A program made the translations under genes and the position numbers. Source: Chamaesiphon sp. 341R_metabat_111 (GTDB lineage: Bacteria > Cyanobacteriota > Cyanobacteriia > Cyanobacteriales > Chamaesiphonaceae). From it: 52,062 bases of DNA. Shown here piece after piece: positions 1 to 52,062 of this stretch. Under the pieces are notes generated by a model. The model saw nothing but the letters and a program-made list of their open reading frames with translations. It did no database searches and was not told where the DNA came from. The stretch lies in contig JANXVE010000117.1 of assembly GCA_025351825.1 (NCBI GenBank), positions 1 to 52,062 of the forward strand. The letters run 5' to 3'. Positions within the stretch are counted from its first letter, which is position 1, and each line of letters begins with the position of its first letter.

Positions 1-65
1 GTAGAAATACTCATAAAAATTAACCTAATTGGGACTGATAAATACTTGGGTCAAGCTAGCTGAAA

Positions 66-1397
66 TTATGTATTTTTAGCAGGACGATCGGCTTGAAAAT
101 ACTGCTCTAAGATCTGCTTGACAGATTCGATCGCTAAACTATTGCGATCGGCTACTTTGTCGTCAGGGTGAGAGACATTAGCATGAATATAGTCCAGTAA
201 ATCCAGATAAATATTGCCTAGCTTGCGAGATACTTTGGTCTGATAGTTGTTTGTCAGCTTGGTAATCTCGATCGGACTAAGTTCTGCCCAAGATCTGGAA
301 TCTTGTCGATCGATATTAGCTGCAATAAATCGATCTTGGGCAATGAGATAAGCGATTTCGCTCTGCTTCAAGTGCTGATGGTGGTAGAGTACAACCATTT
401 TTTGAGCCTCCGCAGGTAGGTTGTTGATGAATCGATCGATAACTGTGAACAACTGTCCCAATATCTGCGTCGATTCGTCGATATCTGGTGCGGGTAAACT
501 AGCATAGCGATCGATCGAAATAGAGCGAGATCGGTCGTCATAACTATGCACTACGGGACTAGCATTAGCCCGAATCAGACTGCCAACTCGATCGATTCTA
601 CTGCCTAATTCGGCAATCGTGATATCGATTCTCCGTTGGAGAGGCTCCGCCAACGAGATTGCCTGTACTGCTGCCAAAATCTCTTGCCAATCAGCCGATC
701 CTAGCTTATTTACACTGACTTTCGATCGCTCCAGGTAGCTCTTAAATACCTTACAAATTGAGATATCCAATTCCAATTGCTCTGGCACAATATTGGCGAC
801 TAAAGCTGCTCGCACCTTCGTATGGCTCGATCTAGCCACAACCCCCAGATTTGATAAGCCAAAATAAGGACGACCATTTGCCCTCAAGCTGGTGTAAGCA
901 TGATATTTCACTACTCGATAAGTCCATGCCTGCAAACCAACGAACAAATTCGGGTGGTACTGAGGATCGAAACCTGCTAGGAGATTCCGAACGCTCAATG
1001 TGGGCGAAACTAACTGTTCAAATAATTCTGGCGACTGTTGCGAACTAGGAATTTTTCGCCAAATATGACATGCTGCTTTGACAGTCATCGCTCCAATCCA
1101 ATTAAACCAGCAATTATCGCTACTTAGTGGGGATTGAGCCAATGCCGACCGATATAAATTATCGACGATCGTGGCGATCGATTCTTGCGATGATTGAGTT
1201 TCTGCCAATCGATCGAAATAAGTATTCACCAGATCGAGATTCGATCTCGACACGCCCCCAAGATCCAAATTTCCGGCTTGACAGACAGCCAGCACTGCCT
1301 TTGGATCGCATTTCCAGGCGATCTGGATCGAGCCAGATGGATGTACCTGCCACCTGTCGATCGATCGATAAAATATACTTAAAGGATTGATGGTCAT
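66..1397 (-). CDS. Divergent sigma-70-like regulator (hypothetical)
   Basis: This 443-residue protein looks like the poorly characterised cyanobacterial sigma-70-like group rather than a standard sigma factor. The middle (around residues 130-180) has the aromatic, basic stretch FVGLQAWTYRVVKYHAY, and residues about 328-405 read like a region-4 helix-turn-helix: AEAQKMVVLYHH, then a linker, then YQTKVSRKLGNIYLDLLDYI. No canonical region 2 RPDLI motif is visible, so promoter recognition is an inference from overall shape. The start is the ATG complementary to 1397, which gives a credible N-terminus. It could also be a structural HTH protein unrelated to transcription initiation. The gene is downstream of the protease gene on the same strand but separated by a terminator and a palindromic repeat, so it is probably transcribed on its own. 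Confidence 0.5.
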   Translation of the reverse strand: MTINPLSIFYRSIDRWQVHPSGSIQIAWKCDPKAVLAVCQAGNLDLGGVSRSNLDLVNTYFDRLAETQSSQESIATIVDNLYRSALAQSPLSSDNCWFNWIGAMTVKAACHIWRKIPSSQQSPELFEQLVSPTLSVRNLLAGFDPQYHPNLFVGLQAWTYRVVKYHAYTSLRANGRPYFGLSNLGVVARSSHTKVRAALVANIVPEQLELDISICKVFKSYLERSKVSVNKLGSADWQEILAAVQAISLAEPLQRRIDITIAELGSRIDRVGSLIRANASPVVHSYDDRSRSISIDRYASLPAPDIDESTQILGQLFTVIDRFINNLPAEAQKMVVLYHHQHLKQSEIAYLIAQDRFIAANIDRQDSRSWAELSPIEITKLTNNYQTKVSRKLGNIYLDLLDYIHANVSHPDDKVADRNSLAIESVKQILEQYFQADRPAKNT

Positions 1398-1473
1398 AGA
1401 TTTGGCATCGCTTGGCTCTAGTTTCGCAGCAGAAGTTAATTATTGATTGAGACAACTACTGGATTTTATGCAC

Positions 1474-1509
1474 AAAAAAAGGCGCGATCTTGATGGATCG
1501 CTCCTTTTT
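1474..1509 (-). terminator. Intrinsic terminator downstream of the S41 protease gene
   Basis: AAAAAGGCGCGATC (1476-1489) pairs with GATCGCTCCTTTTT (1496-1509) with a single mismatch, flanked by A and T runs on both sides, so it can terminate in either direction. Read on the minus strand it lies beyond the end of the protease gene and before the sigma-like gene. Confidence 0.7.
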
Positions 1510-1563
1510 AAGATTGCACTAGATATACTCAAATCTCGTGCCAGTATATGAAAACTAGCAAAA

Positions 1564-1642
1564 GCGTAGATCCAGGGTACCCATTAAGGGCACCCCTACA
1601 GGTTAATTGTGTAGGGGTGCCCTTAATGGGTACCCTCTACGC
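1564..1642. repeat. Palindromic repeat element, copy 1
   Basis: The left arm (1574-1600, beginning AGGGTACCCATTAAGGGC) and right arm (1610-1636, ending TTAATGGGTACCCT) are perfect 27-bp reverse complements around a 9-nt loop. Outside a small bulge the stem resumes with GCGTAG (1564-1569) and CTACGC (1637-1642). A near-identical element lies at 31924-31984. Confidence 0.9.
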
Positions 1643-1677
1643 TAAGTAATAGTATTTTCAAACCGCTGAAGTTAATC

Positions 1678-2952
1678 CTAGCGACGAACTTGCAATACCG
1701 AGATCGCCCGTTGATACTGGGGATCTTGCTTGCCGCCCATCAAGGCTGGCGAGTCAGAGAGGTTTTGCCGATCCATGCTATTGAGATCTACTTTGATATC
1801 TGGTGTTACGCCTTTGTGCCCGATATCCGTACCATTGGGCGTGTAGTAGTGAGCGACTGTCACCGCCATTCCCGAACCGTCGGAGAGGGAGTGGACGGAT
1901 TGAACTAGAGCTTTGCCAAATGTCTGAGCACCGACAATTTGGGCGCGGCGGTTGTCCTTGAGTGCGCCTGCGAGAATCTCACTGGCACTCGCGGAGTTGC
2001 CATCTACCAATACCGCCATCGGCAGTTGCGTCAAAGCACCCTGCACGGCACTAAAATTTTCGTTACCGCCTTTGCGATCGACAGTTTTAACGATCGTGCC
2101 GTTGTCCATCCACATTCTGGCGATTTCGACACTAGCTTGGAGTAGTCCACCAGGATTGCCACGCATATCTAGCACGTAAGCATTCACCTGTTTGCGGTTG
2201 AGATCCTTGATGGCTTTTTCCATCTGCTCGGCTGAGTGGGAGCTAAATTCAGATAGGCGAATATACCCGACTTTCAGATTGCCTTCTTGTTTTAATTCAG
2301 AGAATACTGAAGATACTTCGATTTGGGCGCGGGTGAGCGGAATATCGAAGGGGAGCTTGCCACCACGAGCGATTTTGAGCGTAATTGATTTGCCAATCTC
2401 GCCCCGAATCAGGCTAATTGCTCCCTCAAGCGTCATGTTCTGGGTCGATTTGCCATCGATCGCCACAATCGTATCACCAGCCTTGATTCCAGCTTTAGAG
2501 GCTGGGGAATTATCGATCGCTTCGGCGACGATCAATTGCTTGGTTTTGGGGTTGGCTTCCAATTTGATGCCGACACCAGACATTTCACCACTGGTTTGAT
2601 TATTGAGCGATTGAAACTGCTGTGGATCCATGAAGCGGGTGTAAGGATCGCCCAATTTTCGCAGGATCGATCGAATGGCGATGTGTGCCTCCTGACGATT
2701 GCTATAGTTGCGTTTGAGCAATTCCATCCTGGTTTTTTGCCAGTCCAATCGATTGAATGTCCCATCTACATATTCCCGATTGACGATCTGCCAAGCTTCG
2801 TCAACGACGGCTTTGGGACTATCTTTGAAGGAGGCAACGGCAGAGCTAGCACAAATTGGTAACAGTGTTGCCAGGAACGCTCCGGTAAACATGGCTCCAC
2901 GCAAGGCTAATTGATGTTGCCAAATAGATCGGGCTGTAGATGGTTTAATCAT
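1678..2952 (-). CDS. S41 carboxyl-terminal processing protease (Ctp family)
   Basis: A 424-residue periplasmic or lumenal serine protease of the CtpA/B/C family, whose members trim C-termini of exported proteins; CtpA matures the D1 protein of photosystem II. An N-terminal hydrophobic stretch (around residues 17-40, ending ASSAVAS) is a signal peptide. A PDZ domain spans about residues 115-200 (GVGIKLEAN, GIKAGDTIVAIDG). The catalytic serine is in NSASASEILAG (around 320-325), with the lysine of the Ser-Lys dyad in QTFGKALVQ about 25 residues later. The GNPGG motif precedes it. Which cyanobacterial paralogue (A, B or C) this is cannot be decided from sequence reading alone, so no symbol is given. 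It ends with a terminator. Confidence 0.93.
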   Translation of the reverse strand: MIKPSTARSIWQHQLALRGAMFTGAFLATLLPICASSAVASFKDSPKAVVDEAWQIVNREYVDGTFNRLDWQKTRMELLKRNYSNRQEAHIAIRSILRKLGDPYTRFMDPQQFQSLNNQTSGEMSGVGIKLEANPKTKQLIVAEAIDNSPASKAGIKAGDTIVAIDGKSTQNMTLEGAISLIRGEIGKSITLKIARGGKLPFDIPLTRAQIEVSSVFSELKQEGNLKVGYIRLSEFSSHSAEQMEKAIKDLNRKQVNAYVLDMRGNPGGLLQASVEIARMWMDNGTIVKTVDRKGGNENFSAVQGALTQLPMAVLVDGNSASASEILAGALKDNRRAQIVGAQTFGKALVQSVHSLSDGSGMAVTVAHYYTPNGTDIGHKGVTPDIKVDLNSMDRQNLSDSPALMGGKQDPQYQRAISVLQVRR

Positions 2953-3211
2953 AGTGAAGATAATGCCAGTGCTTGGAATTGGTTACTTGAGATATCTAGA
3001 AATTGCGACAGAGTAAAATAACTTATCCAGCTAATTTAACTCGATCGTCGTAGCTGAGGCTTCAGATAATACTTTTTATTCAATACACGTCAAAAAACTT
3101 ATTAAACCGTAACTTAAAATATGCTGAATAACTCGACGGGTTGATGGTGTATGCACAATTCTAATCACTAGAATCGAAATTGTCATCGATCGGATCGCCA
3201 GATCTACTGAA
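2953..3211. other. Intergenic region, nothing recognised
   Basis: This 259-bp AT-rich stretch lies between the protease start and the end of the nuclease gene, both on the minus strand. It must carry the protease promoter, but no clear element could be assigned. Confidence 0.5.
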
Positions 3212-3991
3212 TTAAATTGGGATCGTTGGGACCAGATTGAGATCGTGACTGGTAAATGTATCACTAGATGCCAAATTTAGATCTTTACGACCACATCGAG
3301 CTGCAAAATTGCATCGATCGCACAAACCTTTGGACGCGGCTACTTGGGGGAAAGGTTCCCGCAGGTGCTGGTAAGCATCGAGCCAATCGGTGAGCTTGGC
3401 GAGTAATTCCAGCAGATCTGTTTTGGTTTGAGTATGTTGCTTGAGCGTATAACTAATCTTGACCGATTTGGGCTGGGGTGTAGACTGGATGAACCAATAG
3501 CTAAACGCAATTTGCTTGGGGACATAATTGCTAGTTTCGGCAAGTACATATAAGTAGAGTCGCGTTTGCCATTCTAGATCTAGATCTTTCTTATATTTAG
3601 GTAGTGGGTAAGTTTTCCAGTCAATAATATCTGCTCGATCTGGGTGCAAAATTACCAGATCGTAGATGGCTGTGAATAGATAATCGCCCAGCTCTAATGT
3701 CCGCACCTGTTCACTTTCTCGCCAAGCTTGAGGATCTGACTCGAATAGGGCGGGTGCTGTCTGAAGCATCGCTTGCATCCAGATATTTAGTTGGGGTGAA
3801 CACGCTAAAATCGGTTCGATCGGTAGTCCCAATTCCCGCTGATGCATCAATAGGTGAAAGTCACTGCCCAATTGAGTTTTGACCTGTTGGGCTGGATTTA
3901 TCGGTAGGTTTAATCGATCGAAATAAGTATGCTCGAATTGGCGCGGGCACTTTTCGAGAATTGTGAGGTGTCGTTGAGATATTCTCAGCAC
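3212..3991 (-). CDS. RecB-like PD-(D/E)XK nuclease family protein
   Basis: A 259-residue stand-alone nuclease domain of the RecB/Cas4/AddB type. The nuclease core is visible as LFTAIYDLVILHPDRADIIDWKTY, where D of the YDLV strand and the later D-W-K give the D...(D/E)XK signature, followed by the helix motif EWQTRLYLYVLAE. One cysteine near the N-terminus (CPRQF, about residue 15) plus a C-terminal CDRCNFAARC resemble the four-cysteine iron-sulphur clasp of Cas4 and AddB; that is inference from spacing. No helicase domain or cas gene is nearby, so its partner is unknown. It starts 26 bp after the fibrillin gene and is probably co-transcribed with it. Confidence 0.82.
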   Translation of the reverse strand: MLRISQRHLTILEKCPRQFEHTYFDRLNLPINPAQQVKTQLGSDFHLLMHQRELGLPIEPILACSPQLNIWMQAMLQTAPALFESDPQAWRESEQVRTLELGDYLFTAIYDLVILHPDRADIIDWKTYPLPKYKKDLDLEWQTRLYLYVLAETSNYVPKQIAFSYWFIQSTPQPKSVKISYTLKQHTQTKTDLLELLAKLTDWLDAYQHLREPFPQVAASKGLCDRCNFAARCGRKDLNLASSDTFTSHDLNLVPTIPI

Positions 3992-4002
3992 AGGAATTAG
4001 GG

Positions 4003-4026
4003 GTTAGGCTTTGGGCTTTAGGCTTT
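4003..4026. repeat. GGCTTTA/TAAAGCC short tandem repeat
   Basis: The stretch contains GGGGTTAGGCTTTGGGC followed by TTTAGGCTTTAG: three near-tandem copies of a 7-bp unit, the same unit as at 9908-10006. On the minus strand it supplies the last codons (Lys-Ala) and the stop of the fibrillin gene. Confidence 0.65.
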
Positions 4027-4611
4027 AGTTAAAACGAAGATGCTGCCTTCATTACCGCGACTGATGCGGAGCGATTCGTCGAGATAGGTGACTTCGAGCC
4101 ATGCGGGTGCTCTGTCTGCTTTGCGATTGATTGGCAGATCGATCGCGGTGAATTTTTGACCATTTTCGATCGCAGTAATCAGCCTGTCTGGTGTTGAATA
4201 GTCAATCAGCTTCTGGAGTCCAATTACAGAGCGATTAAATTCGACGTTTACCCTACATTCGCTAGTTGGTGTGAATTTAGCAACGATCGATACAATCCCA
4301 TTCAATCCAGGAATGATGCTGCTGACTTCCGCAATATTATATACCGCGCTCGTCTTCGGTCGCAGACACTGATAGATCGTACCGAGTTTAACCAAGGGGA
4401 ACTTATCGATACCCAGCAAACTTTGGCTACTAGTATAGAGCAATCGCCAATCCCCAGCGAGGAGATCGATCGCGGTTGTCAGTGGGCGAGGATGCGGATT
4501 TCGCGACTCCAATGCCGTGACTGTCGCCAGGATCGCTTGCTTGTCTGTTGGCGTTGCCAGAATACCGCGATCTTTGGTGGAGATCTCTGCGAGTAGTTGA
4601 GCTTTGAGCAT
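4018..4611 (-). CDS. PAP/fibrillin family protein
   Basis: A 197-residue member of the plastid-lipid-associated protein (fibrillin) family, which in cyanobacteria and chloroplasts is thylakoid- or lipid-associated. Diagnostic stretches are LAGDWRLLYTSSQSLLG (around residues 50-66), the central strand run with ECRVNVEFNRS, and the C-terminal WLEVTYLDESLRISRGNEGSIFVL, the usual end of the PAP domain. Length is normal for the bacterial family. The final residues and stop codon are encoded by a short tandem repeat. It is followed 26 bp later by the RecB-like nuclease gene on the same strand. Confidence 0.9.
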   Translation of the reverse strand: MLKAQLLAEISTKDRGILATPTDKQAILATVTALESRNPHPRPLTTAIDLLAGDWRLLYTSSQSLLGIDKFPLVKLGTIYQCLRPKTSAVYNIAEVSSIIPGLNGIVSIVAKFTPTSECRVNVEFNRSVIGLQKLIDYSTPDRLITAIENGQKFTAIDLPINRKADRAPAWLEVTYLDESLRISRGNEGSIFVLTKA

Positions 4612-4671
4612 AAAAATTCCTGATTGAATCAGTGATAAACTATGAGAACTTGCAAGCTTAATCGATTCACT

Positions 4672-4956
4672 ATGTCTAATAACCTCGATACTCTCGATCT
4701 CGATGCCCTAGACGCATTTGTCAATCCAGCGTTGAAACAACAAAATCGTTATGAACCAGCACCAGTGATCGCAGTGCAACGGAATACATCTATTCTAGAG
4801 TGGTTAGAATCACAGGGGAGATTGATCGATCGAGACGAACGGGATCCGGCGATCTCAGCCCTAGATCAACCCAATCTAGAAGAAGAATTATTTGAAGATG
4901 ACAATAGCTACCAGGAAGAAGAAAGCGACGATTCTGACGATAGCGACGACGACTAG
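4672..4956 (+). CDS. Small acidic DUF3134-like protein
   Basis: A short protein of 94 residues if translated from the ATG at 4672. An upstream in-frame ATG at 4642 would add ten basic residues (MRTCKLNRFT) that do not fit the rest. The middle, NPALKQQNRYEPAPVIAVQ followed by SILEWLESQGRLI, matches my memory of the cyanobacterial DUF3134 family. The C-terminal third is extremely acidic (EEELFEDDN, then SDDSDDSDDD). Function is unknown. It precedes mraY by 65 bp on the same strand and is divergent from the fibrillin gene. Confidence 0.75.
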   Translation: MSNNLDTLDLDALDAFVNPALKQQNRYEPAPVIAVQRNTSILEWLESQGRLIDRDERDPAISALDQPNLEEELFEDDNSYQEEESDDSDDSDDD

Positions 4957-5021
4957 ATCCTCAAACCACCACAATTAATTTGCAGATAGAAGTAGTGATG
5001 AAATTAGTTTGGAGACAATAG

Positions 5022-6110
5022 ATGGAAAGTCAACCAGCGTCTGAAAAGGGCTTGAATCCGACGGGGACTGGGTTACTGATTTTACTAGGAGCGATCCTGA
5101 CTGGATCGATCGTGTATCTTGATTGGCAAAATGGTAGCAGCATGAGAAGATCGCTGTTGGTGCCATTTTTGGTATCGACAGTGATGGTGGGAACGATCGG
5201 TTATCGAGCAATTCCCATGCTCAAGCAGTTGAAAATGGGTCAGTTTATTCGGGAAGATGGCCCCCAAACACATCTCAAAAAAGCTGGAACGCCCACGATG
5301 GGCGGCATCTTTGTTGTACCTGTTGGTGTATTGCTCGGAATTATTGGATCGCAATTTAATCCCGACGCGATCGCCGTAGCTGTAGCTAGTATGGGCTATC
5401 TGGCGATCGGTGGCGTGGATGACTGGAAAAGCTTGAGCAATGGTCAAAATGAAGGTCTGACTCCCAAGGGTAAGCTATTATTGCAGTTTGCAATCGCGAT
5501 CGCTTTTTGCGGCTGGGCATTTTACAGTAGGGGCACCAGCATTACGACTGTTCATCTACCGTTTAATTTAGTTTTGCCATTGGGCTTCCTGTTTTGGGGA
5601 CTAGCCATATTTACATTACTAGCAGAAAGCAATGCGACCAATCTCACCGACGGTGTAGATGGATTGGCTGGCGGCACTGGCGCGATCGCTTTAGCAGGTT
5701 TAGCCGCAATTATTTTCCCCAAGGAACCTCAATTAGCCGTCTTCTGTATCTGTCTCAGTGGTGCCTATCTGGGCTTTGTCGTCCACAATCGCAACAAAGC
5801 AAAGGTGTTCATGGGTGACACGGGTTCTCTCGCCTTGGGTGGTGCCCTCGCTGCTGTCGGGATTCTAACCGAGAATATCTGGCCATTACTGATTATCAGC
5901 GGGATCTTTGCGATCGAAGCTCTATCCGTCACTCTCCAAGTCGGCTATTACAAAGCCACCAAAGATGCTGATGGCAAGGGTAAACGATTATTTAAAATGG
6001 CTCCAATTCACCACCACCTAGAATTGAGTGGTTGGACAGAAACCCAAGTAGTCGGCATGTTCTACGCGATCGAATCAATCTTAGTGCTGATTGCCCTAGC
6101 GACTAAATAA
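5022..6110 (+). CDS. mraY: Phospho-N-acetylmuramoyl-pentapeptide-transferase
   Basis: MraY transfers phospho-MurNAc-pentapeptide from UDP to undecaprenyl phosphate, making lipid I at the inner face of the plasma membrane. The 362-residue polytopic protein has the family signatures: THLKKAGTPTMGGIF near residue 85, the Mg-binding GGVDDWKSLS near 130, NATNLTDGVDGLAGG near 205, FMGDTGSLALGG near 265 and the PIHHHLELSGW motif near 325. About ten hydrophobic segments are visible. A GGAGA ribosome site lies 10 bp before the ATG. It is isolated from the usual mur/dcw cluster, as is common in cyanobacteria. Confidence 0.97.
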   Translation: MESQPASEKGLNPTGTGLLILLGAILTGSIVYLDWQNGSSMRRSLLVPFLVSTVMVGTIGYRAIPMLKQLKMGQFIREDGPQTHLKKAGTPTMGGIFVVPVGVLLGIIGSQFNPDAIAVAVASMGYLAIGGVDDWKSLSNGQNEGLTPKGKLLLQFAIAIAFCGWAFYSRGTSITTVHLPFNLVLPLGFLFWGLAIFTLLAESNATNLTDGVDGLAGGTGAIALAGLAAIIFPKEPQLAVFCICLSGAYLGFVVHNRNKAKVFMGDTGSLALGGALAAVGILTENIWPLLIISGIFAIEALSVTLQVGYYKATKDADGKGKRLFKMAPIHHHLELSGWTETQVVGMFYAIESILVLIALATK

Positions 6111-6170
6111 CCCTCTATTCTCTTCTTGTCCCTTACCCTCCATACACAAGTCTATTGAAGTTGATTCGTG

Positions 6171-6323
6171 GATCTATACCCCACCCAACCTCCCCTTGGA
6201 AAGGGGAGGAGCTAGGTCATCGTTAATAATCTAAAACTTGCATACATGATAAATTTCCCCTTGAAAAGTGGAACTCTTGTCCCCTCCCCTTTATAAGGGG
6301 AGGGCTAGGGTGGGGTAAAGATC
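6171..6323. repeat. MITE-like palindromic intergenic element
   Basis: Between mraY and the HEAT-repeat gene, GATCTaTACCCCACCC (from 6171) is mirrored by GGTGGGGTAaAGATC (ending 6323). Inside, two nested C-rich/G-rich hairpins (CCTCCCCTT GGA AAGGGGAGG, and CCCCTCCCCTTTATAAGGGGAGGG) are visible. The 153-bp unit has terminal inverted repeats and no coding capacity, so it resembles a miniature non-autonomous element. Confidence 0.7.
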
Positions 6324-6349
6324 TCCGCACCAACTCCAATCCCACAAAC

Positions 6350-7513
6350 ATGGTAGCATCTCATCTCGATCGTGCCAAAGCCGCCGCAGACAATGGAAAT
6401 TGGTCGATCGCGATCGACCATCTTCAACAGCTATCGATCGACCAAATTACCCGCAGCGGGCTAGTTCTAGATATCGCCCTCCAAGTCCTGATTCAGGGTG
6501 ATTTTGACCAGCAGTGGGAGATCGCCAAAATCATCCCCAAACTGGGCGATATTGCCGTCCAACCACTATTAGATCTGCTCAATGATATTGACATCGATCC
6601 AGAAGATCGGTGGGTTGTCGCGAGGATTTTGGGAGAGTTCGATCGACCCCAAGTAGTCACCGCCGCGATCGAATTAATTCAGCAGCAGGAAGATCCCGAA
6701 CTAGCTGAAATTGCCATCGATGCATTAACTAAAATTGGTGTTTCTGCGATTTCAGCGTTAACAGATCTTTTTGACACCCCAAATCGACATACTGCGATTG
6801 CTACTCTAGCCAAAATCCGCCACTCTAAGACGATCGAGCCACTAATTCAAGTCATCGACGATCCAGATCCACTGCTGCGGAGTCTCGTCGTTGAGGCACT
6901 AGGCAGCTTTCACGATCCCCGCATTCCACCACTGCTCATAACCAAGCTCACCGATGTCGCCCCATCTGTCCGTAAAGCCGCTGTTACCGCCCTCTGTCTG
7001 CGGAGTGACTTAGCTGCTGAATTAGATCTGAGCCAACATCTGCGCCCGTTATTATTCGACCTCAATTTAGCCGTCTGTCAGGCGACAGCTTTGGGTTTAG
7101 CGCGATTGCCCGATCGTTTAAACATCGAAGTTCTAGCATCAGTATTATTATCCCCGCAGACACCTCCTGAACTCCAATCTTCAGTTATTCTCGCATTGGG
7201 TTGGATTGGGACTAGATCTGCGATAGATAATCTGATGGCGGCTTTCCCAGATGTAGCTCCAAGTTTAGCACCAGAAATTGCGATCGCGATCGGTAAAACA
7301 GATCGCGAACAAATTTATGCCAGCCAAGTCCTCGCCGATTGCTTACAAAGAGTAGATCCATCTGCTGCTATTATCAAGCAGGAAATAGCCACAGCATTGG
7401 GGAACCTGGGCAATCCAGATATTGTCCCAGATCTAGTTCGGCTACTGAGCGATCCAGACGATCGAGTCAAGCTATATGCAATGAATGCCATCTCAAAACT
7501 CTCAAATATTTGA
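6350..7513 (+). CDS. HEAT/PBS-lyase-like repeat protein
   Basis: This 387-residue all-helical protein is built of roughly 30-residue HEAT-like repeats from about residue 60 to the end, for example PLIQVIDDPDPLLRSLVVEALGSF-type units and the last one PDLVRLLSDPDDRVKLYAMNAIS. Such repeats occur in cyanobacterial phycobilin lyases (CpcE/F, NblB) and in scaffold proteins. No phycobiliprotein or lyase partner gene lies beside it, so bilin handling is only one possibility. The start ATG at 6350 directly follows the palindromic element, whose insertion may have replaced the original promoter region. Confidence 0.82.
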   Translation: MVASHLDRAKAAADNGNWSIAIDHLQQLSIDQITRSGLVLDIALQVLIQGDFDQQWEIAKIIPKLGDIAVQPLLDLLNDIDIDPEDRWVVARILGEFDRPQVVTAAIELIQQQEDPELAEIAIDALTKIGVSAISALTDLFDTPNRHTAIATLAKIRHSKTIEPLIQVIDDPDPLLRSLVVEALGSFHDPRIPPLLITKLTDVAPSVRKAAVTALCLRSDLAAELDLSQHLRPLLFDLNLAVCQATALGLARLPDRLNIEVLASVLLSPQTPPELQSSVILALGWIGTRSAIDNLMAAFPDVAPSLAPEIAIAIGKTDREQIYASQVLADCLQRVDPSAAIIKQEIATALGNLGNPDIVPDLVRLLSDPDDRVKLYAMNAISKLSNI

Positions 7514-7599
7514 GTGTAAAGGATAACAACTTAAATGGGTAATATAACTATGACAGTAGTTGTGTTCCAACTCAAAACTAGAGCTAGAAATTTTTAACA

Positions 7600-8409
7600 A
7601 TGTCCAGACTTTCAACCTCATTGCTATCTACCGCCGGATTACTGCTCGTGACAACATTAGCAATGATTCCGACTAGAATTCATGCCGAAACTAAGGTACC
7701 CGCGACAGTAACAGCCCCATTACCAGTAAAAGGATTGCCAGTACCAGCCGTTGGCAGCACTGATTCCTTGCCCAAGACAGCCGAGACTCGCCCAGCAGCG
7801 GTACCAGAAATAGTCAAGCCATCAACTGGCGCAAGTATTGCTACTCCTAGCAAACCAGTAACTAGTACTGCAATTTCCGCTCCTGTCAAACCAGTAATTA
7901 ATACGGCAATTCCTGCCCCTGTCAAACCAGCAACTAGCACTGCAATTCCCCCTACTACTCCAACAACCGCTCCATCAAAACCCGCCGTTGCAGCAACCAG
8001 TCAGCCACCAACAGTCGAGCTTGTTACCCTGACACTCAAACTCAAAGAAAAAAAAGTATACGTCTACAAAGATGGTAAAGCTGTTGCCAACTATCCTGTC
8101 GCCATCGGCAAAAAAGGCTGGGAAACACCCACAGGTGACTGGTACGTGATGGAAAAAATCACCAACCCAGGCTGGACTAGCTTCAAGAACGGCTCAACTA
8201 TTGCTCCTGGCAAGACAAACCCTCTCGGCGAACGCTGGATTGGCTTCTGGACTGATGGTAAAGATACGATCGGCTTTCACGGCACCCCAGATGTGAAATC
8301 CATTGGTAAAGCTGTCTCTCATGGCTGCGTGCGGATGTTTGACAAAGATGTCAAAGCCTTATTCCCACTGGTTAAAGTGGGTACTACTGTGAAAGTAGTG
8401 AATGAGTAA
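7600..8409 (+). CDS. L,D-transpeptidase (YkuD domain), exported
   Basis: An exported 269-residue cell-wall enzyme. Residues 1-29 form a signal peptide ending IHA. Residues 30-145 are a low-complexity Pro/Thr/Ala/Lys linker with a repeated unit of about 15 residues (TAISAPVKPVIN, TAIPAPVKPATS). Residues 148-268 are the YkuD catalytic domain with HGTPD and the active-site SHGCVRM (Cys near 242). The family forms 3-3 peptidoglycan cross-links or anchors proteins to the wall. The domain is a short, complete YkuD type. A hairpin terminator follows immediately. Confidence 0.93.
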   Translation: MSRLSTSLLSTAGLLLVTTLAMIPTRIHAETKVPATVTAPLPVKGLPVPAVGSTDSLPKTAETRPAAVPEIVKPSTGASIATPSKPVTSTAISAPVKPVINTAIPAPVKPATSTAIPPTTPTTAPSKPAVAATSQPPTVELVTLTLKLKEKKVYVYKDGKAVANYPVAIGKKGWETPTGDWYVMEKITNPGWTSFKNGSTIAPGKTNPLGERWIGFWTDGKDTIGFHGTPDVKSIGKAVSHGCVRMFDKDVKALFPLVKVGTTVKVVNE

Positions 8410-8422
8410 ATTCCCTCAAAAA

Positions 8423-8458
8423 AAAGAGTGGAAACTAGTTTTCACTCTTTGAACTTTT
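8423..8458 (+). terminator. Intrinsic terminator after the L,D-transpeptidase gene
   Basis: AAAGAGTGGAAACT (8423-8436) pairs with AGTTTTCACTCTTT (8437-8450) with only one G-U pair, followed by GAACTTTTATT. The gene facing it on the minus strand ends at 8619. Confidence 0.75.
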
Positions 8459-8618
8459 ATTCTACTTAAAATGGGATTAGGCTACTCAACTCCTATGGCA
8501 ATCTAGATGAAATTTAGGGCAATTCTGTTCCAATTCAGCAGAATCAGTAGCGTCTTGCCCTTGTACATCTAGCCCCGATAACTTGAGTCAACCAAAACTG
8601 CTCAGACCAAAATATACA

Positions 8619-9407
8619 CTAGATTGGTTTAATTTGGACATCCAAATCCTTGCTGACAGTAATGATAGTTTGCATCGGGCAAACCTGCCAATCACCTGCA
8701 AAGATTGGCTCAGATGCCAGAATTACGGAATCTGGATAATCAACACTATTTTTAATCCAATATAGCGTCGGCACCGTCGTACGATGGGCAAAACGTGAAG
8801 CAATTAATTGTTCACCATCACCGATCACAATATTTGCTGAGATCGTTGTACACTCGCGATCTACCAGATCGCGTAAGATATGCAAAGTCTTTTGCAGAGC
8901 GGTTGCTAAGGGTAGATCGGGATAAGTATGTAGTTCGTTAGAAAACAGCGCAAAAATATGCTCAGAATCAGTGGTACCATCGATCGATTGATAGATGTGA
9001 TGATGCAATTTGTCCCTAATTTGCTTGTATAAACCACTCCGAAATTTATCAATAAACCCATTGTGAATGAACAATAGCTTACCATCCCGAAATGGTTGAC
9101 AATTAGTCAAACTAATACATTGTCCAGGGGTTGCACTGCGGACATAGCTCAACATACAGCCAGTTTCTACATATCGGCTCAGATAAGGTAGATTGATATC
9201 CGTCCAAATTGGTTGAGTGTGCTTGTAAATAAACGGATCCGTCTGTTGGTGCGGATGATACCAACCAATCCCAAAACCATCAGCATTGATAATCCCTGCG
9301 GTCATTTCACGGGGCTGATAGCTCTGAACGACTAATGAATGCTCTGGTTGAGCAATTAATCGATCGAGTGATTGGGGAATCCCCTGATAAGCGAGTAAAC
9401 GGCACAT
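8619..9407 (-). CDS. Class II glutamine amidotransferase, EgtC-like
   Basis: An N-terminal-nucleophile amidohydrolase of about 262 residues. The ATG complementary to 9407 puts cysteine at position 2 (MCRLLAYQG), as required for the exposed catalytic Cys; an in-frame TTG two codons upstream is rejected for that reason. Other Ntn signatures are NADGFGIGWY, SYVRSATPG and the HNG in LLFIHNGFID, followed by TTDSEHIFALF. EgtC removes glutamate in ergothioneine synthesis, but the rest of that pathway is not nearby, so the substrate is open. It follows the SRPBCC gene by 27 bp, apparently as the last gene of the crtQ operon. Confidence 0.87.
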   Translation of the reverse strand: MCRLLAYQGIPQSLDRLIAQPEHSLVVQSYQPREMTAGIINADGFGIGWYHPHQQTDPFIYKHTQPIWTDINLPYLSRYVETGCMLSYVRSATPGQCISLTNCQPFRDGKLLFIHNGFIDKFRSGLYKQIRDKLHHHIYQSIDGTTDSEHIFALFSNELHTYPDLPLATALQKTLHILRDLVDRECTTISANIVIGDGEQLIASRFAHRTTVPTLYWIKNSVDYPDSVILASEPIFAGDWQVCPMQTIITVSKDLDVQIKPI

Positions 9408-9434
9408 TTGCAACTAACGAGCGGTAATTAGTGA

Positions 9435-9902
9435 CTATAGCACCTCAGGGGCATTCCTACTCGCGCTGACTTCATTCATTGCATATACCCTAAACGTTTC
9501 CATATCCGTCTGAAGCGTTGACTCTACCGCATTTCGCACAAAGTCATTATTCATCAACACTGCCAAAAATCCTGGCACCGCATAAGCCACCGTCAGTTTA
9601 ACGATGCTACTTTCTTTGCGATCGTAAAATCTAATTGCCCCCTTATTGGGCAATCCATCCACCGACTCCCACTGAATCAGTTGATTGGGTACCTCTTGCA
9701 AGCTCCGCGCCAACCAAGTAAACTCAAACGGTTGCACTGCTAGCTTCCACCGCGATAGTTCGGGGATGTCTTCGAGAATCTCAACTGACTCGATCCACTT
9801 AAAATAACGCGGCATCAGTTCTAGATTTTGCCATAAACTCCACACGAGATCGATCGGAGCAGCAACTTCAATTTGAACACTATGTTCTAACCATTCGGAC
9901 AT
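9435..9902 (-). CDS. SRPBCC-family (cyclase/dehydrase-like) protein
   Basis: A 155-residue START/SRPBCC-fold protein: HSVQIEVAAPIDLVWSLWQNLELMPRYFKWIESVE is the typical first strand and helices of a coenzyme-Q-binding or polyketide-cyclase-like lipid-binding cavity, and the long C-terminal helix (residues about 112-145) closes it. It lies 106 bp downstream of crtQ on the same strand. My recollection is that an SRPBCC gene next to zeta-carotene desaturase is a recurrent cyanobacterial arrangement, which suggests a carotenoid or isoprenoid binding role, not shown here. Confidence 0.82.
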   Translation of the reverse strand: MSEWLEHSVQIEVAAPIDLVWSLWQNLELMPRYFKWIESVEILEDIPELSRWKLAVQPFEFTWLARSLQEVPNQLIQWESVDGLPNKGAIRFYDRKESSIVKLTVAYAVPGFLAVLMNNDFVRNAVESTLQTDMETFRVYAMNEVSASRNAPEVL

Positions 9903-9907
9903 AAGAG

Positions 9908-10006
9908 TAGGCTTTAGGGATTGGGCTTTAGGGATTGGGCTTTAGGCTTTAGGGATTGGAGACTCAGAACGAACCTAAAGCCTAACGGCTAAAGCCTAAA
10001 GCCTAA
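9908..10006. repeat. TAAAGCC short tandem repeats in inverted orientation
   Basis: Four GGCTTTAGG-type units (9911-9957) are followed by their complements, CTAAAGCCTAA-type units (9974-10004), between crtQ and the SRPBCC gene. The two halves can form a long stem, so this may attenuate transcription within the operon. The same unit occurs at 4003-4026. Confidence 0.75.
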
Positions 10007-10008
10007 AA

Positions 10009-11478
10009 TCAGACACTTGCTAACTGTGCGGCTGGATTTAACTTGTCACTACTAGCCAGAATTGCTTCAGCGGCTTGCTTGCCAGAAATTACAGCTCCCT
10101 CCATACTATCAATATAATCTTGCGCGGTGTAACTTCCAGCTAGGAAAAAATTATTAACTGGTGTCGCTTGAGTGGGGCGGAATGGATCCATTCCAGGTTT
10201 TTCCCGATATAGTGACTGGGCAAGCTTGACCACACTCGACCAGGTAACATTGAGTTCACGGGCAGAGGGGAATAGATTCTGCACTTGCTCGATCACATGG
10301 GCGACGATATCTTCATTCTTCATCGGGATAAACTTTTCGCCAGGAGTCAGCACCACTTGGAGTAAGGAACCTTCCCCTTCTTTGTAGAAATTAGCGGGGC
10401 TAGTCAGCGCGAGATCGGCAAAACAGGAGAAGTCAGCATCCGCACTATACAGCAAGTTGTCCATCCCAGCAGCATGATCTAGTTGGCTCCGCTCGGCACT
10501 ATCTTTCATTTCAGTTACCCAGCCATCAAACCGAAGCTGGACAGTCGCAACCGGAACAGCTTCAAGCTTGAAGATATTATCAAAGAAAGTTGATGCGCGC
10601 CAATCAGCGGGGACAATTCGCTGAATTCCTGGGACATCGCAGGCGCAGACATAGGCATCAGCCGTAATTGTTTCGACGGTATCACCGCTGGCAATATCAA
10701 ATCCAGTGATGTGAATATTATCGCCTTCGCCTGTGTACTTAATTTCGCGAAGTTGTCGGCGGGTGTGAATCTTGGCTCCTTTTGATTCTAGGTATTCAAC
10801 GATCGGTTTATGTAGATAGTCAGCAGGTGAACCGATCAACATATTGAGCTTGGATGCTTCGGTTTTTGACGCGAACATCATAAAGATAGTCAGCATACAG
10901 CGGGCTGAGATATTCTCTGTATCAATAAATCCCAGTGCTAATGCGATCGGATCCCACATTCGCCGCAAGCTATGATTGTTACCGCCGTGCGATCGAAACC
11001 AATCGGCAAAACTAACTCGATCGAGATCTCGAATCATCTTCATCGCTGTCTCGTAGCTGACTAAGCCAGGGACAATTGGGCTAGTCCCCAAGGCTAGGGC
11101 ATTGCGGAGCTTATCGACGATCGTTAGTTGCTGCGTTGTAAAAAATGCCTTCAAGCCGTGAAAAGGCGCACCCAGAAAAAATCTAAAATCTAACTTGCCG
11201 ATATCACCGCCAGCATTGACAAAATTATGAACGTGCTCCTTGGGTAAAAAGATATCAACGGCACCAATACGCTGCATTAGGGCAAAGAGATTGGCGTAGT
11301 TATTGAAAAAGACGTGCAATCCCATCTCGATGTGATTGCCGTCTGGATCCACCCAGCTACCCACCTTACCGCCAACAAAGGGGCGCGATTCAAAGATCTC
11401 TACCTCATGCCCAGCATCGACTAATTCGATCGCTGTAGTCATGCCTGCCAATCCCGCGCCAACAATTGCAACCCGCAT
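10009..11478 (-). CDS. crtQ: Zeta-carotene desaturase, plant type
   Basis: CrtQ (Zds) introduces two double bases into zeta-carotene to give prolycopene in the four-step cyanobacterial/plant carotenoid route, using FAD and plastoquinone at the membrane. The N-terminus [19 protein letters not shown] is the dinucleotide-binding fold; [11 protein letters not shown] and EMGLHVFF follow, and the C-terminal [29 protein letters not shown] is the conserved FAD-contact motif. Translation from 11478 gives 489 residues, normal for the family; the frame stays open 41 codons upstream, but that extension is unlike any Zds N-terminus. Distinguished from phytoene desaturase by [17 protein letters not shown]. 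Confidence 0.95.
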
Positions 11479-11579
11479 ATCTCTATCGTTATTTTTAGGT
11501 ACCTCTACAGATTTTAAGATTTTTTGAGAGTTTGTGCATCGTTTCCACCGTAAGTTGCTAATTTCAGTTTTGAGGGTGA

Positions 11580-11690
11580 GAGCGTGGGAATGTGGGAGCA
11601 TGGGAGCGTCGGAGCATGGGAGAAAGAATTAGAACCCCCGTGCCCCCGTGCCCCCGTGCCCCCGTGTCCTTCCCTATCCCCCACCCTCTC
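11580..11690. repeat. Short tandem repeats GTGGGAGCAT / CCCCCGTG
   Basis: Upstream of crtQ, four units of a GTGGGAGC-like octamer (11580-11622) are followed by five tandem CCCCCGTG copies (about 11635-11670). These belong to the same family as the arrays at 28557-28620 and 35098-35160. Confidence 0.8.
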
Positions 11691-11779
11691 GGCTCACCCT
11701 AAATATCCTTTCCCCCAGGGGGTTGCTATTTATCAGTAAGTGGTGTTATATTAAACAGGTTGGCAAAATCAACACATGA

Positions 11780-11856
<77 letters not shown>

Positions 11857-11863
11857 ATTTAAG

Positions 11864-11893
11864 AAAGCCATACCTTTTGGGTATGGCTTTTTT
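11864..11893 (+). terminator. Intrinsic terminator after initiator tRNA
   Basis: AAAGCCATACC (11864-11874) pairs with GGTATGGCTTT (11880-11890) and is followed by a T run, a standard Rho-independent terminator eight bases after the tRNA. Confidence 0.9.
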
Positions 11894-11938
11894 GCGTTTG
11901 ATACCTTGTTGTCTTGATGTAACCAGCACTATCAAGTA

Positions 11939-11965
11939 AAAATCCCCTCCTCAGAGGAGATTTTC
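11939..11965 (-). terminator. Hairpin downstream of glgB
   Basis: AAAAT-CCC-CTCCT pairs with AGGAGATTTT across a TCAG loop with a bulge; on the minus strand the A run becomes a T run just past glgB. An imperfect but plausible terminator. Confidence 0.5.
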
Positions 11966-11974
11966 ATCACGAAG

Positions 11975-14287
11975 TTATGTAGCTTCGATCGATCCCTGGC
12001 TATCTCGCCACTCATAGGCTGCGGCAGTGCGTTCTCGATCGATCTTGAAGATCGATACACCCAGGGGTGGGATGCAGATATCTAAGGAGAATTTACGATT
12101 GTGGATCGACCATTCGTCAGCCCATTTGCCGCCGAGGTTGCCCATATTGCTACCGCCGTATTTGCGCGCATCACTGTTGAATATCTCGGTGTAGAAGCCG
12201 TGTTCTGGTACGCCGATCCGGTAGTGAGCATGAGGTTGAGGTGTAAAATTACAAACGATGATTAGGGCATCATCACTATTTTTATCACGGCGGATGAATG
12301 AGATGACACTGTGGCGGGTATCGGTACAGTCAATCCACTCAAAGCCAGATTCCTCAAAGTCCTGGGTATAGAGAGCGGGTTCGTGGCGGTAGATATAGTT
12401 GAGATCGGTCAAGAATTGACTCATCTGCTGGTGGGGAGGATGTTGCAGCAATTGCCACTCTAGATCCGACCAGACATTCCACTCGCTCCATTGGGCAAAT
12501 TCCATTCCCATAAATAGGGTTTTCTTGCCTGGATGGCTAAACATGTAGGCATAGAGACAGCGCATATTCGCGAGTTTTTGCCATTCATCTCCAGGCATTT
12601 TGCCGATGATATTGCTCTTGCCGTGAACGACTTCATCGTGGGAGAGGGCGAGCATGAAGTTCTCACTGTGGTTGTACCACATGCTGAAGGTGAGATTATT
12701 TTGGTGGAACTGGCGGAACCAGGGATCCATCTCAAAATAATCGAGCATGTCGTGCATCCAACCCATGTTCCATTTGAGGTTGAAACCCAAACCGCCTAAG
12801 TAAGTCGGCGCGGACACCATCGGCCAAGAAGTAGATTCTTCGGCGATCGAGAGTGCGCCTGGAAAGTAGCTAAAGATGAGATGATTGGTTTGGCGGAGGA
12901 AGTCGGCAGCTTCGATATTTTCCCGCCCACCGTACTCGTTTTTATCCCATTCGCCTTCCTCGCGACAGTAGTCGAGATAGAGCATCGAGCTGACGGCATC
13001 GACCCGAATCCCATCGATGTGGTACTTGTCGAACCAGAATAGGGCATTGGCATAGAGGAAGTTTCTGACTTCGTTTCGCCCATAGTTGAAGATCAGTGTA
13101 CCCCACTCCTTGTGTTCGCCCTTGCGCGGATTGGAGTGTTCGTAGAGGTGTGTACCGTCGAAGAACGGTAAACCATGCCCATCTTTGGGAAAATGTCCGG
13201 GTACCCAATCGACGATGACACCGATATCTGCTTGGTGACATCGATCGACAAAATACATGAAATCTTCAGGTGAGCCGTGTCGCGATGTCGGGGCGTAATA
13301 ACCCGTTACCTGATAGCCCCAAGAGCCATCGAAAGGATGTTCAGAGATGGGTAATAGCTCAATGTGTGTAAATCCGAGATTCTGCACGTAGGGAATCAAT
13401 TTATCGGCTAATTCGCGATAGGTCAGAAACCGTGCGCCTGGGTTGTAATCCGAAACAGTCACAACTGCCGAATTAGTGCCATCGGGTAATATTGCTGGTT
13501 CGCTGGCGGCTGCATGAAGCCAAGAGCCAAGATGGCATTCATAGACTGAGATTGGCTGACGGAGGGTATCAGCATGACGACGACGATCGATCCAGTCTTC
13601 ATCTTGCCACTGATGCCGGGTCAGATCGGCAACAATTGACGCTGTTTTAGGACGGGCTTCTTGATGAAAGCCATAAGGGTCAGTCTTTTCGTATGGATGA
13701 CCATCCTGATTTTTGATTTCGTACTTATAGGACGCACCGACTTTGAGTTCGGGGATAAATAATTCCCAGATCCCATTCTCGCGTTTGGCCATCTGATGCT
13801 TTCGTCCATCCCAGTGGTTGAAATCACCAATTACTGAAACATTCCTGGCATTTGGTGCCCAAACTGCAAAATATACACCCTTAATATCTTCGATTTCGAG
13901 TGGATGTGCGCCGAGCTTTTCATAAATTCGGTGATGATTACCTTCGGCAAATAAATGAATATCAAAGCTGCTCAATAACGGCGACGTAAAGGCATAGGGA
14001 TCGTAGATCACCCGCTCATGTCCACCTTCGACAATCTTGAGCTGATAATTGTCTAATTCTGCGATGTCGATCGTGCAGCTAAAGAAGTGAGGATGATGTA
14101 CCGACTGCATCTTGTACTCTTGACGGGCAGATGGAATCATCACCGAGACCGACTCGGCATTGGGCAGATAACTACGCACGACCCAAACAGTTTTGCCATT
14201 CTCCTCAACCTGATGAGGCCCCAAAATTTCAAAGGGATTATGATGTTGATTTCCGACAATCCGGTCGATCTGTTCTAAGGCAATCAT
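11975..14287 (-). CDS. glgB: 1,4-alpha-glucan branching enzyme
   Basis: GlgB makes the alpha-1,6 branches of glycogen. The 770-residue protein has the full architecture: an N1 domain (about 10-105), a CBM48 domain (about 125-215, [26 protein letters not shown]), the GH13 barrel and an all-beta C-terminal domain. Catalytic motifs are intact: [12 protein letters not shown] (Asp near residue 429, nucleophile), [10 protein letters not shown] (Glu near 482, acid/base) and LSHDEVVHG (Asp near 551). The [17 protein letters not shown] stretch is typical of branching enzymes. It is a stand-alone gene; no other glg gene is in the window. Confidence 0.97.
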
Positions 14288-14613
14288 GAATTATTAACCT
14301 GCGTTGACGCAAAGAAACTTATTAAATTATTGATAATTAATCGAACTGACGATTGCTACCAAGAGATCGGCTTCGATCCTGTTATCTTATGGATTTAAGT
14401 TCTAATATTTTGTATGCTCACGGACAAACCCACCAATAAGCTGACATCATTGTATCCCAATATCTCCGTCCATTATTTTTAAATTAGTGGGTGAATGCGT
14501 AGGTATTGTTACTGCCCAGCCATTGAGAACTCTGCACGAGTGCTCGATCGTTCAGCCTGTGGCGGAGACTTTTGGGTATCTTTAGCTAATTACTAATTTA
14601 CCTCAGATGGTAT
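14288..14613. other. Intergenic region upstream of glgB, nothing recognised
   Basis: A 326-bp AT-rich stretch between two minus-strand genes. It must contain the glgB promoter, but no RNA gene, repeat or strong hairpin is seen. Confidence 0.5.
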
Positions 14614-15207
14614 TCAAGGATTAATCGATCGAACTCCCCACTCTCCATCTACCAGTTCATACAAATAGCAGCTCTGTGGTTCACCACGCAGCTCTAAATG
14701 AGTAACAGAGACAACATCTAGCAGTAATAAACAGAAATTTTCTGACGGCTGGTGTTCATCTGGCTGGGGCGGATTAAATGCCTGTGGATCTTCGCTGCGA
14801 TCGGCCCCAGGCGTGCCCCAATCAAACTGAATGCGCCCAGAGTCGGACATTCCCTGCCATGCCTCTTGACGCGCCTTGGAGTAGCTAGTATTGCTAGATG
14901 CTGCGGTAACTAACTCTAGGGTGCCACTGAGTCGAAACTGTTCCCGCGTTTTGGGAAAATACCAGCAAGCCTCCGCCCAAGGGGATGTATTTGCCAGGAG
15001 ATTTATCGCTTTAGTCGATCGAATATCGCTGACAAACTTAGCCTGACTGCCAGGTTCTAGCCAGCCGCGAAATACCAGAGATCGATTGCGTGGACGTAAA
15101 TCTGCATCCACTGTCGCCAACTGAACATAGCGAGCATTTGGTAAGCTGCGATTGCGATGTAGTGCCCGTGCGATTGGCGAACGCCACGGTGGAAGACTAT
15201 CGTTCAA
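14614..15207 (-). CDS. Npun_F5749-type PPOX FMN-dependent flavoprotein
   Basis: A 197-residue pyridoxamine-5'-phosphate-oxidase-like flavoprotein. The FMN-binding split barrel is visible as RYVQLATVDADLRPRNRSLVFRGW (residues about 26-49), KAINLLANTSPWAEACWYFPKTREQFRLSGTLEL (65-100) and the C-terminal NFCLLLLDVVSVTHLEL then LYELVDGEWGVRSINP. The pattern matches the cyanobacterial Npun_F5749 subfamily. That family is not the PdxH enzyme, and its substrate is unknown. It is divergent from nrdJ. Confidence 0.88.
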   Translation of the reverse strand: MNDSLPPWRSPIARALHRNRSLPNARYVQLATVDADLRPRNRSLVFRGWLEPGSQAKFVSDIRSTKAINLLANTSPWAEACWYFPKTREQFRLSGTLELVTAASSNTSYSKARQEAWQGMSDSGRIQFDWGTPGADRSEDPQAFNPPQPDEHQPSENFCLLLLDVVSVTHLELRGEPQSCYLYELVDGEWGVRSINP

Positions 15208-15372
15208 AATAAAGTCTATTAAGTTTACAAACTTATTTTAACTCGGAGTTCCGCCATTAGAGACGGTTAAAACGCTGTGACTAGCGTATATCAACGGTTT
15301 TGACAACGTTGATTTATTCTATGTGGATGCTTTATATTACTAAGTTCGTTCAGCAATTAGCATAGCTCACTC

Positions 15373-16605
15373 ATGGTTAGAGAACTTAGCCGAGTTCATC
15401 AGGGATCTGGATCCAGCGAGGAGATTTCGCCCCAGACACAGCAGCAGTTAGACTTCCCCGCCAGCGCACCTACCGCCAATCCCGTCTTCTTCAGAACATA
15501 CAGTCGCTTCACCGCTACCGGACGGGAAACATGGCAAGATGTTTGTACTCGCACCCTTGCAGGACTAGTTAAACTCGGTAAATTAACCGACGCAGAAGCT
15601 GACGTAATCGATCGAATGCAGCGACAAGTCAAGGCAATGCCTTCAGGACGCTGGCTGTGGGTTGGTGGCAGCCAATGGCTAGAGCAACCGCAAAATTTTT
15701 CGGGTGCGTACAATTGCACGAGTACCAATGTCTGTGACTGGGCGGCGTTTGCCCTGATGATGGATTTGGCAATGATGGGCTGTGGTACGGGCGGGATTCT
15801 CGAACCCGATCTGATTGGTAATTTACCTGCAATTAGGAATAAGTTAACCGTTACAACTATTAGCGAAATTGGTAAAGTTCCGATCGCAATTCGTCAGCAA
15901 TTAAGCACGGTTGAAATCGCTGGCAATCATGCCACTATTCGCGTTGGCGATAGTCGTCAAGGTTGGGTTAATTCCTACAAGATCTTATTAGAATTATCCA
16001 CTGACGAAAGGTTTACTGATGAAGTCCAAGTCAGCATCGATCTCAGCAATGTCCGTCCGGCTGGCGAACCGCTCAAAGGTTTTGGTGGTGTTGCTAATCC
16101 AGTGCGGTTGCTAGAGCTATATGGTCGTTGTGCCAATATCTTAAATAAAGCAATTGGCAGACAATTAAACTCAGTTGAATGTTGTTTATTAATCGATGAA
16201 GCTGCGGTCACGATTGTAGCAGGCAACATACGTCGTAGTGCCGGTATGAGACAATTTAATTCAGATGATACATTGGGGGCGACTGCCAAGGATAATCTGT
16301 GGCAGCAAGACGAAAATGGAAGCTGGAGAATCGACCCAGAACGTGATGCGCTGCGGATGAGTAATCACACTCGTGTGTTCCACAAAAAACCTACTTTAGA
16401 AGAGTGTGTTGCCGCTGTTCAGAAGCAATACTACTCAGGTGAAGGTGCAATTCAATGGGCTGGTGAAGCTGTTGCAAGGTCTAATGCCGATCTGTTAGAT
16501 ACACCAGCAAAGAAAAAGCAGTTCATCGATCTTTATGAACAGTCCCAAGAGCTAGCAAAAGGATATCTGCGAGAGCTGCTAATTGCACAAAAAAGTCATG
16601 GGTAA
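15373..16605 (+). CDS. nrdJ: Adenosylcobalamin-dependent ribonucleotide reductase, N-terminal segment
   Basis: This 410-codon frame encodes the N-terminal part of class II ribonucleoside-triphosphate reductase, which makes deoxyribonucleotides with a cobalamin-derived radical. Visible signatures: FSGAYNCTSTNV (first redox cysteine, near residue 114), DLAMMGCGTGGILEP, NSVECCLLIDEAAVTIVAGNIRRSAGMRQF, and EGAIQWAGEAVARSNADLLDTP. Homologues continue for about 30 more residues to the NPCGE active site. Here the frame instead stops at TAA 16603-16605 after LRELLIAQKSHG, where a hairpin-rich block begins. The rest of the enzyme is encoded from 16782. Either the block is removed or bypassed, or the enzyme is made as two chains. 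Confidence 0.93.
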   Translation: MVRELSRVHQGSGSSEEISPQTQQQLDFPASAPTANPVFFRTYSRFTATGRETWQDVCTRTLAGLVKLGKLTDAEADVIDRMQRQVKAMPSGRWLWVGGSQWLEQPQNFSGAYNCTSTNVCDWAAFALMMDLAMMGCGTGGILEPDLIGNLPAIRNKLTVTTISEIGKVPIAIRQQLSTVEIAGNHATIRVGDSRQGWVNSYKILLELSTDERFTDEVQVSIDLSNVRPAGEPLKGFGGVANPVRLLELYGRCANILNKAIGRQLNSVECCLLIDEAAVTIVAGNIRRSAGMRQFNSDDTLGATAKDNLWQQDENGSWRIDPERDALRMSNHTRVFHKKPTLEECVAAVQKQYYSGEGAIQWAGEAVARSNADLLDTPAKKKQFIDLYEQSQELAKGYLRELLIAQKSHG

Positions 16606-16781
16606 AGGATTAGCGTAAAATACGCTGAATAATTTAGTAACAATCTTGAAAAAATACACAAATACTAATCTTGTTTATGTTAAGCTATTTGGCTAGCAGT
16701 ATGTTTCAGCTAGCCAAATGTTTTTAAATAATTGGCTAGCTACATATGTAGACTAGTCAATTATTTGATATGGCAAGGTAG
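16606..16781 (+). other. Hairpin-rich block interrupting nrdJ
   Basis: A 176-bp AT-rich noncoding insert in the variable linker before the NPCGE site. Three hairpins are visible: AGCGTA-AAA-TACGCT (16612-16626); an 11-bp perfect stem ATTTGGCTAGC (16687-16697) with GCTAGCCAAAT (16709-16719), followed by GTTTTTAAAT like a terminator; and a 14-bp stem AAATAATTGGCTAG (16726-16739) with CTAGTCAATTATTT (16753-16766). The latter two share TTGGCTAGC. Stops occur in all frames. It does not show a group I or group II intron core. The stretch ends TAG immediately followed by ATG at 16782 with AAGG just upstream, so internal initiation is possible. Confidence 0.75.
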
Positions 16782-16883
16782 ATGACATTTACTATAAGTA
16801 ATGAAACTAAAAATATTACTAACCAAGGCATCGAACTCGAACTAGAGCATCGAATGTCTAGGTTTGGACTAAATCCGTGTGGT
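16782..16883 (+). CDS. nrdJ: nrdJ mini-exon up to the active-site Cys-Gly
   Basis: This 34-codon segment restores the reductase sequence: after a low-identity lead (from ATG 16782) it reads GIELELEHRMSRFGLNPCG, the strongly conserved run before the catalytic centre. The Cys of NPCG corresponds to the thiyl-radical cysteine (Cys408 in the Lactobacillus leichmannii enzyme). The frame matches segment 17169-19211 once the 285-nt intron is removed. Without splicing, translation would end two codons later (AGA TAA). Its own start is either ATG 16782 or a join to the upstream segment; the two upstream frames differ, so the missing block would have to be 2 modulo 3 in length. Confidence 0.85.
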
Positions 16884-17168
16884 AGATAACTTTGCCTCAC
16901 GTTAAAAACTCCGTAAAATCGGTGAAAGCTGGGAAATGGTTATTATCACTTAGTTGTTAATAATCTGCCAATACCGAGGTAACTAGAGAAACTAACAAGT
17001 CTCTAACACCGTAGAGCGTAGAGGGTGAAACTGATGTAAATCAGAATATAAACCTCCAAGAGTGCGGAGCACTTAACAACTTAAATTAAGTGAAAATGTA
17101 CGCCGAACTACAGATAATTTAGAATCTGTAGAACCAGAGGATAAAAAGCCTTTGGGATAACAAAATTG
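16884..17168 (+). other. Group I self-splicing intron in nrdJ (IA-like)
   Basis: A 285-nt intron without a reading frame. The exon ends in T (16883) and the intron in G (17168), as group I chemistry requires. Pairings visible by eye: P1, exon CGTGTGGT (16876-16883) with guide GCCTCACG (16894-16901), one mismatch and a terminal U-G; P3 CTCCG (16909-16913)/CGGAG (17065-17069); P4 TCGGT (16919-16923)/ACCGA (16973-16977); P6a TAGAGA (16984-16989)/TCTCTA (17000-17005); P7 GCGTA (17016-17020)/TACGC (17099-17103); P7.1/P7.2 GAGG...CCTC and CTGAT/ATCAG (about 17021-17055); P8 CACTTAA (17070-17076)/TTAAGTG (17086-17092); P9 CTACAGAT (17108-17115)/ATCTGTAG (17124-17131). Extra P7.1/7.2 stems point to subgroup IA. 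Excision joins NPCG to EILGTNFHC in frame. Confidence 0.93.
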
Positions 17169-19211
17169 GAAATTCTCGGTACTAATTTTCACTGCGTCAG
17201 TGGTGATACACTGCTAATTACTCGTGACGGTTTATCTAAAATTGAAGATGTAACTAGTCAAGAAATTGAGATTTGGAATGGTAAAAGGTGGAGTAAAGTA
17301 ACCCCTTTTCAAACTAATACCAATCAAAAACTTTATCGTGTCCAATTTGGCGACGGTACATATCTAGATGCAACTGAATATCATCGCTTCTTCGTCAAAG
17401 ATCGTTTTGGCAAAGAATATCAGGAAGTCTTAACCAAAGACTTGATGGATGCTAGTCGCTATCAGCTTCATACGGAACCATTCCAAATTCAGTATGAAGG
17501 TGGTTCTGATATTGATTTAAGTTACGCTTATACCTTGGGTGTAGCTGTCGGTGATGGCACTGTTGACAAGAAGAATCGCGCCAAGATTCGACTGTATGAG
17601 GGCAAGTTAAATCTAGTTGTTGCTGGTCACAAATCACCAGAACGTCACTATGATTATTTGCCTGCTTTTACTGATGTTACTGAGTTAGATTTCTCCGCAG
17701 AGTTTCTCAAAGCACTGAAAACTAGTCCTGAAGCGTTAGATGTTATTGCAGGTTGGAATCGTCAAGCAATTCTGCACTTTATTGCGGGACTGGCTGACAC
17801 TGATGGTTCTAATACTCAGAGTAATGGGATTCGGATCTATATCTCCGATCGATCTCGTGCATACCGTTGTCAATTGCTATTGGCTAAATGTGGTGTTCGT
17901 TGTTCTCTGAACCTGATGTCTCGCAAAGGTGCAGTGACTAATTATGGAGTCAGAAGCCAAGATCTCTACTATCTCCAAATCACTAACTGTGCTGAAATTC
18001 CTTGTCAACGGTTAGACGTTAGCAAAAGTACTGAGCCAACAATTAAGGGGAAATGGCAAGTAATTCGCGGTGTTGAAGAACTCCCTGGATTGCATGATAC
18101 GTTCTGTTTCAATGAGCCAGAATTCCATAAAGGAGTATTTGGAAACACCTTAGCGGGTAACTGCAACCTTGCGGAAATTCATTTGAATCAGCTCGATCCA
18201 GACAACCATCAAGAACAGAAAGATGCTTTCACAGCTAGTGCCCTAGCCGTTGCAGCATTACTCAATCACAAATTCCAGGAACCCCGCTATCAGTATAGTC
18301 GTGAACTAGATCCGATCGTAGGTGTATCCTTCACTGGTTTGTTTGACTTCTTTGTCCATGCCTTTGGGGCTGAATGGCTGCAATGGTGGGAAAAAGGTCG
18401 TCCAGCGACGGCAGCGGGAATCATGTACAAGCAGAAAGAGCATGAGTATCTGAACACTTGGCGCAAAGTGGTTGAAGATACTGTGTGGGAATATTGCGAT
18501 CGACATGGCATCAAACGTCCTAATCGTTGCACTACCGTTCAGCCATCGGGTACTAAATCGCTGCTGACTGGTGCCTCTCCTGGCTGGCACGCACCCAAAG
18601 CGCAACGTTTTATCCGCCGGATCACTTTCCGCAAGGATGACCCTGTAGCCCTGGCTTGTATCGACTATGGCTATAGCGTGATTCCATCCCAGTCTGATAA
18701 GGATGAAAATGGTAATCTGCTCAATGATGCCTACGATCCACGCTGTACAGAGTGGTTGATTGAGATTCCGGTAGCGGTGTCCTGGGCGGATATTCCAGGT
18801 GCAGACTCGATCGAGATCGCTCAATTTAGCGCACTGTCCCAGATGGATTTCTATATGGGTGTCCAGCAGCACTATGTCCGTCACAATACCAGTGCAACGA
18901 TCGAATTGCGCGAGCATGAGGTTGATGAACTGGGTAAGCGGATTTTTGAAGCAATTCGGGATGATGAAGGGTATATTTCAGCCGCACTATTAGCGCGGTT
19001 TGACGATCATCAGACGTTCCCTCGCTTGCCATTTGAACCGATCGATAAAGCTACTTTTGACGAGATGATGATTGGTGTCACCACCCGTCGCCAGACAGCC
19101 GAATTCCACACTGCTTTGAGTCGATATGACATTGGTAGTGCCACGGAGGAAATCGGCCCTGCTGGGTGCGATTCTGATAAGTGTTTACTGCCAGAAACAA
19201 AGCCAAACTAG
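17169..19211 (+). CDS. nrdJ: Ribonucleotide reductase C-terminal segment with embedded intein
   Basis: This segment begins with Glu of the active-site NPCGE (E410 equivalent), gives EILGTNFH, then an intein, then resumes with CNLAEIHLNQLDP and runs to the C-terminus. Reductase signatures after the intein: EPRYQYSRELDPIVGVSFTG, CTTVQPSGTKSLLTGASPGWH (phosphate-binding), NTSATIELRE, and the C-terminal GPAGCDSDKC, whose two cysteines five apart re-reduce the active-site disulphide. All catalytic residues appear intact across the segments, so this is likely functional if splicing occurs. A terminator follows at 19266. Confidence 0.94.
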   Translation, partial: EILGTNFHCVSGDTLLITRDGLSKIEDVTSQEIEIWNGKRWSKVTPFQTNTNQKLYRVQFGDGTYLDATEYHRFFVKDRFGKEYQEVLTKDLMDASRYQLHTEPFQIQYEGGSDIDLSYAYTLGVAVGDGTVDKKNRAKIRLYEGKLNLVVAGHKSPERHYDYLPAFTDVTELDFSAEFLKALKTSPEALDVIAGWNRQAILHFIAGLADTDGSNTQSNGIRIYISDRSRAYRCQLLLAKCGVRCSLNLMSRKGAVTNYGVRSQDLYYLQITNCAEIPCQRLDVSKSTEPTIKGKWQVIRGVEELPGLHDTFCFNEPEFHKGVFGNTLAGNCNLAEIHLNQLDPDNHQEQKDAFTASALAVAALLNHKFQEPRYQYSRELDPIVGVSFTGLFDFFVHAFGAEWLQWWEKGRPATAAGIMYKQKEHEYLNTWRKVVEDTVWEYCDRHGIKRPNRCTTVQPSGTKSLLTGASPGWHAPKAQRFIRRITFRKDDPVALACIDYGYSVIPSQSDKDENGNLLNDAYDPRCTEWLIEIPVAVSWADIPGADSIEIAQFSALSQMDFYMGVQQHYVRHNTSATIELREHEVDELGKRIFEAIRDDEGYISAALLARFDDHQTFPRLPFEPIDKATFDEMMIGVTTRRQTAEFHTALSRYDIGSATEEIGPAGCDSDKCLLPETKPN
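17193..18161 (+). other. LAGLIDADG intein in NrdJ (323 residues)
   Basis: The protein insert starts with Cys (CVSGDTLLITRDG, block A) and ends ...FGNTLAGN before the extein Cys of CNLAEIHL, so removal regenerates NFHCNLAEIHL. Block B is visible as DATEYHRFFV (T-x-x-H type). A homing endonuclease of the dodecapeptide type is suggested by LGVAVGDGTV (block C) and FIAGLADTDGS (block E). The C-terminal block contains DTFCFNEPEFHKGVFGN. The penultimate residue is Gly rather than the usual His; some active inteins share this. The insertion cysteine is the redox Cys419 equivalent. Confidence 0.93.
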
Positions 19212-19265
19212 GTATGCTTCGATCGATTCAAACATGAATAGTTGGCAACATGCTGACTGAGAGCG

Positions 19266-19318
19266 AAGCCCATCGATTACTTCCGGTACACTCCGCGAAC
19301 GCATCGATGGGCTTTTTT
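19266..19318 (+). terminator. Intrinsic terminator after nrdJ
   Basis: AAGCCCATCGAT (19266-19277) pairs perfectly with ATCGATGGGCTT (19303-19314), followed by T residues. The frame of the next gene is open through this hairpin, which argues for its downstream start at 19346. Confidence 0.85.
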
Positions 19319-19345
19319 AATAGATGGATTAGACTAGTGGTAAAT

Positions 19346-19831
19346 ATGAATACAGCAAAATCGAACAAAGTTAGTAGATATATCGTCATTGTAGTTGGCT
19401 TAATAATTGCTTTTCTACTTTGGAATAACCATATATTTGCAGGTGTTCCGCCGACCAATATTGGAGTTAATAATGGTAAATTAGCTGCCTGTCCCAACAC
19501 ACCCAATTGTGTCAATAGTCAGGCTATAGCTAGTGACACCGAACATTCGATTCAGCCGATTCGGGTCGGTGGCGAGATGCCCCAGCGGATGGCCGATCTC
19601 AAACTAGTGATTCAATCGATGCCTCGATCTATTATTATCAAAGAAACCAACAACTATTTATATGTAGAATCTACTAGTAAATTGATGGGCTTTGTCGATG
19701 ATGTTGAGTTTTACTTCGATGATGGTAAGTTTATTCAAGTTCGATCGGCTTCTCGGTTGGGTGAATCTGACCTGGGCGTAAATCGGCAGCGGATTGAAGA
19801 GATCCGCGCTAAACTGACAAGTCTTAACTAA
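19346..19831 (+). CDS. DUF1499 family membrane-anchored protein
   Basis: A 161-residue protein from ATG 19346. The frame is open from 19250, but that part overlaps the nrdJ terminator. Residues about 10-27 (YIVIVVGLIIAFLLW) form one membrane anchor. The remainder is the DUF1499 domain: ACPNTPNCVNSQA near residue 50, then IIIKETNNYLYVESTSKLMGFVDDVEFYFDDGKFIQVRSASRLGESDLGVNRQRIEEIRAKL, the family's characteristic end. Function is unknown; members are widespread in cyanobacteria and chloroplasts. Confidence 0.88.
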   Translation: MNTAKSNKVSRYIVIVVGLIIAFLLWNNHIFAGVPPTNIGVNNGKLAACPNTPNCVNSQAIASDTEHSIQPIRVGGEMPQRMADLKLVIQSMPRSIIIKETNNYLYVESTSKLMGFVDDVEFYFDDGKFIQVRSASRLGESDLGVNRQRIEEIRAKLTSLN

Positions 19832-19922
19832 CGTGCAGGAATATACAGAGCGTCAGATTGGGGTGTCAATTTAGGCACCAAGATTGGACTACAAAATATT
19901 AGTGTACACATTCAGAGTAAGT

Positions 19923-22757
19923 ATGAAAATCAGAGAATTTTGGGTGATGTGGCGGCGGTATCGATTTGGGATGCTGCTACTTAGTGTGTGCCTGAGTGCA
20001 ATCTTGGCAGCACCGCAGGTGGCGATGTCTACACAGCCGATCGCGGTCGCCGACACAAATGTAGCTGCCGAAGTTGTCAAAAAACCAATCGCTAAACCAA
20101 GCAAAGCTCCAGCCATTCCCGCTAAGAATGCACCAACTTTGACGGCAAATGTCAAAAAGACAGTATTAGCAAATGGGATGACCATTCTAACGAAGGAAGT
20201 CCGCAGTGCTCCGGTGGTGACGGTGCAGGTCTGGTACAAAATTGGTTCTAGGGATGAAGCTACTGGCGTAAACGGCATCGCCCATCAATTGGAACACATG
20301 TTATTCAAAGGAACCAAAGATCGACCAATTCAATTTGGGCGATTATTTGCGGCTTTAGGTAGCAATTTTAATGCCTTTACTAGTTACGATCAGACCGCTT
20401 ATTTCGGCACGGTTGAGAAGAATAAACTCTCTAGCTTGTTGACATTAGAAGCCGATCGAATGCAGAATGCGACGATCGATACCGAGAAGCTCACAGGCGA
20501 AAAGCGAGTCGTAATTTCCGAGCTGCAAGGTTATGAAAATAGCCCTGGTTATCGACTCGATCGAGCTGTCAAACGAGCGGCTTTCCCGAATACTCCCTAT
20601 GGTCTAACCGTGGGTGGTACCAAAGCTGATGTTGAGAAATTTACGGTCGGACAGGTAAAGTCTTATTATGACTCTTACTACGCCCCAAATAACGCCACAC
20701 TCGTAGTTGTGGGCGATTTTGATACTGCAACTTTGATGACTAAAGTGCAGGAGACATTTGCTAAAGTGCCTCGTCGAGCAGTCAAGGCAGTTCAACCAAC
20801 GGCAACGATGGGTGCCACGCCGACCAAAAAACGGTTGACGCTGAAAGAACCAGGGACAACCCAAATCGCCAGCATGGTTTACCCTTTGCCAGAAGCCAAT
20901 GATGCTGATGTGCCCGCGATCGATATCATGAACTATATCCTCACCGAAGGGCGGAGTTCGCGGATGTATCAATCGATCGTCGAAACAGGGATTGCGACTA
21001 GCCTTGATGGTGGTGCTGCGAACCTCTCCGCAGGTGGCTGGTATGAGGTTTCATCGATCGTCGAAGTTGGTAAATCTCTGCCCAAACTCGAAGCAGCGGT
21101 CGAAAAAGAGATTAAGCTCGTTCAAACCAAAGGAGTCACCCCTGCCGAAGTTGCCCGTGCCAAAGCCAAACTTAGAGCTGGTTATCTGCTCAGTAATCGG
21201 GATATCAATAGTCAAGCTAGACAACTTGGCAACGATCAAACGACCACTGGCGACTATCAATTTACTGATAAGTATCTCGCCGGAGTCGAGCGGGTGACGG
21301 CTGCGGATGTTCAACGAGTTGCCAAAAAATATCTCCAAGAACAACTCAAAACTGTCGGTTACTTTGAACCAACTCAACTCACTGGCAAATCGGCACCAGC
21401 GGGTAAAGACGGCAAAACAGCCGAGAATTTCAGCCCAGGTGCTCCAGTGGACCCTGCTGAACTAGCTAAATACCTGCCACCGTTGGATGCAGATACCGTC
21501 AGTCAGACCCAATCCTTGCCTCAAGAGGTGAAGCTCAAAAATGGATTGCGAGTATTCTTACTGCCCGATTCAAGTACGCCGACAGTAACCATCAGCGGCA
21601 ATATTCAAGCAGGTGCCGAGTACGACAGTCCGCAGCAAGCTGGATTAGCCGCGCTGACTGCGACAAATCTGATGAGTGGTACCAAATCTCAAACAGCTCT
21701 GGCGATCGCCACAACCCTCGAAGATCGTGGTGCTGGGATTGGGTTTGGAGCTAGTCGTGAAGGTGTCAGCCTCGGTGGTAGCGCGCTATCCAAAGATTTG
21801 CCCGTACTGCTCAAAACCCTCGGTGACGTGCTCCAAAATGCGACGTTCCCACCTCAGAAGTTTGAACTCAGCCGTCAGCGTGCCCTGACTAGCCTCAAAC
21901 TAGAACTAGACAGCCCCAATAGCGTGGCGCGGAAGAAGTTTCAGCAAACGATTTATCCCAAAAATCATCCGTTTACGATCTTCCCCACCGCTCAAACCCT
22001 CACCGGATTGACAGCCAAGGATCTCCAAGCCTTTTATCGTCAGCATTACTTGCCCAGTAATACGATGATGGCGATCGTCGGGGACTTCAAAGTGCCTGAG
22101 ATGAAGCGTTTGTTAGAAGACAACTTGGGTAAATGGTCAACCACTGCAACCAATGTTAAACTCAACTATCCCGTAACCCAATTACCTGCTAAACAGGTAT
22201 TAGTCAATCCGGCTCTCCCAGGTAAAACCCAAGCCGTGACTTTGATGGGGAATAAAGCGATCGATCGTAAAGATCCGCGCTACTACTCAGCCCTAGTCCT
22301 AAATCAAATTCTCGGTGGCGATACACTTTCGAGCCGTCTGGGTACCGAAATTCGCGACAGGCAGGGTTTAACCTACGGGATCTACAGTAGCTTTGCGGCT
22401 GGTAAAAAGTTTGGTACTTTCATTATCTCGATGCAAACTGCACCAGAAGATACTGCTAAAGCCACTCAAAGCACGATCGCCTTGCTCAAAGATCTTCAGA
22501 CGAAAGGTGTAACAGCCGCCGAAGTTGCCAACTCCAAACGGAGTATATCAAGTAACTACAACGTCGATCTCGCCTCCCCTGACGAAATCGCCGGAGCTAC
22601 CCTGGGCAATGCTATTTTCGATCTGAATCCGAATGAAATTAGCGAATTTCCGAAGAAGATTAAAGCTGTGACACTAGAGCAAGTTAATCAAGTCGCCAAG
22701 GAATTAATTCAACCCGATCGATTTGTGATTATCACCGCCGGACCACCGAAAAAATAA
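19923..22757 (+). CDS. M16 (pitrilysin-like) zinc peptidase, exported, two-domain
   Basis: A 944-residue protein from ATG 19923; an in-frame TTG at 19884 would extend it. A signal peptide lies around residues 12-35 (GMLLLSVCLSAILAAP). The first M16 half has the inverted zinc motif HQLEH (about residues 121-125) and the downstream Glu region LEADRMQNATID, so it is catalytic. The second half (from about residue 520, LPQEVKLKNGLRVFLLPDSSTPTV) lacks HxxEH and is the usual non-catalytic partner, with the R/Y substrate-binding motif near DRQGLTYGIYSSF. Periplasmic oligopeptide or signal-peptide degradation is the likely role. A strong terminator follows. Confidence 0.93.
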   Translation: MKIREFWVMWRRYRFGMLLLSVCLSAILAAPQVAMSTQPIAVADTNVAAEVVKKPIAKPSKAPAIPAKNAPTLTANVKKTVLANGMTILTKEVRSAPVVTVQVWYKIGSRDEATGVNGIAHQLEHMLFKGTKDRPIQFGRLFAALGSNFNAFTSYDQTAYFGTVEKNKLSSLLTLEADRMQNATIDTEKLTGEKRVVISELQGYENSPGYRLDRAVKRAAFPNTPYGLTVGGTKADVEKFTVGQVKSYYDSYYAPNNATLVVVGDFDTATLMTKVQETFAKVPRRAVKAVQPTATMGATPTKKRLTLKEPGTTQIASMVYPLPEANDADVPAIDIMNYILTEGRSSRMYQSIVETGIATSLDGGAANLSAGGWYEVSSIVEVGKSLPKLEAAVEKEIKLVQTKGVTPAEVARAKAKLRAGYLLSNRDINSQARQLGNDQTTTGDYQFTDKYLAGVERVTAADVQRVAKKYLQEQLKTVGYFEPTQLTGKSAPAGKDGKTAENFSPGAPVDPAELAKYLPPLDADTVSQTQSLPQEVKLKNGLRVFLLPDSSTPTVTISGNIQAGAEYDSPQQAGLAALTATNLMSGTKSQTALAIATTLEDRGAGIGFGASREGVSLGGSALSKDLPVLLKTLGDVLQNATFPPQKFELSRQRALTSLKLELDSPNSVARKKFQQTIYPKNHPFTIFPTAQTLTGLTAKDLQAFYRQHYLPSNTMMAIVGDFKVPEMKRLLEDNLGKWSTTATNVKLNYPVTQLPAKQVLVNPALPGKTQAVTLMGNKAIDRKDPRYYSALVLNQILGGDTLSSRLGTEIRDRQGLTYGIYSSFAAGKKFGTFIISMQTAPEDTAKATQSTIALLKDLQTKGVTAAEVANSKRSISSNYNVDLASPDEIAGATLGNAIFDLNPNEISEFPKKIKAVTLEQVNQVAKELIQPDRFVIITAGPPKK

Positions 22758-22772
22758 CAATTAGTAAATAAT

Positions 22773-22810
22773 AAGGTAGAGGTGATTCACGAATTACCTC
22801 TACCTTTTCG
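22773..22810 (+). terminator. Intrinsic terminator after the M16 peptidase gene
   Basis: AAGGTAGAGGTGATTC (22773-22788) pairs with GAATTACCTCTACCTT (22791-22806) with one G-U pair and a 2-nt loop, followed by TTTT. Confidence 0.9.
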
Positions 22811-22851
22811 CTAAGATCGTGCTTAGTCCAGACACCTAGAGCCTAATTACT

Positions 22852-23112
22852 ATGTCTCAACACAATCCCCACAGTATCCAGCTTCAAATCAATCGGATGT
22901 TTGAAAGCGGTCAATCTTTATTTGCCAAAACTAAAGTAGATGATTGGCTCAAACAACGGAATGAAGATCCATTTGATTACGATATTAGCTTTAACAAAAT
23001 ACCTGCACCCGTCGGTTCTAGAGCTGTAATGGCAATTCAAGTTGAGCTACGCCGCAAGGATGGAGCAGAAGTAGATGAATGGTTATTAACGCAACTGAAC
23101 GATCTTAAGTAA
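22852..23112 (+). CDS. Small hypothetical protein (86 aa)
   Basis: Not recognised as a named family. The protein is soluble, of mixed charge, with a predicted helix (IQLQINRMFESGQSLFAKTKVDDWLKQR) and a strand-like second half (SRAVMAIQVELRRKDGAEVDEWLLTQLNDLK). It has its own ATG after a terminator, codon usage like its neighbours, and no overlapping competitor, so it is probably a real gene. It lies 31 bp before the glycosyltransferase gene and may be co-transcribed with it. Confidence 0.7.
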   Translation: MSQHNPHSIQLQINRMFESGQSLFAKTKVDDWLKQRNEDPFDYDISFNKIPAPVGSRAVMAIQVELRRKDGAEVDEWLLTQLNDLK

Positions 23113-23143
23113 CCACATTTAATTCATTACTCAGCAAACTTGT

Positions 23144-23911
23144 ATGCTCGATCGATCTACACCACTGCCACAATTCAAAATTCTCGGTCAACCAGTTCAC
23201 CTGTGTCGTGACTATACTGCATGGCTGATCGATAGGCTCGAGCAGGGAATTGGTACTCATGTGGTGACGATGAATGCCGAAATTGTGATTCAGGCAAATC
23301 ACGATCGAGAATTAGCGAGCATTATTGACAAAGCTGGACTAGTTACGCCTGATGGTGCGGGAATTATCATGGCGTTGAAACTACATCAGATCGCCCAAAT
23401 TCGCTGTGCCGGAATCGAGCTGGGTCAAAACTTGCTCCAACTTGCCAGTCAAGCAGAGTATAATTATCCCGTTTTTTTCTATGGCGGCAAACCAGAGATC
23501 GTCAGACTAGCCGCCCAAAATTGGCAGCAAAAGTTGCCAAATCTGAATATCGTCGGGATTGAAGATGGTTATATCGACAGGGAGGGGCAAGCTAGACTGA
23601 GAGAACAGCTTCAACTAAAACAGCCGAAAATCATTCTCGTTGCGTTGGGAGTGCCCCGCCAAGAGCTGTGGATTCGTGACAACTATCACTTATGTCCTGG
23701 AGCGATCTGGGTCGGTGTTGGCGGCAGTTTTGATGTATGGTCTGGAGTGAAGCCTAGAGCACCACAGATTTTTCGCAAGCTAAATCTAGAATGGCTGTAC
23801 CGGATCGCTCAGGAACCTAGCCGTTGGCAACGAGCATTAGCATTACCCAAATTTGCACTGTTAGCAGTGGGTGAAAGGATCGGAGGTAAGAACAAGATCC
23901 TATCTCACTAG
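23144..23911 (+). CDS. WecG/TagA/CpsF family glycosyltransferase
   Basis: A 255-residue GT26-type enzyme, the family that adds N-acetylmannosaminuronate or N-acetylmannosamine to lipid-linked sugars in polysaccharide synthesis. Motifs: THVVTMNAEIVIQANHD and the conserved TPDGAGIIMALKL (catalytic Asp region), VFFYGGKPEIVRLAA, ILVALGVPRQELWI, and WVGVGGSFDVWSGVKPRAPQ, ending LEWLYRIAQEPSRWQR. The enzyme is peripheral at the inner membrane. No other polysaccharide genes flank it. Confidence 0.94.
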   Translation: MLDRSTPLPQFKILGQPVHLCRDYTAWLIDRLEQGIGTHVVTMNAEIVIQANHDRELASIIDKAGLVTPDGAGIIMALKLHQIAQIRCAGIELGQNLLQLASQAEYNYPVFFYGGKPEIVRLAAQNWQQKLPNLNIVGIEDGYIDREGQARLREQLQLKQPKIILVALGVPRQELWIRDNYHLCPGAIWVGVGGSFDVWSGVKPRAPQIFRKLNLEWLYRIAQEPSRWQRALALPKFALLAVGERIGGKNKILSH

Positions 23912-23974
23912 CGAATAGCACCAGAACAGGTAAACTGAAGAAAGTATTTTGGACAATCCTTCATTCTTGGTTTC

Positions 23975-25309
23975 ATGTCTCTAACTGCGGAATTATTGCT
24001 GGTTGCTTTCTTGATCGTGCTCAACGGTGTGTTTGTGATGTCCGAAATGGCGATCGTTTCAGCTCGAAAAGTTAGATTGCAACAATCAGCAAATCAAGGC
24101 GATAGGCGAGCCGGAATTGCTCTGGGGCTGGCAATGTCACCCGATCGCTTTTTGCCTACAGTTCAAGTTGGCATTACCTTGCTGGTAATTCTCTGTGGTG
24201 CTAGAGGTGAAAGTGCAATTTCACAGGTGATTTTACCACTGCTAGAAAGTTGGCTACCGTCTCAATATAGTCAACCAATTTCATCCACTATTTCGATCGC
24301 ACTTATTACTTATCTCACTATTGTTATCTCTGAATTAGTACCCAAGCAACTTGCCTTGAACAGCCCAGAAAAAGTTGCTAGTTTAGTTGCTGTCCCCCTA
24401 AACTTACTCGTTCGACTAGCTACGCCAATTATTTTTATCCTGAGTGGATCTACTAAATTTGTGGTCAAATTGTTGGGAATTAAACCCTCCAATCAGCCGG
24501 AAGTGACAGAAGAAGAAATCAAAGTGATGATCGAGCAGGGCACTGAGACTGGGATGTTTGAGGAGTCCGAGCAGGATATGGTGCAGGGAGTATTGAGTCT
24601 CGGCGATCTCAAAATTGGTGCGCTGATGACTCCCCGTCCAGATATTACCTGGATTGATAGTGAAGATTCGATCGCCATTACCCGTCAAAAAATTATCGAT
24701 AGCGACTATTCCAGGCTGCCTGTCTGTGCAGGCGAACTCGATCGAGTCTTGGGTGTAATTCACGTTGCAGATTTACTCTCCCAAACGCTCAAAGGTGAGG
24801 AGATCGATATCACTGAATCACTCCGTCAACCACTATTTATCCCTGAAAGTACCAGAGGCTTGAAAGTACTCGAACAATTCAAGAAATTTGGCACCCACAT
24901 TGCGATGGTTGTCGATGAATATGGTGTGATTCAAGGATTAGTCACCATGCACGATATCTTTGAAGAAATCGCTGGTGATATTACCGACTTTAATGAAGAA
25001 CCCGAAGAACCCCAAATCATCGAACGGGAAGATGGTTCCTGGCTGTTGGATGGGATGTTATCGATCGAAGAACTATTCGACCAATTTGATATCCCCGAAA
25101 GCGCGATCGACCCAATCGATCGAGGTAACTATCATACCCTCGGCGGCTTTGTCAGTATGCAGCTAGGCAAAATACCCATCTCTGGTGAATACTTTCAATG
25201 GCGCAAACTCAGATTTGAAATCGTCGATATGGACGGCAAAAGAGTCGATAAAGTCTTAGTTAATATCCCAGAAGGAGAACAGGATTTAAGTGAATTTGAT
25301 AATGACTAA
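23975..25309 (+). CDS. CNNM/CorC-like (hemolysin family) membrane protein
   Basis: A 444-residue protein with the full three-part layout: a DUF21/CNNM transmembrane domain (residues 1-190, with NGVFVMSEMAIVSARKVRL and the ISELVPKQLALNSPE motif), a CBS pair (about 205-330, GALMTPRPDITWI and FGTHIAMVVDEYGVIQGLVTMHDIFEEIAGDI) and a C-terminal CorC_HlyC domain (about 350-435, HTLGGFVSMQLGKIP). Relatives transport or regulate Mg2+ or other cations; the hemolysin label is historical. Start at ATG 23975. Strand and spacing (63 bp) allow co-transcription with the glycosyltransferase. Confidence 0.93.
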   Translation: MSLTAELLLVAFLIVLNGVFVMSEMAIVSARKVRLQQSANQGDRRAGIALGLAMSPDRFLPTVQVGITLLVILCGARGESAISQVILPLLESWLPSQYSQPISSTISIALITYLTIVISELVPKQLALNSPEKVASLVAVPLNLLVRLATPIIFILSGSTKFVVKLLGIKPSNQPEVTEEEIKVMIEQGTETGMFEESEQDMVQGVLSLGDLKIGALMTPRPDITWIDSEDSIAITRQKIIDSDYSRLPVCAGELDRVLGVIHVADLLSQTLKGEEIDITESLRQPLFIPESTRGLKVLEQFKKFGTHIAMVVDEYGVIQGLVTMHDIFEEIAGDITDFNEEPEEPQIIEREDGSWLLDGMLSIEELFDQFDIPESAIDPIDRGNYHTLGGFVSMQLGKIPISGEYFQWRKLRFEIVDMDGKRVDKVLVNIPEGEQDLSEFDND

Positions 25310-25373
25310 TGCTAGGTTTTATGGTGCTTTTGGTATAAAAGATAAAAAACTTCATTAAATAAGACATCTAAAA

Positions 25374-25871
25374 ATGAAACTAGTTAACATTCTATTTGCT
25401 TGCATGTTAACTACATCTTGCAGCCAAAATATCGATCTTGAGAGTTTGAGAAATGATGGCAATATTTCTGAAATTGTAAAAGAAAACAAAAATCTTGTAA
25501 GGGATCGAGATGTTACATACGGACTTTTGTCGTATCGGACAATCGATTTAAAAAACTTTAATTTTGGAAGCGTTTATTTTTCAAAATATAAATTTCCTAA
25601 TAGCTACGATGCAGACTACAACGACTTATCCATCCATATAGATGATTATAAAAACAATAATTTTTTAGGATTTACAATAGAAATTGTGAATCAAGAAGAG
25701 TCAAAAAAATTATTGGAATATTTAACAAATAAATATGGCAAGCCAGAATCTCATTATGCTGGAAATCATGACAAAGCATTTGTTTGGTACAATAACAAAC
25801 CTACTCCCTTCCCGCCAGAAGAACATAGATCTCACAACGAGTCAGTTACTCATCCAGAAATCTATTTTTGA
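25374..25871 (+). CDS. Putative lipoprotein, 3' end disrupted by a repeat
   Basis: Unrecognised 165-residue protein with a lipoprotein signal (FACMLTTSC, lipobox Cys near residue 16). The gene is much more AT-rich than its neighbours, suggesting transfer. The C-terminal 22 residues (from about PTPFPPEEHRS) are encoded inside an inverted-repeat element (25802-25944). Beyond that element another open stretch (25947-26114) reads like the original C-terminus. The protein here is therefore probably truncated and given a foreign tail. Confidence 0.6.
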   Translation: MKLVNILFACMLTTSCSQNIDLESLRNDGNISEIVKENKNLVRDRDVTYGLLSYRTIDLKNFNFGSVYFSKYKFPNSYDADYNDLSIHIDDYKNNNFLGFTIEIVNQEESKKLLEYLTNKYGKPESHYAGNHDKAFVWYNNKPTPFPPEEHRSHNESVTHPEIYF

Positions 25872-25944
25872 ACCGCAGAGGCGCAAAGAGCGCAGAGAAT
25901 AAAGAACAGAGTCTAATCTATATTCTTAGAACGGGAAGGGAGTA
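25802..25944. mobile_element. Putative 143-bp MITE inserted in the lipoprotein gene
   Basis: TACTCCCTTCCCG (25802-25814) and CGGGAAGGGAGTA (25932-25944) are perfect 13-bp terminal inverted repeats, flanked on both sides by ACC, a possible 3-bp target duplication. The interior holds the widespread ACCGCAGAGGCGCAAAGAG repeat at 25872-25892. No transposase is present. Confidence 0.5.
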
Positions 25945-26114
25945 ACCAGTGGATTTTGGTAAAGCAATACGATCGAATCACAAGAAATAATGAATCTTTC
26001 GTATATACAAAATGTACCGTAATAAAGCAAGGAGTTCGGGTCGAAAATTCTAAAGATCCCAAAGTTTTTACCATATTAGATAATTTTAGCCTCGCATATC
26101 CGAAAAATAAGTAA
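25945..26114 (+). pseudogene. Remnant of the lipoprotein gene 3' end
   Basis: In the frame beginning CAG at 25947, 55 sense codons run to a TAA at 26112-26114: QWILVKQYDRITRNN, then SFVYTKCTVIKQG, then VENSKDPKVFTILDNFSLAYPKNK. There is no start codon, composition matches the AT-rich lipoprotein gene, and the content looks like a beta-rich protein end. It is one base out of phase with that gene if the element is precisely removed, so decay has continued. Confidence 0.45.
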
Positions 26115-26335
26115 TTATAAAACAAGCCAGTTATCAATCAGATTCGTAGGGTGATGGCATTAAATTTTTACTATTTTTTCGATTTCTATAGGATGCCATT
26201 TCAAAGCTTTTTCAATTACGGTGTGTCCCTCCTCGAAGCCTGTGCTTTGCGCTTACGGCAGTCAAATTGTGAGCGTTCGCGGAGCGTTGCTGTAGGGAAG
26301 TTTTTCGATCGAGGATAATGATGTCGGAATTGAGG

Positions 26336-26821
26336 CTAAATTCTACAATTCGTTCCAAGCTCTTTGAACTTGTATTTTGAATCTTGTTCCTGTGAAAAAT
26401 TAATTAAAAACAAATTTCTTCCTGTTTCGGGATCTGATATCTGTGCAACGATTTTATTAACAAGATCATCTATTTGTTGTAAGTAGATACCCTCAACTTT
26501 GGCGCATTTATTTTTACCATATTCAAATCCGATCGTAATTGTCTTTTGGTCTGGCTGTAACATTGGCTTAAACTTAAAGCCAAGCTTTTTAAGATTGCTT
26601 TCCTTTCTTACTTCTCGATTGAGATTTTTAACTAGATAGCTTAAAATATTTGTTCTTTCAAGAATGTTTAATCTTCTTGAAAAATGTAGTTCACTCTGGG
26701 TTTCTGCTAGCACTGTAGATACTAATTCGAGCTGTTTTGGATTTCTTGCAATCCCATTTCTTATTTCTATCCGATCGATCGTGAAATGCGCTTGTGGAAT
26801 ATAGTTCATCTGTTTAGACAT
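26336..26821 (-). CDS. Hypothetical protein (161 aa), accessory region
   Basis: Not recognised. The 161-residue protein is rich in Lys, Asn and Ile, with strand-like segments (HFTIDRIEIRNGIA and the KTITIGFEYGKNKCAKVEGIYLQQ region) and helices between. Codon use is AT-rich like the neighbouring lipoprotein gene and unlike the core genes on either side. It has a plausible ATG at 26821 and no competing frame. It sits between repeat-rich spacers, consistent with an acquired accessory gene. Confidence 0.55.
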   Translation of the reverse strand: MSKQMNYIPQAHFTIDRIEIRNGIARNPKQLELVSTVLAETQSELHFSRRLNILERTNILSYLVKNLNREVRKESNLKKLGFKFKPMLQPDQKTITIGFEYGKNKCAKVEGIYLQQIDDLVNKIVAQISDPETGRNLFLINFSQEQDSKYKFKELGTNCRI

Positions 26822-26841
26822 AATTTAGCCAGTAGTGGCGT

Positions 26842-26956
26842 GACCAGACTAATTCTGTGGGTAAAGCGATTCTCTCTCAGAGAGGCTTCGCCAACGCTCA
26901 AAATATTACTAGTTGTATTTTTCAGAATTCTGAATGCCCACATTTTTAGTCTGGTC
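26842..26956. repeat. Inverted-repeat element
   Basis: GACCAGACTAA (26842-26852) and TTAGTCTGGTC (26946-26956) are perfect 11-bp inverted ends of a 115-bp noncoding unit. It contains the motif AGAGAGGCTTCGCCAACGC, which I recall as common in cyanobacterial repeat DNA. A related GCGTTCGCGGAGCGTTGC block lies at 26273-26290. Confidence 0.5.
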
Positions 26957-27088
26957 GTCCCAGTAGAATGGGCACTGCCCCCGAACAACATTACACAAAG
27001 CGACAACTTCGGATTGAGGCTCAATTGTGAGGCGAATATTTGATAATTGCGATCGAGCATTATCATTTGGATCGGTAGAGATCGACTC

Positions 27089-27820
27089 TCAACTAACTTC
27101 CATTGCCACCCGATAAATATCACTCGGCGTAAGGTGAGAATGCACTACCTGCCCATCCTTGAACCAGACAATTCGCCGAGTCTGCTTGGCGACATCGGGT
27201 TCGTGAGTGACCATGACGATCGTGATTCCGGCTTCATTTAGCCCTGTAAAAATGTCCATCACCTCTTGAGTCGTGCGCGAATCTAAGGCACCTGTCGGCT
27301 CATCTGCCAGCAATACTCGTGGTTCGCTGACAATTGCTCTAGCGATCGCTACCCGCTGCTGTTGACCGCCTGAGAGCTGGTTGGGACGATTTGCCATCCG
27401 GTTGCTCAGTCCAACTTTTTCTAGTGCCACTACTGCCCGTTCCTTGCGTTCGCTCGGCGGTAATCCACCATAAATCATCGGTAGCATCACATTATCCAGG
27501 GCGGTAAGTTGGGGCAGCAGATGAAATTGTTGGAAAATAAAGCCGAGTTTGCGATTGCGAATCTTTGCCAATTCGGCATCGGCGACAGTAGACACATCTA
27601 GATTGTCTAAGTAATAATGCCCGCTAGTAGGCCTATCCAAGCAACCAATCACATTCATCGCTGAAGATTTGCCCGAACCTGATGGCCCCATGATCGCACA
27701 ATATTCACCTTCGGCGATCGTCAAATTGACCCCATCCAATGCCCTAACCAGAGTATCTTCGATCCCGTAAGTCTTATTTACATCTTCTAGTCGGATAATA
27801 ATCGACTCGGTATTGTTCAT
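27089..27820 (-). CDS. ABC transporter ATP-binding protein (MacB/DevA type)
   Basis: A 243-residue nucleotide-binding subunit with Walker A GPSGSGKSS (about residues 45-53), Q-loop FQQFHLLP, signature LSGGQQQRVAIARA (about 148-161), Walker B VLLADEP and H-loop VTHEP. The sequence CLDRPTSGHYYLDNLDVS belongs to the LolD/MacB/DevA branch, which powers extrusion of lipids, lipoproteins or glycolipids together with a FtsX-like permease. No permease or membrane-fusion gene is adjacent, so its partners are encoded elsewhere. Confidence 0.93.
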   Translation of the reverse strand: MNNTESIIIRLEDVNKTYGIEDTLVRALDGVNLTIAEGEYCAIMGPSGSGKSSAMNVIGCLDRPTSGHYYLDNLDVSTVADAELAKIRNRKLGFIFQQFHLLPQLTALDNVMLPMIYGGLPPSERKERAVVALEKVGLSNRMANRPNQLSGGQQQRVAIARAIVSEPRVLLADEPTGALDSRTTQEVMDIFTGLNEAGITIVMVTHEPDVAKQTRRIVWFKDGQVVHSHLTPSDIYRVAMEVS

Positions 27821-27896
27821 CGAAAATATGAGTTAAGGATTGATTTGATGTGGAGATTGCCACTACTCCAAGTTTAGCAATCACCACCAACCATCG

Positions 27897-28553
27897 CTAC
27901 AATGTCCCAAAAGCTCGATCGCCAACATCCCCCAATCCAGGCACAATAAAGCCAGATTCATTCACCTGTTCATCAATCATTGCTGCATAGATACTTAGCG
28001 TCGGGTAAGTCTCGCTCAACTTCTGCAAAGCTGGTGGTGCAGCAATAATCGTAATAATCCGCACGTAAGCCGGATCGATACCCCGTTGGACTAGCTCAGT
28101 CATCGCCTGCATAATCGTCCCACCAGTCGCCAGCATTGGTTCGGCGATGATAATCCGAGTATCTGGATCGAATTTATCCGGTAGCCTGTTTAGATAACAA
28201 CTGGGAAGTAGTGTTTCTTCATCTCGTACCAATCCGAGATGATAAATCGCTGACTCTAGCGGTAAAACTGACTGAATCCCCTCGACTAATGTTAATCCTG
28301 CCCGTAAGATTGGCACGATCGCCAGTTTCGTCTGGGGATGGACAAATGTAGCGGTAGTGTCAGCAAGCGGTGTCGGGATCTGAATATCGATCGTCGGTAG
28401 CCATTCCCTAATTGCTTCATACGCCAACCATTTCCCCAATTCTGCCAGAGTTTGGCGCATAATTTTGGGCGAAGTCTCTTTATTTCGCGCCATTCCCAGC
28501 CAGTGCTTGATTAATGGATGGGGGGGAACGTAGACACGTAGTTGGATTGCCAT
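27897..28553 (-). CDS. upp: Uracil phosphoribosyltransferase
   Basis: Upp salvages uracil to UMP using PRPP. The 218-residue protein shows HPLIKHWLGMARNKET at the N-terminus, VPILRAGLTLVEGI in the middle, the PRPP-binding loop IIAEPMLATGGTI (about residues 134-146) and the uracil-binding GFIVPGLGDVGDRAFGT at the C-terminus. The PRPP loop reads EPMLATGG, normal for Upp. A G-rich tandem-repeat array reaches to within a few bases of the start codon, leaving no obvious ribosome site. Confidence 0.95.
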   Translation of the reverse strand: MAIQLRVYVPPHPLIKHWLGMARNKETSPKIMRQTLAELGKWLAYEAIREWLPTIDIQIPTPLADTTATFVHPQTKLAIVPILRAGLTLVEGIQSVLPLESAIYHLGLVRDEETLLPSCYLNRLPDKFDPDTRIIIAEPMLATGGTIMQAMTELVQRGIDPAYVRIITIIAAPPALQKLSETYPTLSIYAAMIDEQVNESGFIVPGLGDVGDRAFGTL

Positions 28554-28556
28554 GTT

Positions 28557-28620
28557 TTCGGGGTGGGGGTGGAGGATGGGAGGTGTGGGGAGTGTGGGGG
28601 GCGTGGGAGCGTGGGAGCAG
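28557..28620. repeat. G-rich short tandem repeats upstream of upp
   Basis: Degenerate units of GTGGGGAG, then GTGGGAGC twice in tandem (28603-28618), fill the gap between the tlyA stop and the upp start. Same family as at 11580 and 35098. Confidence 0.8.
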
Positions 28621-28632
28621 CAAAACTGTCCA

Positions 28633-29472
28633 CTAAACCACTAATGCTTGATATGCCGATCGAGTCAATAGCTCAATTTCGGCTAAATCTGGTGCTGAAA
28701 CTAGTTCATCACTATTTGTATTTAACCACAATAAATACTCAATATTTCCGGCTGGCCCGACAAGTGGCGACCAGGTTAAACCGCGATAATTCCACCCCAA
28801 TCCTTGCGCTGCGGTTAATACCCCTAAAATTGCCCCTGCTTGGGCTGATAGATCTCGAACTACTCCATTCTTTCCGATCGCTTGTTTACCAACCTCAAAT
28901 TGGGGTTTAACTAGCAATAAGAGTTCTTTTGGCGGTGCCAACAGGAGTTCTAATGCAGGAAGAATTTTAATTGCCGAAATAAACGAAACATCAACTACTG
29001 CCAGATCTGGTAGTGTGACTGGATAAATGCCCGCAACTGTTTCTCCATAGAGTTCCACTGGAGTTAAGTGCCGAATATTTGTCCGTTCGCGCAGGACTAC
29101 TCGATCGTCAGTGCGGATCTTCCAGTCTACTTGCCCGTAGCCAACATCAATCCCGTAGACTTGTTTCGCCCCTGCTTGCAAAAGACAATCGGTAAACCCG
29201 CCTGTAGAGATACCTGCATCCAAGCAAATTCTACTAGCTGTCTCGATCTCAAATACCGCCAGAGCTTTCGCCAACTTCTCACCGCCACGAGATACAAATC
29301 TCGCTCTAGCTTTGACTTCGACGGTAGATGTCAACAAGATACCCGTACCGCACTTATCTACTACCTCGCCATTTACCCGCACCTCTCCAGCCTGAATCCA
29401 GCGTTGTGCCAATTGGCGAGATTCGCACAAATTGCGCTCCACCATCAGTAAATCCAGACGTTGTTTTTTCAA
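28633..29472 (-). CDS. tlyA: TlyA-family rRNA 2'-O-methyltransferase
   Basis: A 279-residue fusion of an S4 RNA-binding domain (residues 1-60: RLDLLMVERNLCESRQLAQRWIQAGEVRVNGEVV) with an FtsJ-like methyltransferase domain (about 65-250). The S-adenosylmethionine loop is CLDAGISTGGFTDCLLQAGA and the motif IV region VDVSFISAIKILPAL, followed by LLLVKPQFEVG. The family 2'-O-methylates 16S/23S rRNA cytidines; some members are called hemolysin A. It precedes upp by 79 bp and follows the alr0857-like gene by 57 bp, all on the minus strand. Confidence 0.93.
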   Translation of the reverse strand: MKKQRLDLLMVERNLCESRQLAQRWIQAGEVRVNGEVVDKCGTGILLTSTVEVKARARFVSRGGEKLAKALAVFEIETASRICLDAGISTGGFTDCLLQAGAKQVYGIDVGYGQVDWKIRTDDRVVLRERTNIRHLTPVELYGETVAGIYPVTLPDLAVVDVSFISAIKILPALELLLAPPKELLLLVKPQFEVGKQAIGKNGVVRDLSAQAGAILGVLTAAQGLGWNYRGLTWSPLVGPAGNIEYLLWLNTNSDELVSAPDLAEIELLTRSAYQALVV

Positions 29473-29529
29473 GCCAAATCAGAGATCGGGAAAACAGTTG
29501 CTAAATCTCAACCTTAAAAATAGCACGCC

Positions 29530-29916
29530 CTAATGCCTAATCGCTGAAGGTACATTTGCGCTGCACCATAGCTGCCATAAATATAGCTCGACTCGATCGG
29601 GTAATTGCGTCACAAATATACCTTCCGCATCATTGAGATCGGTAGACAGCCAATAACCAGTCAGTCCGATTTCAACTCGATCCAAATCGCAACGATTGAC
29701 TGTTACAGTCTTTACGCCTTGATGATGGAGATAAAACTTTGCTGCGGTAGCTTCACAGATCGGCTCTGGCAGCAAAAAACTGGCTTTTTCCGAATTGACA
29801 AACATTGTTTCCCCAGTACTGGTAGCGAATATCAGCCGTCGCTCAACCCAATCCTCCAGATCGGCAGTCAACAATTCAAAATGCAAAGCCGTTTCAGTGT
29901 AAATCAATTTCAGCAT
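29530..29916 (-). CDS. alr0857-like hypothetical protein
   Basis: A 128-residue conserved cyanobacterial protein of unknown function. Its opening MLKLIYTETALHFELL, the central MFVNSEKASFLLPEP and the C-terminal GIFVTQLPDRVELYLWQLW correspond to what I remember of the alr0857 family. No catalytic motif is evident. The gene is the first of the minus-strand cluster leading to tlyA and upp, and may be co-transcribed with tlyA. Confidence 0.75.
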   Translation of the reverse strand: MLKLIYTETALHFELLTADLEDWVERRLIFATSTGETMFVNSEKASFLLPEPICEATAAKFYLHHQGVKTVTVNRCDLDRVEIGLTGYWLSTDLNDAEGIFVTQLPDRVELYLWQLWCSANVPSAIRH

Positions 29917-30238
29917 AGGTCTTTCTTACAGCATGAATCTTCACCAGTCAATGAAGTTTGGAGTACTGGCTTTTTGCCTCTTGCTGTAGTGTAGAGAAAG
30001 ATTGTGAGGAAATCGTGAGGATAAAACTAGATTTTATGTCAAAACGCCACATTGCCTGGTTTTTTTAATACAAGAGTCTTTAGGTAAATTCCAGCAAAAT
30101 TTCTCTCGAAAAATCTAAAACATGTCCCCAAATACTGAATAATTAATAAAGTTTAGAAAATGTTTGCTATTCATCGCAAAAAATACTACACTAAATACAC
30201 CACCCTGTTTAGATCCAAATTCTCGGAGCAACTTAATA

Positions 30239-30595
30239 ATGCACACACTCAAGCGGACACCAACCACAGAAATGGAAGTTACTAGCATTCGGCTCGAACG
30301 CGAACTCAAAGAACGGCTGAAAGAAATTTCTGGACATCAAGGCTATCAAGCCTTGATCCGTGAAGTCCTATGGAAATATGTTCAGCAAAAATCCGGTGAT
30401 TACCGTCACCGTTTCACTGCTGAAGATATCCGCGCTACCGTTGCAGCAACTGCAAATACAGAGGAACGTTGTGGAATTACTGGCAAAGTTATCAATCCTA
30501 AAGAGCCAATGCTATTGGGTTTAACTAGCACCTGTGATTTTATTCCGCTATCACTCGATAGTTTGACTGCTGTTGTTCCAGAGCCAGCCGCTTAA
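30239..30595 (+). CDS. Ribbon-helix-helix-like cyanobacterial protein
   Basis: Translated from ATG 30239 the protein has 118 residues; the frame is open from 30164, but the extension is poor in coding character. Residues about 12-50 (EVTSIRLERELKERLKEISGHQGYQALIREVLWKYVQ) have the strand-helix-helix pattern of the CopG/Arc DNA-binding fold. The rest contains a CGITGKVINPKEPMLLGLTS segment and looks like a small separate domain. Proposed role: transcriptional regulator, uncertain. It converges on apcF with a shared bidirectional terminator. Confidence 0.7.
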   Translation: MHTLKRTPTTEMEVTSIRLERELKERLKEISGHQGYQALIREVLWKYVQQKSGDYRHRFTAEDIRATVAATANTEERCGITGKVINPKEPMLLGLTSTCDFIPLSLDSLTAVVPEPAA

Positions 30596-30684
30596 GAAAT
30601 AGATCCAGAAGTAGAAAGTGTCGGGAAAATGCATTCCACCAATACACTTTCCCTCCTGTTCTGAATTCCGATCGCTAATGAGGT

Positions 30685-30734
30685 CATAGAAAAAGTGCCA
30701 CTTAATACATGAATTAAGTGGCACTTTTTCTATG
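30685..30734. terminator. Bidirectional terminator between the RHH-like gene and apcF
   Basis: CATAGAAAAAGTGCCACTT begins a 22-base arm (30685-30706) that is perfectly complementary to 30713-30734, with a 6-nt loop ACATGA. A and T runs inside the arms give U tracts on either strand, so it serves both converging genes. Confidence 0.92.
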
Positions 30735-30810
30735 AAAAGTTTTGATTGATTTTAATGATGATGATCCAATCGGATAGTTACTTAGTTATCAACTATCGAC
30801 GATCGACTAC

Positions 30811-31320
30811 CTATAAATCTTGTTCGCTGATTTCACGAGTCATGTGATCGAATGGTGCATCCACGCAGCTAGTATCAATCGCACCAGTGGTGGCGAGTTG
30901 AGCCTTGACGAGATCCTTCATAATCTGAATTCCCCGCACCGTTGGCGCAATTGGAACATCCAGTGAGTTGTAAGTCTCTCGCAAGCCCTGAAGCACCCGC
31001 TCATCCAAGACATTGGTATCGCCAGCAACGATCGCATAGCTAGCATAGCGGAGATAATAATCCATGTCTCGCAAGCAAGCCGCATAACGCCTAGTGGTGT
31101 AAGCATTGCCCCCAGGACGGATCAGTTCTGGCAGTTCATCAAACAACTGCAAGCTCGTCTTCTTGACGATCGCAGCGGCATTGGCATTGATAACACCAGC
31201 AGCAGCAATTCTCGCCGCACCAGTACTAAAATAGGATTTTAAGCTATCGATCGCGTTCCGGTCTAAATAACGGCCCGTGATATCGTAAGTTTTTATAAGA
31301 TTTGTTACGGCATCCCGCAT
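30811..31320 (-). CDS. apcF: Allophycocyanin beta-18 subunit
   Basis: ApcF is the minor beta-type allophycocyanin of the phycobilisome core, pairing with the linker-like ApcE and helping to pass energy to photosystem II. The 169-residue globin-like protein has RPGGNAYTTRRYAACLRDMDYYLRYA: Asn72 is the site that is methylated in beta subunits, and Cys82 carries phycocyanobilin. The N-terminus MRDAVTNLIKTYDITGRYLD and the C-terminus FDHMTREISEQDL separate it from ApcB. It stands alone, away from apcAB, as in other cyanobacteria. Confidence 0.96.
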   Translation of the reverse strand: MRDAVTNLIKTYDITGRYLDRNAIDSLKSYFSTGAARIAAAGVINANAAAIVKKTSLQLFDELPELIRPGGNAYTTRRYAACLRDMDYYLRYASYAIVAGDTNVLDERVLQGLRETYNSLDVPIAPTVRGIQIMKDLVKAQLATTGAIDTSCVDAPFDHMTREISEQDL

Positions 31321-31418
31321 GAGACAGCTCTCCCAACATAATTCTTTAGATTAGCCTATCAGTATCGCAGAAGAGCACCCCCTTCAGGACTACTAGCGTT
31401 ACAATTCGCAACTGTATT

Positions 31419-31724
31419 TTAAGCTTTGATGAGATTGCTGCGATTGGAGCGCGATTCTTTTCCACTAACGGTGCGCGAACGATTGTTTGCAGATTTAGAC
31501 CAGGGACGCAACCAATCAAAAGTAACGGCAGATTGGGAGATTAGAATTAGTTCCTCAGGGTAGCGCGGCTGGGGATCGCTAGCGAGAGTAATCGGAGGTA
31601 CCATCATCGGATCGTAGGCGATGACTGTATCGATGACTCCAGGCAGGTGCTTAATTTCTACTTTTTGACCTGGATGATACGTTGCTATTTCTCGCGCTTC
31701 GTTCCAGATTGCTTGCTCCGCCAT
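31419..31724 (-). CDS. Small conserved hypothetical protein (101 aa)
   Basis: Not recognised by name. The N-terminal two thirds (EAREIATYHPGQKVEIKHLPGVIDTVIAYDPMMVPPITL) has a beta-rich look with a GQ-V-KHLPG turn, and PRYPEELILISQSAVTFDWLRPWSK continues it. The C-terminal 22 residues are basic and disordered. It lies 98 bp upstream of apcF on the same strand; co-transcription is possible, but a phycobilisome role is only a guess. Confidence 0.65.
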   Translation of the reverse strand: MAEQAIWNEAREIATYHPGQKVEIKHLPGVIDTVIAYDPMMVPPITLASDPQPRYPEELILISQSAVTFDWLRPWSKSANNRSRTVSGKESRSNRSNLIKA

Positions 31725-31923
31725 TACCGCGATCCCCGTTATGTTACTGATTAAGTTTACTTATCGTTATGATAACGGAATTATCTACACAAACAACGTA
31801 TTCAGTCAAATACGATACTTTTTTTTAATAATTGGCCTTAATTTGCCAGTTGGAGCAAAAGGAGGCTTCGAGTTTGTATTCCTACATCTTGCAATGCATA
31901 GATACTATTACTGCGATAATCCC

Positions 31924-31984
31924 AGGGTACCCACGAGGGGCACCCCTACAGGTGACTTGTAGGGGTGCCCTTCATGGGTACCCT
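31924..31984. repeat. Palindromic repeat element, copy 2
   Basis: Left arm 31924-31950 (AGGGTACCCACGAGGGGC...) pairs with right arm 31958-31984 (...CTTCATGGGTACCCT), 25 of 27 matches plus one G-U. It is the same element as at 1564-1642, with differences mainly in the spacer and three arm bases. Confidence 0.9.
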
Positions 31985-32048
31985 GAGATCTATGGTAGTT
32001 ATTAATACTTTTGTACTAGTGCAAGATGTGAGTATTCCTACATCGATT

Positions 32049-32792
32049 TTACAGCAGCTTCCGATAACACCGAGTTGTGATGAAATAGGGATGAAAGACT
32101 TCCAGGAAGTTTGATTGGAGAGTTCTGAAGAACAGATCGACAGTCTTGGGATCGTCTAGGTGGAACGGAAATTCTTGGTTCAACCCTTTAGAAAAGTACC
32201 AATTAGTAATCATCTTGCCTTCATCTTTAAGAATGTGATGAAAATGAAGTAATTGCTTGCTGGGATCTGGTAAGTGCTCTATTACATCGAAACAAGTAAT
32301 TGTATCAAATGTTTCGGCAGGATCTAACTCAGTGCAACAAGTGATCTTGGATTCTATGCCTAATTCTTTAATCCGGTGTTTGACAAAATTGTAATTGGTG
32401 GGGTTGATATCACAATAAACAACGTGACTAACTTCAGGGCAAAGAGCCGAAGCGATCGCGTGTGTACCAATCCCACCACCAAAATCCAAGACTCGACCTT
32501 TGGAATTATCTGCAATTAATTTCAGCGTATCACCAATATAATCGGTACTAGTCAAATGCCAAGTTGCTAGTTCAAATAGATAAGCTTCCCCGACGCGATC
32601 GCGATAAAATTTACTAGCATCTTCCCAATCAAAATCTCGCCGTCCGATCTCGGCTAAGTCTGCTAATGCCGTCGTGAATTTCAGCTCCAATTCTGCTGGC
32701 TCAATCTTTAAAAATTGCTGTAAGTGTTGCTTGAGATTAAATGCATCTTGCCAGTAACTATTGAGATGAGGCGGAATTGGAAATGTGGACAT
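32049..32792 (-). CDS. Class I SAM-dependent methyltransferase
   Basis: A 247-residue protein. The S-adenosylmethionine fold is clear: motif I RVLDFGGGIGTHAIASAL (about residue 93-110), the acidic end of strand 2 VVYCDINPTNYNFV, motif II/III TITCFDVIEHLPDPSKQLLHFHHILKDEG. The N-terminal 90 residues form a helical lid. The D-x-I-E-H-L loop resembles small-molecule methyltransferases, but the substrate cannot be told. It follows the AarF-type kinase gene on the same strand after a long tandem-repeat spacer. Confidence 0.85.
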   Translation of the reverse strand: MSTFPIPPHLNSYWQDAFNLKQHLQQFLKIEPAELELKFTTALADLAEIGRRDFDWEDASKFYRDRVGEAYLFELATWHLTSTDYIGDTLKLIADNSKGRVLDFGGGIGTHAIASALCPEVSHVVYCDINPTNYNFVKHRIKELGIESKITCCTELDPAETFDTITCFDVIEHLPDPSKQLLHFHHILKDEGKMITNWYFSKGLNQEFPFHLDDPKTVDLFFRTLQSNFLEVFHPYFITTRCYRKLL

Positions 32793-32794
32793 GG

Positions 32795-32945
32795 AGGTAG
32801 GGTTGGGAGTTGGGAGTTGGAGGTTGGAAGTTGAAAGTTGGGAGTGGAGAGTTAGAAGTTGGGAGTTGTGTGCGTCAAGACAACACAGTCAAAGCCCAAG
32901 ACCGCACTTTTCGCTCCGAACTCCCAACTCCGAACTCCCAACTAA
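32795..32945. repeat. GTTGGGAGTT short tandem repeats, inverted
   Basis: The left part (32798-32868) is an array of GTTGGGAG/GTTGGAGG-type units. The right part (32919-32942) carries the complements GAACTCCCAACTCCGAACTC. The halves can pair into a long stem between the AarF kinase stop and the methyltransferase start. Confidence 0.8.
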
Positions 32946-32956
32946 AATACTAGCTA

Positions 32957-34969
32957 TTACACTCGAACTCGATTGGGTAACGCAAGCTGAGGACGATTGT
33001 CTACGCCAACATCTTCAGGTACATCTTGCAATAATACCTCACGAATTAAGCGTGCAGCCATCCTTTGGGTTAAACCGCTGGCGATTTTTTGACCGAAAGA
33101 TTGAGTTTCGGACTTCATCAGGATTTGGGGAATCTTGGGTAAAACGATCGTCGGATCGAAGCCCTTGGTTTGCTGTAAGATGCCCCAAATTCGTTGGATG
33201 TGTCCCAGTCCCTCCGATAGCTGTTGGGTGTTCTTGACGGGCGATTCTACCTTCATCCCCATGCCTTTTTGGATGGCATAGGTGACATTTTGGAGCGTGT
33301 TGTTGCCAAAATTGTCTAAGCCTTGGACAATTTCATCGGCGAGGTAGTCACGAATGAATGTACCGCGATCGGATAGGATAAATTCCAAGCTTTGATCGAT
33401 CACTTGGTTCAGATCGTACTCGTCACTAGTCCGCGCATTTGCGAGGAGATTTTCGAGCCGATTCCAGCGGAAGGAACCATCTTTAAACAATAGTTCTTTG
33501 AGTGAGTTTCGCAGATCTGGAGCCGGATCTGTGAGTAGCCGTTTGGCAACGTAGGGATAAGCTTTTGCCAATACTTTAAAGTCAGGATCGACGGAAATTG
33601 CGATCCCTTCGAGAGTGGCTAGCGATCGCAAGATCAATGCATAGTAAGCTGGAACTTGGAATGGAAACTCGTACATCACCCCTGATAATTGGTCGGTGAC
33701 GCTCTTGAAATCCATATCCGCAATATTTGTCCCCGCTTCACCTAGTGAGCTGTTGAATACATAGGAAATTGCCGGAATAATTGGTGTCAAATCTGTGTCT
33801 GGAGTCAGAAATTCCAACTTCACAAAATCTCGTCCCAACCCCTCAAAATCTCGATTGACTAAATGCACGATCGCTTCGACTAAACCATAACGCTGATATG
33901 GTTTAACTTGGCTCATCATCCCAAAATCTAAGTAAGCAAGCTTACCATCTGGCATCGCTAATAAATTACCAGGGTGTGGATCGGCATGAAAGAAACCATG
34001 CTCTAATAATTGACGCAACGAACATTGAACGCCAACTTCAACCAGATAAGTAGCATTGAGTCCCTGTGCGGCTACTGCTTCAAGATTGGTCAGCTTCGTA
34101 CCTGTGATCCATTCCATTGTCAGGACTCTTCTGCCTGTATATTGCCAATAGATTCCAGGCACGTAAATGTCCTGCATACTGCCGTATAGTTCTGCAAATT
34201 TCTCAGCATTACGACCTTCGTTTTCATAATCCATCTCCTCGAAAATGCGTTCGGCAAATTCATCGACGATCGAGACTAAATTACTCCGAATCTGTTTAAA
34301 ATTAGCTTGCAACCAAATACATAGAGTTCGCATCACATGTAAATCGAGTGTGATGCTATCCGCCAAACCAGGACGCTGAACTTTGATCGCGACAGTTTCA
34401 CCGCTCCACAGCTTACCTTTATACACCTGTCCGAGTGAAGCAGCCGCAACTGGTAAGTCACTAATTTCGGCGTAGATAGCTTCTGGTCTGTCGCCTAGTT
34501 CTTCTTCGATAAATTGATAAGCGACTTCATTAGAAAAGGCTGGAATGTTGTCCTGAAGTTGAGCTAGTTCTTCTAAGAACTGTGGCGGCACTAGATCGGG
34601 ACGGGTGGAGAGTGCTTGACCGATTTTAATGTACGCAGGCCCTAACTTAGTTAGTAATTTGCGAATTTGGGTCGCACGTTTGTCGAGATTTTGCTTGCTG
34701 CTGTTGGTGATTTTGTCCAGCCACAGTCCCAGTGCAAAACTAATCATCGGAAAAAAGATCCCGATGAAGCGACCAAATACTTTCAGTGGCAGACTGCTGT
34801 AATACTCAGCGATCGCGATCGGATCGTACTTCAACCAGGTACCCTCAGTCACTTCTTTGACTCTGCGGGAAGTGACAACTTCTTTCTCATCCACTAGTTC
34901 TGTTGTTACGGCTGGCACTGGTGGCTGACTAAACGGAGCGTCGGACTGAGTAGATGAGGTTGTGTTCAT
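32957..34969 (-). CDS. AarF/ABC1/UbiB family kinase-like protein
   Basis: A 670-residue member of the atypical ABC1/UbiB kinase family, which in cyanobacteria and plastids affects prenyl-lipid and quinone metabolism. Signatures: the KxGQ motif in AYIKIGQALSTRPDLVPPQFLEELAQLQDNIP (residues about 112-145), AAASLGQVYKGKLWSGETVAIKVQRPG with the A-rich loop and the ATP-binding lysine, EMDYENEGRNAEKF, FFHADPHPGNLL (catalytic loop) and YLDFGMM (metal-binding Asp). The C-terminal 230 residues are helical and membrane-associated in relatives. It is divergent from tadA. Confidence 0.93.
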   Translation of the reverse strand: MNTTSSTQSDAPFSQPPVPAVTTELVDEKEVVTSRRVKEVTEGTWLKYDPIAIAEYYSSLPLKVFGRFIGIFFPMISFALGLWLDKITNSSKQNLDKRATQIRKLLTKLGPAYIKIGQALSTRPDLVPPQFLEELAQLQDNIPAFSNEVAYQFIEEELGDRPEAIYAEISDLPVAAASLGQVYKGKLWSGETVAIKVQRPGLADSITLDLHVMRTLCIWLQANFKQIRSNLVSIVDEFAERIFEEMDYENEGRNAEKFAELYGSMQDIYVPGIYWQYTGRRVLTMEWITGTKLTNLEAVAAQGLNATYLVEVGVQCSLRQLLEHGFFHADPHPGNLLAMPDGKLAYLDFGMMSQVKPYQRYGLVEAIVHLVNRDFEGLGRDFVKLEFLTPDTDLTPIIPAISYVFNSSLGEAGTNIADMDFKSVTDQLSGVMYEFPFQVPAYYALILRSLATLEGIAISVDPDFKVLAKAYPYVAKRLLTDPAPDLRNSLKELLFKDGSFRWNRLENLLANARTSDEYDLNQVIDQSLEFILSDRGTFIRDYLADEIVQGLDNFGNNTLQNVTYAIQKGMGMKVESPVKNTQQLSEGLGHIQRIWGILQQTKGFDPTIVLPKIPQILMKSETQSFGQKIASGLTQRMAARLIREVLLQDVPEDVGVDNRPQLALPNRVRV

Positions 34970-35097
34970 AGGATTATAATAATTAGCCCTGTCAACTACT
35001 GTAACAATCTTTGTGAACTGACAGGGGGGATAATATCTATGTTAATTGCACTAGAAATTCTCTAACAGGGGGTTTTCCTGCTTTGGGGGATCGGGAT

Positions 35098-35162
35098 ACC
35101 GTGGGAGCGTGGGAGCGTGGAAGCGCGGGGGCGTGGGAGATGGGGCGACTGGGGGACTGGGG
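35098..35162. repeat. GTGGGAGC short tandem repeats upstream of tadA
   Basis: GTGGGAGC is repeated in tandem (35101-35108 and 35109-35116), followed by diverged copies (GTGGAAGC, GCGGGGGC, GTGGGAGA) and GGGGGACTGG repeats. It lies between the divergent AarF and tadA genes. Confidence 0.8.
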
Positions 35163-35211
35163 GACTTGGAGAAACAACATAACTATTCACGATCCACTAT
35201 TCACTAATTAG

Positions 35212-35679
35212 ATGAAGATAGATTTTCAGTTACATCGAGAGTGGATGCGGAGATCGATCGAGTTGGCTGCCAAGGCTGGGGCGGCTGGAGAGGTGCCAGT
35301 TGGGGCGATAATTATCAATCCAGCGGGTGAAATAATTGCTGAGGGTGAAAATCGGCGGGAACGAGATCGAGATCCGACGGCTCATGCGGAAATTGTGGCA
35401 ATTCGAGCGGCGGGTGCGGATCTAGACAGTTGGCATCTCGATCGATGTACCCTATATGTGACTCTAGAACCCTGTCCGATGTGTGCTGGTGCGATCGTGG
35501 CGGCGCGATTGGGGCTGCTAGTGTATGGTGCTGATGATGCCAAAACTGGGAGTATCCGCACGGTATTAAATATTCCTGACAGTGCGGCTTCCAATCATAA
35601 ATTGACTGTGATTGGCGGAATTTTGGAATCCGATTGCCGTCAACAATTGCAAGAGTGGTTTCGCCGTAAGCGATGTTAG
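35212..35679 (+). CDS. tadA: tRNA-specific adenosine deaminase
   Basis: TadA converts the wobble adenosine of tRNA-Arg(ACG) to inosine. The 155-residue protein has the zinc-deaminase signature: HAE (His58, proton-shuttle Glu60) and PCPMC (Cys88, Cys91). VPVGAIIIN and MCAGAIVAARLGLLVYGADDAKTGS are typical of TadA rather than cytidine deaminases. Start at ATG 35212 gives a normal length; ATG at the 12th codon is an alternative. Its stop overlaps the converging holB stop by three bases. Confidence 0.93.
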   Translation: MKIDFQLHREWMRRSIELAAKAGAAGEVPVGAIIINPAGEIIAEGENRRERDRDPTAHAEIVAIRAAGADLDSWHLDRCTLYVTLEPCPMCAGAIVAARLGLLVYGADDAKTGSIRTVLNIPDSAASNHKLTVIGGILESDCRQQLQEWFRRKRC

Positions 35680-36650
35680 CCAAATATTCCGCCAATTTTC
35701 ATGAAAGTACATTCCCACACCAGTCGGGGTTGAACGTATGCGAGTAAATGCGATCGAGTCTGTTCTAGTATCTCCACAATTTGGGGCACCCGCGATCGTT
35801 GCCAATAAGTATATTGGAGATAGTCTACCAGCCACAATTGCTCGGATGAGTCCAAATCTCGATCGATCTGACTGGCCAATTCTAGTCCCTGACGACGGGT
35901 AAATGGTAGTTTAGTCAAATTTGCTATTAAGTCTTCAGGGATGGCTTGAAGCTGCTCCCAGATGGCAATGGCTGCGCCTGGACTACCTTGGGCTAAACCT
36001 AGAATTTCTGGTCGCGCTAAGATTTCAGCTTTGCCGAGTTTTGTCAAGATTTCAGTCATTAGAGATCGATCGAGTCGTTGAAATGATACCTGCTGACAGC
36101 GAGATACGATCGTTGGCAGTAGTGATTCTACGCTGGTGGCGATCGTGATAATCGTCGCTTTTCCTGGCTCTTCCAAGGTCTTGAGTAGAGCATTGGCGGC
36201 ACCTTCAGCCATCGTCTCGGCATGTTCGATCGCAATTACCGATCTTTCACCCAACAGCGGCGGACGCGAGAGAAATCGACTGATTTCGCGAATTTGTTCG
36301 ATCCTAATTTGGGGTGGTGCTTTCTTTTTTACACCTGCGGCGGCGGCTTCTGCGGCGGAGAGCAGTTTATCTTGATGCTTGTATGTTGGTGCTACCCACA
36401 ACACATCGGGGTGATTTCCTTGGCGGAGCTTCTGCTTGACTAATAACTTTGCAGCCAGCGGATCTGTGCCTGAGACTGGTGCTGATGCGTCAAAAATTAG
36501 TTCAATAAAGCATCTCGCCGCCAAACTTTTGCCGATCCCATCCGCGCCATGAAAAAGGTATGCAGGTGACAAGCGTTGTTTGACGATCGATTGTGTCAAT
36601 AGTTCGACAGCTTGAGTTTGTCCCAGTAATGCAGAACTAAATTCAGTCAA
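35676..36650 (-). CDS. holB: DNA polymerase III delta' subunit
   Basis: A clamp-loader subunit of 324 residues. The N-terminal AAA+ fold shows FHGADGIGKSLAARCFIEL (Walker A region near residue 36-43), a KAPPQIRIEQIREISRFLSRPP segment, VIAIEHAETMAEGAANALLKTLEEPGKATIITI and the sensor-1 region SLLPTIVSRCQQVSF (SRC motif). The zinc-binding cysteines of other delta' and tau proteins are not seen. Its 3' end overlaps tadA. It is divergent from the response regulator. Confidence 0.92.
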   Translation of the reverse strand: MTEFSSALLGQTQAVELLTQSIVKQRLSPAYLFHGADGIGKSLAARCFIELIFDASAPVSGTDPLAAKLLVKQKLRQGNHPDVLWVAPTYKHQDKLLSAAEAAAAGVKKKAPPQIRIEQIREISRFLSRPPLLGERSVIAIEHAETMAEGAANALLKTLEEPGKATIITIATSVESLLPTIVSRCQQVSFQRLDRSLMTEILTKLGKAEILARPEILGLAQGSPGAAIAIWEQLQAIPEDLIANLTKLPFTRRQGLELASQIDRDLDSSEQLWLVDYLQYTYWQRSRVPQIVEILEQTRSHLLAYVQPRLVWECTFMKIGGIFG

Positions 36651-36943
36651 GTTTCAAGTCGTTCGAGTCTTTATTGGAAACTAGATCGTGAGGCACTAAT
36701 CATAATTTTAGCCAAAGATGATGGTAAACTCCAACTATTCAGCCATTGTAGTTAGATATAGTGTAAACATTAGCCTGTCATTCACTATCCACTTAATAAA
36801 TAACTCGATCGAGATGGCACTGTCGCGCCGTTGCCTGGGTACACTATGGGAAAGTAACGTCAATTGCTGACGAAGCCTGCTAGCAGCATCGATCGGATGT
36901 CGCACTCACCCAAATACGTGGATGATTATTTACGCGAGTTACT

Positions 36944-37894
36944 ATGAACACGACTGAACCCAACCTTCAACGAATTTTATTAGTTGATGATGACCTCGTA
37001 GTTCGGGCTAAAGTCAGTGAGTCATTGGAACAAGATGGCTTTGAGGTGATCCTCGCCAAGAATGGCAACGACGGGATTGCCGCCTATCAGCAACATCGCC
37101 CCGATTTGATTCTGGTTGATGCGGTGATGCCGATTTTAGATGGCTTTGAATTTTGTGAGCAGCTCAAGAATCTCGGTGAACGGTTGACACCGATTTTAAT
37201 GATTACTTCTCTCGATGATAATGAATCAGTCGATCGAGCTTTTGCATCTGGAGCTACAGACTATATTACCAAGCCAATTAACTTAACGGTTCTGCGTCAA
37301 CGGGTACGGAATTTAGTGCGCCAGTCGCATCTGATCAAAAATCAACTAACCGAACTGCAACAGGCAAATCAAGATCTCAAACTATTAGCAAATCTAGATA
37401 GTCTCACAAAATTGTCTAATCGGCGCGGCTTTGACGACTACATCCAGAAAGAGTGGGATCGGATGAAACGGATCAAAGCTCCGCTATCTTTGATTATGTG
37501 CGATGTAGATTTCTTCAAACATTATAACGATAGATATCTCCATCCCAATGGCGATAAATGTCTAGTTAAAGTAGCCATGTCCATGCGAAGCACCGTTCGC
37601 AGGAGTGGCGATTTAGTTGCTCGTTATGGTGGTGAAGAATTTGCGATCGTTCTCCCAAACACAGATGCTTTAGGAGCCGTTTCTGTTGGTGAAAATGTCC
37701 GCTCGGCAGTCAAAGGACTGCAAATCACCCATGAAGCCTCAGCCGTTTGCCCCTACGTCACCGTCAGCGTGGGCGTATCCACAATTATCCCCAATAGTGA
37801 AAATGATTTTCCAGCCTTGATTAATGCAGCCGATCGGGCCTTATATCAAGCCAAGTCCCAAGGACGCGATCGAGTCACCATGATTGTCGCCTAG
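36944..37894 (+). CDS. Response regulator with GGDEF diguanylate cyclase domain
   Basis: A 316-residue REC-GGDEF protein that should make cyclic di-GMP on phosphorylation. The receiver (residues 10-125) has the acidic pair Asp15/Asp16, phospho-acceptor Asp59 in ILVDAVMP, Thr and Lys in ITSLDDN and YITKPI. The cyclase domain (about 148-313) has DSLTKLSNRRGFD, the metal-binding CDVDFFKHYND and the active GGEEF (about 229-233). RSGD five residues before it is the RxxD inhibitory site, so product inhibition is expected. No histidine kinase lies beside it. Confidence 0.94.
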   Translation: MNTTEPNLQRILLVDDDLVVRAKVSESLEQDGFEVILAKNGNDGIAAYQQHRPDLILVDAVMPILDGFEFCEQLKNLGERLTPILMITSLDDNESVDRAFASGATDYITKPINLTVLRQRVRNLVRQSHLIKNQLTELQQANQDLKLLANLDSLTKLSNRRGFDDYIQKEWDRMKRIKAPLSLIMCDVDFFKHYNDRYLHPNGDKCLVKVAMSMRSTVRRSGDLVARYGGEEFAIVLPNTDALGAVSVGENVRSAVKGLQITHEASAVCPYVTVSVGVSTIIPNSENDFPALINAADRALYQAKSQGRDRVTMIVA

Positions 37895-38291
37895 ATCGAC
37901 TATTACTCGGTGGCGCAAGTGAGGATACTATTTGTCTACTCTAGTCACCGATTTCCCCGCTCCCCGCTTTCAAAAATAGCAACTAGATTTACGCTGTAGA
38001 CTACCAGTTTGTTAAGGAATTATTCAATCCCCGTATCCACAGATGGGGATCGCATATAGTGTTTAGCAGGTACAGTTGCTAATAGCTTGGCTCCAAAAAA
38101 GCTACTTAAAGTAGCTACCTGTCTGCGATTTTTCAGCTTAATGCTGCTAATGTCATGAAAGTTTTCTGACAAAGCTGCAAAAAATCTATCTTTATTATTC
38201 GATCGCCAATAATTATCTAAACACTAGACTTTCCAGCCGCTCCGCCAACTATATTAATTAATCTATTGGGCATCTCCCGATTTCCCTGCCT
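37895..38291. other. Intergenic region upstream of ndhD
   Basis: This 397-bp stretch has no convincing reading frame. A perfect 17-base palindrome, AGCTACTTAAAGTAGCT at about 38099-38115, is the only clear structure and could be an attenuator or operator. No RNA gene is recognised. Confidence 0.5.
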
Positions 38292-39869
38292 ATGACTAAC
38301 TTTCCCTGGCTCACGACGATCATTCTGTTCCCCGTCCTCGCGTCCCTCGCGATTCCGATTATCCCCGACAAAGATGGGCGAACAGTGCGCTGGTATGCCC
38401 TGATTGTGGGGTTGCTTGACTTTATCCTGATCGTCTACACCTTTGCAAATCACTATGATATGCATACCGATCGACTCCAATTGGTCGAAAGTTATAGTTG
38501 GATCGCTCAACTGGACTTAAAATGGTCAGTTGGAGTCGATGGGATCTCGATGCCCCTAGTACTACTCACAGGCTTTGTCAGCACCCTAGCCATCCTAGCA
38601 GCTTGGCCAGTTACCTTCAAACCCAAGCTATTTTACTTCCTGATGTTGGTGATGTACGGCGGACAGATTGCCGTCTTTACCGTTCAGGATATGCTGCTAT
38701 TTTTCCTCGTCTGGGAGCTAGAGCTGCTCCCTGTCTACTTATTCCTGTCAGTTTGGGGCGGTAAGAAACGACTATACGCTTCGACCAAATTTATCCTTTA
38801 TACTGCTGGTGGCTCCCTCTTCATCCTGGTAGCAGCCTTAGCGATGGGATTCTACGGTGATACTGTCACCTTCGACATGCGGGCATTAGCTGCCAAAGAC
38901 TACACCCACAATTTCCAGCTCTTTATGTATGCGGGATTATTAATCGCCTATGGCGTGAAATTACCGATTATCCCGCTTCATACCTGGCTCCCCGATGCAC
39001 ATGGCGAAGCAACAGCCCCCGTCCACATGCTGCTAGCAGGTGTGTTGTTAAAAATGGGTGGCTATGCCCTGATTCGGATGAATGCGGGAATGTTGCCCGA
39101 TGCCCACGCCACTTTTGCACCACTGCTAATTGTGTTGGGAGTAGTGAATATTGTCTACGCTGCCTTAACTTCATTTGCCCAGCGCAACCTCAAGCGGAAG
39201 ATTGCTTATTCTTCAATTTCCCACATGGGATTTGTGCTAATCGGGATTGCTTCTTTCACCGATTTGGGAATGAGTGGCGCAGTCCTACAAATGGTATCTC
39301 ACGGCTTAATCGGCGCGAGTTTATTCTTCCTAGTTGGAGCTACATACGATCGCACCCACACCTTGATGCTAGATGAAATGGGCGGTGTCGGTCAAAAAAT
39401 GAAGAAAATCTTTGCGATGTTCATAGCCTGCTCGATGGCATCTCTCGCATTACCAGGCATGAGTGGCTTCGTCGCAGAGCTGATGGTATTTGTCGGCTTT
39501 GCTACTAGCGATGCCTACAATCTCCAGTTTAAAGTGATCATGGTCTTGATTGCCGCGATCGGCGTTGTCCTCACCCCCATCTATCTACTCTCAATGCTGC
39601 GGGAAATCTTCTACGGCGAGGAAAATAAAAAGCTAGTCGAGAAAGAAGAATTAATCGATGCCGAACCCAGAGAAGTGTTCATTATCGCCTGTCTCCTGGT
39701 ACCAATCATCGGTGTCGGCTTCTATCCCAAACTCCTCACCCAGATTTACGATACAACTACAACATCGCTCACCGCACATCTGCGAGATTCTGTGCCAGCA
39801 CTTGTCGCCCACAGACAATCTACTCCGGTTGCGCTGGGAGAGTCGATCCAAGCACCAAAAATTAATTAA
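38292..39869 (+). CDS. ndhD: NAD(P)H-quinone oxidoreductase subunit 4
   Basis: NdhD is a proton-pumping antiporter-like subunit of the thylakoid NDH-1 complex used in respiration and cyclic electron flow. The 525-residue protein has about 14 hydrophobic segments, with the conserved [21 protein letters not shown] (key Glu in TM5), [43 protein letters not shown] (TM7-8 with Lys and His), and [19 protein letters not shown]. It resembles the NdhD1 branch paired with ndhF1. It is a single gene here. Confidence 0.96.
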
Positions 39870-39991
39870 CACCCTTCAGAGTGCCGATGTAAACACCCTG
39901 ACTGATTAGATCTGTGAGACTCGATCGAACCTGTTGGCGATCGAGTTATCATAGTCTCACTCCCTAGATTTCTAAGCACTTGTTCAATCTT

Positions 39992-40065
39992 CGGGATGTA
40001 GCGCAGCTTGGTAGCGCACTGCTTTCGGGAAGCAGGGGTCGGAGGTTCAAATCCTCTCATCCCGA
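39992..40065 (+). tRNA. tRNA-Pro (CGG)
   Basis: A 74-nt cloverleaf without encoded CCA. Acceptor CGGGATG pairs with CATCCCG; the anticodon stem CTGCT/AGCAG closes a TTCGGGA loop with anticodon CGG at 40026-40028; the T arm is GGAGGTTCAAATCCTC. The integrase gene starting 150 bp downstream makes its 3' half a likely attachment site. Confidence 0.95.
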
Positions 40066-40081
40066 CTAGGCTGAAATTAAT

Positions 40082-40134
40082 ACACAGAAGAGTTCCTAGA
40101 AGACAGCGCATGTCATCGAGGAACTTTTCTGTGT
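40082..40134 (+). terminator. Hairpin after tRNA-Pro
   Basis: ACACAGAAGAGTTCCT (40082-40097) pairs with AGGAACTTTTCTGTGT (40119-40134), 16 bp with one G-U. It may terminate the tRNA transcript, or be part of the attachment region of the island. Confidence 0.65.
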
Positions 40135-40214
40135 CAATAAGGTTTTTATGAAGTGTTCATAAGTGGTCTTAGCTGGTTGAAATTTACACCGCTATTTACA
40201 CCGCTCGAATACAA

Positions 40215-41318
40215 ATGAAAGTTGGAATTCAAAATAAAGAAGGTCGCCTCATCCTTGTCTGGAATGACGGGAAACGTCGCACGATGGCGATCGGGGCAGC
40301 AGACAACAAAGGCAGCAGAGCAGCAGCTCAGAGAAAGAAGGCTGAAATCGAGCAAGACTGGATTACTGGGCATTACGATCGAACCTTGCTCAAGTACAAG
40401 CCCCGAATATTGGGCAAGTCTGCTACCGAGATATCAGTTCCAGAATTGTTCGATCGCTTCACAAAGTACCAAGCCAAGGAGGAAGGGCTATCCCAGTCCT
40501 CGATCGTGACTCGGTACATAGCACTGAGAAAGATGCTAGAGAAAGTTCTCAATGTTCCAGCCAACATGATCGGGAAGAAAGAAGTTGAACGATTTGCAGA
40601 TGTCTGTGCTAAAACGCTGCAATCTTCCACCTCAAAAGCCAGGATTGGGCTGTTGGTGAAGTGTTGGGACTGGGCTAAGGGTAAGTATCATGTGGCGGAA
40701 GACAACCCCTTCCGTGGGCTTGATAATCGGTTTAAATCGCAGCAGAAGAAACCACCGCAACCATTTTCAGCCTTGGAAGTGCGGGCTATTCTGGATGGCT
40801 TTCGGTCGAGTAAATATTATTCCCCGTATGCCGATTTTGTAGCTTTTCTATTTGGAGTTGGATGTCGGATTGGTGAGGCTGTCGGTCTACGGTGGGAAAA
40901 TGTAGCTGCTGACTTCACTAGCGTTTATATCTGCGAATCTATCACCAGGGGAGTTGTTGGGAGTACCAAGACCAAACGGTCGAGAACTGTGAACTTATCA
41001 CCCTCGATCGCTGCAATGTTAAAACAACGGAAGGAAAATTGTCATGCTAGTCCAGCCGATTTAGTCTTCACAACACCAACCGGATTATCGATTAACGATC
41101 GTAATTTCCGTCGCCGCGCCTGGACTAAAGTTTTACAGGCTGCGGAGGTGCCTTATCGGAAGCCTTATACCAATCGAAGTACCGCGATTAGTCATGCCCT
41201 CGCTGCTGGGCAGGATTACATTAGTGTGGCTAAAGCTGCTGGGCATTCGCCACAAGTACTTCATGATAATTACGCAAATATCATTGAAAGTCGATCTGTA
41301 TTTGTGGATTTTGATTAG
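40215..41318 (+). CDS. Tyrosine recombinase (integrase) of a tRNA-Pro island
   Basis: A 367-residue phage-type integrase. An N-terminal arm-binding/SAM-like core (residues about 70-175) precedes the catalytic domain: the first Arg in GVGCRIGEAVGLRWENV (near 218), a beta-hairpin Lys in STKTKRSRTVNL, the second Arg in KPYTNRSTAISHALAAG where the usual HxxR is YxNR, the HisII position in AAGHSPQVLHDNYAN and the nucleophile Tyr near 351. Its position next to tRNA-Pro is typical of tRNA-targeted islands. Codon use is mixed. Confidence 0.92.
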   Translation: MKVGIQNKEGRLILVWNDGKRRTMAIGAADNKGSRAAAQRKKAEIEQDWITGHYDRTLLKYKPRILGKSATEISVPELFDRFTKYQAKEEGLSQSSIVTRYIALRKMLEKVLNVPANMIGKKEVERFADVCAKTLQSSTSKARIGLLVKCWDWAKGKYHVAEDNPFRGLDNRFKSQQKKPPQPFSALEVRAILDGFRSSKYYSPYADFVAFLFGVGCRIGEAVGLRWENVAADFTSVYICESITRGVVGSTKTKRSRTVNLSPSIAAMLKQRKENCHASPADLVFTTPTGLSINDRNFRRRAWTKVLQAAEVPYRKPYTNRSTAISHALAAGQDYISVAKAAGHSPQVLHDNYANIIESRSVFVDFD

Positions 41319-41346
41319 TTGTAAACCATATCTGCAAACTCTATCT

Positions 41347-42654
41347 ATGTCCAATCACCAATTTACAGTCAAGCAAATCAGTAATTTTATCAAGAGAAAT
41401 AAAGACAAAAAAGGATGGCTAAATGCCAGAGATGTTCGATCGGGTAATATGTCATCGGCAGAAACAAGAAAGCTTATGTATTCAATATGTAATAATTATA
41501 AAATTGCTTTTGATAATGAACTTGTCTTTCAAGATGAGAGGTATGAGATTTGCTTTGAGCTAAATCAGAAAGATAGAATGATTGAGGATCTCGATCGTTT
41601 CGATTGTATCGTCTTAACGGATATAGCAATGATGGATATTCCATCAAAATCTTTGATAAATAACAAAACAACACCATCTGAATTTTCACACTGGAAATAT
41701 TTGCTAGGCGATTTCATAAGAGTGTTTAAAGCATTGTGTCGATATCAGAATGGTCAAAGTATTGATAATTTTGAATACTTTGATAGCTTTAAATACCCTG
41801 ACTATTCTGATGTCATTTATGATACTGAAGGGAGGTCAAAGGAGGAGGATGAGGAAACATACAGGAAAAATGTGGAGTTACACAAAAAAGATATTAAAAA
41901 ACATTTGCTATTGAATGTTCGTAAATTTATTAGTATGTACAAGGCTCTTAGAATCGGATGGAAGGAGATAAAAGACTTTTACCCTGATATTACTTACAAT
42001 ACTTTTTTTATTGCAATATTGCGGGGACACTATGATGAGAGATTTGTACATCCAATTAGTTGTTTAACTTCTCCAGAACAGCAGATAGTCCACTCACGAA
42101 AAACTGTTACGCTTTCAAACTTTCATGGAAATATTAAGCGTGAGCTTGAACGTTTGTCTGAAGAGGAAAATCCAGACGACTCTGACAGGGAATTATATAA
42201 ATTAACCTTGGAGCAATACAATCGAGAACCTCACAGCCAAGGCTTCGAGAATGCCTTCGCCATGCTAAAGAAAGTCGCACAAAAAGATCCTCAAGTAATG
42301 CAAATACTTATGGATTTCTATCAGGCTTTATCTATTGTTGGAAGATTTTCCGAACAATCAATGGATGAAAATTTTGCTAAATTCCTTGAACGCGATGGAA
42401 TAGGAGATTTTGTGTTGGATTACGATCCGAAATCGAATGATGCGTCCGCTGTCGATCGAGTGCTTTATCAGATCAAGGATGTAATGAGAGCAAGTAACGA
42501 CCCAAGAGTACGAGCTGCGGTATCAGACTGGGTGGAAGCCACAAGTAAAAGCCTTAACTTTGATGTCAAAATATCTCGACGAAACGAGCAAAGATCCAAA
42601 AAAGACAAAGCCTTAACTTTAGACTTATTGCTTTTTAACAGAAAAAATCGCTGA
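41347..42654 (+). CDS. Unrecognised island protein (435 aa)
   Basis: Not recognised. From ATG 41347, 28 bp after the integrase stop, it encodes 435 residues; earlier in-frame starts overlap the integrase gene and are unlikely. It is strikingly AT-rich and Lys/Asp/Asn-rich. Seen in it: an N-terminal helix-turn like VKQISNFIKRNKDKKGWLNARDVRSG, a long helical acidic middle (EEDEETYRKNVELHKKDIKKHL), a coil LKRELERLSEEEN-like segment and a basic tail RRNEQRSKKDKAL. No catalytic motif stands out. The neighbourhood suggests a role in control or maintenance of the island, which is inference. Confidence 0.65.
   Translation: MSNHQFTVKQISNFIKRNKDKKGWLNARDVRSGNMSSAETRKLMYSICNNYKIAFDNELVFQDERYEICFELNQKDRMIEDLDRFDCIVLTDIAMMDIPSKSLINNKTTPSEFSHWKYLLGDFIRVFKALCRYQNGQSIDNFEYFDSFKYPDYSDVIYDTEGRSKEEDEETYRKNVELHKKDIKKHLLLNVRKFISMYKALRIGWKEIKDFYPDITYNTFFIAILRGHYDERFVHPISCLTSPEQQIVHSRKTVTLSNFHGNIKRELERLSEEENPDDSDRELYKLTLEQYNREPHSQGFENAFAMLKKVAQKDPQVMQILMDFYQALSIVGRFSEQSMDENFAKFLERDGIGDFVLDYDPKSNDASAVDRVLYQIKDVMRASNDPRVRAAVSDWVEATSKSLNFDVKISRRNEQRSKKDKALTLDLLLFNRKNR
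42560..42606 (+). repeat. Imperfect direct repeat, copy 1
   Basis: TTGATGTCAAAATATCTCGA and the following 26 bp recur exactly 200 bp downstream at 42760-42806 with five transitions. This copy lies inside the 3' end of the 435-aa gene. Confidence 0.75.
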
Positions 42655-42726
42655 AAGCTTTACATACGCTGGGTTGTAATCGGTGGTTGACACAAATAGC
42701 TAAAAATCTCGATATAAATAGGTTTC

Positions 42727-42912
42727 ATGGCTTTTCAACCTCTTAAAGCAACGAGTCTCTTGATGTCAAAATATCTCGATGAAACAGGTAAAAATCCAAA
42801 AAAGATGTCGATCGATAGAAATTTCCAAAACTTTCCATCAAAATGGCCATTCTGTAGCTGGAATTCATCAGGACTATGTGGGATATTGATTGAGTCCTAC
42901 AGCCACTTCTGA
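42727..42912 (+). CDS. Possible small protein carrying repeat copy 2
   Basis: A 61-residue frame (or 49 from an internal ATG at 42763, MSKYLDETGKNPKKMS...). The direct repeat copy 2 (42760-42806) forms its centre, read in a different frame from copy 1. No family is recognised and it is short, so it may be only a remnant of a duplication. The 333-bp gap around it holds nothing else recognisable. Confidence 0.25.
   Translation: MAFQPLKATSLLMSKYLDETGKNPKKMSIDRNFQNFPSKWPFCSWNSSGLCGILIESYSHF
42760..42806 (+). repeat. Imperfect direct repeat, copy 2
   Basis: Second copy of the 46-bp repeat starting TTGATGTCAAAATATCTCGA, 200 bp after the first. Confidence 0.75.
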
Positions 42913-42988
42913 ACACCTCTGAGCCTAGATTTCAGCCTTTCCCGAAAATAATACCAAGCACCCCTTATCCACTTATCCATTCAAGCTT

Positions 42989-43264
42989 ATGGCAAAACAC
43001 AAAACTATTCCCCGTCCTCAACTCATCTGGCGACTAGTTCCCAGTAAAGAGATCTGCCAGCAGCTTGGGATATCTTACTCAACTCTTAAACGCTGGAGAA
43101 AGACGGAAGTAATTACAGAGGGTATCCATTGGCAGTATCAGCCAGGTACAAAAGCCCGCTTGCTCTGGAATCTCGACCTCATGCGGGATTGGGCATCAAA
43201 TTCTGGTACTCCTGCTCATGCTCGATCGATAGAACTCTTTGTCGCTAGTTTGCCCAGCTCGTAA
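42989..43264 (+). CDS. Helix-turn-helix protein, excisionase-like
   Basis: A 91-residue DNA-binding protein. Residues about 19-45 (VPSKEICQQLGISYSTLKRWRKTEVITEGIHW) form a winged or MerR-like helix-turn-helix, as in excisionases (recombination directionality factors) and small phage regulators. The rest is short and basic (GTKARLLWNLDLMRDWAS). Lying between the integrase and the replication gene, it is a good candidate for Xis or for the island's copy-number regulator; which one cannot be decided here. Confidence 0.72.
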   Translation: MAKHKTIPRPQLIWRLVPSKEICQQLGISYSTLKRWRKTEVITEGIHWQYQPGTKARLLWNLDLMRDWASNSGTPAHARSIELFVASLPSS

Positions 43265-43376
43265 ACAGTCCAAGTAAAAACGCCCTCATCGCTGGGGGCG
43301 ATAAAAATAAAAACAATATCTCAACTTTATGCCAAATTACCTTCTCATGAAAAGTATGGATATACGCCCTTAAATA

Positions 43377-43411
43377 GCAATCCCCTCAGATCTCAACTCT
43401 GAAGGGATTGC
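43377..43411 (+). terminator. Hairpin upstream of the primase-polymerase gene
   Basis: GCAATCCCCTCAGA (43377-43390) pairs with TCTGAAGGGATTGC (43398-43411), 13 of 14 bp. It is not followed by a T run, so it may be a regulatory structure in the leader of the replication gene rather than a terminator. Further on, ATGGGCG and CGCCCAT form a wider inverted repeat (about 43428-43494). Confidence 0.45.
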
Positions 43412-43530
43412 ATGAACTGGAGTTTCTATGGGCGGGACTCTAATTATGTAAATACTTGTGATACATCAGTAAACATAAGTATAACTCGCCCATTGGAACC
43501 TATTCAAGTCCTAAAAATGAGTGAACACCT

Positions 43531-46086
43531 ATGGCTATAAAAGAAGACGATTTTCTCGCGCTGCCAGAGTACTGGCAACTAACGCCTACAGGGAAAATTA
43601 AGGCGGGTAAGGTTAACCCCAAGGCTCCATATCTTGATGACTGGCAAAACAAAGATGTCGATCGAGCTTTTATGCAGCGCGAGATCGATGCAGGTAAAGC
43701 AGTTGGAATTGGATTAAGACTGGGAGAACCCAGCGGATGTGTAGTCGCGATCGACTTTGATGGACAATCGGCGATCGATCTCGGACGAGAATCATTTGGT
43801 GAAATGCCCGTAACTGTAAACTGGACTTCTGGCAAACCTGGACGATATCAAGCCTTATTTGTCGTTCCCGAACAATATCGCGATCGAGTTAAAAATAAGA
43901 CAGTTAAGACGGGCATTATTGGTGATGACGGTAAAGCCGAGCAACTTGAGTTCAGATATACGGGCAATCAATCAGTCTTACCGCCATCTCCACATCCAAC
44001 AACGGAGGGCTACAAATGGATTAATAACCCGATCGATACTCCGGTGGCCGAATTACCTCAATCTGCGATCGATTACTGGCTCACCCTAATAGAACCAAAG
44101 GTCGAACAGAAAAAGACTAAGCCTAAGCCACAAGGTAAACAGCAACAACCTAAAATTGCAAATAGCGATATTCCGCCTATTCCTCTCAAAAATTGTCTGG
44201 CTAAATCAAATCAAAATTTACTGGGTGGGGTAAGCGAAGGTGGTCGGAACCAAGCAGGGACAGCACTATCACGAGATTTAATTGGCTGTGCTAATTATCT
44301 AGATTCTGAAGGAATACCATATGATGGCGACCCACGAGATTTGTTTGATGGATTTGCTGATGGCTGTTTCCCACCCATTGGTTTTGGTAAAGAGGACGAA
44401 CCTGATGAACCCGATCGAATATGGAGATCGGCGGAGAATGATAATCCTTCGCCAGCATGTACGACAGAAGGTATCGACAATATTATCGAAGCTTGGAATA
44501 AAAAACATAGCTCCCATGAGGATAAAAAGACGGCAGGCGACCGACTGCTAGAGATAGCTCAAACTGATACTGAATACTTTCATACCTCTGACAAGGTTCC
44601 TTATGTAGACATCCTCATCGATGGCAACCGTCATACGTACTCAATTCGCTCAAAAGCGTTTCGCTTATGGCTATTGGGTGGATATTATAAAGCATTGGGT
44701 AAAGGTGTCAGCTCACAAACACTTCAAGATACGCTCTCAACTTTAGAAGCGATCGCTATATTTGATAGTCATACTTGCGACGTTCATTTGAGAGTAGCCG
44801 AACACCAGGGGAAAAAATATCTCGACTTGGGAACAGCAGACTGGAGAGCAGTTGAAATCGATTTATCAGGTTGGCGGTTGGTACCTAATCCACCAGTGCG
44901 GTTTTGGCGACCGGATTCACTACTATCATTACCCTATCCAGTCGAGGGGGGAAGCCTAGATGAGTTGAAACAACTACTCAATGTTGATGGAGGGGCATGG
45001 ATTCTAATTGTCACATTCTTACTGTTCTGCTTTTGCCCCAGTAAAACATATCCAGTTCTGGTTATTTTAGCTCACAGAGGTTGTGGTAAGACCGCAGCGG
45101 CAGAGATTCTCAAAGGATTAGTCGATCCTGGCAAAGCGGCTCTGATTAAGCTCCAGGGTGACACACTCAAATTAGCTGTGACTCTCTCCCGTCGATGGTT
45201 GCCTGTTTACGATAACGTCGGTCACATTAGCCCCGATCAGTCAGACGATCTCTGTCGGGTGGCTACAAATTTTGGGTATAGCACTCGTACTTTGCACACC
45301 ACCGATGAGGAAACGACATTCGAGTTTACTCGCCCGCAGATAATTACCGCGATCGATGCCCTGGTGACTCGTGATGATTTAGCCGATCGGGTGTTAATGG
45401 TGCAACTACCAGAGATTACCGAAGACAAGCGATTACCCCAAGCCGAACTAGATGCCAAAGTTGAAGCAGCCAGACCGAGAATTCTGGGAGCACTGTTAAC
45501 TGCACTCAGCCAAACATTAGCCCAACTACCCCATACCAAACCCGAAACGCTTCCTCGGATGGCGGATTATGCTCTATTCGCGATCGCGAGTGAGAAAGCA
45601 CTTGGTCTGAAGGATGGTGATTTTATGAAGGTATTCAATCAAAGCCGTGAACAGTCCAGACAGATTGTAATCGAGTCTTCGCCAGTTGGTGAAGCGATTG
45701 TGCGGTTGATGGAAAACTACCCAATTCCCAAGTCTTGGAAAGGAACTGCATCCCAGTTGTTGAAAGAACTGGAGCAGCACACCGATGAAGCTACTTATCG
45801 ATCGCGATATTTCCCCAAAGCCTCTAACCTGCTGAGTCGTCAACTCAAACGACTAACTCCAGATTTGAAGTTAGTGGGAATTAATATATCGGAATCTAGG
45901 ATACATGGAGGGACGAGACAACTAGTTTTAGAGAAAGTTGTAAAAGTATCGTCACCATCGTCACCAGAGTACGATCGAACTCCAGATGACCCTCTCCATA
46001 AAGATTCCAGTGGTGACGATAGCGGTGACGATACGGTGACGGTCAACAGCCAGGGTGACGATACTTTTCAGGGTGACGATAACTGA
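43531..46086 (+). CDS. Primase-polymerase/ATPase replication protein of the island
   Basis: An 851-residue multidomain replication protein. Residues about 10-190 are a bifunctional primase/polymerase (Prim-Pol) domain: VNPKAPYLDDWQNK, GIGLRLGEPSGCVVAIDFDGQ with the metal-binding D-F-D, then QLEFRYTGNQSVLPPSPHP. Residues about 495-660 are a helicase-like ATPase: Walker A AHRGCGKTAA (near 515), Walker B-like LPVYDNVGHIS, then FTRPQIITAIDALVTRDDLADRVLMVQLP. The last 45 residues (VSSPSSPEYDRTPDDP, GDDSGDD...) are low complexity because the DNA there holds iterons. Similar proteins initiate replication of plasmids and phage satellites. Confidence 0.85.
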   Translation: MAIKEDDFLALPEYWQLTPTGKIKAGKVNPKAPYLDDWQNKDVDRAFMQREIDAGKAVGIGLRLGEPSGCVVAIDFDGQSAIDLGRESFGEMPVTVNWTSGKPGRYQALFVVPEQYRDRVKNKTVKTGIIGDDGKAEQLEFRYTGNQSVLPPSPHPTTEGYKWINNPIDTPVAELPQSAIDYWLTLIEPKVEQKKTKPKPQGKQQQPKIANSDIPPIPLKNCLAKSNQNLLGGVSEGGRNQAGTALSRDLIGCANYLDSEGIPYDGDPRDLFDGFADGCFPPIGFGKEDEPDEPDRIWRSAENDNPSPACTTEGIDNIIEAWNKKHSSHEDKKTAGDRLLEIAQTDTEYFHTSDKVPYVDILIDGNRHTYSIRSKAFRLWLLGGYYKALGKGVSSQTLQDTLSTLEAIAIFDSHTCDVHLRVAEHQGKKYLDLGTADWRAVEIDLSGWRLVPNPPVRFWRPDSLLSLPYPVEGGSLDELKQLLNVDGGAWILIVTFLLFCFCPSKTYPVLVILAHRGCGKTAAAEILKGLVDPGKAALIKLQGDTLKLAVTLSRRWLPVYDNVGHISPDQSDDLCRVATNFGYSTRTLHTTDEETTFEFTRPQIITAIDALVTRDDLADRVLMVQLPEITEDKRLPQAELDAKVEAARPRILGALLTALSQTLAQLPHTKPETLPRMADYALFAIASEKALGLKDGDFMKVFNQSREQSRQIVIESSPVGEAIVRLMENYPIPKSWKGTASQLLKELEQHTDEATYRSRYFPKASNLLSRQLKRLTPDLKLVGINISESRIHGGTRQLVLEKVVKVSSPSSPEYDRTPDDPLHKDSSGDDSGDDTVTVNSQGDDTFQGDDN

Positions 46087-46167
46087 TTTTCTATCGTCAC
46101 CATATCGTCACCCGCTCTATCCAACGTACAGCAGCACTTTCATGCTAGTGGTGACGATGGTGACGAT
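45948..46167. repeat. Iteron cluster, candidate replication origin
   Basis: Eleven copies of the 9-mer GGTGACGAT or its complement ATCGTCACC occur in 220 bp. ATCGTCACC: 45948-45956 and 45957-45965 (tandem), 46093-46101, 46104-46112. GGTGACGAT: 46012-46020, 46024-46032, 46035-46043 (one mismatch), 46054-46062, 46072-46080, 46150-46158 and 46159-46167 (tandem). An A+T-rich stretch follows (46168-46215). The array overlaps the 3' end of the replication gene, the classic place for a Rep-bound origin. Confidence 0.8.
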
Positions 46168-46592
46168 AAAAATTCTTTATTTGCTGAAGCAGACATAAAA
46201 GATTCTAAAAATTCTGCCGTCTTAAAAGTTGGCGACCATCACTAGGGAGGAAACCCGACAGGATGAGTATACTGTGAGTGTCAGGAAGTTGCGACTGCCT
46301 GAATAGCAGAGGCTCTGGTAATTGCTGGAGCCTCCGGCTGTGGCCCATAACTGAGTGGTAGAAGTATTTAGATTGATTTAACTGCAAACACCTTTTGACG
46401 ATCGCTTGGTCGCTAGAGCGAGGCTTCCAAGTCCTATGTATCACTTTGAAGGTTAATGAATTGTGGCGGATTCGATCGGCAAAATGTAGTTGTGTACGAC
46501 GATCGATCTCACAAACCTTCATAGATCTGGACACTGACGATCGATAGTCTCTCTCATAAGCTAGGAAGTGAAACCTTCACACTACAGCTTAG
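46168..46592. other. Intergenic region after the iterons
   Basis: About 425 bp without a convincing gene: an AT-rich stretch (46168-46215), then mixed DNA with a GGAGGAAACCC box at 46244 and a GAGGCTCTGGTAATTGCTGGAGCCTC hairpin-like run near 46310-46336. The upstream region of the glycine-zipper gene is at its right end. No RNA gene recognised. Confidence 0.5.
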
Positions 46593-47195
46593 ATGGACGC
46601 AGATAACCAGATCCAAACTGAATCTTCACCACATGATGACTTTAACGTGAGAGAAACTGTTGATGCGATCGATGATGGAATTAAATTCGCAGACAACGCT
46701 AATACTGTTCGGAACGTAGCCCAAGGAATGGCGGCTGGCGGTGCTATGGCTGGTGCTGTGGCTACTGGCGGTGCTGGCATGATGTCTGGATTGGCTGCGG
46801 TTGGTGGAGTCGTGGGCGGAGGTGCTGTTGCTGGAATCGGTGTTTTGGGTGCTGCTCCCGCTGCTGCTGCCAAAATGGTGATGAATCAAGTTTTAGTAGA
46901 TGACGATCGCCTGTCCGATGAAGAACGGGAAGCGCGTTCGGTGGGTAGAACTATGACGACAGTGGGTGCAGTTGCTGGCAGTGCAGGAACGGTGGGGGCA
47001 ATCGCAACGGCTGGTGGTGTTGCTGGACTGAGCGGGGCAGGCATAACTTCCGGTTTAGCCGCGATCGGTGGGACTGTTGGCGGTGGTATGGGTGCAGGAA
47101 TAGCGATCGCGGTAGCAGCTCCGGCAGTAGTAGCGGCTGGTGTGGGTTATGGAGCTTATAAAATTTGGCAGTGGATGACCTCAACAGATGAGTAA
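46593..47195 (+). CDS. Glycine-zipper membrane protein with internal duplication
   Basis: A 200-residue protein, 40% or so Gly+Ala by eye. After an acidic N-terminal 40 residues there are two copies of one hydrophobic module: SGLAAVGGVVGGGAVAGIGVL (about 65-85) and SGLAAIGGTVGGGMGAGIAIA (about 155-175), each followed by AAPA. The GxxxG-type spacing is that of glycine-zipper helices, which pack tightly in membranes. A charged segment (VDDDRLSDEEREARS) separates the modules. Function unknown; pore-forming effector, bacteriocin-like or structural roles are open. It lies between the island origin and a modification enzyme gene. Confidence 0.65.
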   Translation: MDADNQIQTESSPHDDFNVRETVDAIDDGIKFADNANTVRNVAQGMAAGGAMAGAVATGGAGMMSGLAAVGGVVGGGAVAGIGVLGAAPAAAAKMVMNQVLVDDDRLSDEEREARSVGRTMTTVGAVAGSAGTVGAIATAGGVAGLSGAGITSGLAAIGGTVGGGMGAGIAIAVAAPAVVAAGVGYGAYKIWQWMTSTDE

Positions 47196-47287
47196 GAACC
47201 TATTGCAATCTTCCCTAGAAGGTATTCTTGCGAGTAACCCAATCTTGGATACTTGCTAATTATCCAGTTCTTAACTTAATAGTAAAT

Positions 47288-47692
47288 ATGCACCATCCGC
47301 AAATATACGATACTATTTCAATTCTTGAAGATTTTTTCTTGCTCACTGATACTCAATTTAGATGTCAAATTGAACCCGCACTCTACTTTAAATCAATCTC
47401 TAAAGAACTTACAACAGCGGAAGAAGACACTCCTGCCCAAGATTACCAATGATTCAGAATTATTCGCCCTCTTAATAATGGTAGGGTCGAAATTAATATA
47501 TTTGGTTATTCTAGAGACAATGACTCGATGGACATGTAGTGATAATTACGGATGCCATTTCGATCGATCTGGAGATCGATATCGATCGAGTCTCCACCAA
47601 TCAAAACTACTGATAAATACTATTTCTATCCTGATGAGCTGCAAGGGCACGTTAAGGCTATCAACCCTTTGACACAGCAGGAAAACGATTGA
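47288..47692 (+). pseudogene. Decayed gene before the modification enzyme
   Basis: One frame reads well in three pieces: MHHPQIYDTISILEDFFLL to AQDYQ (stop TGA 47450-47452), FRIIRPLNNGRVEINIFGYSRDNDSMDM (stops TAG TGA TAA, 47537-47545), and SPPIKTTDKYYFYPDELQG to TQQEND (stop 47690-47692). The middle gap is open in the next frame (HVVIITDAISIDLEID). The pattern is that of one gene of about 134 codons broken by a nonsense codon and paired frame shifts. The family is not recognised. Confidence 0.5.
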
Positions 47693-47743
47693 TTCAAAAT
47701 CGTCCAGATGACTGGTGCTTGGGTATATTGCGAACTACCCGAC

Positions 47744-50700
47744 ATGATTGCATCTGCGCCTCAGCTCAACCGAATCGAATCAGCCTTAAAGTCACTTACT
47801 GATACTCGCAGCCTCAAAGAACTTTTTTACGATCGATTACATTACGATCGAGTCAGCGAAACTATTTCTACTCGCAGATTTTCGGATTCGGTGCGGGCTA
47901 GTCTGGGGGATAGCGAACCGCTACTATTGGCTGATGGTGGAGTCGGGGGACAGTTTAAGGTTATTTACACGCGGTTGAGTTCCCAACAGATTTACAAGCA
48001 ACAGCAGCGGGGCATTATTGAATCGTTGTTGGGTATTCATCCACACTCGCTATTTGTCTTCTCTAATCAGGGTCAGGATGACTGGCATTTTATTAATGCT
48101 AAACATGACGAGCAGAATACTCAACGGCGGTTGTTGCGGCGGATAGTGGTCAATCAGCGGGAGCAGTTACGCACGGCGATCGAACAAATTGGTGAGTTAG
48201 ATTTACAGTCGATCGGGCAGCAATGCAGGAAGAAGGCGATCGAGCTGGAGCCACTAGAAATTCAGATTCAGCATGATGAGGCGTTTGATGTTGAGAAGGT
48301 AACGGATCGGTTCTTCTCGGAGTACAAGCTGGTATTTGAGTCGGTTGAGGGTTCGATAAAAGGCATCCAGGATGCGGAGCAGAAGCGGTTATTTACCCAG
48401 AAGTTGTTCAACCGTCTGATGTTTATTGCTTTTGTCCAGAAGAAGGGCTGGTTGGAGTTTAATGGCTCTGGGGATTATTTTAAGTCTCTCTGGCAAGACT
48501 ATCAGAAATCCCCCAACCCTTTTGGAAAGAGGGCTAAGAGGGAGGAGGGGAATTTTTATCGCGATCGATTGTCGCATTTGTTCTTTGCAGGTTTGAACGA
48601 TCCTGACAGGCAGGGTGATAAGGAGCTGATTGAATTGATTGGCAATGTGCCATATCTGAATGGGGGGTTATTTGAAGAGGATGCGAGTGAGATGGTGCCT
48701 GGGATTGTGGTGCCGGATGGGGCGATCGAGGATATTCTGACTAAGTTATTTGACAGGTTTAATTTTACGGTGAGTGAGAGTACGCCGCTGGATGTGGATG
48801 TGGCGGTAGATCCAGAGATGTTGGGGAAGGTATTCGAGGAGCTGGTGACAAATCGGCATGGTTCGGGGAGTTACTACACGCCGAAGCCGATTGTGGCTTT
48901 TATGTGTCGGGAGACGTTGAAGGGGTATTTGAAGTCGAAGTGTGCTGAGGATGTGGAGAAGATCGATCGGTTTGTGGATGACCATGAGAGTGGCGATCTT
49001 GCCGATCCTGAAGCTGTTTTGAATGCGTTGAAGTCTGTCACAGCTTGCGATCCGGCTTGTGGCAGTGGGGCATATTTATTGGGGATGATGCACGAGTTAC
49101 TGGATTTGCGGGCTTGTCTGTTTGCTAGCAATAATCTGGGGGCGGAGAGTGTCTATGGGCGGAAGTTGGAGATTATTGAGAATAATCTTTATGGGGTGGA
49201 TAAGGATGTGTTTGCGGTGAATATTGCGCGGTTGCGGCTGTGGTTATCGTTGTCGGTGGATGGAGATAAGCCACAGCCGTTACCAAATCTCAAGTACAAG
49301 CTGGAGCAGGGGGATAGTTTGATTACGCCTGTTGTTGCTAGTCAGCTATCGTTACGCACAGGTTCGGTGCAGGAGTTTCAGCGGTTGAAGTCGGAATATT
49401 TGACGGCGCATGGAAAGGAGAAGAAGGCTGGTTTGGAGAGGAAGATCGAGGATATTAAGGAGCAAATTGCAACTTTTACGCCTGGTGTTTGCAAGGCGGG
49501 TGATTTCGATTGGATGGTGGATTTTGCGGAGATTATGGCAGATGGTGGGTTTGATATTCAGGTTGCAAATCCGCCTTATGTGAGGATGGAGCTTTTCAAG
49601 GAAATTAAATCGACTTTGAAAAAGAACTTTCCCGAAGCTCATAGCGATCGATCTGATTTGTACTGTTATTTCTATGCTCGATCGCTTCAACTCCTCAAAC
49701 CTGGAGGAATGCTAGCTTTTATCTCTTCAAATAAATGGTTCAAGGCTGGATATGGTGGGAAGCTGCGACAGTATATTGCAGATACTTGTGATATTCACAG
49801 TATTACTGATTTTGGAGAATTGCCAGTATTTAAAAGTGCTGCTGTCCTGACGATGATATTTGTCAGTCAACTTAAAGATAAGAATAGTAACGCAGCTAAA
49901 AAGTCAAGCTCATTAAAATTCACTGAGGTTCAGTCATTATCGGCTCCTTATCCTGATGTTAAAGCTCTTATTCAATCCTGTGGTAGCTTTCTTCCTCATG
50001 ATGCAATTAATGGTGCAAACTGGCTCTTAACCGATCGGGTTTCGGCTGACAGAATAAAGCAAATGAGATCGAATAGCATCCCATTGAGTAAATATGTTCA
50101 CGGTAAAATTTCTTATGGAATAAAGACGGGTTGTGATAAAGCTTTTGTCATAGATGAAGATACTCGTAATATGCTGGTTCAAGAAAATCCAGATAGTGCG
50201 AAAGTTATAAAAATGCTAGTGGTCGGAGATGATATTCGCAAATGGCATACTAAAGACAAGAATCGGTACTTAATCTATATGTATCACGGTATTGATATTA
50301 GCAAATTAGATGCTGTCATTAACTATCTCAAGCCTCATCGTCAAAAACTAGAAAAAAGAGCAACAAAGCAGAATTGGTATGAGTTACAACAACCTCAGAT
50401 GAGCTACTGCGCTGCCTTTAATCAGCCTAAAATTATTTATCCAGATATGTGTCAATCATCTAGATTTACTTTTGATGATAAAAAAGTATTCATTAAAGAC
50501 ACTGCTTTTATTATTCCTATGAATGACATGTATTTGTTAGGGGTACTAAATTCCACTTATGTATGGAAATATTTAGATGATGCCTGCTCCGAGATACTAG
50601 GTCAGAGCTTGAGGTTGAAAAATCTTTACATGAATCAAGTTCCAATTCCCCAAGCCAGTGAAATAGAGCGAAAGGCTATATCTAAACTGGTGCAAAAATG

Positions 50701-50926
50701 TCTAGATGCCAAAGGTGTTGGCTGTGAGGTATGGGAGCAGGAGATTGATGAGATTGTGGCGGGGCTGTATGGATTTGCGTCAGAAACTCCACCGCTGGAT
50801 GCGAAAAGTTTGGGTTTTGGTAAAGAGGTACAACACGAGCCAGAATTAGCTGTATTGACTAGCAAAACTAGGAAGTCAAAGCAACCAGCCAACACTAGTA
50901 CGTCGATAGAGAGCGATCTTAACTAA
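47744..50926 (+). CDS. Eco57I-type restriction-modification methyltransferase
   Basis: A protein of 1060 residues from ATG 47744; ATG 47708 would add 12. It has a class I N6-adenine methyltransferase core: motif I ACDPACGSGAYLLGM (around residues 435-449), GVDKDVFAVNIARLRLWLSL, and motif IV VANPPYVRME (around 608). A TaqI-like specificity region follows (SRFTFDDKKVFIKDTAFIIPM, LGVLNSTYVWKYLDD). The N-terminal 150 residues (SLFVFSNQGQDDWHFINAK) are typical of type IIG/BREX-like enzymes; a nuclease site could not be assigned with confidence. G+C varies along the gene, and a palindromic repeat lies in frame at 48506-48555. Confidence 0.88.
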   Translation: MIASAPQLNRIESALKSLTDTRSLKELFYDRLHYDRVSETISTRRFSDSVRASLGDSEPLLLADGGVGGQFKVIYTRLSSQQIYKQQQRGIIESLLGIHPHSLFVFSNQGQDDWHFINAKHDEQNTQRRLLRRIVVNQREQLRTAIEQIGELDLQSIGQQCRKKAIELEPLEIQIQHDEAFDVEKVTDRFFSEYKLVFESVEGSIKGIQDAEQKRLFTQKLFNRLMFIAFVQKKGWLEFNGSGDYFKSLWQDYQKSPNPFGKRAKREEGNFYRDRLSHLFFAGLNDPDRQGDKELIELIGNVPYLNGGLFEEDASEMVPGIVVPDGAIEDILTKLFDRFNFTVSESTPLDVDVAVDPEMLGKVFEELVTNRHGSGSYYTPKPIVAFMCRETLKGYLKSKCAEDVEKIDRFVDDHESGDLADPEAVLNALKSVTACDPACGSGAYLLGMMHELLDLRACLFASNNLGAESVYGRKLEIIENNLYGVDKDVFAVNIARLRLWLSLSVDGDKPQPLPNLKYKLEQGDSLITPVVASQLSLRTGSVQEFQRLKSEYLTAHGKEKKAGLERKIEDIKEQIATFTPGVCKAGDFDWMVDFAEIMADGGFDIQVANPPYVRMELFKEIKSTLKKNFPEAHSDRSDLYCYFYARSLQLLKPGGMLAFISSNKWFKAGYGGKLRQYIADTCDIHSITDFGELPVFKSAAVLTMIFVSQLKDKNSNAAKKSSSLKFTEVQSLSAPYPDVKALIQSCGSFLPHDAINGANWLLTDRVSADRIKQMRSNSIPLSKYVHGKISYGIKTGCDKAFVIDEDTRNMLVQENPDSAKVIKMLVVGDDIRKWHTKDKNRYLIYMYHGIDISKLDAVINYLKPHRQKLEKRATKQNWYELQQPQMSYCAAFNQPKIIYPDMCQSSRFTFDDKKVFIKDTAFIIPMNDMYLLGVLNSTYVWKYLDDACSEILGQSLRLKNLYMNQVPIPQASEIERKAISKLVQKCLDAKGVGCEVWEQEIDEIVAGLYGFASETPPLDAKSLGFGKEVQHEPELAVLTSKTRKSKQPANTSTSIESDLN
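48506..48555. repeat. Palindromic repeat lying in frame inside the modification gene
   Basis: AAATCCCCCAACCCTTTTGG and the following G-rich arm ending GGAGGGGAATTT form an imperfect palindrome like the intergenic element at 6171-6323. It encodes KSPNPFGKRAKREEGNF in the enzyme, a basic insert in an otherwise ordinary stretch. Confidence 0.55.
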
Positions 50927-50953
50927 AATTGAAGTAGATTCGAGGAAAATCAG

Positions 50954-51202
50954 ATGCAGTCAGCTTTACATATCACTACCACCATCCAACCTGGCAACAA
51001 AATCGAACTTCAAATTCCCGATGGCGGCATCGGCGACACTGTAGAAGTCTTCGTGATTTTAGCCGATAAAGCCACCACACCACCACCGATCCGACAGTCA
51101 ATTCTCGCCACGATCGATACCATTCACAGCCAGCAGCCCAGCCGCACGGCAGCAGAAATCGAACAACAGATTCAAGAGGCTCGCGACGGATGGGAGAACT
51201 AA
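50954..51202 (+). CDS. Antitoxin partner of the PIN toxin
   Basis: An 82-residue protein. Its first half (HITTTIQPGNKIELQIPDGGIGDTVEVFVIL) has the strand-rich look of an AbrB-like or operator-binding domain. The second half is helical (RQSILATIDTIHSQQPSRTAAEIEQQIQEARDGWEN), as in antitoxins that wrap their toxin; the ending E-x-RD-x-W is common in cyanobacterial VapB-like proteins. It overlaps the toxin gene by 13 bp, the usual translational coupling. Confidence 0.75.
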   Translation: MQSALHITTTIQPGNKIELQIPDGGIGDTVEVFVILADKATTPPPIRQSILATIDTIHSQQPSRTAAEIEQQIQEARDGWEN

Positions 51203-51624
51203 ATTTACCCATTGGGAGCAACGTCTATATCGATACGCCGATTTTGATTTATACCCTCGAAAATCATCCCGATTTTTATCCATTGCTAAAACCACTGTGG
51301 GCAAAGTTTGGAAATAGTGAGATTTCGATTTTTACTAGCGAATTAATCATTACCGAGGCATTAGTATCACCCTTACGCAGTGGAGATGTCAGATCGATCG
51401 CTAATTACGAGCAGCTAATTTTCTATGCTGGCATTAATTTAATCCCGATCGATCGAAATATTCTACTCGCAGCTACCGATCTCCGCGCCAAGTATCGCAT
51501 CAAAACCCCAGACGCAATTCACGCAGCAACGTCTCGATCGCTGGGTTGTAATCGATTTATCACTAACGACAAAGGTTTCCGCAATATCGCGGGTTTGCCT
51601 GTCTTGATTCTTAGTGAAATCTAG
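51190..51624 (+). CDS. PIN-domain toxin (VapC-like)
   Basis: A 144-residue PIN ribonuclease. The four acidic residues are in place: Asp15 in NVYIDTPILIY, Glu near 58 in SELIITEALV, Asp near 104 in IKTPDAIHAATS and Asp in RFITNDKGF near the end. It cleaves RNA when freed from its antitoxin. It forms a two-gene operon with the overlapping upstream antitoxin, and stabilises the accessory region or acts in defence; the choice is inference. Confidence 0.9.
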   Translation: MGELNLPIGSNVYIDTPILIYTLENHPDFYPLLKPLWAKFGNSEISIFTSELIITEALVSPLRSGDVRSIANYEQLIFYAGINLIPIDRNILLAATDLRAKYRIKTPDAIHAATSRSLGCNRFITNDKGFRNIAGLPVLILSEI

Positions 51625-51697
51625 AAAGAGTTATCGCCCAGGTTGGGCGATCGATTGTTTTCATTTACAACCCACATTCCGCACGATTGAAATCGTC

Positions 51698-51768
51698 GCT
51701 GATGCTGCAAAGTCCGCCTACGCGGACTGGATTTATTAGTCCGCGTAGGCGGACTTTGCAACATCAGC
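51698..51768. repeat. Long palindrome with AGTCCGCGTAGGCGGACT arms
   Basis: Arm 51698-51728 (GCTGATGCTGCAAAGTCCGC...) pairs with 51738-51768 over 31 bp with one mismatch and a 9-nt loop. A second palindrome, AGCGGTTTTAACCGCT, follows at 51769-51784. Both are characteristic of repeated intergenic elements, and may terminate the toxin operon. Confidence 0.85.
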
Positions 51769-51880
51769 AGCGGTTTTAACCGCTGATTTATTTATCGCCC
51801 GATTTCTTACGTTGGAAAACCTGCTGCATTTTGTGGGTAGGGATTTAACTCAATATCTTCCGCAACCTTACCCCAAAACT

Positions 51881-52062
51881 ATGCCTACCAACGACATCAT
51901 CGACAATCGCACTCACAAACTCGCCGAACAAATCCGCACTAACCTCGATTCCTCCACCGCCGCTCATTTCGCCGTCGGCTACTTTTTCCTCTCTGGCTTC
52001 ACCGCCATCGCCGACAAACTCCCCCACATCAAACACCTGCGGCTCCTGATCGGAAATACTAC
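51881..52062 (+). CDS. Start of a helicase-associated (PLD-like N-terminus) protein, partial
   Basis: Sixty codons before the window ends. MPTNDIIDNRTHKLAEQIR, then AHFAVGYFFLSGFTAIADKL, then HLRLLIGNTT matches what I know as the N-terminal phospholipase D-like domain of large SNF2/DEAD helicase-related proteins that travel with Eco57I-type methyltransferases. The helicase part is outside the window, so this is inferred. It lies 256 bp after the PIN toxin gene, beyond the palindrome. Confidence 0.65.
   Translation, partial: MPTNDIIDNRTHKLAEQIRTNLDSSTAAHFAVGYFFLSGFTAIADKLPHIKHLRLLIGNT

Follow-up and report, generated by a model that had tools for sequence, protein, structure and literature searches.

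The window, the whole 52,062-nt stretch of Chamaesiphon DNA that we analyzed, harbors a complete, ORF-less group I intron (positions 16884 to 17168, 285 nt, forward strand, as are all features reported here), which sequence and covariation confirmed to be real. The intron interrupts a ribonucleotide reductase (RNR) gene that is also split, upstream of the insertion, into two separate coding halves. We consider it quite probable that the sequence, covariation, insertion site, distribution, split and mosaic tract that we observed reflect a self-splicing group I intron, a two-chain RNR, and a block of DNA spread by homing-like repair, an account in which splicing, the two-chain enzyme and the nuclease step are the parts that we infer.

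The genome to which the window belongs is 4.06 Mb in size and 99.6% complete. The intron-bearing gene encodes an adenosylcobalamin-dependent class II RNR (TIGR02505, RTPR) that is 91-95% identical to the RNR of named Chamaesiphon relatives, an identity that establishes the genus. The intron sits in the loop that holds C408 of RTPR, the radical cysteine of this enzyme family. More precisely, it separates the Gly codon from the Glu codon of this catalytic N-P-C-G-E loop (G409 and E410 in the L. leichmannii numbering of 1L1L). When position 16883 is joined to position 17169, the last codon of the 5' exon (GGT, 16881-16883) meets the first codon of the 3' exon (GAA, starting at 17169) and the reading frame continues as LNPCG-EILGTNFH.

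A covariance model (R1) built from 15 introns, all from genera other than Chamaesiphon, matched the window intron with 235.9 bits (E 7.5e-68, E-values coming from a short calibration) and found no match in intronless Chamaesiphon genes. The R1 alignment contained 39 of 60 pairs with both sides changed, a number equaled by none of 500 shuffles, and sliding the pairing partner by 1-3 columns reduced pairing from 95% to 30-48%. The folding energy of the intron was also low (z = -4.0). The coordinates of the original prediction, which had described a complete ORF-less group I intron, were exact. The search with an Rfam model that it named as a check formally failed, since the general group I model RF00028, whose gathering score is 50, returned 15.0 and 13.3 bits; Rfam scans at gathering threshold and at E up to 10 gave no useful match to the intron and none to the gap between the RNR halves. 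However, RF00028 also misses every relative tested and yet detects the phage intron L084 at the same RNR site with 80 bits, so that the shortfall lies in the model. In all loci tested, both cyanobacterial and phage members of this covariance-supported family escape RF00028, and such introns are probably under-counted because the Rfam model is blind to them.

All pairings named in the original prediction (P1, P3, P4, P6a, P7, P7.1/7.2, P8 and P9) are present, together with the U at the exon end and the final G. The 5' exon strand of P1, CGTGTGGT (16876 to 16883), ends in U and pairs with the internal guide sequence GCCTCACG (16894 to 16901), which constitutes the 3' strand of P1. The helix has one U.U mismatch and places a U.G pair (U16883.G16894) at the 5' splice site. 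Both this pair and the terminal G of the intron (G17168) are alike in all relatives. Helix P3 (16909 to 16914, partner 17064-17069) covaries in 6/6 pairs, and P4 (16919 to 16923, partner 16973-16977) is 100% paired with two covarying pairs. The segment from 16978 to 17010, composed of P6 (16978-16980/17008-17010) and P6a (16984-16989/17000-17005), is 99% paired with six covarying pairs. The 5' strand of P7 (17014 to 17020), from which A 17015 bulges out, has 17099-17104 as its partner and is paired in 40/40 introns, and G17016-C17103 is the predicted guanosine-binding pair. The G-C next to the bulged A is invariant in 40/40 introns, whereas the pair across the bulged A is G-C in the window and C-G in 24 other introns. 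Helix P8 (17070-17076/17086-17092) covaries in an alignment that is partly out of register. Finally, P9 (17108-17115/17124-17131) and P9.1 (17134-17140/17149-17155), which together span 17108 to 17155, are 99% paired, with seven pairs changed on both sides. P10 and P9.0 were not identified in the window intron. The P3-P8 and P4-P6 domains and a P7 with a guanosine-binding G-C, which define the group I core, are all present, and their helices covary.

The extra stems between the 5' strand of P7 and the 3' strand of P3, from which the original prediction derived subgroup IA, were recovered, with 5/5 covarying pairs in P7.1 (17021-17024/17053-17056). They are nested, with P7.1 enclosing its hairpin (17031-17035/17040-17044) within 17021 to 17056, and are not arranged side by side like the P7.1 and P7.2 of IA2 introns; the relatives L093, L095 and L101 have space for a second hairpin. 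The assignment to subgroup IA appears reasonable.

Splicing would begin with the pairing of the guide sequence to the 5' exon end. Exogenous guanosine bound in P7 would then attack after U16883, and the freed exon would attack after G17168, joining GGT to GAA and restoring the N-P-C-G-E loop. Note that the second codon of the intron is an in-frame TAA (16887 to 16889), the first stop met in that frame. The first in-frame stop occurs at codon 2 or 3 in 41/42 introns, as TAA or TGA, and the remaining two frames stay open longer. Given this position of the stop, ribosomes would halt ahead of the ribozyme core and would be kept off it.

Exon sequence CCGTGTGGT is common to all 24 genes with R1-type introns, versus 2/29 intronless genes with uninterrupted Gly-Glu (L050 and L054). 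In the RNR of Oscillatoria sp. PCC 10802, the same site is occupied by an unrelated insert of 245 nt (L028:4732-4976) next to exon CTTGCGGT. R1 does not match this insert, exon (GCGGT) and guide (GCCGC) are changed together, and it is probably another group I intron. Five viral contigs (L080, L081, L082, L083 and L085) have an RNR-like NPCG exon followed by a near-identical guide and very different introns (17-35 bits), which suggests that guide and site are common to several intron lineages.

The intron family occurs in 40 of 196 order-level genomes sampled, and relatives in other cyanobacteria share 66-92% DNA identity. Most of the genomes behind our analysis are metagenome assemblies. Of the 29 best-scoring loci, 28 agreed with the NPCG exon and the site in a pattern check, and the one left had the same exon end; the insertion site and guide sequence of the window intron are the same as those of these relatives. 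Isolated phages carry homologues with R1 scores of 119-209 bits, including Bacillus phage vB_BsuS_PJN02 (RecD-like helicase gene, 209 bits), gut phages (194-199 bits), Enterocloster phage CB457P1 (134 bits), and Staphylococcus phage 6ec (tape measure gene, 119 bits). Among IMG/VR contigs, L078 carries the intron in a class II RNR, where it occupies the identical site (244 bits), and L076/L079 carry it in a dimeric-type RNR (160 bits). A terminase search on L078 returned nothing, and the viral status of this contig therefore rests on IMG/VR. The R1 intron is absent from the RNRs of cyanophages Cr-LKS4, P60 and My-WqHQDG and from two IMG/VR RNRs tested. These phage homologues make the family phage-type and bear out the earlier view that the intron is not of the tRNA-Leu type. 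Phage RNR introns share the site between NPCG and E and nearly the same guide with the window intron but reside in different hosts, and phage members are also found in non-RNR genes, unlike the window intron. Transfer between phages and cyanobacteria may have proceeded in either direction. Given the 40 genomes with this family and the phage relatives, we count the window intron as a new addition to the RIR-gene introns, a family already known from Nostoc punctiforme (2007).

Some members of the family contain a nuclease-like ORF that begins in P8 and finishes in P9.1 (L029, L042 and L090). The ORF is present in full, with about 330 aa, in L029 (3818-4976) and L042 (3821-4976); L090 has the same length as the ORF-bearing introns and the same ORF start, and L056 retains a remnant with only the C-terminal part. 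The ORF has weak matches to T7 endonuclease I (PD-(D/E)xK fold) and NUMOD3, and the ORF of L029, L042 and L090 possibly represents an undescribed family of homing endonucleases. As originally noted, the window intron has no homing endonuclease ORF of its own. It does keep an in-frame tail, VEPEDKKPLG followed by a stop, that matches the nuclease-like ORF, as is to be expected of a stretch that also forms P9/P9.1. Intron ancestors probably had their own nuclease. We found no relative of the family nuclease in viral contigs and none in nine Chamaesiphon genomes.

The RNR gene of the window is divided into nrdJ-N (15373 to 16605, 410 aa), which matches RTPR TIGR02505 positions 17-353 (E 6e-95), and nrdJ-C (16782 to 19211), which is broken by the intron and an intein and matches positions 387-724 (E 1e-113). 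The mature product of nrdJ-C has about 391 aa by count. The two ORFs together cover RTPR, with a conserved stop and a conserved ATG, as expected of a split class II RNR. The original prediction had overlooked this division, which lies just upstream of the intron. The cut falls in the loop between helices 380-387 and 393-400 of an AlphaFold model of an unsplit homologue, usable only at the local helix-loop-helix 365-400 (local pLDDT about 85, overall pLDDT 54). The same split is found in Chamaesiphon genome G004 (L021) and in isolate C. polymorphus CCALA 037 (G003, locus L024). Thus, three Chamaesiphon have both split and intron, and G002, G006 and G007 have neither. An extra insertion of about 1.17 kb is present in the N-half after residue 288 in L023, L021 and L024 and missing from the window; that of L023 translates as an intein-like stretch.

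The untranslated gap between the halves (16606 to 16781) could conceivably be a second intron or serve translational bypass instead of marking a gene boundary, in which case a single full-length RNR chain would be made. All three species show strong folding in this gap (fold z -5.06 in the window). The window gap contains hairpins at 16687-16697/16709-16719 and 16726-16739/16753-16766, and the first of them retains 11/11 pairs in G004, including two that differ on both sides, in a comparison of two sequences only. However, gap length (176, 210 and 136 nt in the three carriers) and gap sequence are poorly conserved, no group I or group II core was seen, and no Rfam family was matched. Furthermore, conservation rises abruptly, from about 50% to 95%, right at ATG 16782, which is in frame with the exon and shortly preceded by an in-frame stop, and the stop of nrdJ-N (TAA, 16603-16605) occupies the same codon in the three species as TAA, TAG and TGA-TAG. 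We regard a single chain as unlikely. Promoter or terminator signals in the gap were no more frequent than in shuffles, and an origin of the gap as repeat or transposon remnant was rejected, there being no repeats of it elsewhere in the genus. The gap of G003 has an unrelated 22-bp perfect hairpin.

An RNR gene that is in pieces and contains stops could also be a decaying pseudogene whose intron no longer splices. Nevertheless, searches of the 99.6% complete genome turned up no RNR besides this one, be it a second RTPR, a PF02867 protein or a class III enzyme (NRDD), the carriers share 87-95% protein identity in both halves, and the intron core is fully paired in all three, which makes decay highly improbable in our judgment. 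Since no other RNR was found in the genome, the split two-gene enzyme is presumably functional. The N-half and the C-half would be made as two polypeptides, and the C-half would lose the intron at the RNA level and the intein at the protein level before the halves assemble.

Phylogenetic analysis of partitions of the gene gave different groupings of the carriers. Trees of codons 1-288 plus the C-half joined two carriers each to an intronless genome (G003 to G006, 100/100; G004 to G002, 94/99), and forcing the three carriers together cost 304 log-likelihood units (p 2e-111). In contrast, the three carriers formed a clade (98/98) in the tree of the 366 nt ending near the split, and the G003+G006 grouping was rejected (p 1e-11). 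In sliding windows, the mosaic tract lay immediately upstream of the intron site, and the signal returned sharply on the downstream side. Because the upstream exon groups the carriers and the rest of the gene rejects this grouping, split and intron appear to have moved together. These patterns suggest that both spread as one block between Chamaesiphon species, as in homing with co-conversion, and they support the proposal of the original prediction that the intron was acquired by homing at the RNR gene. The intron and the adjacent split would have been copied by homing-like repair in which the upstream exon was co-converted; co-conversion of flanking exons during homing is established for such introns (PMC2988022).

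Ordinary homologous recombination, requiring no nuclease, could also have moved the block or restored intronless alleles, and we keep this as a tentative alternative with an appreciable chance of being correct. In its favor, the family nuclease was not found in the nine Chamaesiphon genomes, and a tract of a few hundred bases also fits transformation. Against it, the intron site is at the center of the tract, such introns are known to home with exon co-conversion (PMC2988022), and relatives have kept the nuclease-like ORF.

The original prediction had also entertained that a nearby intein nuclease might act for the intron. The intein (17193 to 18161, 323 aa by count; TIGR01445 E 3e-6, PF14528 E 1.5e-6) is of the LAGLIDADG type and lies before the Cys of NFH-CNL (RTPR C419), only 24 nt downstream of the intron, a proximity that makes mobilization by its nuclease conceivable. 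However, an intein at C419 occurs in 4/25 intron-bearing versus 10/37 intronless RNR genes (L112 included) and one at C408 in 0/25 versus 8/37, counts over species that are not independent, and G003 has intron and split without intein. In these genes, intron and intein are not associated. The mosaic tract, moreover, runs upstream and not over the intein side, and related introns hold their own nuclease-like ORF. We consider it very unlikely that the intein nuclease mobilizes the intron. Returning to homing with co-conversion, we put at about even the chance that a mobile intron dragged a gene fission along: through the co-converted upstream exon, the cut would have hitch-hiked between species, and the only RNR of the cell would depend at the same time on the assembly of two chains and on splicing of both RNA and protein.

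By itself, the intron is one further member of a known family. What is unusual is that a free-living bacterium has its apparently sole RNR split right ahead of the radical-bearing loop and that the same gene holds an intron and, only 24 nt from it, an intein. The mosaic pattern suggests a testable route by which a selfish intron spreads gene fission in an essential gene and leads to multi-subunit enzymes. Among open-access papers, we found none that describes a split linked to an intron.

The closest known system is the group I intron in the RIR gene of Nostoc punctiforme PCC 73102 (Meng, Zhang and Liu 2007, J Bacteriol 189:2150; via PMC12702839, PMC3984707, PMC1995217), which, compared by its description only, very likely belongs to the same family and occupies the same site. 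By the title of that report, the N. punctiforme intron carries an insertion sequence element, whereas the window intron is ORF-less; as far as the description of the former goes, the latter also differs in that its host gene is split and has an intein at a distance of 24 nt. RNRs made from two chains are known from Aeromonas phage Aeh1, in which NrdA is split by mobE (PMC2988022, PMC3653736), from Thermus phage phiYS40, with a split nrdJ (PMC3653736), and from P. aeruginosa, with chains NrdJa and NrdJb (PMC4520616). The enzymes of Aeh1 and P. aeruginosa have been shown to be functional (PMC2988022, PMC3653736, PMC4520616). The window RNR, as read from its genes, would likewise consist of two chains. 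In 2015, the proteobacterial NrdJab split was called the sole one known outside viruses (PMC4520616). That split, in P. aeruginosa, removes a C-terminal chain of 229 residues from a class II enzyme of another type, whereas the window belongs to a cyanobacterium with an RTPR-type enzyme, in which the cut directly precedes the thiyl-radical loop and travels with an intron. The IC-UTS that splits DNA polymerase gene 43 of Aeromonas phage 44RR (PMC2988022) is, like the window gap, a non-coding insert between the halves of one replication gene, but it lies in a phage and in a different gene, and the text consulted (PMC2988022) mentions no link to an intron.
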